Assembly (NCBI RefSeq): GCF_932294415.1
Contig: NC_065542.1
Span: 45,783,942-45,847,941 of the forward strand
Source: Quercus robur
Taxonomy: Eukaryota > Streptophyta > Magnoliopsida > Fagales > Fagaceae
Length of the DNA stretch: 64,000 bases
Direction: 5' to 3'
Shown here: piece by piece, positions 1 through 64,000 of the stretch
Layout of the letters: every line of letters starts with the position of its first letter
Numbering within the stretch: position 1 is the stretch's first letter
Position numbers and translations under genes: made by a program
Notes under the pieces: model-generated
The model's input: the letters and a program-made list of their open reading frames with translations, nothing else
Told to the model about the DNA's origin: nothing
Database searches by the model: none

Positions 1-497
1 CGGCTACCTACCGCAACCCTCTTCCTTTTTCCGGGCTTGGGACCGGCTGTGAACAAAACATATGGCACCAAGCACCAACACAGGCGGAGTTAAATTTTTC
101 TAACCTAATACGCATTGAAATTTTAAAATCCTTCAAAACTTATGCTACCAAATACCATTAAGATAGCATTAGCTATGATGTTGACATTGCAGTCTTTATG
201 GGCATTGACATTTTAAATCATTAGGTTAAACCGATAGGGTTCTGCAGTACAATATCTTGCCTCAAATAAACTGTATATAGAATGAAATCGTTCACATTTC
301 AAAAATATTAAGTTCTAACTTCCAACCACATGGTCCATTGTAAAATGAAAGAAATTCAGACACAGATAGAAGACGAGCCACTAGTAACAAGCTGTGCTAG
401 GGTGATTATTTAAAGAATAATCCAAACTTGAATAATAACAACAAAATAACAGATATTGACAGCATCACCAAAACCAGAATTAAAAAAAATAATAATA

Positions 498-800
498 CAA
501 ATATGCTACCAAAATTTGTTGATAAGTAATTCTATTACCGACCAAAACTAGTCATTTACATGAAGGCTAAACCTCAAAACAGAATCCAGCATGCATATAC
601 AAATATCCTACCAAAACTTTTTGATAAGTGATAACTAACAGTACTAATAGTAATACTGACCAAAACTAGACATTTACATGAAGTATAAACCTTAACACAG
701 AATCAGTAAGCGGATAAAAATACCCTACCGAAACTTTTTGACAAGTGTACTAATACCGACCAAAACTAGACATTTACAGGAAGTCTAAACCTTTAAAAGC
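498..800. repeat. Three imperfect tandem copies in the DREB2 3' flank
   Basis: Three consecutive blocks of roughly 85-110 bp (about 498-590, 600-707 and 718-800) repeat the same order of words: a CTACCAAAA-type word, a TTGATAAGTG-type word, ACCGACCAAAACTAG, then CATTTACATGAAG and TAAACCT. They lie directly beyond the stop codon of the minus-strand DREB2 gene, so they probably form its 3' untranslated region. The stretch 1-497 before them holds no gene I can recognise. Confidence 0.75.
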
Positions 801-844
801 TCACTCTAATAAGTGGTATAAGTGGCATACTGTTAAAGAGCCTG

Positions 845-1666
845 CTAAAATTTCCCCAATCCAAGTTGATCAGCATCATAACCAAAACCCAGCACTGAAT
901 CTGTGTTGCCAACAGGATCGTTTAATAGAGCCATAATTTCATACATTAAATTTTCATTTTCTGAACAGTCCAGCAAGTTCTCCTGTCCATTATCCCCAAA
1001 ATAGTTTGTAGACTCATCCTTAGCTTCTGTGACAGGATAATACAGAGTACCCTCATCAGCACAAAACTCAGACACACCAGTAGACTCACCCTCGGCCTCT
1101 GTCCCCACCAAACTTGGCATGTCGGCTTCAGTGACAGGATAATACAGTGCATCCTCATCAGCACAAAACTCAGAAGGGTTTGCCGCAGTTGTGGATTCAG
1201 ATCCCACAGGACTTCCCATTGAATAAGGGACAGACTCAGAGGAAGTCCAGCAGCAATCCTTCACAGATTCCATTGAGGATGTGCGACTTGTGATATCTGG
1301 AAAGTTAAGCCGAGCAGAGAAACCATACATTGTTGAAGCAGCTTCGTCATACGCGGACGCAGCATCAACGGCAGTCCCAAAAGTCCCTAGCCAGAGTTTT
1401 TTTCCACCATTTGGCTCACGAATCTCTGCCACCCACTTACCCCATGTCCTCTGCCTAACCCCTCGGTAATGGCACAGTGAGTTTTCAGGTCCTCCTTTTC
1501 CTTTCACACAACAGCCTTTCTTTGACCCTTTGGCTTGAACTTTAGGAGCCCCACAAGACGCAAACTGGGCAGTATTTTTTTCTTTCCACTTCGCCAGTGT
1601 CTCAGCCACAGAGTCTCTACTATTCTTCCTCTTCCTCTTCTTCTGATCAGGATCAGGATTGTCCAT
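845..1666 (-). CDS. DREB2-type AP2/ERF transcription factor
   Basis: Predicted nuclear activator that binds DRE/CRT elements (A/GCCGAC core) in drought, heat and salt responsive promoters; this role comes from the family. From the ATG at 1666 the protein has 273 residues. It shows a basic stretch KKRKRK (about 9-14, probable NLS), the DREB2 signature KGSKKGC then GKGGPEN (about 46-62), and one AP2 domain (about 66-123) with the DREB-defining Val79 and Glu84 (positions 14 and 19 of the domain). The C-terminal half is acidic and carries an in-frame internal duplication: [17 protein letters not shown] (165-181) recurs as [17 protein letters not shown] (199-215). The open frame continues 34 codons upstream of 1666 but without an ATG, so 1666 is the likely start. 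There is no intron in the coding part; the gene is shorter than typical DREB2A (about 335 aa). No damage seen. Closest to the DREB2A/2C subgroup; exact orthology is not resolved. Confidence 0.93.
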
Positions 1667-1915
1667 GACCGTGTGAAACCTTTCCAGACAATTCCAATAA
1701 TGCACCCTCTTGCAACGTGGAATGAATTTCCCAAATCGCAAACCCTCTTGCAATAAATCCCACAACAATCAAAAACCCCCAAACAGAAAAGGAAACTGAA
1801 TTTCCTAATCTGAAAAAACACAAACACTTTTATATCAAACCCCAGAAAATTCAAACCCTAAAAAAATAATCAAGAAAAACCCAAACAGAATATTGCCCCC
1901 ACAATCAACGAAAAA

Positions 1916-2150
1916 CCCAATATGAAACCCTAATATTCAAGTAACAATCTTGAATTTTTCAAAAGAATCAAAACAGAAAAAAAATCACAAAACCCAGTAA
2001 AAAAAAAAAAAAAAATCAAACAATAAAGAAAACCCAATATGAAACCCTAATATTCAAGTAACAATATTGAATTTTTCAAAAGAATCAAAACAGAAAAAAA
2101 TCAAAAACCCCAGTAAAAAAAAAAAAAAAAAAATCAAACAATAAAGAAAA
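1916..2150. repeat. 117-bp tandem duplication in the DREB2 leader
   Basis: Two nearly identical copies (1916-2032 and 2033-2150) lie between the DREB2 TATA box and its start codon. Each begins CCCAATATGAAACCC and ends in a run of A followed by TCAAACAATAAAGAAAA. On the gene's strand each copy carries a T-rich tract, so the block may belong to a 5' untranslated intron; a TTTTTTCAG acceptor-like site lies near 1808-1816. The splice structure is inferred, not proven. Confidence 0.8.
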
Positions 2151-2254
2151 CCCAAAACGAAAAAGAAAAAGTATAGTCTAGAAATTGGTACCACTCAGTC
2201 TGAGTCTGAGTCAGTGGACGATTTCTTCTTGATGGGAACGTGTTTGTGTTTGTG

Positions 2255-2257
<3 letters not shown>

Positions 2258-2293
<36 letters not shown>

Positions 2294-2300
2294 TCTTTGG
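2258..2300 (-). promoter_or_regulatory. (GA)n tract plus GAGCTTTCTTTGG core in DREB2 5' leader
   Basis: A 33-bp GA run ends in the word GAGCTTTCTTTGG. On the DREB2 strand it reads as a CT-rich leader just downstream of the TATA box, a common arrangement in plant 5' UTRs. The same run-plus-word recurs at 14421-14453 and, with less flanking similarity, at 12632-12675 in front of the thymidine kinase exon. Confidence 0.6.
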
Positions 2301-2354
2301 TCCCAAGTTCAGAGAGCTTTTGAAAGTGAAAAGGAGCCGTTATGAATCTAAGGG

Positions 2355-2362
2355 TATTTATA
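2355..2362 (-). promoter_or_regulatory. Predicted TATA box of DREB2
   Basis: Reads TATAAATA on the minus strand, within CCCTATAAATACCC. It sits about 690 bp upstream of the start codon, so transcription would begin near 2320-2330 and run through the GA/CT leader. An identical TATTTATAGGG block is conserved in the orphan copy at 14507-14514, which argues for function. Confidence 0.65.
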
Positions 2363-2379
2363 GGGTTCCCGCTTGTTTA

Positions 2380-4770
2380 GTTGCTCTGTTTTATTTTTAT
2401 TTTTTTAAGGCTGAATATTTCTTTTATTTATTTAACATATTTCTTATGTGATTTGTACCTCATCAAAAGACTAATTTTTTAAAAAATTCTTGAAACTGAT
2501 TTTACTTAAAGTAATATTTTAATTTTCTTGAACTTGAGTAGTAAATTTTTTTTAAAAAAAAGTAAATTACCTTAATAATTATTAAATTACTTGTCATTTG
2601 TTTCATAAAAAAAAAAAAATCTTAATTATGAATTATTCAACTGGAAAAAAATCATTTCATAAAAAAATTGTCAAAAATCGTACTATTCACCTTGTGACAT
2701 GTTTGCTGATATAAAATAAATGGCAAAATCATTCCATCTTTGTTGGCCTTGAACAATCTTGATGTTATAGATTCAAACGTAAATATATCATTATGTATAC
2801 ATCATTTCTTATAATTTTCACATATATATACCTAACAATAAATATATATAGAAATGAGTATCAAATTATAAATTTAAAATGATTCCAACAAGAAATATAT
2901 ATAAAAAAATGAGTATCAAATTATAAATTTAAAATGACACATTTCTTTTGTACGTTGATTAGAAGCTACTAATCACCTAACAATGTACTCAATTCAACCT
3001 TTGTCTAGCCCTGCAACATTTGGTGGAGTAACACTTGTTACTCACCACCCGTTTCAAGTAGTGTATTAATAGATTTTTCTTTCAAAAGGGGGGGGGGGGG
3101 GGAGTGTAGTGGCCTAGTAGGCATGATATTATATAAACATTAATTATTGTTGCACGTGATGAGTTATACACTACACACTTAAACTGTAATTATGTTTTGA
3201 AAACACGATTTTAGTTATAATCGTGAAATGGTGTTCACAATTAAAACTAAAATCTTGTTTTCATTTCACAATTATAACTGTAAACACAAAACACGATTTC
3301 AACACAATGTGTAACACTATAATTATCTAATTACCACTACTCTTATGTAAAGGTATTCTAGTGGTAAGCCTAATGGAATCATGACTTTGCGTGTATGCAT
3401 TTGAATATAAAATTATTTTTTAGAGATGATAGAGGGAAGATTTGGATAGAAGTATACTTTATAGAATCATAACTCATAAGTCTTTATTGTGTCATTTTTA
3501 CCTTTTTATTGCACACTTTGGTGATATATGATGGTTCTAATGAAATGGATGCCAATTCGGTTAGGGTGGGAATCAACAACACGGACAGAGAGAGAAAATA
3601 ATTTAACATACTAATTATGAACTCCTTCATGTCTCTTGGGAAGACATTCCTTTTCTATAGAAGATATACTTTATCTAAGAAACATACCTCTTCAATATAT
3701 GACTAATATTAACATTAAATTTATTCTCTTTTGCATATTGGTGAAGCAACATCATCCACAAAGTAGAGAGTTATTGTATAAGTGAGGGTGCATTATATTA
3801 TTGTGTGATCATCTGTTACTGTTATACACTAACAATATGTCCATCTATAGTTTGGTAGTACATCTTCCACTCAGAGGATATTTTTACCTCCCTTTTATTG
3901 GAAGGGATAGGAGTTGGACTAAACAAGGTATCTTTTTATTACAATCTTCGATCTTAGTTCTAATTTTGGTGATTCCTAGGCTAAGGCCAGAATTCTAAAA
4001 AGATTTTAGGGCAATTTGCTTTTGGAACAAAGGTAAGAAACTATGACCTACAACTTTGATTTCCATAAATCTAAAAAAAAAGACCATAATACCAAGTAGA
4101 ACACAATCCTATTCCCAAACAACTTTTAACTTCTCAAAAGGAGACAACAGATCACAAGCAAATGGTTGATATTATTAGGGTATCTAAGATACAGCACCTG
4201 AGAAAACTACACTTTAAATTTTTAACTTTCATATTATATGTGAATACAACCATCTGACTGTAAACTGTTCTTTAAGAAGAAAAGAATAGAAAAATACTTG
4301 TTTCAAATTCACGTTCACTATAGTTTTATATTTTCCAGCAATGAATATTGTTGATAATTAAGGCATCTATCAAACATTGACCAAAGAAATAGATGTAACA
4401 ATATCTACATTCTTGATAGGGACCTAAAGATTTAAAATTCCTAACTCAATTGCAATTTCACTATTGACAAGTTGTGTAGGCTACAAGGCAGAGCATACTA
4501 GGAAAATTCAGATTTCCAGTCTAACAAATGGGAGGTAAACGGCAAAAAATTCAATCGAAGATTGAACCACAAAAATATATTATAACATATATGATACAGG
4601 GAGTGTTCAACTTGTATCTCCAACTTGTATTTGTTAACGAATGAAATATTTCCAAAATTAGAAGTCAATCAATCTCTCTCTCTCCAAACACGGGCCGCAG
4701 AAATCCCAGATACCTAAACTACACCAATCATCCTCTCAATAAAAGCTCTGATTCTTTGGAACTGTACAAT
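2380..4770. other. AT-rich intergenic stretch, no gene recognised
   Basis: It contains poly-A/T runs and a 12-bp G run near 3090. At 3105-3340 a partly self-complementary segment has CACGATTTTAGTTATAATCG-type arms and could be a decayed MITE. The part 2380-2820 is the upstream DREB2 region that is duplicated at 14.7-15.1 kb. The short open frame at 3801-3998 has no recognisable similarity or codon bias and is not called. Confidence 0.5.
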
Positions 4771-4778
4771 TCAAAACA

Positions 4779-6500
4779 CTAGAATGAAATCTTATACCCA
4801 ATACCCATCATTCCAAGCATGCCTCGGAAGGAGACCCCATGCTCACTCCTACTTCCAGTAAATCTATACAAGGCCGCCTTCCTTCGGATTGTTCTCAAGG
4901 GACCTGATCTGTTCCCATGCCTAATTGGTAAAGACATCTCATCCCCAAACAAACTTGAAGCTGAAAACAGTCTGTTTTCCATCTCTTCAATTGGACCAGA
5001 ACTGTACTCCATTGTGATGAATTGCGATGAACGAAGAGGCATGCCCATAAGTTAACCGAGGGGTGAACCCACCTGCATTCCACCAACTGCTATCAAAAGG
5101 GGCAAAATCTCCTTTAAAGTCAGATTCCAGAGCAGAAGACTCCTTTCAACTACAGCTATCTCCACAAGTCTCATTTGTGTCATTGTATATTAGTTTCAGA
5201 ACTTGCACAACTTCACCCATAAAAGGTTTGTGAGTCACCTCTAGGTGAACACACATGGAAGCAATGGCTACCACCTTAGCCATGTCATCGAAGTCATAAC
5301 TTCCAACAAAAGCGGGATCAACCAACTGATTATCAAAAAAAAAAAAAAAAAAGGATCAACCAACTACTCCAAACCTTCTCTACTGGTCAGTAGTGGCCAT
5401 GCCCAAGTTACCAGATTCTCCTGTCCAATAGTTTGGGACATATCCATAGGTTTTCTTCTAGTGAGAAGCTCAGGGAGCACAACCCCATAACTGTAGACAT
5501 CATTCTTGACAAGTAGATGCCCTGTCATTGCATATTCTGGGGCAACATACCTGCAAACCCATTATATTCAAAGTTCATCAATATTTGGAATTGCTGACTA
5601 TAAATATGGTAGCATATATACAAATGAATACTTCTTAATCCAAAGTATGTCACAGAATATGTGGAGAGAGAGAGAGAGAGCATGTCCAATCAAGAACCTA
5701 TGTGAGCTGATAGAATTGTAAGACTATTACTTTAAAATAGTATGGTCATCCAAAAGTTCCCATGACCCGAGTAGAAATCTGACGACTTCCTTCAATTGCT
5801 TCCCTGGCCAACCCAAAATCTGAAACCTTGGGGGTGAAGTCATCTTATAGTAAAACATTACTAGCCTTGAAATCACGGTGTATTACACAAGGATTAGAAT
5901 CTTCATGAAGATAGGCCAATCCTCTTGCTGCACCAAGGGCAATCTTCATCCGTGCATCCCAGTCTAGAGGGCCCTTGTTCTTGTCAACACCTTAAACACC
6001 AATACAGGGGCAATGTGGAAGTTTTCCAACTTAGATTCCACTAAATAATTACAAACAAAATAAAATAAAAGGTAATAAAGAAAATATAACATGTAAATGG
6101 GACTCAACACTGCCATTGCGAACAAGCTCATACACCAAGCACCGTGTCCGCCCTTCAATGCATATACCAATTAGTTTCACAAGATTATGGTGATGCAATC
6201 GACTTAGCATCTCAACTTCTGCAATAAATTCATGGTCCCCATTTTGATTATCCCTTAATAGCAATTTAACTGCAACTTCAGTTTCATCTTCCATAATCCC
6301 ACAGTAAACACATCCAAATCCTCCTTCACCCATAATCCTCTTTGAACTGAACTTATCTGTTGCCTTCTCAAGCTCAGCAAGTGCAAATGTTTTAGCAGAG
6401 AATGGCTACTGATGGTGGACATGAGGGATACTGATGTTGAGCTTGCAATACTACTTGATAATACAGACCTTATGCCTGCGTTAAAAGCAGAGGACTAATT
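4779..6500 (-). pseudogene. ALE2-like receptor serine/threonine kinase pseudogene
   Basis: Pieces of a receptor-like kinase in correct order on the minus strand. About 6090-6420 holds AKTFALAELEKATDKFSS, the glycine loop GEGGFGCVY and the VAIK-type AVKLL lysine region. 5760-5998 holds [20 protein letters not shown], the catalytic loop [11 protein letters not shown] and DFGLAREA. 5370-5550 holds the [15 protein letters not shown] activation/APE region. 5080-5310 has the C-lobe (FDDMAKVVAIASMCV), and 4779-5048 the tail (MEYSSGPIEEMENR, LPIRHGNRSGPL), which is typical of ALE2-type kinases. Defects: nonsense TAA at 5845-5847 straight after SNVLL, a stop after GTFG, a stop in REGLE/LVDP, a frameshift before the tail, an eroded splice donor near 6087, and no extracellular or transmembrane part. 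In the family it would act at the plasma membrane in epidermal/cuticle signalling; this copy cannot. Confidence 0.85.
5315..5365 (+). mobile_element. Tail-only retroposon insertion with 13-bp target duplication
   Basis: GGATCAACCAACT occurs at 5315-5327 and again at 5353-5365, and encloses only GATTATC plus 18 A (5328-5352). This is the footprint of target-primed reverse transcription that copied nothing but the poly-A end. The GATTATC word resembles the 3' end of the SINE family at 7.4 and 26.2 kb (ending ...TTATCAAT.TATC then A-rich). It interrupts the kinase pseudogene. Confidence 0.75.
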
Positions 6501-7440
6501 ATTTTGAATAAGAATAAAGTGTGTTGATGTAGCTCATTAGGTAAGACTAAAATTGATCAGCTTATCATTCAATTGTTCATGCAAGAGGAATCTTCCATGA
6601 TTGGCCATGTGTGTTGATACATCAAAAGTTAATAACCCAGCTTTAAAAGAATGGCCAGCGTGGACTAAGAAGATGTGGTACCAATTTTAAATGATAGCTC
6701 TGCAAGACTTAATGACAAAGTTATTAAAGGTATTGTGATTGATATAAAATATTTATTTATTTCACTAAATTTTGTAACATGGTTCTCTTGCTAGCATTTG
6801 ACACAGCACAACTTAGACCTTACATGATATTCATCATCCATCAACGGTGAATGTCCAGAACCTTTTTTTTTAAAAAAAAAAAAAAAAAAAGGGTTAGAAA
6901 CACTTGCATAATATAGATGTTGTGACCCCGTCAGCTTGAACCCACGCCCCTTGGGGAGGTACGAACTCCCCCAACTGGGTGGTGGTGATACATTACTAGG
7001 GTTTGAAAGAGCATTTTCTTATAATGCACAAATTATTTAAAAAGGTAAAATAAAATAAAACAAATGGGACTAGCTTCCCCCTTTCACAGAATTTCCTTTT
7101 TGATAGCACAATTTCCATTTTTTTGGGCCAGAAGAAAGAGATTATTTCTTCCCTTTTTGTCAATTATTGGGCAGTTTGCAAAGATATGAATATTTTCAAC
7201 ATTGTATATGTGAAAAAAAAAAAAAAAAAAAAGATTAAATTTTTTTTTTTTGAATCAAAGCATGGTATGTGTGCTTTTCATGGGATCGATTAGTGGCGAA
7301 AGTCTCATGTAGGAATTTAAGCCCAAAGAAAAAAAAAAGGCCCGTTAGTCTTTATTTTAATAGATCATGTGACTTTCAATGAAGTTGGATCAATAGGATT
7401 TATTAATTATATGTAAGATTTCTAGAGTAACCAAATGTTT
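6500..7440. other. Intergenic stretch without recognisable gene
   Basis: AT-rich sequence with poly-A runs at 6870 and 7210. Around 6925-7000 is the segment AGCTTGAACCCACGCCCC... with AACTGGGTGGTGG, which has the look of a dispersed repeat, but I cannot assign a class. No open frame with protein similarity. Confidence 0.4.
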
Positions 7441-7448
7441 TTTTTCTT

Positions 7449-7549
7449 TCCTGATAAATTGATAACTGGGGGGATGGAGGGATTTGAACCCTAAACATCT
7501 CCGTTGGAAACACCAGATGGTGCTAGTTGAGCTACAAGGTTCTTGGTGA
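7449..7549 (-). mobile_element. tRNA-derived SINE, copy 1
   Basis: On the minus strand it carries the two internal RNA polymerase III promoter boxes: A-box-like TAGCTCAACTAGC (7522-7534) and B box GGTTCAAATCC (7480-7490), 30-odd bp apart as in tRNA. It ends with ...AGTTATCAATTTATC and an A-rich tail running to about 7438. Imperfect flanking repeats (GAGTAACCAAAT near 7421, GAGTCACTAATT near 7548; 9 of 12 match) may be the old target duplication. The same body is found at 26.2/27.35 kb. Not a functional tRNA gene: no cloverleaf and no anticodon arm. Confidence 0.7.
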
Positions 7550-7744
7550 GTCACTAATTATAAATAGCATTTTTTTTTTTGAATTGTTGCGTGTAGCCCT
7601 TTCTTATCCATTTTATGAAATTTCAAATTTGAATATTTCTTTAGCTTCGAGCCTAGAAATTGATATCTAATTGTTTCAACTTCAATCTTATTCTCTCTAT
7701 TTTTCTTCTCTTTTTTTAATCTTATTGCTGGAATTTCTTTTTCT

Positions 7745-8600
7745 ACGCTAGACATAAGTCCTCACCACATCAAGTTGTATTAGAGCAAAAGATCCTAGAT
7801 CTAAGCCAAAAAATTCATATCTGAGTCAAAGGTAGTAACTTTAAGCTATGGCTGGCCATGGTAGAGGAAATCAAGGCTAGTAGAAAAAAAATAATGAGAT
7901 GAGGCGTATTATTGAAGATTTATTGCTAGCTGTTCTTTTCAGCAATGGGAACCAGTGGGAGACTCACATGAAGATTTTGGAAGGAAACTACAACCCCTTG
8001 GACATATTGGAAAGTGGTCATGAGGATGAGAATGATGATATAGAAGATGAAAACTCATTTCATGATACCAGGTAGAGCATGGAGCATGAGGTAGGTTGGA
8101 AGATCAGTTGGTGTGTGTAGTTGAATTGAAGGATGAAAATTTTGAAAGAGTTTGTGCCATAAATTGAGATTTTCTTTATGATGGTTTAGGGGTGAGTACC
8201 TAATACAAATTAAAGAAATTACTTTATTAAAGTAATGCACATCAAGAGTTCGATGCAAGTCCTAAGAGTGTTCTTTTGGACATGGAAGATTTGCATACAC
8301 ATGATTTGAAAAACCTAATACTTTTCGATGGAATTCAAAATTGAAAAATTTTAGTGAAGATGGATACTTTTACTTGGAATGATGTGATGTTTAAATAATT
8401 TTTTTTATTGGCATAATGCTGAATCATGATAATCTTCCTTTTTATGAAGATAAAGATACAAGATTTGATTGTGTTTAGGAAGAATTTATGGAGCAAGAGC
8501 TGCGAGACAATTCGACAAGCTCCAAGAGCTACATGGACGGGGTTAAGCCAATTTTAGAACAAAGTTGTATGGTGTCAGGTGATGGTACTTTGTTCTATGT
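7745..8600 (+). mobile_element. Eroded, internally deleted LTR-retrotransposon remnant (probably Gypsy)
   Basis: A degenerate tRNA-Met primer-binding site (TGTATTAGAGCAAAAGATCC, about 7777-7796) is followed by a gag-like start (MAGHGRGNQG then MRRIIEDLLLAVL, EGNYNPLDILE) with stops. Near 8495-8535 a piece resembles the RAR-rich C-terminal tail seen in some Gypsy polyproteins (ARAARQFDKLQELHG). Protease, reverse transcriptase and integrase are missing and no LTR can be drawn. It abuts the thymidine kinase exon 2 on the side where exon 3 should be. Superfamily assignment is tentative. Confidence 0.45.
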
Positions 8601-8728
8601 GACTTGTTCATGTTACAAATTGAAGAAAATAATTCTGTATTTTTATACAAGAAAATAGTTCTGTATTTTTATACAAGAAAGGATAATTGTTCGTAATACA
8701 TGTATCACAAATTGTGTCATTGAAATAC

Positions 8729-8873
8729 CTGATCATATGCATCAAGACCAAACTTTTGTCTGAATGGTGACAAATCAGGTAAGGCCAAGCATGGCAATTT
8801 TTCCGCATCATGTATCACGATCGAATCCAATCCATATCTTGTATCTGTATTTGATTTTATTATTGCCACACTT
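8729..8873 (-). pseudogene. Thymidine kinase (TK1-type) exon 2
   Basis: A 145-bp exon bounded by acceptor TGCAG (8874-8878) and donor AG/GTATTT (8727-8729). It encodes [18 protein letters not shown] then [10 protein letters not shown] and [18 protein letters not shown], matching the second part of plant TK1. TK1 phosphorylates deoxythymidine in nucleotide salvage. It joins exon 1 (12326) in phase: the split Arg codon gives NGR-SVAIIK. The lid and zinc-binding exons (family motif DVIGIDEAQFF and onwards) are not found anywhere below 8728; a retroelement remnant takes their place. The gene is therefore truncated. HDAEK replaces the usual HDGEK. Confidence 0.8.
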
Positions 8874-10813
8874 CTGCATAACAGAGATGTAAAAAAGATA
8901 CAAAGCATCATAAGAATAATTCCAAAAACATTTAAACATTGTTCAATAAATCAAGTATTTGAATATTTGCGGCCCTGTATTTGCATAAAGCATGGAAATT
9001 TTTTTCCAACAGAAGTTTTGGTGTTTTTGTAGTTCAAATACCAGTGCAGCAAGATGCTTCAAATAGTTGAAGTATCTCTTGAATGAACAATATCAACCGT
9101 GGTGATAAGAAGTTACAAGCTCCCATAGTTAAATTGATTAAAATCAAAAGCTTTAGATAAGAAATGGAAGAAATCCAAATAGAACACTGATCTCTTTCTA
9201 ATACTCAAAAAACTAGAATTCCAATATCTATATAGGGTCCTAGGGTCTTCAGGAAAATAATGGGAGAGGAAAGGGATCTTAGGTTTAGGGTTCGGGTCCT
9301 GACATAATATTTTCAGCTTAAATGTTGCAGCACATTAGAATAGACCAAGATTTAGAGGCAAATAAGAAACTTAGTCAGACATAATATGTTTTACAGACTT
9401 TACAAGGCTCAAGAGAAGGTTATTATGCCAATAAAATGAAATTTGATATCAATTACTTCTAATAAATGGAAAGAAATGAAATTGAGAATTACAAGTTATA
9501 TGATATCCAAAATTGCTTAAGAAAAATAATGGGTTTAGAGTGATAAGGATCTTGCAAAAAATGACTTTAGATGTGTATACGGACAAAGAGGATTAAGGGA
9601 GGGGGCCATGTAAGTTCTAGAAGGATTAGAACTGAGGAGGAAAGGTTGAGAAAGCGGTGGGGAGAAGTGATTACATATCTTGCATAAATGACACATAATT
9701 TGATAAGCTTCTGTTCAATTTTGAGGTTCTTTTTATATGATTTATATCTATTTTGGGAACTTAAGGAAAGCGGAGGAGTGAGAAATGCCAGGAATAAACA
9801 GCTGCATTTCTCATATATAACCCTAAACAACAAAAACCAAGCCTTAATCCCAAAATTTTTGGGGTTGGATTCTCATATGTCATATAGTATCATGCAAGAT
9901 TTTACACATTTATCATCGATTATATATGGTATCATACAACAACACCAGCCAAGCCTTAATCCTGAAATTTTGAGTTGTCTTCTCATATATCATATCATAC
10001 AAGTAAATTTTCATACACTTGTCATTGATCTAGATTGCCGGTGAATTCAACAAATTTTGACCTTTACACATCATCAAAAAACCTGAACAGACTGAACACA
10101 TAGATACACATGCAAGCATCAATATGCATTATTTGGAATGCAATTTTTGGCATTAGCAGGAGTCAGGACACTGAACAGGTTGACCTATGTGCTTGGACAG
10201 ATGGAATGTCTCTATCGCTGCTGTAACCAGAATTAATAAACTGAAACTAAACAACTTTCTTTGGTACAGATAAAAATATGTTTAAATTCTTGAAGAATGA
10301 AATAACTAAAATGATCTAGATGCCTAATTAGATAATATTTGATATGTAACTGATATCTATTAAGCCTTACCCATAAGTGGACCTTCCAGATTCTACAAAA
10401 TTTAAGAAAGCACCAAGGTTTTAGGCATACAGCTCTTACTCTATCAAATAGTGCTGCTTCGCAACAGAGAGATATTCACAGGAAATGAGTCATTTTCCAT
10501 GATGTGAGTTAGTTGTCACTTAGATCAGGAACATAACCTACATCCTTTGAAATACAAGTCATTTCTCTGATCAAGTCATATAGTTCCTTAGATTTTTTAT
10601 CACCCCTGAAGAAGAATTGGGACCCATTTTGAACCTCTATTCTACTATAACCAGGCTCCTTTATGATCACTGATTCCCGCATCACAGCCCTAACCTCTGC
10701 AGCATTTTCCCAAAACCCAGAGGTGGCATAAGCATTAGACAAGACCACATATTTTCCAGGATTTTCGGGTTCCAATTCAAAAAATTTCTTTGCTGCAAGC
10801 TTTGCCAAGTTCA
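8763..10813. repeat. Segmental duplication, copy A (unexpanded)
   Basis: This stretch, from inside TK exon 2 through the intron to the PPR C-terminal region, is colinear with 17091-25451 apart from large insertions there. Examples are GGTCCTAGGGTCTTCA, GGGATCTTAGGTTTAGGG, GAGGATTAAGGGAGGG and AGCAGGAGTCAGGACAC in both copies. Inside, at 9838-10030, is a second-order imperfect tandem repeat (two CCAAGCCTTAATCC blocks about 115 bp apart). Confidence 0.9.
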
Positions 10814-11702
10814 TGTCTCCATGAACCCTACAAACCCCAAGCAAAGCACCCCATCAGAACAAACTCATACGCCTCTTGTAACCAGCCAGCACGCCTTAAA
10901 AGATCAACTATAGCTGCATAATGCTGCCCTCTTGGCTGAATTCCATAATCTTTGGTCATTGATGAGAAATATGCCCAACCCTATGAAAAGATTCCAAAAG
11001 CTCTACAACTTTTCCATGCTGACCAAAGCCAGAGATTAAAGCAGTCCACATAACAACATTCCTATTTAAAGACTTGTCAAATACCTGATGCCCATCAGAT
11101 AAACTACTGCATTTAAAGTACATGTCCATAAGGGCACTATCGACTACCACATTTTCCCTAATTTGACACTTGATCATGACACCATGGTCCTGTTTCCCAT
11201 GCTCGAGTGTTGCTAAAGTGGCACAAGCTCTGAAGACTGATGCAAAGGTATACTGGTCTGGAAGAAAACCAGTCTGTCTCGTCTTGTAATAAAGATTTAA
11301 CCCCACTTCTTCAAGCCCCTTTTGCACATACCCTGCAATCATTGCATTCCATGAAACCAAGCTTTTCTCCCACAAATTATCAAATAGAACGTGAGCAGTT
11401 CCTAGATCCCCTGATTTCACATACAATATCAACAATTTAGTCTTCAAATACTCATTGGGATCATATCCAACAACAACCATTAGTGCATGGATTCTTCTCC
11501 CCTTCTTATACTCTTTTCTAAATATGCATTCCTGCAATAGAAGAGCATAGGTTCTTGGTTCCACTTGCACTCCAGTAGTGCACAACAGTCCCACAGCTTC
11601 CCTCAATCTTCCTGAAATACAAAGACCCTTTAATGTTTTATCCAATTGGAGGTAGCTCTTGTAAGGCTCAACCTGAAAGCTGGTGATAATCACATTCCAT
11701 CA
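10509..11702 (-). pseudogene. PLS/E-type pentatricopeptide repeat protein pseudogene, inside the TK intron
   Basis: Organelle RNA-processing PPR family. The N-terminal part (11693 down to about 10985) holds DKTLKGLCISGRLREAVGLL, then PPR units with YALLLQECIFRKEYKKGRRI, SLVSWNAMIAGYVQKG, FASVFRACATLATLEHGK and NVVMWTALISGFGQHGK. This strongly resembles the protein encoded by Arabidopsis At4g16470. The frame then shifts ([20 protein letters not shown] is in another frame), shifts again, and resumes as an E/E+ tail ([20 protein letters not shown] ... YSRIEVQNGSQFFFRGDKKS) to the stop at 10509-10511. Compared with the family, about 30 codons are lost near 10985 and several more near 10855. An in-frame TGA lies just upstream of the first family-like residue and there is no ATG. 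The breaks have no GT-AG signals, so they are deletions, not introns. Confidence 0.85.
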
Positions 11703-12325
11703 ATTGAACCAGTACATTGCCAAAATCTAATCTTTCCCAATTCTAAAATAATATATGCAATTACGCATGTCAATTCCATCAAACCTTGAGCAGCTTTACA
11801 AAAATCACATTACATACATAAGTATGTGTATAGTAATGGAAAATTCCATTCAAATTGCCAAATATTCAAAGTACCCAATTCACTACTCAACCTAGGATCT
11901 CACATTTGGCACAGAAAATAATACTACCCGCCAAATAAATGAAGCATTTTATCAACAAACTGCATGAATTCAAGCTCAAATTCAATTGTAATACATACAT
12001 AAAAATGTATGTAAGAATTACAACATTCCATTCAGACAGTCAAATATTCATACTAACTAATTCACCACTGAATCTAAACATCTCATCTTTGGCACAAAAA
12101 AAAAATACTACCCACCAAAAAAAATTATCAACAACCCGCAAAATTCAATCTATTCAAATAGTTAAACTACCCAATTCAGTACTGAACCTGAAATATCTCA
12201 TCTTTAACACTAAACAACACCACCCGCCAAAACGAGCTAAAATTTTATCCACAACCCACATAAATTTCAAGCATGGATATAACACACACAAAGAAAGTAA
12301 CTAAAACTAGTGAAGGTTCACAAAC

Positions 12326-12627
12326 CTGCCATTGCTGCTCTCAGATTGAATTCTGCGAAGAAGGGTGGTGGTTTTTCCGGCGAACATGGGGCCAACGATC
12401 ACGTGAATCTCTCCGGGAGACGCCGGCAGAGTCAGTTGCTCCGTGTGCACGCCACGACTTTGGATTGAATGAATGGAACATGAGGGAGAAAAGGTTGTGG
12501 GTTGTAGGGGAAGGAAAATTGTGGGGTTGCGTGGAAAGGACTTTGAGGCCAAGGAAAGGATGCCAAGATGAGCGCCTTTGGGGAGGTGAGAAGTGATGGC
12601 TGACAACGTTGGGGTTAGGAAGGACTT

Positions 12628-12630
<3 letters not shown>
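12326..12630 (-). pseudogene. Thymidine kinase (TK1-type) exon 1, start codon lost
   Basis: It encodes a Ser/Pro-rich plastid/mitochondrial-type leader ([20 protein letters not shown] onward) followed by the P-loop region [20 protein letters not shown] (Walker A GPMFAGKT) and ends ESSNG at the donor CAG/GTTTGT (12324-12326). The frame is open upstream to the GA tract, but no ATG precedes the P loop in frame. The codon at 12628-12630, eight codons before the TTG at 12604-12606, reads ATA, a plausible decayed initiator; this is inference. With exon 2 at 8729-8873 it makes the 5' half of a TK gene whose intron (3.45 kb) contains the PPR pseudogene on the same strand. Confidence 0.75.
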
Positions 12631-12631
<1 letters not shown>

Positions 12632-12658
<27 letters not shown>

Positions 12659-12675
12659 AGAGAGCTTTCTTTGGA
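12632..12675 (-). promoter_or_regulatory. (GA)n plus GAGCTTTCTTTGG in front of TK exon 1
   Basis: GA run followed by the same 13-bp word seen in the DREB2 leader (2288-2300) and its orphan copy (14440s). Weak similarity continues for about 60 bp (AGTGAGAAATAGCAATTATG against AGTGAAAAGGAGCCGTTATG). It could be a shared leader cassette or chance around a GA microsatellite. Confidence 0.4.
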
Positions 12676-12775
12676 TTAAGGTAGAGAAGTTTCATACTTC
12701 AGAGACCTTTAACCTTTAAGAGAGTGAGAAATAGCAATTATGTATTTTTTTTTTCCTTTCTTAAATGGAAAGCAA

Positions 12776-12803
12776 TTTATATATATATATATATATATAT
12801 ACA
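12776..12803. repeat. (TA)n microsatellite
   Basis: An uninterrupted TA run, followed within 40 bp by poly-T and poly-A runs. It lies upstream of the TK exon 1 leader. Confidence 0.85.
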
Positions 12804-12987
12804 TTTTTTTTTTGTTTACTTTCTCAAAAAAAAAAAAAAAAAAACTTTTGTTTAAATTGAAAAACAATAATCTATTTTAACCATGGTTTTAAAGACTGGA
12901 CCAGTGAAAACAGCGACAAAGCAAGAATATTGCTTTGGGGGCCAAATATTATACTCAATGCAAAAAATTTAATTTTTTAAGAGAATC

Positions 12988-13347
12988 ATTCTCAATAAGA
13001 GTGTGCAGAAAACCCACTGACCCGCCAAACCTGACCGACCTAACTCGATCCGTCTGGTTGGGTCGGTTTTTAAGGATTGGTGGGTTGTGTTGGGTTACAA
13101 AAATTTTTTTTATAGCGGGTCGGGTTGGGTTTGGGTCATAAAATTACAAATCCGTCAAACCCGATCCGACCCACCCATATTTAACATATATTTAAAATAT
13201 ATTATATATTTAATAATTTTTTTAAAAAAAAATCAGCTGTAGGGCACTTATATATATATATAAATATATATTATATATTTAATAATTTTTTTAAAAAACC
13301 AGCTGTAGAGCAGCATTTCCTTGATTCCTCCTACTAATACTAATTTA

Positions 13348-13378
<31 letters not shown>

Positions 13379-13566
13379 TATAATTAATAATTTTTTTTAA
13401 ATAACCAGTTCTTCCTATCCTATATAAAAGTCAATTAGTTCACACAAATCCTAATAAATTACTATTGTTGTTTAGTTATTAGTGTTGTTTGCTTTTAAGG
13501 AGTTACATTGATACTAGTCTTTAGGTTTTTTTAATATATTAATATTAATATTTTTTTCTACTCAAT

Positions 13567-13604
<38 letters not shown>

Positions 13605-13774
13605 TTGTCAAACTCATGGGTTTAACCCGACCTAACCCTACCCATGTGGGTTGGGTTGGACTTATGTGATGGGTTGGGTTGGGTTGAATTTTTTTTTGAC
13701 TCACTATGGTGGGTTGGGTCAAAAAATCCCCTCAACCCAATCCAATCCAACCCATGCACACCCCTAATTCTCAA
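12988..13774. mobile_element. Non-autonomous hAT element with 8-bp target duplication
   Basis: ATTCTCAA occurs at 12988-12995 and 13767-13774. Between them the element starts TAAGAGTGTGCA and ends with the inverted counterpart of TAGGGGTGTGCA, and is rich in GGGTTGGGTTGG/CCAACCCAACCC near both ends. Length 771 bp, no open frame for a transposase. An 8-bp duplication with TAGGG-type ends is diagnostic of the hAT superfamily. The interior holds (TA)n (13350-13371) and (AAT)n (13571-13602) runs. Confidence 0.85.
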
Positions 13775-13860
13775 GTTAAAACCGGTCATTTATTGCTTTT
13801 GATGAAAAATACTTGTTATTGCATTAAGATCCGACTTTTAAAATAAAAGGTGTGAAAAAA

Positions 13861-14360
13861 AATTACCAGGCAAAAATAGGAAATATAGTAAATTTTAAAA
13901 TTAAATTAATATATAAAAATTAGAATCAAACAACTAGCACATAGTCAATGTTAAACAAATGTAAACAATTTTTTTTTTAAATTATTATTTCTTAATACAT
14001 TTCTACTCAATCATTTGTGAAATATCAAAATGTAATTCAACATTCTTTTAAATCACAACAATCATTATAATTGATTATGGAGTAAATGTTTCAACAATTT
14101 ATCTATTAATGTATAAAGTCAAATAATCCGTTAAAAAATCATAATTTATTTTGTCACAAAACCTAGCTTTGATAATAACAAGTACTTAGGTGGAAATGTA
14201 GAACAACATCACTTAATCTCTAAAAGTCTCAAACTTATAATTACCAGGCAAAAATAAGAAATATAGTAAATTTTAAAACTAAATTAATATATAAAAATTA
14301 GAACTGGACAACTAGCACATAGACATAGTCAATATTAAACAAAGGTGAACAATTTTTTTC
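13861..14360. repeat. Dispersed direct repeat of about 120 bp
   Basis: AATTACCAGGCAAAAATA and the next ~100 bp (through AACTAGCACATAG and AACAATTTTTTT) occur at about 13861-13980 and again at 14240-14360. The second copy ends exactly where the orphan DREB2-promoter segment begins. The sequence between is AT-rich and unassigned. Confidence 0.75.
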
Positions 14361-14379
14361 AGAAAGAAGCTTTCTCCTT

Positions 14380-15105
14380 GTGGGTGTTTTCAGAATCAAT
14401 GGGGGTTTGTTTGTGTTTTTGAGAGAGAGAGAGAGAGAGAGAGCTTTCTTTGGTCTCAAGAAGTTCATAAAACTTTTTGAAAGAGAAAAAGAGCCATTAT
14501 CTTAGGTATTTATAGGGTTTAGTTCAGAATTCAGTGACTCACTCTAAATCTTATAATGAGATCGCTGGGTCTTATGACGTGGCGTTTTTCTGTTGGATAT
14601 TTGAATCCACATGCTTTGCCTTTGTGGCACTTTTATCACTTTCTTAAGCTTTCCGAACTTCGCTTTATGGATTTCCCGCTTGTTTTGTTGCTCTCTTTTA
14701 TATTTTTTATTTTTTTAAGGCTGAATATTTCTTTTATATACAGTATTTAACATACCTGATCATATTATTTACTTCTCAAAATAATTATATATTTTAAAAT
14801 TCTTGAAACTGATTTTAGTTAAAGTAACATTTTAAAATTCTTGAACTTGATTAATATTGTTTTTAAAAAAATTACCTTAATAATTATTAAATTACTTGTC
14901 ATTTGTTTCATAAAAAATAAAATAAAACTTGATAATGAATTATTCATGTGGCAAAAATCATACTATACAACTTGTGACACATTTGTTGATATAAAATAAT
15001 TGGAAAAATCATTCCATCTTTGTCGGCCTTGCATAATCCAAATATTACAAATTCAAATGTAAATATATCATTATGTTTACATCCATTGTTAGAATTTTCA
15101 GCGAT
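14380..15105 (-). repeat. Orphan duplicate of the DREB2 promoter/leader region
   Basis: Colinear with 2220-2820. Shared blocks are the GA run with GAGCTTTCTTTGGT, GGTATTTATAGGGTT (TATA), CCCGCTTGTTT.GTTGCTCT, TTTTTTAAGGCTGAATATTTC, TTATTAAATTACTTGTCATT, AATCATTCCATCTTTGT and AAATATATCATTATGT. A ~160-bp segment (about 14521-14680, containing GATCGCTGGGTCTTATGACG) is present here and absent from the DREB2 copy. The match stops near 14380, before any DREB2 coding sequence, so the promoter has no gene behind it. Confidence 0.85.
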
Positions 15106-15301
15106 CATTTCCAATGTAGATAGATTAATGTCTATTTGAGAAAAGTTTTTCTAGTTTTATTTATTTATTTTTTTTGCTGAAAGTGTGTTAAAATATATTT
15201 ATACCTTCAAAAAGGTGAGAAAAAAGAGAGAGAAAAAGTGAAGTTTTGAAAAGCTGTACATAAAGTTAAAAGTTAAAAGCTAATGTCAAACTCACCCTAA
15301 G

Positions 15302-15502
15302 TGTGAGTTTGAGAATTGTTGAAAAAAAATTCTTTTTTATTTTTGTGCATATAATCTAAGTTTTAGTTTTTTTTTTAATAAATAAACTAGTTTTTAGTTT
15401 TTTCTAACACATTTAACTTAAAATTTACCAAAAACTGTATCTTTTGAAAATTGCTATGCAAATAAGTTACCAAAAAGTAAACAATTCTCAAACAAACACT
15501 CC
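15302..15502. mobile_element. Probable MITE
   Basis: Starts GTGTGAGTTTGAGAATTGTT and ends with the inverted counterpart (ACAATTCTCAAACAAACACT), enclosing about 160 bp of A/T-rich sequence. Target duplication not clear; superfamily undetermined. Confidence 0.5.
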
Positions 15503-15529
15503 CTTTCATTCAAAACATCATAAAATGTC

Positions 15530-15950
15530 TCTGATGCCATCTCATTAACCAATTCATAAGCTGAAGTCAAACAACCTTCTTGCATAGTGCACGATCAGTA
15601 TGTTAAACCTAAAAGACGTCAGAGACACATTGCTATTATATAGCAAAGCAATCATACATTACAGCCTTGGCTTCATCAAACCATGCACTAGTCACATACC
15701 AATTAATTAAGGTATTGACAAGCACAACATTTGGAGCTGGCACTTTGTTGAACAATGCCCTTGCTTCATCAACTTGCCTCATTCTACACACTAATGCATT
15801 AGAAGTCTATAACTTATATAATTAGGGGAGGAACCCCAAACAAGCATCCGATCAACCAACTCAGTTTGCCTCATGCATCCAATCGATTAAGCTTGCAAAG
15901 GCCATAGATCGATAAGAAAAATTTTAGACCAAAAGTTTCAATGCTTTCTT
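15530..15950 (-). pseudogene. P-class PPR gene fragment
   Basis: Minus-strand translation gives MRQVDEARALFNKVPAPNVV, then LVNTLINWYVTSAWFDEAKA, and, after stops and frameshifts, AYELVNEMASETF. These are helices of consecutive 35-residue PPR motifs of the P class and recall proteins of the Arabidopsis At5g64320 type. Only part of the gene remains, broken by several stops. It is unrelated in register to the PPR pseudogene at 10.5-11.7 kb. Confidence 0.65.
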
Positions 15951-17090
15951 TCACTCTATGATTCTTAGAAAGTGCACGTATCATACTCTGGTATATTACC
16001 GAATATTGGATATATTTCAATAATTTACTTTTGTGATTAAGAAAAAAAAAACATACAGATCTAATTATAAGCAATAACACAAAAATATGTAATAGATACT
16101 ATATATATAAGAAAAAATCTGTATGATAATTAAAAACTCATAGAAATGCATGAAGGATGAATGATACATATTAAGTCTTGTGTTTAACACAATCTCTTTA
16201 AAGTAGATTTTGCCCCTCACACAATCTTTGATATTTTGAGACTCACGAACGTTAACCTCCTAAGATAAAATGATCTACAACATGGAGAATAAGCATACAA
16301 GGTCCATGTTCTGCGAACTAATCTTTGTCTATTTTGCTCTCTTTGACTCAAACGCTAATGCACAAAATATTTTCCCTCTGAGAGAGTTTCTAAAAAAAAT
16401 TGCTTTCATAAATGAGGGACTATGAATATATATGTTACTAAACAAACACAATATTTTAGGAATAACTGCTATATAAAATTTTATTGACTCAGAAAATAAA
16501 ATTATAAAATATTATTATTTGGACAAGAGGGCCCAGTCCACATATATCCAAAGCCCAACCCATTGTCTAACTCATGAACTTATAAACTCATATTCTCTAT
16601 CATTTCTTACGTGGGATTCAAGGATTCTCACCACTTCAGTATCATATTCAAGTAAATACATTAGAAGTTAATTTCTTATTCACTCCATAATATTTTTCTA
16701 TCAACGAATTCTCGCACATGCCAACTTCTTGTAATGTCCCTAATTAGAGAGAATGCAGAATACTCCACATTGACCGGATAAAGTGCTTTTATCACGTCAC
16801 CACGTCAATGTAAACAGTAGGAGAAAGAAACACCCTTACTCAACGTGTCATAGAAAACATTGGTGCAACATTGGAACAATTTTCAGAGGGAGAACTGGCT
16901 ATCCCATAATACATCAAAGTAAATACATCAAAAACTTGGTTCACAAGTATAAACACCCCTCATATCCAAAAGCAACCTAGTTGCTTGCCTGGGAGAACTG
17001 GCTATCCCATAATACATAATCGAAAGGAAAAGGGCCTCTCTAAAGACAATCCCCTTCTTTCATCTGCTTCAACAACCTATCTAATTCACA
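15950..17090. other. Intergenic; one 27-bp direct repeat, no gene
   Basis: The only regular feature is a 27-bp word beginning GGGAGAACTGGCTATCCC at 16888-16914 and again at 16991-17017. The short open frames here (for example 15871-16080 and 16783-16980) have no recognisable product. Confidence 0.5.
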
Positions 17091-17189
17091 TCAGAAAAGG
17101 CCAAGCATGGCAATTTCTCCCCATCATGTGTCACGATTGAATCTAATTCATATCTTGTATCTTTATCTGATTTTATTATTGACACACTT
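17091..17189 (-). pseudogene. Thymidine kinase exon 2 fragment, copy B
   Basis: It encodes [18 protein letters not shown] then [15 protein letters not shown] behind an intact TGCAG acceptor. It retains the family-like THDGEKLPC where copy A has IHDAEKLPC. The exon breaks off at 17091 and no other TK exon is near. Confidence 0.8.
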
Positions 17190-18009
17190 CTGCATAACAG
17201 AGATGTAACAAAGAAACAAAGCATCATAAGAAGTAAAAAGAAACAAAGCATCATAAGAATAATTCCAAAAACATTTAAACATTGTTCAATAAAATCAAGT
17301 ATTTGAATATTTTCTGCCCTGTATTTGCATAAAGCAAGGAGATTTTTTTCCAACAGAAGTTTTGGTGTTTTTGTAGTTCAAATACCCGTGCAGCAAGATG
17401 ATTCACATAGCTGAAGTATCTCTTGAATGAACAATATAAACTGTAGTGATAAGAAGTTACAAGCTCCCATAGTTGCAAATTAATTAAAATCAAAAGCGTT
17501 AGAGAACAAATGGAAGAAATCCAAATAGAAAACCGATCTCTTTCTAATTCTCAAAAAACTATCCAATATCTATATAGGGTCCTAGGGTCTTCAAGAAAAA
17601 TAATGGGAGAGGAAAGGGATCTTAGGTTTAGGGTTCGGGTCCTGACATAATATTTTCTGCTTAAATGTTGCAGCAAATTAGAATAGACCTAAATTTAGAG
17701 GCAAAAAAGAAACTTAGTCAGACATTATATGTTTTACAGACTTTACTAGGCACAAGAGAAGGTTATTATGCCAATAAAATGAAGTTTGATATCAATTACT
17801 TCTAATAAATTGAAAGAAATGAAATTGAGAATTACAAGTTGTATGACATCCAAAATAGCTGGAGAAAAATAATGGGTTTAGAGTCATAAGGATCTTGCAA
17901 AAAATGACTTTGTGTATACGGACAAAGAGGATTAAGGGAGGGGGGCCATGTAATTTCTAGAAGGATGAGAACTGAGGAGGAAAGGAGTGATTACATATCT
18001 TGCATAAAT

Positions 18010-21000
18010 GAGACTGTTAACATGTATTAGGGTATGTGGGCTTTAGGCCCACCTTGTTTACTTGTATAGCACACTTGTACTACACACTCTGTTTCCTATA
18101 TAAAGACACTTATGTATATTCTATTACTTGAGAAATACAATACAATCATTCAGTATTTCTAACATGGTATCAGAGCCACTGCTCTAATCCTTTGGTGTTC
18201 TACTCTTAAGCAGTCTTGTCTTCTTGGGTGTCCTCTGTAGCCGTTTTTGTGAGCAGCACCGCGACTCCAGCACATCAAAGACCACTGCCTTGCCACCACC
18301 ACCGCTTCCACTTCTCCGATCAGACCACAGATAGCATCATTGAAAAATAGTCTCTCCAATCTGCCTTTCTGTGAAATTTCATCTTCATCGGACCTTCCAC
18401 GCGCCCCCACGCGCCACTAGAATTCTTGGCGTCATAGGCACGCGCTACCACGCGCCGCCAAAACTCGTCACGCGCCGCCACGTGCCTCCTGTATCAGTCA
18501 CGCGCCGTCACGCGCTACCATGCACCGGAACTTGTTGGCCGACGTTATCATCCTGCCTGCTTACGTCAGCCCTAGCTGATGTCAGCGCCACATTATCTGC
18601 TAACGTAATCACCTGTCAGCCTGCTGATGTCATCCGTTGACTTTGACCAGGTTGATCGTTGACTTTTAACCAGAGTTGACTTGTTGCAGTCCAGGTTCTC
18701 CTTACCTAGTTTTTCGCGTAGATTTCCTTTTTGCAGTCCATTTTTGCATATTTTGCTTCTAAATGAGAAATAAGGACAGGTCTTCTTCTTATTGCAATAA
18801 TCGTCGCTAACAATCCAACAAACGTCTTTGCAGTTTTTGCAAACGTTTTGGCCACAATATTGAAACTTGCTATCATCGCAACAAATCAGCTGTGTCTATT
18901 TCCGCTGCTACTGTTGCTAACACTGAGAGTGTCCAACCAATGGCTCCCGTCTCTGCACAGTCTAAGTCTTCAGGATGCACTTTCACCATATCCACAGATG
19001 ACCTTAAAAACATCATCGCCAATGTCATTCGTATGGTTGGTAATGCATCTTATTCCTCTTCTTTCTCAGCTTTATCTGGTATGTCTCCTTCCTCTTGGCT
19101 TATGGATTCTGCTTGTTGCAATCACATGACTCCTCACTCGTCTTTATTTTCTGAACTTAAACCTGCACCACACCCTCTTAATATTCACAGAGCAAATGGT
19201 TCCACTATGTCTGGTCATAATATAGGTTCCGTTTCAACCTCCAATCTCTCGGTTCCTAGTGTCTTTAATGTTCCTGACCTTTCTTACAATTTATTTTTTG
19301 TGGGCCAATTAGCTGAGTTAGGTTATCGCATTATCTTTGATTATTCTGGGTGTATTGTGCAGGATCCAAGGACGGGACAAGAGCTTGGGACCGGTCCCAG
19401 AGTTGGGCGTATGTTTCCCGTGGACAACCTTTATCTTCCACTTGTTGCTCCTGTTTCTGTTGTTGCAGCTACTGCAGTTTCTTCTACTCCTTCCCTTGCA
19501 CTTTGGCATGCTCGACTTGGTCACGCATCTTCCTCTCGTGTACAACAATTGGCTTCTAGAGGTCTATTAGGTTCAATATCTACAGAAAATTTTGATTGTG
19601 TTTCATGTCAGTTAGGAAAACAACCAGCTTTGCCTTTTAATACTAGTGAATCAATATCCACTGATATCTTTGACCTTATTCATTCTGATGTTTGGGGGCC
19701 TTCCTCTGTCTCTATTATTGGTGGGTCTCGATATTTTGTTGTCTTTGTTGATGATTACTCTCGCTATAGCTGGATTTTTAATATGAAACATCGTTCTGAG
19801 TTATTGCAAGTATATTCTAATTTTGCAAAAATGGTTGAAACTCAATTTTCAAAACGTATCAAAAATTTTCGATCTGATAATGCTCTTGAGTACACTCAAT
19901 ATGCTTTCCAAGCTGTTTTGCATTCCTATGGCACTGTTCATCAACTAACTTGTCCAGGTACCTCTCAGCAAAATGGTAGAGCCGAACGAAAACTTCGTCA
20001 TATTCTTGACACTGTTCGTGCTCTTCTTCTCTTTGCCAAAGTTCCTGCTCCTTTTTGGGGTGAAGCTGCCCTTCATGCTGTTCATGCTATTAATCGCATT
20101 CCAAGTCCTGTTATTCAAAATCAAACTCCATATGAGCACCTTTTTGGGTCACCTCCAGACTATCATCACCTTTGCTCCTTCGGTTCTGCTTGTTTCGTTC
20201 TTCTTCAGCCACATGAGCATAACAAACTTGAGCCTCGGTCAAGGCTTTGTTGTTTTCTTGGCTATGGCGAAACTCAAAAGGGGTATCGATGTTATGATCC
20301 TGTTTCTCATCGTCTTCATATCTCCCGCAATGTTGTCTTTTGGGAACATCGCTCCTTTGTCGAGCTCTCTCACTTCCGTGCCTCCCTATCTTCCTCCTCT
20401 GTTTTAAATCTTTTTCCAGATGAGGCACATATTCCTTCTGTAACTGCTCCTGATCCTTCTATAGTTGCTCCTGATCCTCCTATAGACTTCTCTGTCCAAC
20501 CACCAGATACCTTTGATCCCTTTCCTAGTTCACCCTTTAATGAACAGGTGGAAGATGCACAGGTTGAAGACGAGCTACCCAACCCTGAGCTTGGGTCCCC
20601 TGCTCCTGCTCCGCCTGAAGATCTTGCACAAGACATTCCACCTCGTCACTCAACTCGGGTAAGATCCATTCCTACACATTTACTTGATTATCATTGTTAC
20701 ACTGCCCTTGCTACACTGCATGAGCCTCACACCTATCGTGAGGCTTCCACTGACCCTTTATGGCAGATTGCAATGAAAGAGGAACTTGATGCATTATCTA
20801 AAAACCATACTTGGGATTTGGTGACTCTCCCCCCTGGGAAATCTGTGGTTGGTTGTAAGTGGATCTACAAGATTAAGACTCGCTCTGATGGGTTCATTGA
20901 GCGCTACAAAGCTCGTCTTGTTGCAAAAGGTTTTACACAGGAGTATGGGATTGATTATGAAGAGACCTTTGCTCCGGTTGCTCGTATCTCATTTGTTCAA

Positions 21001-22396
21001 GCTCTCTTAGTTGTTGCTGCTGCCTATGTCAAAAATGCATTCCTTAATGGGGATTTAAGTGAAGAAGTTTATATGCAACCTCCTCCCGGTTTCTTTGTTG
21101 AATCAAATAAGGTTTGTTACCTTCGACGTGCTCTTTATGGCCTTAAACAAGCTCCACGAGCTTGGTTTGCCAAATTCAGCTCTACCATCTCTCGCTTAGG
21201 TTACATGGTCAGTCATTATGATTCTGCCTTATTTCTTCGTCGCACTGACAAAGGCACTATTTTACTTCTCCTGTATGTGGATGATATGATCATAACTGGT
21301 GATGACCTCAGTGGCATTCAAGAACTCAAGGATTTTCTCAGTCAGCAGTTTGAGATAAAAGATCTTGGCTATCTCAGCTACTTCTTGGGTCTTGAAATCA
21401 TTCATTCTACAGATGGACTTTATATTACTCAAGCCAAGTATGCCTCTGAACTCTTGTCTCGAGTTGGACTCACTGATAGCAAGACTGTTGACACTCCAGT
21501 TGAGCTTAATGCGCATCTGACTCCGTCAGGGGGAGAAACCGTTGTCTAATCCCTCTCTTTACAGACGCTTGGTTGGCAGCCTAGTTTATCTCACTGTCAC
21601 TCGTCCAAACATTTCCTATGCTGTTCACCAGGTGAGTCAGTATTTGTCTGCTCCACGATCGACTCACTATGCTGCTGTTCTGCGCATTCTTCGATACCTA
21701 AAGGGCACTCTCTTCCATGGTCTTTTCTACTCTGCTCAGTCTCCTCTTGTTCTCCGTGCATTTTCTGATGCTGATTGGGCAGGAGATCCCACTGATCGCA
21801 GGTCCACCACTGGTTATTGCTTTCTTCTTGGTTCTTCTCTGATTTCTTGGCGAAGCAAGAAACAAACTCATGTGGCTCGCTCCAGTACTGAAGCAGAATA
21901 TCGTGCCCTTGCTGATACCACATTTGAGCTCCTTTGGCTACGGTGGCTTCTCAAAGACTTAGGTGTATCCACATCCTTTGCTACTCCTCTTTATTGTGAC
22001 AACCAGAGTGCCATTCATATTGCTCACAATGATGTCTTCCATGAACGGACTAAACACATCGAGATCGATTGTCATTTTATCCGTTATCATCTTGTCCATG
22101 GTGCTCTCAAGCTGATCTCAGTTTCTTCTAAAGATCAACTTGCAGATATCTTCACCAAGTCACATCCTAAGGGACGTCTTCACACTTTGATTGACAACCT
22201 CAAGTTGGTCTCACACCACCTTGAGTTTGAGGGGGGCTGTTAACATGTATTAGGGTATGTGGGCTTTAGGCCCATCTTGTTTACTTGTATAGCACACTTA
22301 CTTGTACTACACACTTTGCCTCCTATATAAAGGCACTTATGTATATTCTATTACTTGAGAAATACAATACAATCATTCAGTATTTCTAACAGAGAC
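18010..22396 (+). mobile_element. Copia LTR retrotransposon with GAGAC target duplication
   Basis: Left LTR 18015-18164 (150 bp) and right LTR 22238-22391 (154 bp) both begin TGTTAACATGTATTAGGG and end TTTCTAACA. They differ by about four substitutions and one 4-bp indel, so the insertion is fairly recent. Target duplication GAGAC is at 18010-18014 and 22392-22396; the paralogous copy A shows the empty site near 9690. Primer-binding site TGGTATCAGAGC at 18165-18176, polypurine tract GAGGGGGGC at 22229-22237. Gag is mostly missing: only 640 bp separate the PBS from the zinc knuckle. At 18400-18530 the leader is unusually GC-rich with about nine CACGCGC-type words. Non-autonomous now. Confidence 0.95.
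18811..22243 (+). pseudogene. Copia pol polyprotein, disabled
   Basis: Order of domains: CCHC zinc knuckle (CSFCKRFGHNIETCYH, about 18830-18877) behind a TAA at 18808-18810; aspartic protease WLMDSACCNHMT (DSA instead of DSG); GAG-pre-integrase LWHARLGHA; integrase with HSDVWGP, RSDNALEY and QQNGRAERK; reverse transcriptase with WIYKIK, RYKARLVAKGFTQ and YVDDMIITGDD; RNase H with DADWAGD, STEAEYRA, DNQSAIHIA and KHIEIDCHFIR. Defects: the segment that should contain the first catalytic Asp of the reverse transcriptase (family pattern MDV.NAFLNG) reads AAYVKNAFLNG, so about nine residues including the Asp are deleted. A one-base shift in a G run near 21530 puts RNase H (21542-22243) in a different frame. 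Copia order (integrase before RT) is clear. Confidence 0.92.
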
Positions 22397-22688
22397 ATAA
22401 TTTGATAAGCTTCTGTTTCAATTTTGAGGTTCTTTTTCTATGATTTAAATCTAGTATGGGAACTTAAGGAAAGCGGAGGAGCAAGAATGCCAGGAATAAA
22501 CAGCTGCATTTCTCATATATCACACACTAAACAACAACAACCAAGCCTTAATCTCAAAATTTTTGGGGTTGGATTCTCATATATCATATAGTATCATGCA
22601 AAATTTACATATTTATCATCGATTATATATCATATCATATAACTACGACATCCAAGCCTTAACCCTGAAATTTTGGGTTGTCTTCTCA

Positions 22689-24618
22689 TCTATATATATA
22701 TATATATAACCGAAGCTTTTGAAGCTTCCACAATTTTCCATGTCAGCACATTTTTTAAATATAATATAAAAACAAATTAAAAAAAAATATATATAAAACT
22801 GATGTCACGGGAAATTCAGCCACATAGTAGTAATATATAAATCTCTTAAAACCTAAACCTAAACCTAAACCTAAACGTAAGGACTAAATATTTATGCGCC
22901 TTCTCTTGCATAAACCAAATACATCAGGAAAGCAAGACCTACTGGTTTATGGAGAAGTTGTATATAGGTTTTCGTTTATGGAACAGTTGTAAATATTTAT
23001 ACCTTTGAACTTCTCTTGCTTTCCTCATGCTTCACAAATTTGAATAGTATACCAATTGAATAGCTTTATTTTACTAATACTTCTGTCATTCTTTGCAGTC
23101 TCATGCTTCACAGATTCTTGGTTTTAAATTTCAATATGAACTGATTCCAATTTTTCCCAAGGTAAGGATGTGTCGTAGGTTGACTGGTCTTCAAGTTATA
23201 GTATACTAATTGAATAGCTTTATTTTACTAATACTTTTGTCATTCTTTGTGTAAGGTTGAATTTATTCAACCATCTAATTGGCTTTATTCCGTGCCAAAT
23301 TTGTTTGTAATTCAGCATTTAGTAACCCTGTATTTAGGTGGGATTGTTGTAAGGGTAGTGAGTGAGATAGTGTGAAGATTGCTCAAGAGTGTGCAAGAAA
23401 ACAGAGTGTCGCGGCTGGGACTCGCGGGTGGACTCGCGGCTTCAACCCGCCAGAAAATGCACACGTGCCAAGCATGCTGGAAGATGAACAGTCATGCTAG
23501 CTGGAGCACTACAGGACAAAACAGGACAACTGGCCATACGGTTAACTCGCGACTGGAACTCGCGACTTAGTTAAGCCGCGAGGTCAAGCCGCGAGCCACC
23601 CCTGTTTTGGAAAAACCTGACGTTTCGCATTCCACTCCACTTCAGTATAAATACCCTTTTAACCCACGATTGAAAGAGAGCTTCCAGAGAGAATTTTGAG
23701 AGAGAAACCCTAAAGAAAAACCAGATTGTTTCACCCACAATCTCTACCTTAGAGTCTCATCAAATTCCCCCACTCTCTTCCTCTCCATTGTCAAATCCTT
23801 GAGAGGCCTTTATACCAAACCTGGTTCTCGCCATTATCATTTCTGTGAGACAGACGTTTGGAGTTCTGGGAAGCAGTTAGGAAGGAGCCAATATTCATTG
23901 GTTGATGCTACGGTGTAGTAGCGGAATCCGGAAAGCTAGAAAAGAAAAAGGTTCGGCGCAACCTCGTTGGAGCAAGAAGCTTGGAGGGCTTAGGTGCATT
24001 GGGTAGATTAGGCTTGGAGGGTCTATTGCTGTCCTTGTATCCCAACTGTATTTTCTAGTGGATTGATTACCGCTTGGAGGGCGGCGGAGAGGTTTTTCGC
24101 CGAGGTCTTCGGTTTCCTCTTCGATAACATATCTGGTGTTATCGCTGTGTTTGCATCTTCCTTCCTCTCTATCTCTGCCTTTACATTATCTGCTGTGATT
24201 TATTTTGTTGTGGCTTAGATAGTTGTTTAAACAATTCCTTATTATAGCATATGTTAAGTTTCCGCACACTAGTTGTTTAACATATTGCTGTGTTGATTAA
24301 ATTGATTTTTGGGGGTCTAAACGTTCAAAAGTGTTTTTATACACGTTTTTGAACTTTCACTTTGCAGTCTCATGCTTCACAGATTCTTGGTTTTAAATTT
24401 CAATATTATCAGCGTATGGAAGTAAATAGTCCAATACCGCAAGATTCTTGGTTTTACATCAGTTCTTTATCTCAAAGATAAGGCTTTTATTTCTACCGCA
24501 AGAACTATTTAGGTATGTATCCCTTGCAAGCACACATGAACTTAAATTGTCTTTTAATATATGTATGCTTTATTATTTTCCAATAGTTTTCCCGTGCATC
24601 GCACGGGTTAGCGACTAG
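22689..24618 (+). mobile_element. Non-autonomous Helitron 1
   Basis: It begins TCTATATATATATATATA and ends GCACGGGTTAGCGACTAG, preceded by the hairpin CCCGTGC-ATC-GCACGGG about 11 bp from the end. It is inserted exactly between A (22688) and T (24619) with no target duplication; copy A at about 9980-9990 (CTTCTCATATATCATATC) is the empty site. 5' TC, 3' CTAG, a terminal hairpin and A/T insertion are the Helitron hallmarks. No Rep/helicase. It contains a solo LTR (23250-24359), an internal partial tandem repeat (TCTCATGCTTCACAGATTC twice) and four CCTAAA units near 22850-22876. Confidence 0.93.
23245..24364 (+). mobile_element. Solo LTR inside Helitron 1
   Basis: CTTTG target duplication at 23245-23249 and 24360-24364 encloses a 1,110-bp unit that begins TGTAAGGTTG and ends ACTTTCA. 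It has promoter-like TATAAATACCC near 23646 and no coding capacity. The uninterrupted form of the target (CATTCTTTGCAGTCTCATGC) is seen at about 23089-23108 in the Helitron's own internal repeat. Typical product of LTR-LTR recombination; superfamily cannot be told without the interior. Confidence 0.9.
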
Positions 24619-25137
24619 TATATCATATAATACAAGTAAATTTTCATACACTTGTCATTGATTTAGATTGCTTGTGAATTCAACAAATTTTGACCTTTAC
24701 ACATCATCAAAAAACCTGAATAGACTGAACACATAGATACATATGCAAGCATCAATATGCATTATTCGAAATGAAAATTTTGGCATTAGCAGGAGTCAGG
24801 ACACGAAACAGGTTGACCTAAATGCTTCGACAGTTGGAATGGCTCTATCGCTGCTATACCCGGAATTTATAAACTGAAACTAAACAATTTTCTTTGGTGC
24901 AGATTAAAAATTGTTTAAATTCTTGAAGAATGAAATACTTAAATGATCCGGATGCCTAATTAGACAATATTTGATATGGAACTGATATCTATTGAGCCTC
25001 ACCCATTAGTGGACCTTCCAGATTCTACAAAATTTAAGAAAGCACCAAGGTTTTAGGCATACAGCTCTTACTCTCTCAAATAGCCCCACTTCGCAACAGA
25101 GATGTTAACAAGAAATGAATCATTTTCATGACATGAG

Positions 25138-25451
25138 TTAGTTGTCACTTAGATCAATAACATGACCTGCATCCTTTAAAATACAAGTCATTTCTCTGAT
25201 CAGCTCATATAGCTCCTTAGATTGTTTATGAGATATATCACCCTTGAAGAAAAATTGGGACCCATTTTGAACCTTTATTCTGCTCAGGCTCCTTTATGAT
25301 CCCCGATTCCCGCATCACAGCCCTGACCTATGCAGCATTTTCCCAAAACCCAGAAGTGGCATAAGATAAGCATTAGACAAGACCACATATTTTCCAGGAT
25401 TTTCAGGTTCCAATTCAAAAAATTTCTTTGCTGCAAGCTTTACCAAGTTCA
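25138..25451 (-). pseudogene. PPR C-terminal fragment, copy B
   Basis: Duplicate of the E/E+ tail at 10509-10813. Several small indels distinguish it, for example the 25280s lack six bases that copy A has in the ...YSRIEV region. It ends abruptly at 25451 against a Copia 3' fragment. Confidence 0.8.
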
Positions 25452-25804
25452 TATATTCAGATGGCTTGTAATGATGTCTTCTACCAACGGACCAAGCATA
25501 TCAAAATCGATTTCAATCTTGTTCGGCATCACCTCCTTCATTGTTCCTTTTGGCTGATCTTTGTTGCCTCTTAAGATCAACTTGTAGATATCTTTATCAA
25601 ATCGCATCCTCTGGATGCTTTCGTTATACAGTTTCTAAATTTAAGTTGGTCTCTCATCTTTCATCTTGAAGTTGAGTAGGGCTATTAGTGTACTGTCACT
25701 GTACTTATGTACAATATTGTGTCATTGGCGTATCTCTATATAAAGGACTCATCTTGGACAATATTCTATGCATCAATATATTGAGAATTCATTCTCAATT
25801 CTAG
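25452..25804 (+). mobile_element. Truncated Copia 3' end (RNase H tail plus LTR)
   Basis: It encodes NDVFYQRTKHIKIDFNLVRH and later DQLVDIFIKSHPL with stops between. A short purine tract (GTTGAGTAGGGC) and an LTR-like unit of about 120 bp follow (starts TATTAGTGTACTG at about 25682, ends ATTCTAGCA). It is a different family from the element at 18-22 kb. Its left edge is the duplication breakpoint. Confidence 0.7.
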
Positions 25805-25809
25805 CATAT

Positions 25810-26198
25810 CTATAATGCTGAGGGTAACTGTAGGTGTGCTGGAAACTATATTATATTTGAATGTAAGCTTTGTTATAAAACCCCTCCTCTTTTTGGATTG
25901 CTTTATAATTTTTTTTTAGAGAGTTTCAACCTATGGTATCCGCTCCTAATGATAGTTTTTTATTATCAGACTAAGACACCAATCGATTTTTAGTGTAGGT
26001 AGAGATTGAAGCCCAAATCGATTGCTGATGATAGCTCTTATTCAACCATTAAAGACTTTATAATCCATTTTCTTATTTGGTTTTTAAGTTACACTCAATA
26101 TTTTGGAAAAGTACTAAGAAATTTAATTAGGAAATAAGTATTCAGAGAGTCCAAATGTGAGAAATAAATTGGGTCATAAAAATGTTGAGCTTCTTATG
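25810..26198. other. Intergenic, nothing recognised
   Basis: AT-rich sequence without open frames of interest. It follows the truncated Copia LTR and precedes the SINE. Confidence 0.4.
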
Positions 26199-27370
26199 AA
26201 TTCCCTAATACTTTTTTTGTGTGGATACATTGATAATTGGAGGTGGAGGAATTTGAATTTTGAATGTCTCATTTAGAAACACTAAGAGATGCCAATTGAG
26301 CAAACATGACAAATGGTCGGATCAGGTTAATCGAGTTGTAGGCAAAAACGGGGCGGGTCCAAAAACAGGTCGAGATAATCATGTTGAGAGTGGGTCAGGT
26401 TGGGTCGAGTTGGGCTGACCCGCATTTTCACATGAAAAAAAAAAAAAAAAACATATGCCAAATTTTTAGAGAGAATCAATCAAATCAATCAAGGAAATGA
26501 ATTGCACATAATACTCTTTGTTTTTTATTTTTTTTCTTTTGTTAAGTGGATACCTACTATTATTAGACTATTGGTGTTATTATTATACATTTGAAGGGGA
26601 AAAACAAACAAATTAAAAAATATAAAACTTTCCATATCCTTCCAATTCTGATAGTTTTGTGTATGACTAAAATTCTTTATATTCATCATAACAAAATCTT
26701 CTATATTAATAATTCACAGCCAGAATGCTTATAATTACAAATTTACAACTTGAGCTAGAGAGATAGATTCTAAAGAGCACAAAAAGTATATATTTTAAGT
26801 ATACACACTTTAGATTCAAAGTTCACTAATAGTATGTACTTTTGGACTTTTCTTTTACTTTAGTTTTGTTTTTGTTCTAGTTAGATTTAGTGTTAGTAAC
26901 TTATACATGGTATTTAATTCTGCTACTTAGTATTTAACTTAGTATTAGATGTTTAGTAGTGTAGACGTATAGTTGTAGATGCTTTTACTTTTTGTATTTT
27001 TTTTCCTTTTAATTAACTTTTTTTTAATAAATGGAGGCGTGGTCACTACCATTGGTGGCTACTAAATGGCTAGGTAGTGTCAATGCAATGCTTTGTACTT
27101 TTATGTTTATGCACCTAGCACCTTGGCATGTAGTCTACATATTTTTCAAGAAAAAAAAAGTTTAAAAAAATGGGTGGGGTCATGGGTTAGCTGGGTCGGG
27201 TTGGGTTGGCCCCAAAAAAAGGGGCAGACTGCGGGTTGGCCGGTTATTTATTTGGGCCAAAAAATTCGGGTTTGGGCTAGGTCAAAATAGTGGGTTCAAA
27301 TTGGGTCAGCAAATTTTTGCCCATTTTGCCATGTCTTTGTGCTACAAGGCTCTTGGCAAATTCCCTTATA
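26199..27370 (-). mobile_element. tRNA-derived SINE, copy 2, split by a hAT element
   Basis: SINE body at 26211-26303 and 27337-27358, same family as 7449-7549 (CCAATTGAGC / CTACAAGGCTCTTGG on the plus strand). The flanks AATTCCCTAATA (26199-26210) and AATTCCCTTATA (27359-27370) are its target duplication (11 of 12 match). The B box is degraded (GGAATTTGAATTT). A hAT insertion separates head and tail. Confidence 0.75.
26296..27344. mobile_element. Non-autonomous hAT-like element inside the SINE
   Basis: About 1.03 kb with inverted ends ACATGACAAATGG and the counterpart of AGACATGGCAAAATGGGC, and Gly/Trp-codon-like GGGTCGGGTTGGGTTGG tracts near both ends. Flanks TTGAGCAA (26296-26303) and TTGTGCTA (27337-27344) match at six of eight positions and coincide with the interrupted SINE word, supporting an 8-bp hAT duplication. 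No transposase. Confidence 0.7.
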
Positions 27371-28078
27371 TCTATATCTTTACTAAAGATGTATGAATAA
27401 TTAATAATTAGTTGTGTTAAGGGGTATCAATAGTGGTCTGAAACCTTGCAAAAATTGAGTTAATAATAAAAATTCATGTGATTTACTGTCCAGGAACAGA
27501 TTTCTCTGCACTTTTTTATTTGGGGGGAGAAAGATTTCAGTGCATTGGGTTATTCACTATTGTAAGTTTCTTTTTGGAGGTAAATTTTCAAGCAATGGCA
27601 TCCTGAGATAACTTCTGCTACGTAGATGTACTAGCAAACTTGGAACCAGTACTGGAAGTGACCAAGGTGAGATATGCTTTTAGTTTTTATTTTTATGAAG
27701 GAAAAAGGGAGGAAATTTATGACTTGCAAATTGGAAAACATCAATTAGCCAAAACACCCCACAATTTCATTCTTCCAAAACACACACACACACAAAAACA
27801 GTAAACATCAATTTATTTGTGACTTCTATTTATCTGGAAAATGGTCTCAAAACTTGACCATTTTAAAATATAGGGGAAACAACACTCAATATTTGCAAAC
27901 CTGTACTTGTAGCATTATACATCTAATAAATTACCAGTCACACAGCCATGTTTTTTAGCACTCAGACACACAAACTTATTTTTAGAATAACATATCTTGA
28001 GAACTGGATTCAGAGAATGAGAGAGCACACAAGCTGTTGAATTGCAAACCAAGCCGATGCTAGTAGTGTTTAATATGT

Positions 28079-29179
28079 TTATGATGCTGCTGAGGAGACA
28101 AAGTGTTCTCTTCGCCTCTTGAAATGTGTCAACAACTCATTGCGATCGTGAAGGCTCTCTTTAATGGCTGGAATTTCATTGAAGTTTTTGATCCATTCCT
28201 GTAAGCGAGGGAAGCTATCAGCCTCCAACACTTTGACCCCAGCTGCTTCCTCCATGGTTTCCAGCAAGCAAGCTATCCATCCAAAGGCCAAGTCAGCCAA
28301 TCCTATGTTATTGCCACCAAAAAACTTCTTCTCCCCAAGACCATGCTCTTCTAGGATTCCCAGAATTTCTTTCACTTCTTTTGTTGCTTTCACTTGTTGT
28401 TCTCCAGTAGTTACAAAGAAGCCAACCAAGTTGTTGTTCTAAATCACACAAAGTATCCAGTTTGAGTGGGTAAAATCTCCATCTTATATATTATCCGAGT
28501 CTAGAAAAAAAGCTTAGAGCTTGTTTGTGTGTGCAGTTCATTATAGTTAGATTAATCAAATCTACTTAGGTTTCGGTTAACTCAACTAGAAAGTTTTTTG
28601 TCATTCAATGAGGAATTTGAGTTTGTAATTCACATATCCCAAAAATTAATTGATATCTAATAATTATTATGAAATTGATGAATTAACTTTAGTTAAATGA
28701 CATTTACAAAGGAAATACTTTTAAAACTTTCACATGCATGTATAAAAGAAAAGTAATAACAACAAAGGAAACTCATAAAAAAAACAACAATAAAGGAGAA
28801 CAAAGTTGTAGGTGTGATTTTATGCAATGTAAGAAAAAACATAATAATCAATTAGTTGACGCATAATTACCTTATCCTCTCCAAACTTTACCCAGAACCG
28901 AGCCACAGCTCTCTCATGAGGATCATCTGGAAGCAAAGGGTTGTGTGGCCAAGTCTCTTCAATGTACTCGAGAATGACAGCGGATTCTGCTATGGGTTTC
29001 CCACCATGAACAAGCACAGGAACCTTCTTATGGACAGGGTTGTACTTCAAAAGCATATCACTCTTGTTGTATATATCCTCTTCTACATATTCATATTTGA
29101 TACCCTTGAGTTTCAGTGCCCATATGACTCGATGAGCATATGGACTTGACAAGGCTCCTAGTAGCTTTACTTCTTCCAT
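28079..29179 (-). CDS. Tau-class glutathione S-transferase, two exons (GST1)
   Basis: Cytosolic detoxification enzyme that conjugates glutathione to xenobiotics and oxylipins (family knowledge). Exon 1 is 28871-29179 (103 codons, start MEEVKLLG), donor AAG/GTAATT; exon 2 is 28079-28438, acceptor TTTAG/AAC; the phase-0 intron is 432 bp. Product 222 aa, the usual tau length. The thioredoxin-fold N-domain has the catalytic Ser12 (the local context is ALSSPY where tau GSTs usually have W-P-S-P/F), the cis-Pro [11 protein letters not shown] and the glutathione-binding ES pair (residues 65-66) in [17 protein letters not shown]. The C-domain has [33 protein letters not shown] and [15 protein letters not shown]. 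The frame extends three codons upstream but without ATG. Most similar to GST4 in this window. Confidence 0.93.
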
Positions 29180-29270
29180 ACTTGACAAGGCTTCTACTCC
29201 TTGTAGCCCCTGCTTCAGCTACAAGCATATACAATTTGGACAAGTCTATATAGGCCATTATTGACTAATG

Positions 29271-29344
29271 GAGGTTGATAATGTGGGCCATGAAGGTTGA
29301 CAATTATGAGGTTGATAATGTGGGCCATGAAGGTTGACAATTAT
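29271..29344. repeat. 37-bp tandem duplication in GST1 promoter
   Basis: GAGGTTGATAATGTGGGCC and the following 18 bp occur twice head to tail, followed by (ATT)n(ATC)n. GTTGATAATGTGGGCC is also found upstream of the GST2 fragment (near 40440) and GST4 (near 58175), so it is an ancestral GST promoter word. Confidence 0.85.
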
Positions 29345-29881
29345 TATTATTATCATCATCATCATCATCATCATCTTTCTAACGCCCAAAATGGGACTAG
29401 GAGGTGGAGTCGTGGAGAGAGAATATAAGTGAATTAACTTTAATCGGTGATCAAAGAGGCTTACGGTGTAACATGATCTTCTTTATTAGGAAAATTGGGT
29501 TCAAATCTCCTTAACTTTACTACAATATCAAAGTTTTATTTTATGCACTAAAATTGGTGAAGAAGAAGGACATGGATCTTACACCAACGGCATAAGAATT
29601 CAGAGAATCCCAAGTGTATTATACCCAATTTTTTTGGCCTCTCCCTCCCTTAAAAATTATCTTGGCTTTTGAGTGGAGTTTGTACACGCCTTTGTATTGG
29701 AATCATTTTTCCTCTCTCTTATGTTTGTGTGTGTTTGTTTCTAAAAAAAAAGGGCAATTGCCTATATTACTTAAGAGAGTATGTTGTGTGTAGTATAACT
29801 TGTCTCATCTTCCCTTAAAAATTACCATGACTTTTAAGTAAAGTTTATGGTGTGCTTTTGTGTTAGAACTTATTTTTCCCT

Positions 29882-29944
<63 letters not shown>

Positions 29945-30544
29945 AAAATGAACTTTTTTTTAATAATAATATGCTTAATATGAACTTAATGATATACTTG
30001 TATTGGATTTGAGTTTAAGAGCATGATATTGAACCCGAGTTTGAGCTTGATATTAAGCTCAAACTTGTCAAGATGTGCTTGAACATTTTACTTTTGTTGT
30101 TGAGATGAGTTTAAACATTCAATACTCTGACAAATTTCAGCTTGTTTATTGCCACTACTCAAATACTAAGGACTTTTGAAATTGAAATAGCCTATTCGGC
30201 CTTCAATGGCTGACTAGAAAAAATAATGCATAGAAATTCACCTTACACAACACATTCATATCATCTTATTTCAAATCATTTTAGATTATTATAAGAGCTC
30301 CAGGTAACCGCGGCTAATTATTGGTGCCGGACTAAATTATGAATTCATAACTTAAAATTGTGGGTACTATTGTGGAAAATATGTCCAAATCTAAAAGGTG
30401 CATGTGATGAAAATACTATTTCATCCAAATGCATAATACTTATCACACCTCTAAGTATTTTTATGATTGAAAAATGTAAAAATCCCAAATTATAATGGAT
30501 GCAAATTATTAACCTTTTACCAAAAAAATATAAGAACTTCTGAA
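29345..30544. other. Intergenic with a 36-bp poly-T run
   Basis: AT-rich sequence without a recognisable gene. A long T run occupies about 29901-29936, next to a (GT)n stretch. Unassigned. Confidence 0.5.
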
Positions 30545-30890
30545 CACGGGCATGAGTGCATACTCAGAGGCTAGTTCATTAATAAAAAACATTACATCAG
30601 AGAGCTTATTCCAAGAAACAAGGATTCTTTTACATCCAAATTATTAAAAAAAAAAAAAAATCAACAATGACAAGAGCATGTTTAGCAAAGAGATGAGCAG
30701 GTTTATTCCCTTTACGTTGCACATGAGAAAACCTTACATTGCGAATCTCATGACAGGAGTCAAGAATCCCATACACAACAAGAGCCACCATAGCTGATGG
30801 AGGAGATAATCCAGCAAGAGCACAATAAACAAGAAGGGAGTCACCCTCTAAAATAAATTCCTGTAATCCCAAATCCTTTGCAAACTATGG
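30545..30890 (-). mobile_element. LINE 3' fragment (RNase H tail)
   Basis: Minus strand encodes MGLQEFILEGDSLLVYCALA, then VRFSHVQRKGNKPAHLFAKHA, the RNase H C-terminus that many plant L1-type LINEs carry. A T run is expanded within it. The rest of the element is missing. Target duplication not seen. Confidence 0.75.
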
Positions 30891-31328
30891 ATTGGAAAAT
30901 AGTTTGTATTTCTATTATTTAGTATATAAAGAACTGAGCTCTTGTAATGTAATCTTATTTAATTAGCTTAATACATAATTAATTTTTCCACATTTTCTCT
31001 TAAATTTTGTTACTATATAAATTAACCTGTTTCATAATAAGATAATTATTTCAGCATGAGATAAAAGATCAAAGGACCTGGATAGTGGGTTGATTTTACA
31101 TATTGTGATTTTGGGTCCATAACAGATTGCGTCAAAGTAGGATAATGTTTCCCTTTAATTGTAATAGCAAAAGTTTGTTTTGAAAGTTTTGTTTTGCCAC
31201 ATAACCAGGCATGTGGAGAGAAAACCATGAGTGTGAGGCTTGGGGACTTGATAAATACTGCGCCCACTAATGAATAAGTTCTAACTTCCAAATAAAAAAC
31301 ATTGAAATTAAATTTTCTTATATCATTA

Positions 31329-31809
31329 CTGATTTTTAGGAAAAAAATTGGCTTTTGCCCCTTTCAAAAAAACAATTTAGCATTTTGCCTTTTTTCCCAA
31401 ATTAATTAGGGAAATGCCCCTATTTTGAAACTCGATTCTCTCAAAATCGAGTTAAGCCTTATAGTGACGTTTTTAAGGATCCTATAATGACGTTTTAAGG
31501 ACCTATAGTGGCGTTTTGTAATCCGATTTCCATGAAGTCGAGTTATAGGTAAGAAAAAGAAAAAAAATTGCATGTAACTTGACTTCATGGAGATCGGATT
31601 ACAAAACGCCACTATAGGTCCTTAAAATGTCATTATAGGCTCCTTAAAACGTCACTATAGAGCTTCAGAATTTTTTTTTTTTTATAACTCGATTTTGAGA
31701 AAATTGAGTTTCAAAAGAGGGGCATTTCCCTAGTTAGTTTGGGAAATAGGGCAAAATGCTAGATTTTTTTTTTGAAAGGGGCATTTGCCCATTTTCTCCC
31801 TGATTTTTA
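31329..31809. mobile_element. Foldback Mutator-like element (long hairpin)
   Basis: A nearly symmetrical 461-bp inverted repeat: arms of about 210 bp meet near 31548. The ends read GGAAAAAAATTGGC...GCCCC and the counterpart GGGAGAAAATGGGC...GCCCC. CTGATTTTTA flanks it at 31329-31338 and 31800-31809, in line with the 9-10 bp duplication of MULEs. The arms include CGAGTT.TAACTCGATTTT-type words and AAACGCCACTATAGG. It would form an almost perfect double-stranded RNA if transcribed. Confidence 0.85.
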
Positions 31810-31906
31810 AGTTCAATCATTTTCACTGTACTATAATTCAAAATAACGGATTCCATAGTTTAAACTTTAAAAAAAAAAAAAAAAAAAAAAAAGAAGTTGC
31901 AACACT

Positions 31907-31937
<31 letters not shown>

Positions 31938-32320
31938 CAATCACTTGACTTTTTATAGATTCAAACTCTGGTCTTTTGCTATAAACTCAAATATTAAATA
32001 ATAACATGACTAGAGAAAGAAATTGGAATTCTACATATTTTTAAAAAGCAATCAAGGAAGGAAGGCAATATACCTTTTTATTAATATATATTACTATACT
32101 TTTAACACTTTTACTTTAATTTATTTTGAGCAATCAAATTATACGGTTGCCGAGTACATTATTATATTATTTTTTATTTATCTTTGTTATTGTCAATTAA
32201 TTTTTATTTTTATTTTTTTATCATCCTAAATTGAAATCCAAACTCCGACATTGTATGCATATATGCAATGTGCGACACTTTTAGGCTCTAGGAGAGGAAA
32301 CGAAGGGTGCAAATATCTGC

Positions 32321-32375
<55 letters not shown>

Positions 32376-33348
32376 CAGAGGCAGGTTTTAAAACAAAAAG
32401 TACATGTATATAGAGAGAGAGAGAGAGAGGCAGAGGCAGGTTTTAAAACAAAAAGTACATGCATTGCATATATACATGATACATGACACTGACAAGGACT
32501 TCCACTTACAAGTTTTCAACTTCCTCATAGAGCCGACCGCAAAAATCACATGACAAAGAGATTGTCGGCAGTCGTAGGTGGTTCTGATTGATTGTTGGTA
32601 TAACAAATAAAAATCTAGCTATATATAGCTACCTCATTTTCTGCTCAATTATGAGATTTTAATCTCCTAATTGTAATAATTACTTTCCTTTAAACTTTAA
32701 CCACAAGGTGATAACACTAACTTTTGGGCACGTTCATCACATTGCCATGTTTCACACCTTAATAATTTCATTAATGTGCAAGGTGCATGTACACCTTTTA
32801 ATTTTACTGAAACCGCTAAGAAATGCATTCCTTTTCGGCTGCATGGGGGCCATGGCCATGAAAGATTATTGGAGATCTATTTCTACTTTAAAAAGAGACC
32901 TGATTCAAAAGAAAAACGTTTAAATTGATACGCTTTCACTAAAGGAAAAAAAAAAAAAAAAAAAAAAATCAATCTTGAGTACTTTTTGAAATGCTTAAAA
33001 CAAGAAGAAAGAGATGAGCATGACACTGGTCAATAATCAATTTTTGTGCTGCTTTTCTTGTCCAAAATCCATTGCTTCGTATAATCAGTTAATCACAAGG
33101 TATGTTTGGATCGTCACTTTTGTTAAGAGGACAAGATAATCTTTCCACTGTATACTTTTGCAAATGAAAGACAAAATAGGGCAGATCACCGAAAGGCGAG
33201 ATCACCGAAAGTAGACCTGATTGATTTGAATTGTTCTAATTAAATTCTAATAGTTATAGTTTGGCAAGCATTGGTCTCAAATCAATCTAATTACTTTTTA
33301 AAGAAATTTGATTCCCTAAGAGGTTCATGGGTTTGAATTAGAATAATA
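31810..33348. other. Intergenic with poly-A/poly-T and GA tracts
   Basis: Poly-A near 31868-31893 is followed by poly-T near 31912-31937. A GA microsatellite of about 50 bp at 32323-32374 is followed by two copies of GGCAGAGGCAGGTTTTAAAA (near 32374 and 32428). The open frames 32388-32606 (minus) and 32708-32923 (plus) have no recognisable product. Confidence 0.55.
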
Positions 33349-34720
33349 TTAGTCCCTAACCCGTGCTATACATGAGAACCTACCTATTTGTGAGGTAAAT
33401 TAAAATAATTTTATAAAAAATTTAAGAAACTACATCATTATATGATTTGCTCTTGTATGACTTTAATTTGTGTTACAAATATTTGATGAAGAAGTCATTG
33501 CTTAAACTTACAATGGCTTACAAAAAATTTGTTAGACAGTTGCAGATACAGCAAAAAAAAAAAAAACTCAAAAATTCAGATATTAAAACTTTTGAAAGAC
33601 CAAAATATATTAAAGAATCAGATGATTTACTGATTAGAAATTATTGAAACAAAACAAAATATATATGACTAAAAAATAGAGAAATATAAGAGAAAGATGA
33701 GTTACATTCAAAAGAATAATTTCAATTATTGCAAGCTTTTTTATCCTGTAAAAAAAGTTAGAGGGAGTTTGGTGATTCATGTACGAAAATTACTTTTAAA
33801 AAAAATACATGAAAAACCATAAAATAATAATAATAATTTTTTTTAAAACAAAATAGAGGAGAGGAAAATAATATAAGAAGAGCTCATACCTTTACTCGGC
33901 TTAAAAAAAAAATAATGGTGTTTGCTTTGCTTTTATAGTGTTTATGATTAATCTTGCAAATTTGGAGATAAATTATCAATGTTTGAGTTTGAGTTAAAGT
34001 TTGACTTGTTAGAGAGATAGAGTTTCACTATTTGTTAAGTTTGAATTAAACAAAAATAATTTTGTATAAAAAAATGATAATGATGAGTTTGAGTTTTAGT
34101 TGAACTTGTTACAGAGATAAAGTTTCACTTCTTGTTAAGATTGGATTAAACAAAAATTATTTTATTTAAATAAAATGATAATGATGAGTTTTAGTTTTAA
34201 TTGGACTTGTTATAGAGATAGAGTTTCACTTCTTGTTAAGTTTGGACTAAAAAAAAATAATTTTATTTAAATATTATACTAACGTAGAAAATTGTGAGAG
34301 TTTTAGAGGCTTCGGTTATATATATATATATAGATGATAATGATGAGTTTAAGTTTAGGTTGGACTTGTTAGAGAGATGAGTTTCAATCCTTGTTAAGTT
34401 TGGACTAAACAAAAATAATTTTATTAAAATATTAATGATAATGATGAGTTTGAGTTTAATTTGGAATTGTTAGAAAGATAGAGTTTCACTCCTTGTTAAA
34501 TTAAGACTAAAAAAGAAATAATTTTATTTAAATAAAATGATAATCTTATTTAAATATTAATGATAATGATAAGTTTGGACTAAATAAAAATAATTTTATT
34601 TAAATAAAATGATAATTTTATTTAAATATTGTGTTGACCTGGAAAATTATAAAGAAAATTATAAAAATTTCAGAAGTTTCGGTTATATATATATATATAT
34701 ATATGTATGTATATATATAA
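33349..34720 (-). mobile_element. Non-autonomous Helitron 3, with repeated 5' ends
   Basis: On the minus strand the 3' end reads GCACGGGTTAGGGACTAA, matching Helitron 1 (GCACGGGTTAGCGACTAG), and is followed by T. The 5' end, TCTATATATATATATATAACC with CGAAGC next, is at 34334 and matches the Helitron 1 start for about 50 bp. A second 5'-end-like block (TAACCGAAAC) lies at about 34680-34720. The body is a tandem array of about 90-120 bp units (GATAATGATGAGTTTGAGTT, CTTGTTAGAGAGATAGAGTT, TTTCACTCCTTGTTAAGTT), seen at least five times from 33960 to 34680. No protein coding. Confidence 0.75.
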
Positions 34721-34997
34721 AAGGGGTAATAGTGAGAAATGAGAACTCATGATTGATTTGTACATGTATGATTGTAATTGTGGTGTTTGTGAAATTGTGA
34801 ATAGTTTATGAAGGCTTATAAAACAAGTAAAAATTTAAATGTATGGACCATCCAAACATGTTTAAGGCAAACAGACAATGGGCAAGCTAAATACAATTTG
34901 AATTTTAAGGCGAAATCTTTGAATAAGCCTTTTTTTTTAATATTTTTACATTTCTTAATAATATTTATTTTAATAACCATCAATTTAGTTGATGTAT

Positions 34998-35030
<33 letters not shown>

Positions 35031-36300
35031 ATATATATTTTATTTAACATCTATTATTTTTACTTTTTAATATAACTAATTTATTTGAGCAATGTTAGTA
35101 AGACAATAAATTTTACTATATACAAATTAACATGTTGTCAATTTGATTCTTTAGCTTTCGATGGAGGATGGGATATGCTGATTTGTGGGTTGCTCTTTGA
35201 GGAGATTGAAGCTTGTTAGATTTTTGGTATGGTGATTGAAACTTTTTTTTTCATTTTGGTGGGTTGTCGTACCTTTATATAGTGGTAAAGGAAAGTTGAT
35301 TCCCGCCCATGGCATACAATTGCTAATAGTTGATTCAAATTTCCTGAAATAGTGGATTTTTTTATGGGTCTTTATTACTGTAAGTTTTATTATTGGAATT
35401 GGTAATTAGAAAAAGAAAGTGTTTCATGGTTTCAGACTAAAAAGTATACGTACAAATATATGGTACCGATACAAAATACAATAAAACAATTCTTGAAAAA
35501 CTAGGTTACAAAATAGCCGGATACATATATTAATTTATTATCAACATTTTGTATCCAATATTTGGGTTAGAACTTTTGTGTTCATCCTTAAATTATATAC
35601 AACCAATTCCTTTCATATTTCGAATAAGAAGTTTTATTTCCATTTTATGCAAGTGCGTTCTCCTAAAAAATAGTTATATATTGTTTTAAATATTATTTTT
35701 GAAACTCGTTACTAACATACACGATGATAAAAAAATTTAATGATATACATTTTAAAGTATTTTTTTTAATGTTTCATTTTCTCATAATTTGTGTCTTATT
35801 ATCAAAGAAATTTTACTGTTTTGCCTTTTTATTTCCTTCACATTAAGAATAATATAAATATTGTAATACTAAAATTTTATATATCATAATATTTTTTAAA
35901 ATAATATATACTATAGTTATAAGAGTTTTTAATAAAGCAAAAGTATAGTCTTATATTTTATATAAAAATCTTTTGAGTGTTACATAAATAATGTTAATAC
36001 ATTGAAATATTTTCACGGACCTTTTATGTACTACTATTCACTCAAATAATATAAATAAAATTTTATTCATTGTTTCACTAATAATGTCTATTGATTAGCA
36101 ACAATATATTGGAAGCAAAAATAACAATTGTTTTTCCTTGACTATGATTATGTTTTTGTTAAACTGTTACTTTTATCTAATATTTAAAATATCAATACTT
36201 ATGAGTTATGAGTTTTCATGCATAATAATAATAATAATAATAACATCCAACAAATAACATTTAAAAAAAAAAATTAAGTGTGCAATGCACAAGCCTATCA
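34721..36300. other. AT-rich intergenic, (TA)n tracts, no gene
   Basis: (TA)n runs around 34999-35040; otherwise low-complexity A/T-rich sequence. The open frame at 34808-35047 ends in an Ile/Tyr run from the TA repeat and is not real. Confidence 0.5.
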
Positions 36301-36825
36301 TATACATATTTAAAGCTAAAGTTGAGAGAAAATTCAATTAAGATGACAATAGAAAATTCGAGCTTAAATCCAAAAAATTGGTTCTATTTATTTATTCTAT
36401 TCTATTTTCTTGGAAATTAGTATTTTGATTTTCTGAACAAGGCATACATGAATTCAAGGTGCATGTATACTAGATCCGGACTTATGGCCTGTTTGGATGT
36501 TAAAAAAAGGAGGGCTAGTAGAGTAGAGGGAGGGAGAGTAATTCAATTATCTTGTTTGGAAGTTTTTTAAGGAATGAGGGAGAGGGGTTTCAACTATCTC
36601 TAGCCCCTCATTTTTAATTCCCCCAAATTGGAGAGATTTGGAGGGAGAGTAGAGTAGATAAATTATTGACAAAATGAATTCTCTAATTTACCATTTCTAA
36701 ATTAACAAAATTACAAATTAATTATATAAATAATCTTGTTTGTATTAAAAAAAAATGATAATAATCTTGTTTGTTTGTTTCCTTAGAAAATTTAAGCATT
36801 GACTTTTTGGTTGCTGATTTGAATT

Positions 36826-36857
<32 letters not shown>

Positions 36858-36858
<1 letters not shown>

Positions 36859-37020
36859 GCAGATACCGTCCAAGTCTTCTTCTTCATCAATCGGAAAATC
36901 CAACCATGTCTCTGGATGCATCCCGATATTCCTCGCGAAAGCCAGAACCTCATCGGTGATCCCGGCGCCACCAAAACCATGCTCCTCCTAATCCGATTCC
37001 AATTCCATCTCCAATCCGAA
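36858..37020 (-). pseudogene. Captured fragment of a BSD-domain protein gene
   Basis: Minus-strand translation: FGLEMELESD, stop, EEHGFGGAGITDEVLAFARN, then IGMHPETWLDFPIDEEEDLD. This is the opening of the BSD domain in plant BSD proteins (family-like ITDEVL.FA.NI..HPETWLDFP). It follows directly on the 4CL-like fragment with only about 25 bp between, in the same orientation, and ends at a poly-A/T tract. Confidence 0.75.
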
Positions 37021-37044
37021 CGAGTCGGCATTCATCTTTGTTGA

Positions 37045-37300
37045 AATTAGTGATTTCTCAACAACGATGAGGACGACGTCGTTTGTGTGAACATTGAGAT
37101 GGAGCAGAGAGTGGGCAAGCATGGAGACCTGGAGTTTGAGCTAGCAGAAGGTTAGGATTTCATCGGAATTGGCGTTGATGAGAGCGAGGCTGTGTGGGGA
37201 AGAAGAGGAGTTTTGGAAGAGGAAAGAGGTGAGAGAGAGGCTGGGATTGGTGGGGAGGTGAATCGGTGGTCTTGGGATGTGTAGGCTCGGGTTTTGGGGT
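37045..37300 (-). pseudogene. Captured fragment of a 4-coumarate-CoA ligase-like gene
   Basis: Minus-strand translation: IPRPPIHLPTNPSLSLTSFL, then NSSSSPHSLALINANSDEIL, then LQVSMLAHSLLHLNVH and NDVVLI. It matches the N-terminal region of the AMP-binding 4CL-like (4CLL/OPCL) family, before the ATP-binding motif. One in-frame stop (after LTFC). The homology ends near 37045, where unrelated sequence joins. Confidence 0.75.
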
Positions 37301-38430
37301 TGAAGGTGGCTACTATGCTGCCATGGGTGTTTGGGGAGTGAGAAACTTTGGGAATTGTTTGTTTCTCGGGAAAGTTGAGGAAATGGGAGGTTTTTGATTT
37401 TTTATTATAATTTTTTTTGAGGTAATAAAAATTATTTTATTTTATATTTTTTTATGGGAATAATAGTTAATAGTAGTTTTATATTTTTATTAGTGGTATT
37501 TGATAAAATGAGAATGTTGATTAAATAATTATTTAATTTAACAAATTAAGCATAGACTAATGTTGCAAGTCCATTTTCAAATAGGTGTAAATTTGTCTAT
37601 TTTAATCATTTACTCTCCTCCCCATCCTAATTTTTAAAACATCCAAACAAGGGGAATGGCTAATTACTCCATTCCTCCTTACTAATTTCAAAAACATCCA
37701 AACAAGGTGGAGGGGAACCATTCCCCTCTACTCTCCTCTCCTCTTCTCTCCTCTCTCTCTAAACTTCCAAACAGGCCATTAATCCAAGGAAGAACTTGCT
37801 TGGCCCATGAAATATATAATTGTATGCTAGAAATGGGCTAAAACCAATCTGCTTGTCCCAAAAAATGAAGCCCAAGAACTTAAATGGGCAGAACATTCCC
37901 AAGCCCCAACCACAAGCTTTCGAACTCAAATTGGTACATTTCGCTGATATTTGGTTGATAATGTGGCAAATGGCCCTCAAGAACTTCCATTCTATTCAGT
38001 CTTGGAACAACATTCAGATTCAAGTTGTTTGTTTGATTGCATCTGGGCCCATCTCCACTTCTTAATCTCTCTTAAATAAATTTTATTCTTGGTTTTTGGT
38101 TTAGTTGTTGCAGTTCTTTTTTAATTTAATTTAATTTTTTGAATTTAGCATTTAAGAAAAAGTTAAGTTTACTACTATTACAAGGTCCAAGAAGGATAAG
38201 ATTTATGTCCAGTGCACTATAGATTTGAACTCGATACAAGACTAACATGTTTTAAAAATTGGATGTGTGTCATGTCTGTGTTGTATTGACATTCAATGCA
38301 TTAAAGATGAACCAAACTTATTTACTAATATTGTAATTTATGATTCATGAATGAGGAAAAAAGAATTATTATATTTTATTTTTAGAATTTTAATTTATTA
38401 TATTTTATTAAAAAATACTAATAAAGTAGT

Positions 38431-40022
38431 TGTGGTGGGCCTTTCTGCACTTCTGGGCCGGATTGCTTCCTGCCGCGTTGTGGCCCAATAGTTCTAAGAT
38501 AGGAGAGTCAGGACTAACTTGATTGAAACTCATCTCAAGCCAACTTGTGCAAGCTAGGGCTCCTTTGCTAAGATCTTGGTCATGTGCCCACGGCGGGAGA
38601 TGCTATCACAAAAATGTTATAGTAGGAGGACATAATATAATGAAATAAATAGAATATATTTACTTTCAACTAAAGACAATGATTAGACCACTTTCTTAGT
38701 AAGGAAAAACATAGTGATATGAGTACGGCAGAAATATATCAGTGACAATAATAAAAGAAAAATGAGTAATGTTAATGCTGGATCAATCAGTAAAAAAAAA
38801 AAGGGAGTGGTTAGTCTGCCGTGCTTGATTCCTTCAGAGATTTAAGTCCAAGAAGGGAACCACTCTTCAATGTGGACAATCTCACAGGGAACTCCTGCCA
38901 TGAAAATTGTCCACTTTGAAAGAATGGGGCTAAATGGCTTATCCTCGAATCTTTTAATCCTATTAGAGAGTAGGCTGTTGGGAGGGAGAGAAGGGAGTAG
39001 CCTATTAGTGCATGCCCCTATCACACTCTTGCTTCCTCACTTCACTTTTTATCCTCTCTGTTTTTCTGTACTCTCCCTTTTCTTTCTTATTTCTCTATTC
39101 CCTCTTTTCTTTCTTATTTTCCGTTGTTTTCTTTCTTGCTATTTTTTCTCACTTGTTTTTCCTTGTTCTCTGCTTGCCTATTGTTGTTCTTTTTGCTCTT
39201 CTTGCTTCCGTTCACTGTGCACAGCTAAGACCTTTTTATACTATCTGTCGTGATGAGTTTTACTGTTTTACCCCTCAACTACTTTTGGCATAGTGCGGGT
39301 GTCCTTCCCAGACCACTCATTGGTCTGTTGGCTACCTAGCCATCACCACTACCCTATGCTGGCCATGCCACGTTCCATTCCCAGAAAAAAGAGTTTTGTT
39401 TTGTTGTTTTGCTCTCTGTGGCATTCCCATTCAAATAAGGGTTGGGTATTCTCTCTTACTAACTCCTATGGCATGTACCTAGTGATTCTAGCTCAATTTT
39501 CCCTCTTTTAGGTGGTATGTCATCCCAGCAAGACATTTTCCCTAAAATAGCTTGAGCGGGAATCCTGGAATAAACTTCCCCTTTCTCCTTTTCTGCTAGA
39601 CCGTACCCTTTCTTACCTTTGACCCATGGCCCACCGCCCTCATATTGGCTGGGTACAAGTAGGTGGTGTCTGAGCCTTGTGCGTGCTCCACTTTCATGTG
39701 AGTCCATGGTCTGCCTGCTGTTCATGCATTTGCCATTGCCTGGGGGTTTATCTGGTCTTTGCTACACGTTCTGTTGCTCATTCTTAACCTTTTATGGCAT
39801 GGATGAGTCACTGGGTCTTCATTATTTTCACCTCGTTTTTACTTTGGGCTAGGTCTTGCTTAGGTATGGGCCCTTCTTCCTTTAGTTTGGCCCCTATCTC
39901 TCTTTACTTCTGGTTTGTGGGTTGACTAGTGTTCCTGCCACGCCATTTCGTTGCTTCTACCATGTTATCACTTGACTTGTGCTTGTTGGGCCTCTTTTGG
40001 GCTTGCCATGCACCGTGCCACA
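38431..40022. mobile_element. Solo-LTR-like element, copy 1, unequal flanks
   Basis: It starts TGTGGTGGGCC and ends GTGCCACA, and is homologous to the solo LTR at 43749-45274 (shared CCATGGCCCACC, GGCTGGGTACAAGT.GGTGGTG, and a T/C-rich stretch with CTCTTTTC). The left flank is the GST upstream block (ATAAAGTAGT, as at 59600), the right flank is the inside of GST2 exon 1. No matching target duplication (GTAGT against TCTCT). Open frames within it (38870-39253, 39012-39293 and others) are T-rich artefacts. Confidence 0.75.
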
Positions 40023-40294
40023 TCTCTCTCATGAGGATCATTTGGAAGCAAGGGGTTGTGTGGCCAAGTCTCTTCAATGTACTCGAGAATGACAATGGAT
40101 TCTGCGATGGGTTTCCCACCATGAACAAGCACAGGAACCTTCTTATGGACAAGGTTGTACTTCAAAAGCATATCACTCTTGTTGAATATATCCTCTTCTA
40201 CATATTCATATTTGATACCCTTGAGTTTTAGTGCCCATATAACTCTGTAAACATATGAACTAGGCCAAAATCCTATTAGCTTTACTTCTTCCAT
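40023..40294 (-). pseudogene. Tau GST exon 1 fragment (GST2)
   Basis: ATG at 40294. It encodes [20 protein letters not shown], then [20 protein letters not shown] through [14 protein letters not shown] with Ser12 and the ES pair intact. The exon is cut at 40023 by an LTR and the last ~15 codons, the donor and exon 2 are gone. The open frame runs on into the LTR ([10 protein letters not shown]...), which is meaningless. Confidence 0.88.
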
Positions 40295-40813
40295 TCTTAC
40301 TTTGATTTTCTTTCTTCTTGCCCGAGTGAGTTCATATATAACTAGTCAATAGATTCCCTTGCTTTATCTACAAGCATATGCAATTGGACAATTAGAAGAC
40401 TTTTTTCGGTTGGCTTTATAGGCTATTATTGACTAAGGTAAGTTGATAATGTAGGCTATTATTGACTGTGGTAATCTTAATCAACTTCTCTATTCTTGTG
40501 GTTGGAAGAATTCATATGGGTTGTCAAATTTTTAATGAAAAATATTGTTCAATCAGTATCTGTTTGGTACTATTTATTTTTATAATTTTTTGAAGACACT
40601 TTTGAAATCAAAAAATTATATTTTAAAAAAGTGAGGTTTAATAAAACTATACACCAAATGGCCAAAAAATATTGGTTTTTTAGTCATTAATAGTAAGGTC
40701 TGGTAGAAGCATTTGAAAATTTATTGAGAAACTTGAAATAAAGGGGAAGAATATTGCATAAATTTGAGAATTTCATACTTCTATTACAAATAGGTAAGCA
40801 TAGAGATAAACAT

Positions 40814-42795
40814 ATTAAAATGTGGCAAAAATGGCCAAAAATACCATGTGTACATTGCACCAGCCAAGGCATGTGTAAATGTTGATGTGACTGGATCTGG
40901 ACCCTACATGTGGGCTAGCTATGAGGAAGGAAAGGGGGACGTTGGCTGAAAAAGAGGATCTTTGGCTTGTGCCAATGGCTTGACCATCTTAAGGAAGAGT
41001 GAGATTTGCACCTAATGTGAACACTCAACACTAGAGTAAAAGGGAGATAGCGACCCCCTATGGCTAAATGCTATAGAGCACCCTTTATTGGTTGAGCTTT
41101 TGTTGGACCACTGCTGAGGACACGTCCATCACTCCTAGTATCCCTAATGTCCCTTTCCTTGTCTATGACTTGCTCCCTATGTTGTAGTAGAGCCACCTTT
41201 CATCCCATTACCCTAACATCAGCATGTTTTCTTTCTCATCCAGCCTTAACATGGTACAATAGCTATATTTGGATTCAAATGGAGGGATCATGGTTTGACA
41301 CCTGTCCTTATGTACCTAACAACATTCCTTATACTATAAGAGGAACATGTTGCTAAACAATTAGGGCAAGAATCTAGAAAGATAGAGAGAAAGAGGTAGA
41401 AGCTTAGGTAGGAAAGTAAGATAGAAACAAAGAATTGGGAAGAATATCACCATTGTATGAAAACCTTGACTTTCACATTATAGAGACCTCTAAGAGTGAG
41501 GGACATTCTTCCCTCTACTCACTCGTGGTTTTTTTTATCCCTTTCAAAGGGTTTTTCATGTATATTCCTGTGCCTTCCTTACTTTCTTTGTTTCACATTT
41601 GCATTTCTCTAGACGTTAAAGTGTTAAAGTTTCCATTTCTTGTTGTTCTTAAGCTTTTTCACTTAAATGTACCATTAGATTCATCACTCGTTCTCTTACA
41701 TTGTCTTGATATTCTAACTTGCACGTACACCATGTTTGGCCGAAATAATTAGTGTTTAACCACTGTTTGGGAAATAATTAGTGATTAACCACTTTTTAAA
41801 AATTCGACTTCCATAAAATCTGCCATGATGTTACCCATTGACCTGGAATTTTTTAATAAAAAAAGTCTAAGTGGAACTCGAGTTTCATAAACTCTAGTTC
41901 CTTGTAAATAAAATTTGAGCTTTATAAGCTCTACCTATTTAAAAATTTGAACATAGAACTCAAGTTTTGTGTAAATTTCTTAAGAAACAACATATAAGCA
42001 TGTGAAAATCTACCCATTCAACATGTTTAAGTAAACAATAATGACCAACATCCAAAGAATATAATCAGGGAGAAACCAAAGAAGAAAAAGAATTGGAGGG
42101 GAGATTGGACAAAGATTATGTTCGCAACCCCCATTAAATAGCAGTCCAGCCAAAAAAGGACCAAAAATTCAGTATATAAAGATTGTAGTAAGTGTAAAGC
42201 GTTAGAGACTACCTTCAATATAGTTGATGAATGAAGCTTGAAAGCTTGTAGTTCAGTACTTTAGTTTGGATTGTGGGTAATGCTCAGGGAGAATGGCAAT
42301 CACAAGAGAGAGAGGGTAGATTTTAAAAAAAAAAAATTGCAAATAATTAATAGAGAATGACTTAATAAATTGTCGCAGGTAGGCTAGTCGCTAGACACCC
42401 ACAACCAACCTGCCAGGACAGTTGACTCAAAAATCGTTTAAACTATAGGCATAGGGGTTAATGTAGAACTTGAGTTTAAAGAGCTTGAGTTCTATGTTCA
42501 AAAGTTTTATATAACTCAAGCTTATAGAGCTTGAGTTATATTTACAAAGAATTTGAGTTTATGAAACTCATGTTTTACGTGGCCTTTTAATTAAGAAATT
42601 CTAGGTCAACGGGTGCCATTGTGGCATACTTTTATGGAACTCAAGTTTCTAGAAATCAAGTTATATGTCAAACTCAAGTTTCATGAACTCAAGTTTTAGA
42701 AAAGTGGTAGATTGCTAAATATTTCCCAAATAGTGGTAGAACACTAATTATTTCGAGTGAACATGGTATTTTGGCCATTTTTGCCATTAAAATGT
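40814..42795. mobile_element. Mutator-like element with ~340-bp terminal inverted repeats
   Basis: ATTAAAATGT at 40814-40823 and 42786-42795 encloses a 1,962-bp element with ends GGCAAAAATGGCC / GGCCATTTTTGCC. The inverted arms contain CGAAATAATTAGTGTT, CCACT.TTTGGGAAAT and repeated AACTCAAGTTT/AAACTTGAGTT words. No transposase ORF. The left arm is itself interrupted at about 40849-41735. It sits just beyond the exon 1 donor of GST3, that is in its former intron. Confidence 0.85.
40849..41735. mobile_element. Unclassified insertion nested in the MULE left arm
   Basis: The left arm reads ...AAATACCATGT, then 887 bp of foreign sequence, then CCATGTTTGGCC... resumes. CCATGT at both edges may be the target duplication. 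The outer bases (GTACATTGCACC / inverted TGTACGTGCAAG) are weakly similar. No coding capacity recognised; the open frames 41147-41356 and 41435-41752 match nothing I know. Confidence 0.5.
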
Positions 42796-43010
42796 AAGCT
42801 ATTTATTCCTAGGAAAAAAGAAATGCATTACCTTATCCTTTTCAAACTTCGTCCAAAACCAAGCCAATGCCTTCTCAAAAGGGTCATTTGGTAGCAAGGG
42901 ATTTTGTGGCCAGACCTCCTTAATGTATTCAAGAATAACACTTGTCTCAGCAATTGGTTTTCCACAATGAATGAGCACCAAAACTTTCTTGTGAACTAGG
43001 TTGTACTATA

Positions 43011-43655
43011 AATAGGGATGAAGTCAGAACTTTGAGTTAGGGGGATAGCTTTACTGTTGGCTATGTGCGTTAGTTTTAACCTCTGACTTTGCTACTACTT
43101 AACTGCTGAGATTTTTATTTTATTTTATTTTGTGTGGGTAAGAACAAAATTATTTTTATTTAGAATTTTTTAAAGAGCAAGGTTGTTTATTTTGGACAAA
43201 ATTGGTAAATTGAGCTTATTTTTTTTTTTTTTTTAAATTTTACTATTGGTAATTTTTGTTGTTGAGATATTTTTTTTGGACTTGTATATTTTGTTCTAAA
43301 TTTTAGATCTATAAATTTTTTACAGCCACTAAAATGAGAAAAATGCTAGAGTTACAAACTTTTTTTATAATTTACTGATATGATAAATGATTATTGGTAA
43401 GTAAAAATATGATATGAGTGGTGGACTCATATGTGAACCAATAAAAATTTGCTACCAGAACAATTTGTAAAAATGTTTGTGAGTATAATTTTACTTTTAA
43501 AAGAATCAATGATATTGTTTAAGGGAAACAAAGTGTAATTTTATAGAATAAAATTGTTAAAATTAGTACACATATATAATAGTATTTAAAAAAAAAAAAA
43601 AATTGGGGGGAGGGCCATTGGCCCCCCTAGTCCAATGATGGCCCTAATTGTAAAA
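43011..43655. mobile_element. hAT-like element inside GST3 exon 1
   Basis: Flanks TTGTACTA (43011-43018) and TTGTAAAA (43648-43655) match at six of eight bases. The element's outer bases are TAAATAGGG and, inverted, TTAGGGCC; near the ends are TTAGGGGG / GGGGGGAGGGCC. 629 bp, AT-rich interior, no coding frame. Confidence 0.6.
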
Positions 43656-43743
43656 GAAGATCACTCTTGTTGGATGGATCGTCCTCTACATATTCATATT
43701 TCACAACCTTGAGTTTTAATACCCATGTGACCCTATAGCAGTA

Positions 43744-45229
43744 AACATTGTAGGTGCTTTTTATGTTGATGGGCCAAGGCTTGTTTTGCTAGGTTGAGGC
43801 TTGTTCTACTGTGGGTCAAAGAGTTGGGCCTGACCCATTATTCTAGCAGGGCCTAGCTAAAGGGCCTTTTTGCACAAGCTCAACATCTAAAATAAAGACA
43901 ACAAGCATTAACAAATATATGCATATTAGTCCAGGAATGTCAGTATGCGTTTGTAATTTTCAGAGCAAATATTTAGCGAGAAGATTAGTTACAATAGGAA
44001 GCAATCAGTGTAACCAATATAGCAGAATATAAGATGATATAGTAGAATGCATAATGACACTATAGAATGCGAAATAATACAGTAGAATGTAAAATAATAA
44101 GTTCTTTCGCTAGAAGTGAACCAAACCCTAGCTTGGATAATTTTGCTATTGGGCTAAGCCATAAAAGTTATGCATTTTGGGGAACGGGGCTGGATGGCTA
44201 CTCGTTGCTTCGTTGGGATTTCAAAGAGTGGGAATGCTGTAAGAGGGAGGAAAAAGATGGTTTATTGGTGCATGCCTTTTTTGCCGTGTTCACTCTCTTT
44301 TCTTTTATTTCATTCTTTCTTTTTTCTCTGTTATTTCTCTTTCAATTCTCTTTGTTTCTTGCCTTAGTCACTATCCCCCATTCCATTTATGGCTACTGTT
44401 CCTATTTATATTGGTTTCAGCCCATGGAATTTCTCTATTTTACCCTTATTGCTCACCAATCGTTTTTGTTTGCTGTGAGCACCCTTTTGGAGTTGCCCTC
44501 TAGTGTAATAGTTGTTTGGCCTCCACTACACCTTGACATGCTTAGTGCTTTTTCTCTCTTCTACTACTTATTTCATGACAAATCCTTATTTGTTTTGTTT
44601 TGCCGCAGGTCTATCTCTCTCATCTGGTGGGCAAAACTTTGAGCTTCTCTCTACCTATTTCTATGGTATGCATCAAGTGGTCCTAGCCATTTTCTACCTA
44701 TTTTAAGCAAAGATGCCTTCTTAGCAGAGTACCTCCCAAAAAAGGCATTGGCTAGATACTAGGAATAGACCCTTACCCCCCCCCCCCCCCCCCCCCCTTC
44801 CACCAAACAACACCCTTTGCAAATCCCTTGACCATGGGCCACCTCCCTTGCATTAGCTGAGTACAAGTTGGTGGTGCTCTGGCCAAAATGTGGTTGTCCC
44901 ATTACTTCCTATTTTGTCTTCTTCTTTTCCCACTTCATTTCTGCCGCTGATGTATGGTCTTGTCTCGTTTTGTGCCTTGCATTCTTCCTGCCCATGTTTT
45001 TCTTTTATGGGGGATGGAATGGGCTTATTGGACTTGCCCTACTTTTGCCTCTTCTTGGGCCCGTGGGTCTGCCTGCTGCTACTTTTTGCTGGCCCGGCTG
45101 TTGGGCCTTATCTCTTTCTCTTTTCTTTTCTTTTTTCTTTGGGCCTTTTCAGCTTTTTGTTTCTACTGTTACTACCAATTTCTTATTATATTCCTTTCTC
45201 ACTTTCTATTGGGCTTCCCTACTTTTCGG

Positions 45230-45263
<34 letters not shown>

Positions 45264-45279
45264 CGACATCAACAAACAT
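43744..45279. mobile_element. Solo LTR (copy 2) inside GST3 exon 1
   Basis: AACAT at 43744-43748 and 45275-45279 encloses a 1,526-bp unit, TGTAGGTGC...GACATCAACA. The first and last dinucleotides TG/CA and the 5-bp duplication are LTR hallmarks. It contains a C run (about 44777-44798), long T/C-rich stretches and a terminal A run (45237-45262). Homologous to 38431-40022. The many overlapping hydrophobic open frames within (44067-45305) come from the T-rich composition. Confidence 0.8.
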
Positions 45280-45399
45280 TAAACAATAGGCCAAGCTCCC
45301 AATAGCTTCACTTCTTCCATTTCGTTAAACTATACGCTCTTCTTTCTAACCAGCTAATGAGTTCATATACTGACTAAATGGATTGGTTTTCTTGGTTTT

Positions 45400-46270
45400 T
45401 TTTAAATCTTAATTTTTTTTTTTTTTGAGAAAAACAAATTTTAAACTTCAAATTCAAAAGATTAGGAGAAAATTTGTTTTTATTAAAGTAGTTGTCACGT
45501 TTGACTCCACTTAGGCAGGTCCAAATATGGTGTAAACAGATATATTTGATCACGTATGTTGAATCAAATATAAAAAATATCCTCTGCCGTTTATCTTCAA
45601 AATAAAAAATAAAAAATATCTTCCCTTCATTGACATCGTACATTTGAGTGGCTGCTTAGTGTCAGTTTGTTACACAGCTTTTTGCCTTTTTTTTTTTTTT
45701 CAAAGATCTAACTTTAGTTTTTAAAAAATAAGCCAATTTTTTGTAATTTTCGATTCCACATTTTATAAATAAATTGTACCTAAACGCATTAATTTCATGG
45801 TGCAAAAGAAGCAACGTACCATAGAAGATATATATCCTATCAATTAACAAAAGTTTATTATTATTATTATTTATAACTCAAGATTTTTGGAAGAGGGATC
45901 CAACAGCCAAGTGAGATGACAATAGAAAATTCAAGCTGAAATCCAAAAAAATTGGTTTCATTTATTTATTCTTTTCTATTTTCTTGGAAATTAGTATTTT
46001 GATTTTCTGAACAAGGTACTTGAATTCAGTTTCTCAAAAAAAAAAAACATGAATTCAGAAAGCATGTATACCAGATGACTCAATCCAAGATAGAATTTTG
46101 CTTGGCCCAAGAAATATATAAGTGTGCGCCAGAAATGGGCTAAAACTAATCTTCTTGGCCCAAGAAAAAGCCCAATAACTTAAATGGGCACAACATTCCC
46201 AACCACAAGCCTTGTCAAATATATGAGAACATTTGCTGCTATTTGGTTGATAATGTGGTGAAAGTTATTC
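45400..46270. repeat. GST3 upstream region, duplicate of GST4 upstream
   Basis: Colinear with 58290-59070 (ATTAAAGTAGTTGTCA, GGTGTAAACAGATATATT, GAAGAGGGATCCAACAGC). Near 46035-46053 is TTTCTC plus 12 A between two GAATTCA words. The same tail is present at about 58855-58876 but absent from the third copy (36445-36460), so it is a small poly-A retroposition older than the GST3/GST4 split. Confidence 0.8.
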
Positions 46271-47519
46271 TTGAATGCCTTTACTCTTGACTTCGCTTTT
46301 TTAGGTATTTTTAAGCGTGCAAACATGGGATGAATTTACTCCCCCAAGGCTAAATTTCTACTAAAGTACTTCTCCTCGAAGAAATAAAAAGGAATTTGAT
46401 AACAATTACACTTTACACATTCTGCATGTAGTAAAAGAAAAGAAAGATTAATTTATTGGTGGCCAGCTATGAAGTTCTGTTTATATTGTTTTGACAAATT
46501 ATAAAGTTCTATTCATATTGCTTTTTGACAAACTATAAATTTCTAATTCATATTTGTAATGTGTCACGCATAAATGCTCAATAGAATCTGCAAACTTTAT
46601 GAGTAATACATCCACTACCTAAGTAATGCTACAAAAAATTTGACAATTTTTTTTTTTTTTTAATATCAATTAAGTTGGCAAGATTTTACTGGATTTTATT
46701 TAGATTCATCATTTATATTACCTTCTTATTTACTATTAACAATCCATCACATTAATTTATGTCAAATTTTTTGTGTTCCTGATTTTCTCTTAGAAAATAC
46801 CAGTTTGAACTTCGAAGTATTAAAGGCTACCAGTTCTTTTCACTAGTGTTCTTAATAACCACAAACACCTTGTAGATCAATTCTAAGTTTCTAACATAGC
46901 CCTCAGACCAAAGCAGGTGGACCGGGTTTGAAAGTCACTGGGTCAACAACGAATAGGCCCACCAAAGTGATTGGACTTTCTCAAGCGAAGCAAAGCCCAC
47001 ACAACTTTAGCCCGCTGTTAAGATCTCAGGCAAAACCCAAAAATGAAAACCACAGTAAAAGCCTGAATAAAATGATGAGAGGATTTTAGCATGATGCCTG
47101 AGGGTAAGTAAAACGATATAAAATGTTGAAGACTGTTAAGAGATACTACCCTCTAAGCATGTGCTCACACACATGCTCAAAGACTTTTCTATTTTTTGAA
47201 TAAAGGTTAATTTAAAGGATTTATTATATTTTGGGATTATTACATTTTCCAATCACAAAAAAAAAAAAAAAAAAAACCTAAGGTTGTGCTTTATTTTTCT
47301 GCCAACCATCAAATCTGATTAAAACTCCTTTTACTTCACTTTTCTTTCCCCACACTTTTTTCCGGTAATGCGGTAGCCATCCTCTCCTTTTACTTTGTGA
47401 TCTCACGTTTGTTTGATTTTTTTTATTTTTTTATTTTTATAATAAAACTTGCTTGATTTTGTTAGGAGAGTTTGCTTCTTTTCTTTAAAGTAACCAACTA
47501 ACCATACATGATTCCCTTT
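46271..47519. other. Intergenic, nothing recognised
   Basis: AT-rich sequence with poly-A and poly-T runs. No open frame with similarity; no repeat edge that I could define. Confidence 0.4.
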
Positions 47520-48070
47520 AAAAAAAAAAAATAACCGAAGATAAAGAGAAGGAGAGGTATATGTTAATAATTTGCTAAATTTAAGGAGATGGATGGGAAG
47601 TTATAGTAATATAGTTTTTTAATAGGAGTTTTTTTTTTTTTTTTTTTTTTTTCTTTAAATTAAAAATAAATAAGAAGATATTTGAAAAAAAAAAAAAAAA
47701 AAACCAAACAAACAAACAAACGTACGTGAAATCATGGAGTAAGGAAAACAAATTCTATTAAAAAAATTGAAAACGTTTAACCAAGAGAGTGGTAATATTT
47801 AACACAAAAAAAAAAAAAAAAAAAAGTGGTAACCAAAGATAAAGAGAAGGAGAGGTATGTTTGCTAAATTTAAAGGGATGGATGGGAAGTTATAGTAATA
47901 GTTTTTTAATAGGTGTTTTTTTTTTTTTTTTTTTCCAAAATATATAAGAAGATATTTGAAAAAAAAAAAAAGTGAGATCATGGAGTAAGGAAAACAAATT
48001 CTATTAAAAAAAATTGAAAACATTTAACCAAGAGAGTGATCTTATTTATCACAAAAAAAAAAAAAAAAAG
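47520..48070. repeat. Tandem duplication of about 240-300 bp
   Basis: Two consecutive copies (about 47531-47820 and 47831-48068). Each runs from ACC.AAGATAAAGAGAAGGAG through GGATGGATGGGAAGTTATAG, a poly-T run, AAGAAGATATTTGAAAA, CATGGAGTAAGGAAAACAAA and AACCAAGAGAGTG to a poly-A run. The copies differ mainly in the length of their homopolymer runs. Confidence 0.85.
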
Positions 48071-48252
48071 TGATCCTATTTTGTTGGCAATGTTTTAGTG
48101 AGAGTTAAAAGACATAGTTTTACCAAATTATCTTTTAATTTTGTCTCTACTTAAACCTAGGAAAATAGGGGTATTTTGGAAAAAAAAAAAATCCAGTCCA
48201 AATAGGTACAACCCCTTAAATAATAGTATAGATATTAGCTAATAATATAAGT

Positions 48253-48286
48253 TCAAGCCCAAGCCCAAGCCCAAGCCCAAGCCCAA
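48253..48286. repeat. (CAAGCC)n microsatellite
   Basis: Five tandem hexamers in AT-rich surroundings. The following ~600 bp to the LINE edge contains no gene. Confidence 0.85.
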
Positions 48287-48911
48287 ACCTAATTTGTGTA
48301 CAAGTCAAGTCTTCTACTTGTACTACAAGTGTATTAATTATAATTAATATATGGTTAGTTTAGGATTAAGTCTATTATATATACCCATATTTGGTTGTCA
48401 TAGTTGGGATTGGAAACTAATGCTGACTTGGCTCCATTTATCCACGGGTTGAAAATATGGCAAAACCAATTGAACGAATTGTGTAGTTTTTTTGCTATTT
48501 GATTTTTGTTCTTGAAGAAGATAAAATCATAAAAATATTATCTATGAATAGGAGGTGGGAAATGGGAGGTCCCCCCCACCCTCTCAGTTTAGCCCCTCTC
48601 AATGTCCTTTGTTGTTCCATGTGCATCATCGCATAGGACAACACATTAGTACAAAGGATTAATAAGGATCAGAATAGTAGATCACCCTGCCTGAGACAAA
48701 TAAGGTGTTGTCACTATGATACCGTAGAAAATAGTTCATACACATTATATGAACGCGTATCCTATGTCCTATTGATCCTGTTCTAATTCATGTACCACTA
48801 GTGAACTTAGGACATGAATCTTTTTATTATTATTTTTTTATTCTTAACACTACTAGCTAATGTCTCTCTTTTTGACTAAATGAACATCTTAACGTTAACG
48901 TTATTCTTTCT

Positions 48912-48948
<37 letters not shown>

Positions 48949-49192
48949 AGACGATGCGCCAACATTGCCCTTGTTGTCATGGACAATCGCACCAACCCCC
49001 GAGACCCCAAGGCCATCTAAAGGCGATGCGCCATCCACATTAACCTTAAAATAACCAGACGGAGGGGCCACCCAGCCACCATTCAATGCTTGCTTCGCAA
49101 GACAAAGCACTGTGTTGGCTTCATGAAAGTCATCCATAACAATTCTCGCCAAATCCCAAACTTGCAGAGGAGAGAGGCCTTTTCATTATGAA

Positions 49193-51292
49193 CTAATAGA
49201 TTCCGATTATGCCAAATTGCCCAAGAGATTGCAAAAAAAATTCCAAGTGCACTGCATTGGGACTTGAACAGAATTTGTGCATAACATCAATGAGGTCCGT
49301 GGCATTCAATAGCAGATTCAAGGGATAGTCCTGCCAAAGCGACCAGACAGAAAGAGCAAAATCACATGAAATTAATGCATGAATGAGACTTTCAGGTTCA
49401 TCCCCACAAACTGGACAGTCCCAACCCAATTGAATACCTCTTTCCACCATTCTTGCATACACTTGGAGGCCATTCACACAAGCTCTCCAAGAAAAAATCT
49501 TAATCTTTGTAGGGAGTTTCAACTTCCACAGATTTTTCCAAATAAGGGCATTTGAGTCTTCAGAAGAGCTTTCCCCCATATCCTTATCAACCTGAAGCTT
49601 AGCAGCAATGAAATAGGCACTTTTGACAATGAACACACCCCTTTTATTCCCAATCCAAATAAGAGTATCTTCCGGCAAATTCTGACTTAGAGGGATTTTT
49701 AAGATAGTGTTCACTTCAAAAGGCAAGAAGAGTGCCCTTACCATATTGGGTTTCCACCACTTAGTCTCTTGATCAATGAGAGAGAAGACCATGAGAAAGT
49801 CTTCAAATTCCCTAGGAGGGGTGATAACTTTGTATGTAGAAGGAGTAGGGAGCCATTTGTCCTCCCAAATGTGAATTAAACGCCCATTTCCAACTCTCCA
49901 ACGGGTTCCACTCTTAATGACTTCAAGACTTTGAAAAATACTTCGCCAAGTGTAAGAGGGACTGTTGCCAAGGCTTGCACTTAGAACGTCACCATAAGGG
50001 AAATACTTCGCCTTTAGAATACGGGCTGTTAAGGAGCACGGGTTTGTAAGAATCCGCCAAGCCTGTTTTGTGAGCAAGGCTAAATTAAAAGCTTGTAAGT
50101 TCCGGAAACCCATTCCACCAAGGGATTTAGGCTTGCACATTTTCTTCCATCCGACCCAAGCAATCTTTGTCTCCTGTTGTTTCTGACCCCACCAAAAGCT
50201 TCTCATTTCTCTTTCAATGTCTTCACACAGGCTCTTTGGAAGAAGGAAACAACTCATTGTGTAGGAAGGAATGGCTTGAGCCACTGCTTTAATAAGAATT
50301 TCCTTACCTCCCAATGAGAGCAACTTACTTTTCCAACCAGCCAACTTCTTGCAAACTTTCTTTTTTATCTCTGCAAAGATTAGCTTTTTTGACCGTCCAA
50401 TAATGGAGGGGAGGCCAAGATACTTTGTATGGCTAGAGTCATTCATAGGCCCCAGAATGCCAAGGATTTCATCTTTACGTTCTTGAGAAGCGTTTGGACT
50501 GAAGAAAATTGAGGACTTATCAGTGTTGATCTTTTGCCCCGAGGTAGATTCATAGGTTCTAAGAATTTCCTTCAGCTTATTACATTTAGCATCATTTGCA
50601 TTACAGAAGAGGAGGCTGTCATCGGCAAAGAAAAGGTGGTTGATTTTTGGAGACCCCCTACAAATGGATATACCATTCAGATGCTGGCATCTTGTTTCTT
50701 CATTAATAAGAGCTGAGAAGCTTTCAGCACATAGCAGGAACAAATAAGGAGACAGAGGGTCACCTTGTCTGAGTCTCCTAGTAGGCACAATGCATCCATG
50801 GACCGAGCCATTAATAATGACCGAATAGGTTACCGAAGTTATACATTTCATCACCAAACCAATCCAAGACTCAATAAAGCCCATCTTCCTCATTACCATT
50901 TCAATAAAGGACCACTCAACCCTATCAAATGCTTTGCTCATATCCAACTTAGCCGCCATAAAGCTATCATTCCCACCCCTTTTGTGCTTTATATAGTGCA
51001 TAATCTCATAAGCCACCAAGACATTGTCAGTGATGAGTCTATTAGCCACAAAAGCGCTTTGATTCTCTGAAATGATATATGGAAGAATAGCTTTAAGACG
51101 ATTAGCCAAAGTTTTAGAAATAAGCTTATATACTACATTACATAGGCTGATTGGTATAAAATCAGTCATTCTTTGAGGATTTTTGTTCTTTGGCACAAGG
51201 GCTATATTAGTTATATTGATTTCAGAAATAGACATGCCAGAATTGAGTACATTCAGAACTAAATTAGATACATTAGTGCCTATAATGCTCTA
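49193..51292 (-). pseudogene. LINE reverse transcriptase and zinc-binding domain
   Basis: One open stretch of 680 codons after a TAG at 51290-51292. Motifs: ALVPKNKNPQRMTDFIPISL, KLISKTLANRLK, SAFVANRLITDNVL, KLDMSKAFDRVEW, RLRQGDPLSPYLFLLCAE, the catalytic FADDSLLF, YLGLPSIIGRSK and, near the end, the zf-RVT region (FSWRACVNGLQVYARM, CPVCGDEPESLIHALISCDF). The TAG lies in frame where relatives have a Trp after FFQKY, so it is a simple nonsense mutation between the connector and the RT. Confidence 0.92.
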
Positions 51293-52690
51293 GTATTTTT
51301 GGAAGAAAAGGGCAGACATACCATCAGGGCCGGGAGATTTAGTAGGGTGAAGCCGCTTAAGTGCTGCAACAACTTCTTCTTTGGTGAAGCCTCTGGTCAG
51401 CTCCATGTTCATTTCTTCCGTCACCATCACTAGGATGAGATCAGTTACCTTCTTAATCTGGTTCGACAAAGAAGAAGAATAAATTTCCTCAAAATAGGAT
51501 ATAGCAGCCCTAGCAATACTATCTTGGTCACCACACCAATTATCGAATTTATCCCATATACCAAAGCTAGTATTTTGTTTCCTTCTTTTCGAAGCCCTAG
51601 CATGAAAAAACTTCGTATTCCTATCTCCCTCCCAGAGCCAGTGAGCTTTCGACCGTTGGCACCAGTAAATTTCTTCACTATCAATTAGATCATTGATTTC
51701 TTTCCTCACCTGATTTATTTCATCACCTAACAGGCCATCCCTATCCGATTTGACTAGATTGCTAAGCCGTTTCCTTTTCTCCTGGATTTTCTTTGGAATT
51801 TGGCTGAAAGTAGCAGAGCTCCAAGCCTTAAGATCCATGGCACAGGCATTCAAAGCAGCAGCCATACCTCCAACCGTATTCACATTGTCAGCAATACTCC
51901 AAGCAGCCTCAACGATGTCTTTGCATTCTTCACTTTTAGTCCACATAGCCTTAAAGTGGAAACGACGAGTACGGGGCTGTTTAGGGGCTTTAGGATCTGC
52001 TACATATAAAACACAATGATCTAAAATTGATTCCACCAGGTGATTAACTCTTACTTCACCGAACTTGTTAATCCAATCACTAGTTGCAAAAGCCCTATCC
52101 AACCTCAAATATACCCTACTGTCACCAGATTGCATATTACACCATGTAAAATCCGGTCCCAAGTAGCCTTAATCTTTGAAACCACAAACATTAACCACAT
52201 CTTGAAATTTATCCATTTGACTCTATGATCTTGTAGCCCCACCTGATTTTTCTTCCATTGATAGAATCTCATTGAAATCTCCAAAACAAAATCAAGGGAG
52301 CTGAGATTGATTCTTTAAGTATTCAAGCAAATCCCAAGACTTCTGCTTCATGTGAGTTTGGGGGTGGCCATAGAAGCCAATGAATCTCCATTTAAAATTT
52401 GATTTCTTCTCTGTAATAACAGCATCAATGTGGTGGCTTCCAAAGCTCTTAATCTCCAAATCAATTTCTCTTGTCCACAGGAGAGCCAGTCCCCCACTAT
52501 GACCTTGACAGGGTACAAAGAGCCCATTTGCAAACCCAACTCTTTCCTTAATTCTCTCCATATGTTTCTTTCTTACCTTAGTCTCCGAGAGGAAGACTAT
52601 TTTGGGATCCCAACATCGCACCAGATCGTGCAATGCTCGAACTGACCGGGGGTTCCCAAGCCCCCGACAGTTCCAAAACTTTATACTTAT
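51293..52690 (-). pseudogene. LINE endonuclease and connector
   Basis: Endonuclease part at 52292-52690 (catalytic Glu in LSETK; later WRFIGFYGHP). It is separated by stops within VNVCGFKD.GYLGPDFTW from the 51293-52162 part, which holds the endonuclease end (SRVYLRLDRAFAT, ILDHCVLYV) and the linker to the RT (WLWEGDRNTKFFHARAS, LHPTKSPGPDGMSALFFQKY). Confidence 0.85.
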
Positions 52691-53041
52691 ATTCTCTCAT
52701 TCTTACCATCATTATTTGGCTAAGCTAAGCTTTCTTCTCCTCTTTCTTTCCCTTCTCCCTTCCCCCTTCTCCCTTCTCCTTTTTATTGCACTTAATATTA
52801 CTCAAATAATTGATAGACACATTCAAATTTATATTGCCAATAGTTTTTAATTTAATTTTATATAAATTCAAATTCTCACTTCTAAAATAACTAAGTATTA
52901 ACTCAAACAAAAATTTAACCAAAAATATAAGAGGGATAGAGACTACTTGTGACGGAAAACTAAAAAAATACAACATTAAAACGTATTAACCCAAAATAGA
53001 TTTTAAAAAAGTACAATGATTCATCAACCTAAAGTAGAATT

Positions 53042-53045
<4 letters not shown>

Positions 53046-53128
<83 letters not shown>
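53046..53128. repeat. (GA)41 microsatellite
   Basis: About 82 bp of uninterrupted GA, the longest simple repeat in the window. It lies 360 bp beyond the LINE edge in noncoding sequence. Confidence 0.95.
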
Positions 53129-53130
<2 letters not shown>

Positions 53131-53453
53131 AACAATTTATAAAAAATAGGATGAGAATAAAAAGAGTAAAAATAAAATATATAGTAATAAATAACAAATG
53201 ATCCAAGTTATGCTATATAATAGAATAATATTATATTCTTATATACTATCTTTATCATACAATAGGTTGTCATCTATGAAATCAAAGAAAAGAAAAAAGA
53301 TTACAACTTAAAGTTACAAAACAAAGTCAAATCAACCTAAATTAGAGTTCTAAAGAATACAAAAATTCATCGACATAAAGTAGAGATGTGTGAAAAGAAA
53401 AAAAAATCCACTAAAAAATGAAAAACAAATTGAGAGAAAGAGAGATACATAGG

Positions 53454-54013
53454 GCCTGTTTGATCATAGAGTTCAAAAATTGTTGTTTAAAAAGATGTGA
53501 AAATTGTAGTTTAAAAAGTGTTGTTGAAATACGTGTTTTTAGTGTTTATAAAACAAAAAAATGTGTTTAGTATCATGGTTTAAATAACATGTTTCAGTGT
53601 TCAAAAAGCATAAAAATGTGTTTGGTATGTGTGTTTGATTAAAAAAAAAAAAAAACTGACACCTTTGACTGAAATAAACATTTTTTTTATTCAAAAAATA
53701 TTTTTTTAATGCCGCTGGGACTATATGGGTGAGATTAAGGAGACAATACAACTTTTGATGTCTGACCAGGTGGGCCATACAATGTTCAAGATAATTACAC
53801 AATTGCCACTGAAACACTAGTTTTTGCTGTTTAAAAACAGGTCGGAGATGATTTCAAAAATATCATTTTAAACACTGATTTTTGAACATTGTTTTCCAAA
53901 CAATCCCTGAACAGGAATGACATACCAAACGCCTTTTTTTTGTTTTTGGACACTAGTGTTCAGTGTTTAAACACTAAACACTAATGTTTAAACTGACAAA
54001 CCAAACGCGCTCA
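53454..54013. mobile_element. Probable MITE with GGGCCTGTTTG / CAAACGCGCTC ends
   Basis: Begins AGGGCCTGTTTGATCATAG and ends ACAAACCAAACGCGCTCAT, an imperfect inverted pair. Inside, AGTGTTTAAACACTAA-type words recur in both orientations. Target duplication unclear, class undetermined. Confidence 0.55.
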
Positions 54014-54347
54014 TAACCTTTTATGTGTGGGAAAACTATGCATAAAATGAGAAAGAGAATTGAAAATTTAAAGTAAGAGAATAAGAATAAGAAGAGCAAA
54101 AAATAAATGAAGATAAAAGGATAGAGAAAGAGTGCAATTAAGGTAATTAGTAGTGAGGAGATAAAAACGTAAAGGGGAGGGAGAAGTGTTTGAAAATATG
54201 TAACAATAAGTTAAGAAAATTAATAAGAAGAGAAAGAGTTAAAAAGAGAAAGAGAGAAAGAGTTGGAAGAAAGTAGATGATGTGGCCGCTGATATGGCTC
54301 AACAAAAACGTAGTAACAACAAATGTCAATTTCAGTTTTTAGATATA

Positions 54348-55991
54348 CTAGTCGATAACCCGTGCAATGCATGGGAATAGTACTGGATTAGTTTTAAGAA
54401 AAAAAAATATTTTTATTTATTTATTAGTCATTTGTGGGAAGGAATAAGAGACATAATGTTTTGTCTCTAGTTTAGTTTGTGTTGTATATATGGATATATA
54501 CAAGATAAGTTGTAATATATATACCAAAAGGTACCAATTGATAGGTCATAACTATTTAAATTAGATATACCAAAAGGTGCTATTGAACAAAAAGGTGCTT
54601 ATTGGCCGAAAATGTGTCTATTGAACGAAAAAGTGTATTGACCGAAAATGCGTCTATTGAACGAAAACTACTTATTGAACAAAAATGTGCCTATTGATTG
54701 AAAATGTAACTATTGAATGAAAAGATGACTATTGACCGAAAATGTACTTATTGAATGAAAACGTGTTTATTGATCAAAAATGTGTCTATTGAATTAAAAT
54801 GTACCTATTGACTGAAAATGTGCCTATTGAATGAAAATGTATTTGTTGAAGAGTTATAATCCTTTGTGTATAATTAGTAATTCATATTCATTTGATAATT
54901 TTTTCTCAACTTTTTCTCTTTCATCTTTCTTAAAAACACAAAAAATTTATGAGTCTTCTCCAAAATTACTATTTGTAAGTCGTTTTTTTTTTTTTTTTTT
55001 GGTTAAATAGTGAAAAAGTCTAGGAATCAAGCCACACCAACGATAGCAACAATAACACTGAACAATTTCTTCATTTGGTAACTTCTTCTCAAATTCTTCT
55101 CTTTCATCTTTCTTAGAAACATAAGAAACCTGTATGTCTTCTCCAAAATTACTATTTGTAGGTCGGTTTATTTGTTAAATAGTGAAAAGATCCAAGAATC
55201 AAGCCACACCAACAGTAGCAACAGTAATACTGAACGATATGTTTATATGTCTTACAAATACTATTTGATGAGTCAAAAAATAACATGGGATCGTCATTTC
55301 ATGTGAATGACGACCTAAAGGAGCGTTACACATTTATTGCGTGCATTTATGATGAAACGTAATGGACGAAGCAATAGTAACAAGTGAGCTATGTGCTTCA
55401 GAGCTATCATTGATGACATACTAACTGTTGCTCATAAATGCTGGGATTCATTATCCATAAAGATAGGAAAACAACTATAAAAAAACGGAACAACATAATC
55501 CAAAGGTACACACAAATACTCAACCAAAAAACCACTCCAAGTCATGTTTCTCTTTAACCATTTTCTCCCTATCTAACTTAAGCATTGGAGTATTTTTGGC
55601 AAACACCATACTGGTGTATTACACTTCTTTCCCAAGCTTTCTTGTAGGTTTTCACCGGAGACATGACCAACCTCGGGATCGTCCATCTAGTGAGATGAGG
55701 TCCTCAACTTGGTGATTTTTCACATCATCACTATTCTTATCAGATTTCTCATTTTTTTCATTATGCCTTACCAATGTCTTTCTTCTCAATGATAGTTTTT
55801 TGTTTTAATATATACATCTTATGTGAAACGATGAGTAGATATTGAAACTTAATGGGTAAAATGAAAAAGCATAACTATTCGGTATTTTAAAATGTATACG
55901 TGGCATAAATTTATAAAGGCATGTGGCATAATAAAGAGTGATCAACAAAAAGTCAAACGTTTCGTTTTTATATTATATATAGATATATAGA
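54348..55991 (-). mobile_element. Non-autonomous Helitron 2 with internal minisatellite
   Basis: On the minus strand it starts TCTATATATCTATATATAAT (55991 downward), ends GCACGGGTTATCGACTAG at 54348 with hairpin CCCATGC-ATT-GCACGGG, and lies between A and T. About 54570-54850 is an array of roughly 14 units of ~20 bp (CTATTGAATGAAAATGTG type). 54893-55067 and 55073-55245 are a tandem duplication of about 180 bp (CTTTCATCTTTCTTA, TCTTCTCCAAAATTACTATT, CAAGCCACACCAAC). The 3' end matches Helitrons 1 and 3. Confidence 0.85.
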
Positions 55992-56541
55992 TTTCTATAT
56001 AACACAACACATTCACGTCATCTAATTAATTTTTTTTTTCTTTCCCAAAAAAAAAAAAAAAAGTAATCTAATTTTCAATCAAAATTCTAGATCTTTAATT
56101 GAGGGAGGAAGATGTTAGTACTCTAAATAAATCGGAATATTCATGTCATGTAAGGTTTTTTATTTATATTTTTTTGAGTGGTAAAACTTTCGAGCAGTGG
56201 CATTCCTGAGGTCATTTCTGTAACGTAAATGCGCTAAGAGACCTGGAGCCTATAGCGGAAATGACCAAGATGTGTTTCTAGAATCTAGACTAGTTGAATT
56301 TTATGAAGGAAAATGGGTTGAATTTTATTACTTTCAAATTGAAAAAAATCAATAATTGCAAGCCTCTACTTGTAGCATTATACATCTAGTAAATTACCAG
56401 TCACACTGCCATGTCTTTTGCACTCAGACACACAAACTTATTTGTAGAATAACATATCTTGAGATTTAGATTCAGAGAATGAGAGCACACAAGCTATTGA
56501 ATTGCAGACCAAGCTGATGCGAGTACTAGTGTTTAATATGT
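55992..56541. repeat. GST 3' flank shared between GST4 and GST1
   Basis: 56190-56541 is colinear with 27560-28078 (AGCAGTGGCATTCCTGAG against AGCAATGGCATCCTGAG, TGTAGCATTATACATCTA, TAACATATCTTGAGA, CAGAGAATGAGAG). The duplication that made the two genes therefore included their 3' flanks. 55992-56189 has no recognisable content. Confidence 0.75.
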
Positions 56542-57776
56542 TTATGATGCTGCTGAGGACATCAAGTGTTCTCTTCGCCATTTGAAATATGTCAACAGCT
56601 CATTGCGATCGCGAAGGCTTTCTTTAATGGCTGGAATTTCATTGAAGTTTTTGATCCATGCCTGTAAGCGAGGGAAGCTATCAGCTTCCAACACTTTGAC
56701 CCCAGCTGCTTCTTGAAAGATTTCCAGCAAGCAAGCTATCCATCCAAACGCTAAGTCAGCCAGTCCTATGTCACTGCCACCGAAAAACTTCTTCTCTCCA
56801 AGACCATGCTCTTCTAGGATTCCCAGAAGTTCTTTCACTTCTTCTGTTGCTTTCACTTGTTCTTGTCCACCAGTTATAAAGAAGCCAAACAAGTTGTAGG
56901 TCTAAATCACTCAAAAAGTATCCAATTAGAGCGGGTAACATCTCCATCTTATTATCTAAGTCTAGAAAAAATGTTCAAAGTTTGTTTTGTTCAGTTTATA
57001 ATAGTTAGATTAATCAAATTTATGTGAGTTCTGGTTAATTTAACAGTAAAATATTTTCTCTTCTAATAAGAAATTTAGGTTTGAATCTGCCTATATATAC
57101 TAAAAATCAATGTCTAAAAATTATTACAGAATTGATACTATAAATTTAAATCCTATCATATCATGTTTATATAAACAAATAAAAAATCAAATATACCAAA
57201 AAGAAAAAGAAAAAGAAAAGACAATCACCCTTTTTTATTCTCCTCTTATTTTTTCATCTTTAGTTAATTGACATTTACAAATCAAGCAAATACTTTTAAA
57301 CTTTCACATGTATAAATGAAAAGTTAAAAAAAAATACTAACAATTAAGGAGAACAAAGTTGTTGGTGAAATTATATCAAAAAAAGAAAAGAAAAGAAAGG
57401 TTGTAGGTCTGATTTTATGCAATGCAAGAATAAACATAATAATTAATTAGTGATGCATAATTACCTTATCCTCTCCAAACTTTGCCCAAAACCGAGCCAC
57501 AGCTCTCTCGTGAGGATCATCTGGAAGCAAGGGGTTCTGTGGCCAAGTCTCATCAATATACTCAAGGATGAAAATGGATTCTGCGATGGGTTTCCCACCA
57601 TGAATAAGTACAGGAACCTTCTTATGGACTGGGTTGTACTTCAAAAGCATATCACTCTTGTTGAATATTACATCCTGTTCTACATATTCATATTTGATAC
57701 CCTTGAGTTTCAGTGCCCATATAACTCGATGAACATATATACTTGGCCAGAATCCTAGTAGCTTTACTTCTTCCAT
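56542..57776 (-). CDS. Tau-class glutathione S-transferase, two exons (GST4)
   Basis: Exon 1 is 57465-57776 (104 codons from the ATG at 57776), donor AAG/GTAATT; exon 2 is 56542-56901, acceptor TTTAG/ACC; the phase-0 intron is 563 bp. Product 223 aa. Canonical tau active-site context LLGFWPS with Ser12, cis-Pro [13 protein letters not shown] pair (66-67) in [17 protein letters not shown], and C-domain [31 protein letters not shown] and [19 protein letters not shown]. It has one extra residue relative to GST1 (VEQDVIFNK against VEEDIYNK). Same orientation, intron position and 3' flank as GST1, so the two are tandem duplicates pushed 27 kb apart by insertions. No defect seen. Expected role: glutathione conjugation or peroxide/herbicide detoxification in the cytosol. 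Confidence 0.93.
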
Positions 57777-57828
57777 AGATAGATTTTCTTAATTTTCTTC
57801 CAACGTTGTGGGGAAGGGAGGCCTTATC

Positions 57829-58168
57829 TAATTTTTTTTTTTTTGATACCTGATAAACATAATATATTGATGGAGAAAAATAACAAAGAGGCTAAGCCAC
57901 CATAGAGTTCATACAAAGATTATAGACATGCATAAGGAACCTAGTAGACCAAATTGCAAGCTGTAATACATGGGGTATGATAACTTTAGGTACACAAAAC
58001 AAAATAGCAGTCATTCCCTGATGCATCAGCTGCCTAGTGTCCGAGACAAAAGTCTGCTCCTGCCAAGTTGGTACTCTAGCATAGTTAAACAGTTGGACTG
58101 ATCTTTTGCAATCAAAATGATGAGCCTGCTTAGATTGACTTCCTTTGCTTTGAATTGTATACAACTTG
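57829..58168 (-). mobile_element. Probable retroposon insertion in the GST4 promoter
   Basis: A T run at 57829-57844 (a poly-A tail if read on the minus strand) heads a 320-bp segment absent from the GST1 and GST2 promoters. The segment is open in one minus frame (57892-58164), but I recognise no product. The GST promoter word GTTGATAATGTGGGCC resumes at about 58172. Target duplication not identified. Confidence 0.5.
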
Positions 58169-58289
58169 GAGTAAAGGGAAGTTGATAATGTGGGCCATGT
58201 GGCTCACATTATTGGCTTTAAAAAAAAAAATAAATTCATTTTATATTTTTATTTTATTAACATGATGGGCTCTTTTCCCATGTGAGATT

Positions 58290-59620
58290 CTCAGACCCTA
58301 GATTAGGATAAAATTTGTTTTTTATTAAAGTAGTTGTCATGTTTGACTGCACTTAGATAGGTCCAATATGGTGTAAACAGATATATTTGATCATGTATGT
58401 TAATCAAATAATAAAAAAAAAAATCCTCCGCCCCTTCCTTCATTGACTTGATACATCTGAATGGCTGCTTAGTGTTGTTGTTACAACTTTCATCTTTTTG
58501 TTTTTTTGTTTAAACTTTTTTTCATAGATCTAACTTTAGTTTTTTTTAAAAATAAGCTAATTTTAAATTTTTTTTGTTCCACATATTATAAATAAATTAT
58601 TAAATAAACTGTATTTAAATGCATTAATTTCATGGTGCATAAGAAGCAAGCATGGAAGATATAGATCCTATCAATTAACAAAGTATTTATTTTTTTAATT
58701 TATAACTTGAGATTTTTGGAAGAGGGATCCAACAGCTAAGTGAGATGACAATAGAAAATTCGAGCTTAAATCCAATTTTTTTTTTTTCATTTATTTATTC
58801 TATTCTATTTTCTTGGAAATTAGTATTTTGATTTTCTGAACAAGGTACTTGAATTCAATTTTTCAAAAAAAAAAAAAACTTGAATGCAGGCGGCATGTAT
58901 ACCAGATCCGAACTTAATCGAAGAAAGAATCTTGATTGGCCCAAGAAATATATAAGTATGTGCTAGAAATGGGCTAAAACCAATTGGCCCAAAAACCAAG
59001 CCCAATAACTTAAATGGGCACAACATGCCTTCAAGTTCAAACTAGTACATTAGCTGCTTCGGTTGATAATGTGGAGAACTTCTATTCAATATTTCAATCT
59101 TGGAACAACATGCAGATTTAAGTTGTTTGTTTCATTGCATCCAGGCTCATCTCCACTTCTTGATCTCTCTTAAATATATATATATATATATATATTTTTT
59201 TTTTTCATTCAATTTCTCGATAATTTGTTTTGTCATTTGGTTTTCGGTTTTTGCTTAAGTAGTTCTTTTTTATTTTATTTATTTTTTAAATTTAACATTT
59301 AAGAAAAAATGTTAGTTTTGTACTACTATTACAAGGTCTAGCAAGGATAAAGTTTCTGTTCAGTGTCCTATAGTTCACTAGATCTAAAGAGGATACGAGA
59401 CTAACATGTTTTTCAAATTGGATTCAAAATTGGACATGGGTCATATCTAAATTGCATTCACTGTTTCAATGCAATGAACATGAGTCATACCTGTCTACCA
59501 ATATTGTTATTTATGATTCATGAATGAGAAAGAAAGAATTATTAATTTTTATTTTAAAATTATTAATTATTCAAATTAAATTTTATTAAAATATACTAAT
59601 AAAGTAGTCACATGCATTTT
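58290..59620. repeat. GST4 upstream region, duplicated block
   Basis: Matches 45400-46270 (GST3) and, in its distal part, 36310-38430. It contains the shared poly-A micro-insertion near 58855-58876. No gene of its own; the short minus open frame 58820-59026 is part of the repeat. Confidence 0.8.
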
Positions 59621-60438
59621 TAGTCCTCACAATTTATAGAATGATCATTTTGTCTATTATGATATCTCAGGAACATGTGGGTTTCAGTTAACATAATTAG
59701 TGAAATCACTTGTTGTTGAATAAGAGATTTGAAGTTTGATCCTCACCTGCATCAGAAACTAATTGGTGTCTTGATTTAACGATAAAGAGTAATCATTAAA
59801 AGCCATTTTGCATTGAATAGAAAGTATAAGAGGTCTATTTGAAATTAAGCCAAACTTGAGGAGCCATTTTGCATTTTATCAAATGCCAAAGTCATGAGTC
59901 TACTAATCAAGAATTGAGATTGAGAAGGATTCAAAACTTTTCTTTTAAGAATTTATGTTGAGAAGGAAGAACAGGTTGGTTAGGGATTCAAGTTTCAGAT
60001 ATAGGGTGTTGGGTTGGGCCAATCCAAACCCGTCCCATGGCCATAACTACTCTTATCCTGAAGCCTAATGGGGAGAATGCGGTAGTTTAGAGTGAGAGTT
60101 GGTAGTTGGAATCAACCCCTACTACTTTTTATAAATTGTTACTCAAAATCATAAGTTCATAACCCATGGGAGACTGTAATACAATTTCATATAGGAAAAC
60201 TAGTTCTCGACCCACACTGATATAATAAATCCTGTGCACATGAAATAATGATGACAAACCAATAATGAGACTATCTGCTTCATTCTCTAACCTTTATTGT
60301 ATTCTAACTAATTTGGTATTTGACACATACAAAATATTATTTCATGAAAGAAAAATGCAAAATATTAATGCCCATGTTGCCTACGTTAAGTTGAAAATAA
60401 TTATTGCAAGGCATGACGAAATAATAATATATTATTAA
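59621..60438. other. Intergenic, nothing recognised
   Basis: AT-rich sequence; around 60010-60040 a GGGTTGGGCCAATCC-type word. No gene or element edge found. Confidence 0.4.
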
Positions 60439-61036
60439 TGTTAGTGATCGTGGTGATTCTACTTCAGAGAAGTTAAAGCAAGTTACAAATGGTTGATTTG
60501 TATTTAGTCTTGGGTTGATTGCATCGTAGGCGCAAGGTTGAAGATGACTAAATTTGGGGATGACCATTGGTTTTACATCCAGGTGCAACGCACCGTTTCA
60601 CTAATAATAGAAGTGCAACGCATCGTTTTCACTTAGGAAGGAACGCACCTTTTATGTATTTGATATTTAAGCTTCAGGAGGTAGAACGATGTCATTTAAG
60701 AGTTGAGCAGAGTTTCAGTTGTATTGGCGCGAAGTCTCTGTCAGTTTGGGAGTTAGTTAGCTTTCCTAATTTCACGGAATTGATCTGTATAATTAGGATC
60801 AATTCTGTTATTCAATATCTTAGGCAGGTTACATTATATATATGGTTGTACTCTCAGTTTATTCATTAAGCAAGAAAATCTATTTCTCATTCTCTCTCTT
60901 TTCTCTCTCTCTCTCTCTCTCTCTGTTACTCCTTTCTTTCTCTAAAGTTTTCTCTTCACACAAACAAATCTTAGTCTTAGTCAAATTACTCTTTAACACT
61001 GAGATTGTACTTTACAATCCTTTAAGAAAATCTTCA
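60439..61036 (+). mobile_element. Putative 5' LTR of a Copia-type element
   Basis: The right edge is firm: ...AATCTTCA followed by the primer-binding site TGGTATCAGAGC (61037-61048). The left edge is a guess (TGTTAGTGATCG at about 60439). It contains a CT microsatellite near 60895-60924 and TATATATATGG near 60836. No second LTR lies within the window, so 5' LTR status rests on the PBS. Confidence 0.55.
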
Positions 61037-61890
61037 TGGTATCAGAGCCTGAGATTCCTATACAAAACTCAACAAAGGCAGCCACAAACTCAACAGCGGC
61101 ATCGTCTTCTTCCACAAGTGCAAGCTCATCAACATTTGCTAATTCTTCAATGAATGTGATGAATCAACCACTTCTTCTTCTCTCGAATATGTCAAATATG
61201 ATGACAGTCAAGTTGGATAATACCAGCTATATCGTGTGGAAACATCAAATTACAATGATTCTAGAAACTTATTCTCTGTATGAATTGCTTGAAGAACCAC
61301 AATTGGCTCCAGAGAAATTTCTTAAGGATCTTAGTGGAGCTTACACTGCAATTGTGAATCTAGAATATACACTCTGGAGATCTAAAGAGAAGGCCTTACT
61401 AACCTTCATCAGCTCCACTCTCTCACCATCAATTTTGTCTCTCACTGTTGGATGTGCTTCTGCATTGGAAGTTTGGAAGGTTCTGGAGAATAGGTTCTCT
61501 TCAATCTCTAGGTCTCATGTGATGAACCTAAAGGGAGAGCTTCATAATCTTAAGAAAGGTGTTGATTCTGTGGATGCTTATCTGAGGAAAATCAAAGTTG
61601 TGAGGGATAAGTTACTAGCAGTTGGAGTAATTTTAGATGATGAGGAGTTGCTTCATATAACACTCAAGGGTTTGCCAAAGGAATACAATGCTTTCAGGTT
61701 AGCAATAAGGACCATAAGCACACCATTAAGCTTTGATGAATTGTCAACTATGCTCAATGGTGAAGAGGAATCCTTAAATGAAGGGTTAGATACTAAAGAT
61801 TCAATTTTTGCATTGGCTGATACTGCTACTCCAAGGCCTGGTGGTGAAGAGGAATCCTTAAATGAAGGGTTAGATACTGAGGTTTTGTAG
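61036..61890 (+). CDS. Copia-type Gag-like protein, stand-alone ORF
   Basis: Uninterrupted 284-residue frame whose ATG (61036) overlaps the primer-binding site, so the protein begins MVSEPEIP. A Ser/Thr/Ala-rich start is followed by the copia-type gag fold (UBN2/Retrotran_gag): VKLDNTSYIVWKHQITMILE, LYELLEE, LWRSKEKALLTFISSTLSPS, ALEVWKVLENRFSS and MNLKGELHNLKKGVDSVDAY, then LDDEELLHITLKGLPKEYNA. The usual CCHC knuckle is absent and no protease, integrase or RT follows. The last part is an in-frame duplication: 36 identical bp at 61759-61794 and 61843-61878 (GEEESLNEGLDT twice, 28 codons apart), with the stop nine bases later. Either a truncated element or a gag-only derivative. Confidence 0.8.
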   Translation: MVSEPEIPIQNSTKAATNSTAASSSSTSASSSTFANSSMNVMNQPLLLLSNMSNMMTVKLDNTSYIVWKHQITMILETYSLYELLEEPQLAPEKFLKDLSGAYTAIVNLEYTLWRSKEKALLTFISSTLSPSILSLTVGCASALEVWKVLENRFSSISRSHVMNLKGELHNLKKGVDSVDAYLRKIKVVRDKLLAVGVILDDEELLHITLKGLPKEYNAFRLAIRTISTPLSFDELSTMLNGEEESLNEGLDTKDSIFALADTATPRPGGEEESLNEGLDTEVL

Positions 61891-63020
61891 TTCTATTTTA
61901 AAGATCAATGAACACTAGCCTTTTTAGATATTGAATATAGACTTCCAAAGATATGCTTGCTATTTTTCTACTTGAAATTTCCAATATTGTATGAAACTGG
62001 TACTTCTCTTTAAGAAGGTGAATGAACAACTAGTTAAGAAAAGACAAAACTTGGCCTTAAGCAAGAGAAGATTGTTGAACCATTCAAAAGGAATTCATAA
62101 GGATAAATATTTAATACTCACAAATAAGGATAAATACAATATTAATAAATGCAATTATTTCATTCCATATATGAGCTCCTTAACATTTGGCACATACATA
62201 GTAGTTAATAGCACAAAAACTTAAAAAGTATAATATCATAGGTATTAGATTTATATTCGTAAAGAAAACAAAAATCTACTACAATTTTAAACTTATCTAT
62301 AAATACTATGTTAGGAACCCATGAGTAGAACTCACATTTGAAAACCAGCTTGCAAGGGAAGGGTGTCATAGTGCTTATAAACATATGGTTAAGCCTATAT
62401 TTAATCTATATGGGACACTAGGATCATAACATACTATATAACCGAAGTCATGGACTTTTTGTTAACTTCATGAGACTTTGGCACATCAATTTGTCAAGTC
62501 TAACAAATTTACACCTTAGTTATTTATTTAATTATTATTTTTAACGTTTATTTCCAACTCCCTGTTGCCCCGATTTTTTTTTTTTTACCATTCTTTCTCT
62601 CCATCCCCAACCTACAAAGTCGATCACTTCCCCTCCCTCAACTCAGCCAAAACCCACATTGAATTCATCATTCTCTCAAGACCCAACCAAAAGATGCAGA
62701 GAAAGATAAGTAAAAATCCAATATGGGTCTAACTCCTTCGTTGAAAACACACTCTATACCTCCTCTTCTGCTTCTTTTAAATCTCAAAGTCTCTTCGTCT
62801 TCTTCTTCTTCAAAAACAAAGTTAGGATTTTTTTTTTTTTTTTTTAAATTTTTTTTAAGGCTGAGATCAGTTAGTTGTTGAGTCCGATCATCTTTCTTTG
62901 TGAGCTTATTAGCAATGTCTTTGATATAGACCATTAATATAGATCTGCTGTATTGCTCAAACTTTGATTTTGTTTTATGCCTAAAACTATTTGGAAAATT
63001 AAAAGAAGAGGAAATTTAGT

Positions 63021-63054
<34 letters not shown>

Positions 63055-63393
63055 GTTTATATTTCTTTGATATGTTAGTAATTGTGGCCATTTTGGCCTA
63101 TTTTGGTGCATTTTGGCCGAAATTAAATGAAGCTAGCTTTTAAGAAAGAAAAAAAGAGTAAAAGAAAAAGAAGAAATTTGTAGCTATGGATTGTGCTGGA
63201 CAAAGTTGCAGTAAATTTTGCAAACCTTTTTACAAGATTATATATGAACCACACAGAAAGTTAAATTAATTGACAGTTAAAAAAGAAAAAGAAAAAGAGG
63301 ATGAATACAAAGTTATTTCAACAACCATGTTTTGCCTCTTCTTCATTTAAAAAAAAAAAGAAAAGAAAAAAAAAAGACTTACATTGGAGGCTT

Positions 63394-63398
<5 letters not shown>
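61891..63398. other. Intergenic with poly-T runs, no gene
   Basis: No pol sequence follows the gag-like ORF. Poly-T runs lie near 62573-62586, 62829-62845 and 63020-63051. The minus frame at 62668-62934 is Lys/Glu-rich low complexity without similarity. Confidence 0.5.
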
Positions 63399-63429
<31 letters not shown>

Positions 63430-63690
63430 GAGAATCAAATCAACACGATGTATTAAAAAAGCTGAGCAAAACTAGCCAAAATTGGCCAAGAGAATAGAAT
63501 TTATGTGTGTTGGAACATCCTCCATCCACACCATAAGACATGACTAACATGTTTAGTAAGGTTATGAGCAACTAAGTTACCATGTCTATAAATATAAGAA
63601 AAGCAATCAAAAGAAAAAGAAGCCAACAAAATTTTGGCCTCAGCCTCATGTCACAACTAGGCTACTTCTTCCCATAAATCAATAACCCAC
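63399..63690 (-). mobile_element. LINE 3' end with poly-A tail
   Basis: T run 63399-63428 on the plus strand is the poly-A tail. Reading into it on the minus strand, RNase H C-terminal sequence is recognisable (ILLASFSFDCFSYIYRHGNL, VAHNLTKHV, VVWMEDVPTHIYS) with stops. It is only the last ~260 bp of an element. Confidence 0.75.
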
Positions 63691-64000
63691 TAAAATACAT
63701 TTACTATTTTATTTGTTCATTTTAATGTTTCATTAGTTTTGGTGGACAATGGCATTTTACTTGATGTGTTTCATATTTGTTTGCTAACAAAACACTCCCT
63801 TTTCTTTTATTTTTTTTATTTTTTATTTATAAATGCTACGTCTACAATACTTTCTCAACACTTTTTATAACAAAATATATGTGTTAAGTTTTTATTGGTT
63901 CTAATTTGAATCCACAACTTAAATTATGTTTTTGCCCACTCATAACAACCTACCACTTAGAATTTATTATAAAAGTGTTGGGAAAATATTATGGACAACA
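63691..64000. other. Window end, nothing recognised
   Basis: AT-rich sequence without gene or repeat edge. Confidence 0.4.

Follow-up and report, generated by a model that had tools for sequence, protein, structure and literature searches.

Does the 1.3-kb insertion found in an array of GST-like genes and fragments carry pieces of two host genes, and if so, how did it come by them? The way in which cut-and-paste transposons acquire genes is still debated, the choice lying between gap repair with template switching and the co-mobilization of neighboring copies. The original prediction, made from a 64,000-nucleotide stretch of Quercus robur DNA (the window), was of a chimeric Pack-type PIF/Harbinger element with a 4CL-like and a BSD-gene fragment in the same orientation.

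The limits given for the element proved exact (Table 1). It starts with TTA-TGGCCTGTTTGGA and finishes with TCCAAACAGGCCA-TTA, the 13-bp terminal inverted repeats (TIRs) being perfect and TTA present on both sides. Copies of a CTTGTTTGGA-like repeat lie internal to both ends. A TIR with up to two mismatches is matched three times in the window compared with a chance mean of 1.64, so TIR counts within the window alone are no proof of an insertion. The decisive evidence is the two paralogous sites without the element. As had been claimed, both homologous GST flanks run uninterrupted across the site, each with a single copy of the target (TCA in one, TTA in the other). Further copies were also to be sought by their ends, and the exact end with its TWA, TWATGGCCTGTTTGGA, is found at 522 places in the genome (261 forward and 261 reverse) while the reversed control gave 0 + 0.

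Table 1. Features of the insertion and of the corresponding empty sites, in window positions
Feature	Position	Strand	Remarks
Complete PIF/Harbinger-type insertion, non-autonomous	36482-37781		1.3 kb
Target-site duplication TTA, left copy	36482-36484	.	Two paralogous flanks without the insertion
Left TIR, TGGCCTGTTTGGA	36485-36497	+	13 bp
Left arm (element 1-315 with duplication)	36482-36796	+	About 0.9 conserved across aligned family members
BSD-gene piece	36783-37047	-	Aligned to donor L049; 93% identity over 36858-37047
Filler between gene pieces	37048-37063	.	16 nt; unmatched in either donor
4CL-like piece (5′ UTR, start, about 80 codons)	37064-37384	-	89% to L063/L064
Right arm (element 916-1300 with duplication)	37397-37781	+	Conserved across aligned family members; conservation rises at about 916
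Right TIR, reverse complement of TGGCCTGTTTGGA	37766-37778	-	
Target-site duplication TTA, right copy	37779-37781	.	Two paralogous flanks without the insertion
Empty target TCA	46080-46082	.	Paralogous GST-array flank
Empty target TTA	58914-58916	.	Second paralogous GST-array flank

The GST-like array (window 27.9-59.6 kb, minus strand; genes and fragments named by eye) has repeated intergenic flanks, and the Pack element is in one of the three flank copies. Two other insertions are seen in the window. A Helitron-like insertion of about 1.9 kb (22690-24618) ends in CTAGT after the hairpin CCCGTGCATCGCACGGG, which we take to be a Helitron signature, and has an uninterrupted paralogue near 9.985 kb. 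A Copia-type retrotransposon, read from its ORFs (18014-22391; short terminal repeats some 155 bp long and 94% alike), interrupts a duplicate of the 8.8-10.8 kb segment, with an uninterrupted paralogous site near 9.69 kb.

The element belongs to a sizeable family. Searching the whole genome with it gave at least 97 matches (the best 40 of 958 candidates scored), and copy numbers are lower bounds. We fetched 37 family places, making 38 loci with the window copy. A TIR pair is present in 34 of the 38, with identical TTA or TAA in 27, ATA in one, and unmatched duplications in six, the duplication itself having counted in part toward the pairing score. Among the first 100 of the 522 ends listed, 19 pairs of exact ends face each other within 8 kb. 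All 19 agree in TTA or TAA, where the pattern demands TWA and chance agreement is about one half per pair. Seven of these pairs span 451-501 bp, ten 1.18-1.74 kb, one 3.6 kb, and one 7.7 kb. No description of this transposon family was found in the literature searched, which comprised open-license papers.

Members have arms of about 315 bp on the left and about 385 bp on the right with sharp inner limits, and the centers between them differ among the fetched members: many have nothing in common there, while others have cargo in groups or no more than a stub in common. Left-arm conservation is about 0.9 up to element position 255 and 0.85 at 301-315, after which it drops; the stretch near 256-300 is partly missing in many members, and about 256-285 is nearly private to the window copy. 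Median arm divergence from the other copies, taken for six elements, is about 9-14%, which means that the family overall is not young.

The 7.7-kb member, L075, has the same TIRs, flanked left and right by TTA, and over about 240 bp each of its ends is like the Pack arms (86% at positions 3-235 and 84% at positions 1044-1298 in comparison with the window element). Its ORFs, searched individually and all on one strand, match DDE_Tnp_4 (6e-15 and 8e-8, in two ORFs) and Myb_DNA-bind_3 (3e-16). A DDE transposase with a Myb/SANT-like second protein is the pair known for PIF/Harbinger, and from these matches L075 appears to be an autonomous-type relative. The TWA duplication and the short TIRs common to this transposase-encoding relative, with its DDE protein and Myb partner, place the family in PIF/Harbinger. 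The seven short pairs (445-495 bp between TIRs) are cargo-free MITEs made up of left-arm sequence (about the outer 227 bp) and right-arm sequence (about 265 bp). With L075, these MITEs, and the Pack copies, the family has autonomous-type, MITE, and gene-carrying forms. L083 (C2:42467400-42471200), the 3.6-kb member with perfect TIRs and TTA, is possibly an intermediate deletion derivative. L084 and L086 are of a second scaffold type, having only the outer 236 and 257 bp in common with the arms; they share other sub-arm sequence, and their centers differ (pyruvate kinase in L086).

Donor alignments cover most of the center of the window copy. Donors were sought in the genome from which the window comes (G000; 785.7 Mb in 42 contigs). 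The 4CL-like piece has 89% DNA identity over about 320 bp to two tandem arm-free genes at C35:5.40-5.42 Mb (L063 and L064), a third neighbor having 81%. An ORF of the first of these donors matches Pfam AMP-binding (2e-67), and its best solved-structure matches are 4-coumarate:CoA ligases. The BSD piece is 93% identical over 190 bp to an arm-free gene, L049, at C41:5.20 Mb, with the BSD domain of the donor (Pfam, 1e-12) in a separate ORF farther along. A Pfam scan of the element's own short frames gave nothing significant (AMP-binding at E 0.19 only), so the genes were assigned by DNA identity to these donors. Through the identity of the donors, the original prediction of a chimera of 4CL-like and BSD sequence is borne out. 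We rejected the idea that the two pieces are neighbors in an ordinary gene, the donors being on separate contigs.

The BSD piece comprises the end of an exon and, judging from the GT that follows the conserved exon end, probably the start of an intron. A poly-A/T run (36827-36857) and one in-frame TAG are within it, and its low end overlaps the left arm in an ambiguous zone. The 4CL-like piece is broken by one frameshift and one in-frame TAG. On the minus strand, read from right to left, the 4CL-like 5′ region comes first and the BSD piece second, in the same orientation and in a common reading frame at the join. This arrangement might be taken to favor a chimeric gene that functions, or regulatory small RNAs made from the element and directed at the donors. 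With two in-frame TAG stops and a frameshift there is no open frame across both pieces, and identity to the donors is only about 89-93%; we consider either function highly improbable. The window copy appears instead, from its sequence, to be a decayed passenger in which no coding function is evident. Based on the Pfam scan of its frames and the length of its center, it has no transposase gene, and like other Pack-TYPE elements it holds host-gene DNA between its ends with the donors elsewhere. For the 16-nt filler, a fold-back origin was rejected, as the stability of the 60-nt junction is nothing out of the ordinary (it is equaled by 119 of 1000 dinucleotide shuffles and by 152 of 2558 60-mers from the window).

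We also surveyed the cargo of the other members. The 55 distinct elements form 19 cargo clusters if 100 bp of shared center is required, 23 at 150 bp, and 26 at 200 bp. This set includes L028 and L034 by their BLAST limits; it is without L021, L027, L035, L058, and L073 (no usable TIR pair or a single arm), the duplicates L048, L055, L060, L061, L062, and L072, the MITEs, L075, and L083. Frames in the cargo match the Pfam families Arm, Kelch, I29 propeptide, histone deacetylase, DnaJ, LRR, SCAI (1e-50), and pyruvate kinase. Aldo-keto reductase and EF-hand cargo scored under the curated cut-off, the names RopGEF-like, CSLC-like, and HDA6-like come from reading translations, and the Pfam search gave no convincing match for several further frames. 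Six elements were picked by exact ends alone. Their duplications match, as the pattern demanded TWA, and their centers mostly differ from those of other members; the likenesses are a cargo common to L085 and L087, the sub-arm sequence of L084 and L086, and a left stub in L088 as in L011.

Two sources in a single element had been thought unusual. In this family at least nine of the 55 fetched elements carry two identified genes (the window copy, six with BSD and HDA6-like pieces, L074, and L012), the HDA6 assignment being Pfam-tested in L051 only. Chimeric cargo recurs in this Harbinger family.

Beyond the arm-free 4CL-like and BSD genes, 13 further cargo pieces were searched and 12 have a second place in the genome at 87-98% (the best 40 of 72 candidates scored). 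The exception was the Kelch piece, without a second place among the best 40 of 72 candidates. Of 14 second places fetched, 12 are arm-free, a 25-bp match in L092 excepted, and cover 10 cargo genes, bringing the total with arm-free donors to 12. The other two places, L097 and L101, both bear arms, and we rejected them as donors and excluded them from the count. Eight of nine donor ORFs scanned have the expected Pfam family, the ninth (CSLC-like by eye) having none; this count is without the SCAI donor, the SCAI cargo itself having been scanned. Cargo pieces are about 200-760 bp across the family, and the pyruvate-kinase piece of L086 is 97% identical to its donor over 364 bp. Between cargo and arm-free donor the best identities range from about 89% to 98%, which suggests that the captures differ in age. 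L097 and L034 are the same EF-hand-carrying element, 96.7% alike and about 64 kb apart (C41:18.89 and 18.95 Mb). In this pair, the only near-identical one with flanks compared, recent transposition was rejected, the identical 30-bp flanks indicating a segmental duplication.

The two pieces of the window copy are found in other members with different partners. The 4CL piece is present at 18 places, of which three are arm-free genes, 13 are loci with arms (the window copy among them), and two were left unfetched (C3:50383873 and C5:7654493). One 4CL locus, L073, has only the right arm within reach. The 4CL stubs start at 139, 186, 209, 232, 279, 284, and 311 of the 350-base query, and their right ends are at, or no more than about 8 bases from, the query's right end. 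To the left of the stubs the cargo differs, being Arm repeats in L012, an I29 protease propeptide in L074, and another sequence in L065-L068, L070, and L071, which are cut at 139. Twelve loci with the BSD piece were fetched, and ten of them, counting the window copy, have arms (at L058 only the left arm is seen); six BSD matches were left unfetched. It runs on as in the donor in three carriers (L050, L052, and L058). In six elements it is cut at about window position 37047 and an HDA6-like piece follows. The window copy has the BSD piece cut at the same limit, followed by the filler and the 4CL-like piece. Left stubs common to L009 and L016, L020, L012, and L023 are also nested, from 199 to 87 bp. 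Read from sequence comparison, these nested stubs indicate that the middle of the element was probably overwritten repeatedly, with serial replacement of the cargo.

The joints between pieces recur as well. A left-arm motif, GAGAAAATTTAAG, is found in 50 of the 55 elements when up to 5 edits are allowed, and about seven continuations start within a few bases of it. The point at which the BSD sequence stops is common to two contexts, and the left boundary of 4CL agrees to within about three bases in the window copy and L009/L010. Agreement at the recurring joints is to about one to three bases (up to 5 edits for the left-arm motif), and is not same-base identity.

The window copy is a non-autonomous, Pack-type member of a PIF/Harbinger family, presumably mobilized in trans by a transposase like that of L075, and in our judgment its cargo was probably copied in by template switching. 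Acquisition would begin when the center of an element is lost, or when a repair tract from the arms stalls. Synthesis would then jump to an ectopic template, either a host gene or a sibling element, and rejoin the opposite arm, each round overwriting the middle and leaving stubs at the sides. In the window copy, a BSD tract (seen at nine other armed loci) and a 4CL tract (at 12 other armed loci) would have been joined via the 16-nt filler. That the donors are still in place points to copying, and the BSD piece, apparently with intron sequence, would point to a genomic template. For animal Pack-TIRs, a model in which gaps are filled with switching of templates has been published (PMC8277862). 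Template switching predicts scattered breakpoints, yet several junctions in this family recur within one to a few bases.

In the alternative of tandem insertion, two neighboring copies enclose a stretch of host DNA, and once their inner ends are lost the whole moves as one element, the enclosed DNA becoming the cargo. The passages cited from PMC8903248 present this model for Zm-Pack-PIF and others, and it has been proposed for Pack-CACTA and other Pack-TYPE elements. A second family copy is indeed in the flank at four of the 37 first-fetched loci (L010, L011, L019, and L045). L066 (C1:10512819 region) looks composite, with a 4CL stub, a partial right arm, a second right end beyond, and TAA at both outer ends. 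Variable inner deletions could likewise give nested stubs, but independent deletions would need to halt near the same arm positions every time. The donor genes also remain in place, and no third TIR copy (up to two mismatches) is found within the element. Nor are family copies seen bracketing the donor stretches: over about 4.6-5 kb around the two 4CL donors nothing matches an arm at more than 60 bits (near L064 there is a 27-bp match only), and a search reaching 1.5 kb from the BSD donor gave no match at E 1e-6, though past copies may have left. The remaining donors were viewed with less than about 1.3 kb of flank. As the source of the cargo, tandem insertion seems unlikely to us; given the four loci and L066, it may contribute. 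The recurring joints are the most unusual feature of the family, and neither template switching nor tandem insertion alone predicts them. Common descent may account for part of them.

The window copy could also be the product of an exchange between a Pack element carrying BSD and one carrying 4CL, instead of owing its second piece to a fresh capture from a host gene. On the left, its BSD junction is one that other BSD carriers have, and on the right its 4CL junction is one that other 4CL carriers have; among the fetched elements it alone was seen with both pieces. Where they meet the filler, its BSD piece ends within about a base of the limit in the six BSD+HDA6 elements, and its 4CL piece starts within about three bases of that in L009 and L010. 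Against this, the window BSD piece is nearer to the donor (93.2%) than to any of the nine siblings (85-91%), the closest siblings being about as near to the donor as it is, and the weakly supported left- and right-arm trees give no clean two-parent origin. We put exchange at slightly under an even chance. Inner boundaries that recur in single-piece carriers would be accounted for if a BSD-filler-4CL ancestor had arisen first, by a double capture in a single event, and the other BSD or 4CL carriers had since lost one half. However, L050, L052, and L058 extend past the common BSD limit like the donor, and from a truncated ancestor they would need a second capture; we think such an ancestor improbable.

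The trees do not order the captures. In the 4CL tree the clade of elements against donors has a bootstrap of 40, the BSD tree has the donor branching among the elements, and in the arm trees the window copy is ungrouped with its cargo relatives. Support in the arm, BSD, and 4CL trees is too weak to place BSD before or after 4CL in the window copy. The sequential capture originally proposed stands as serial replacement across the family; in the window copy either piece may have come first, and the pieces may derive from genes or from sibling elements. More tentatively, and as a possibility we would not call probable, the family may act as a cassette exchanger in which cargo is swapped at a few preferred joints, namely the inner ends of the arms and existing piece-to-piece joints, reused to within a few bases.

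How does this family compare with known systems? Pack-MULEs and Mutator subfamilies have similar ends with varied host-gene cargo that is sometimes chimeric, as here; they differ in belonging to another transposase superfamily and in having long TIRs and 9-bp duplications. Pack-MULEs are named in the excerpt of PMC13317346. Maize and rice have Pack-PIF elements, for example Zm-Pack-PIF cluster 18, which the cited passages of PMC8903248 describe as non-autonomous PIF/Harbinger elements with mostly TTA/TAA duplications, related non-Pack elements, and internal host-gene insertions, all likenesses to this family. One Pack-PIF subgroup bears pieces of two genes. According to the same passages these pieces are 163 and 58 bp and the cluster elements average 402-535 bp, compared with pieces of about 200-760 bp here. 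Set beside that account, this family is distinguished by arm-free donors for 12 genes, its arms, and nested stubs. In grapevine, transduplications are described for PIF (Pifvine-3) and hAT (Hatvine-6) elements; as in this family, exon and intron pieces lie in PIF elements, and Hatvine-6 elements have common TIRs and transposase sequence with the rest often unique (PMC2528002). The grapevine elements with gene pieces are characterized by their transposase, whereas the carriers of the present family are short, the window copy having shown no transposase. Maize Ds2 elements, in the sections cited from PMC3260210, similarly share termini of about 0.5 kb around unrelated internal sequence, with gene pieces in two cases, one including an intron. 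Ds2 and Ds-l4 differ in being of the hAT superfamily with an 11-bp TIR, and gene capture is there called occasional. Turmoil-1 of C. elegans has two captured protein-coding pieces, though it is an animal element with the pieces within its inverted repeats, as the extract of PMC2572040 has it. Gene capture by PIF/Harbinger elements, which the original prediction held to be less documented, is already published for grapevine, maize, and rice. What distinguishes this family is the number of its cargoes, the nested stubs, and the recurring joints.

For the debate over gene acquisition, the family supplies in one genome hundreds of ends, an autonomous-type relative, cargo-free MITEs, donors at about 89-98%, and nested stubs, so that capture order and breakpoints become measurable and need not be assumed. 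If cargo is indeed exchanged as cassettes, repair would have preferred points of stalling or switching, and the stubs would be an ordered record of captures in one family. Chimeric cargo, as this family demonstrates, can recur in the PIF/Harbinger elements of a plant.
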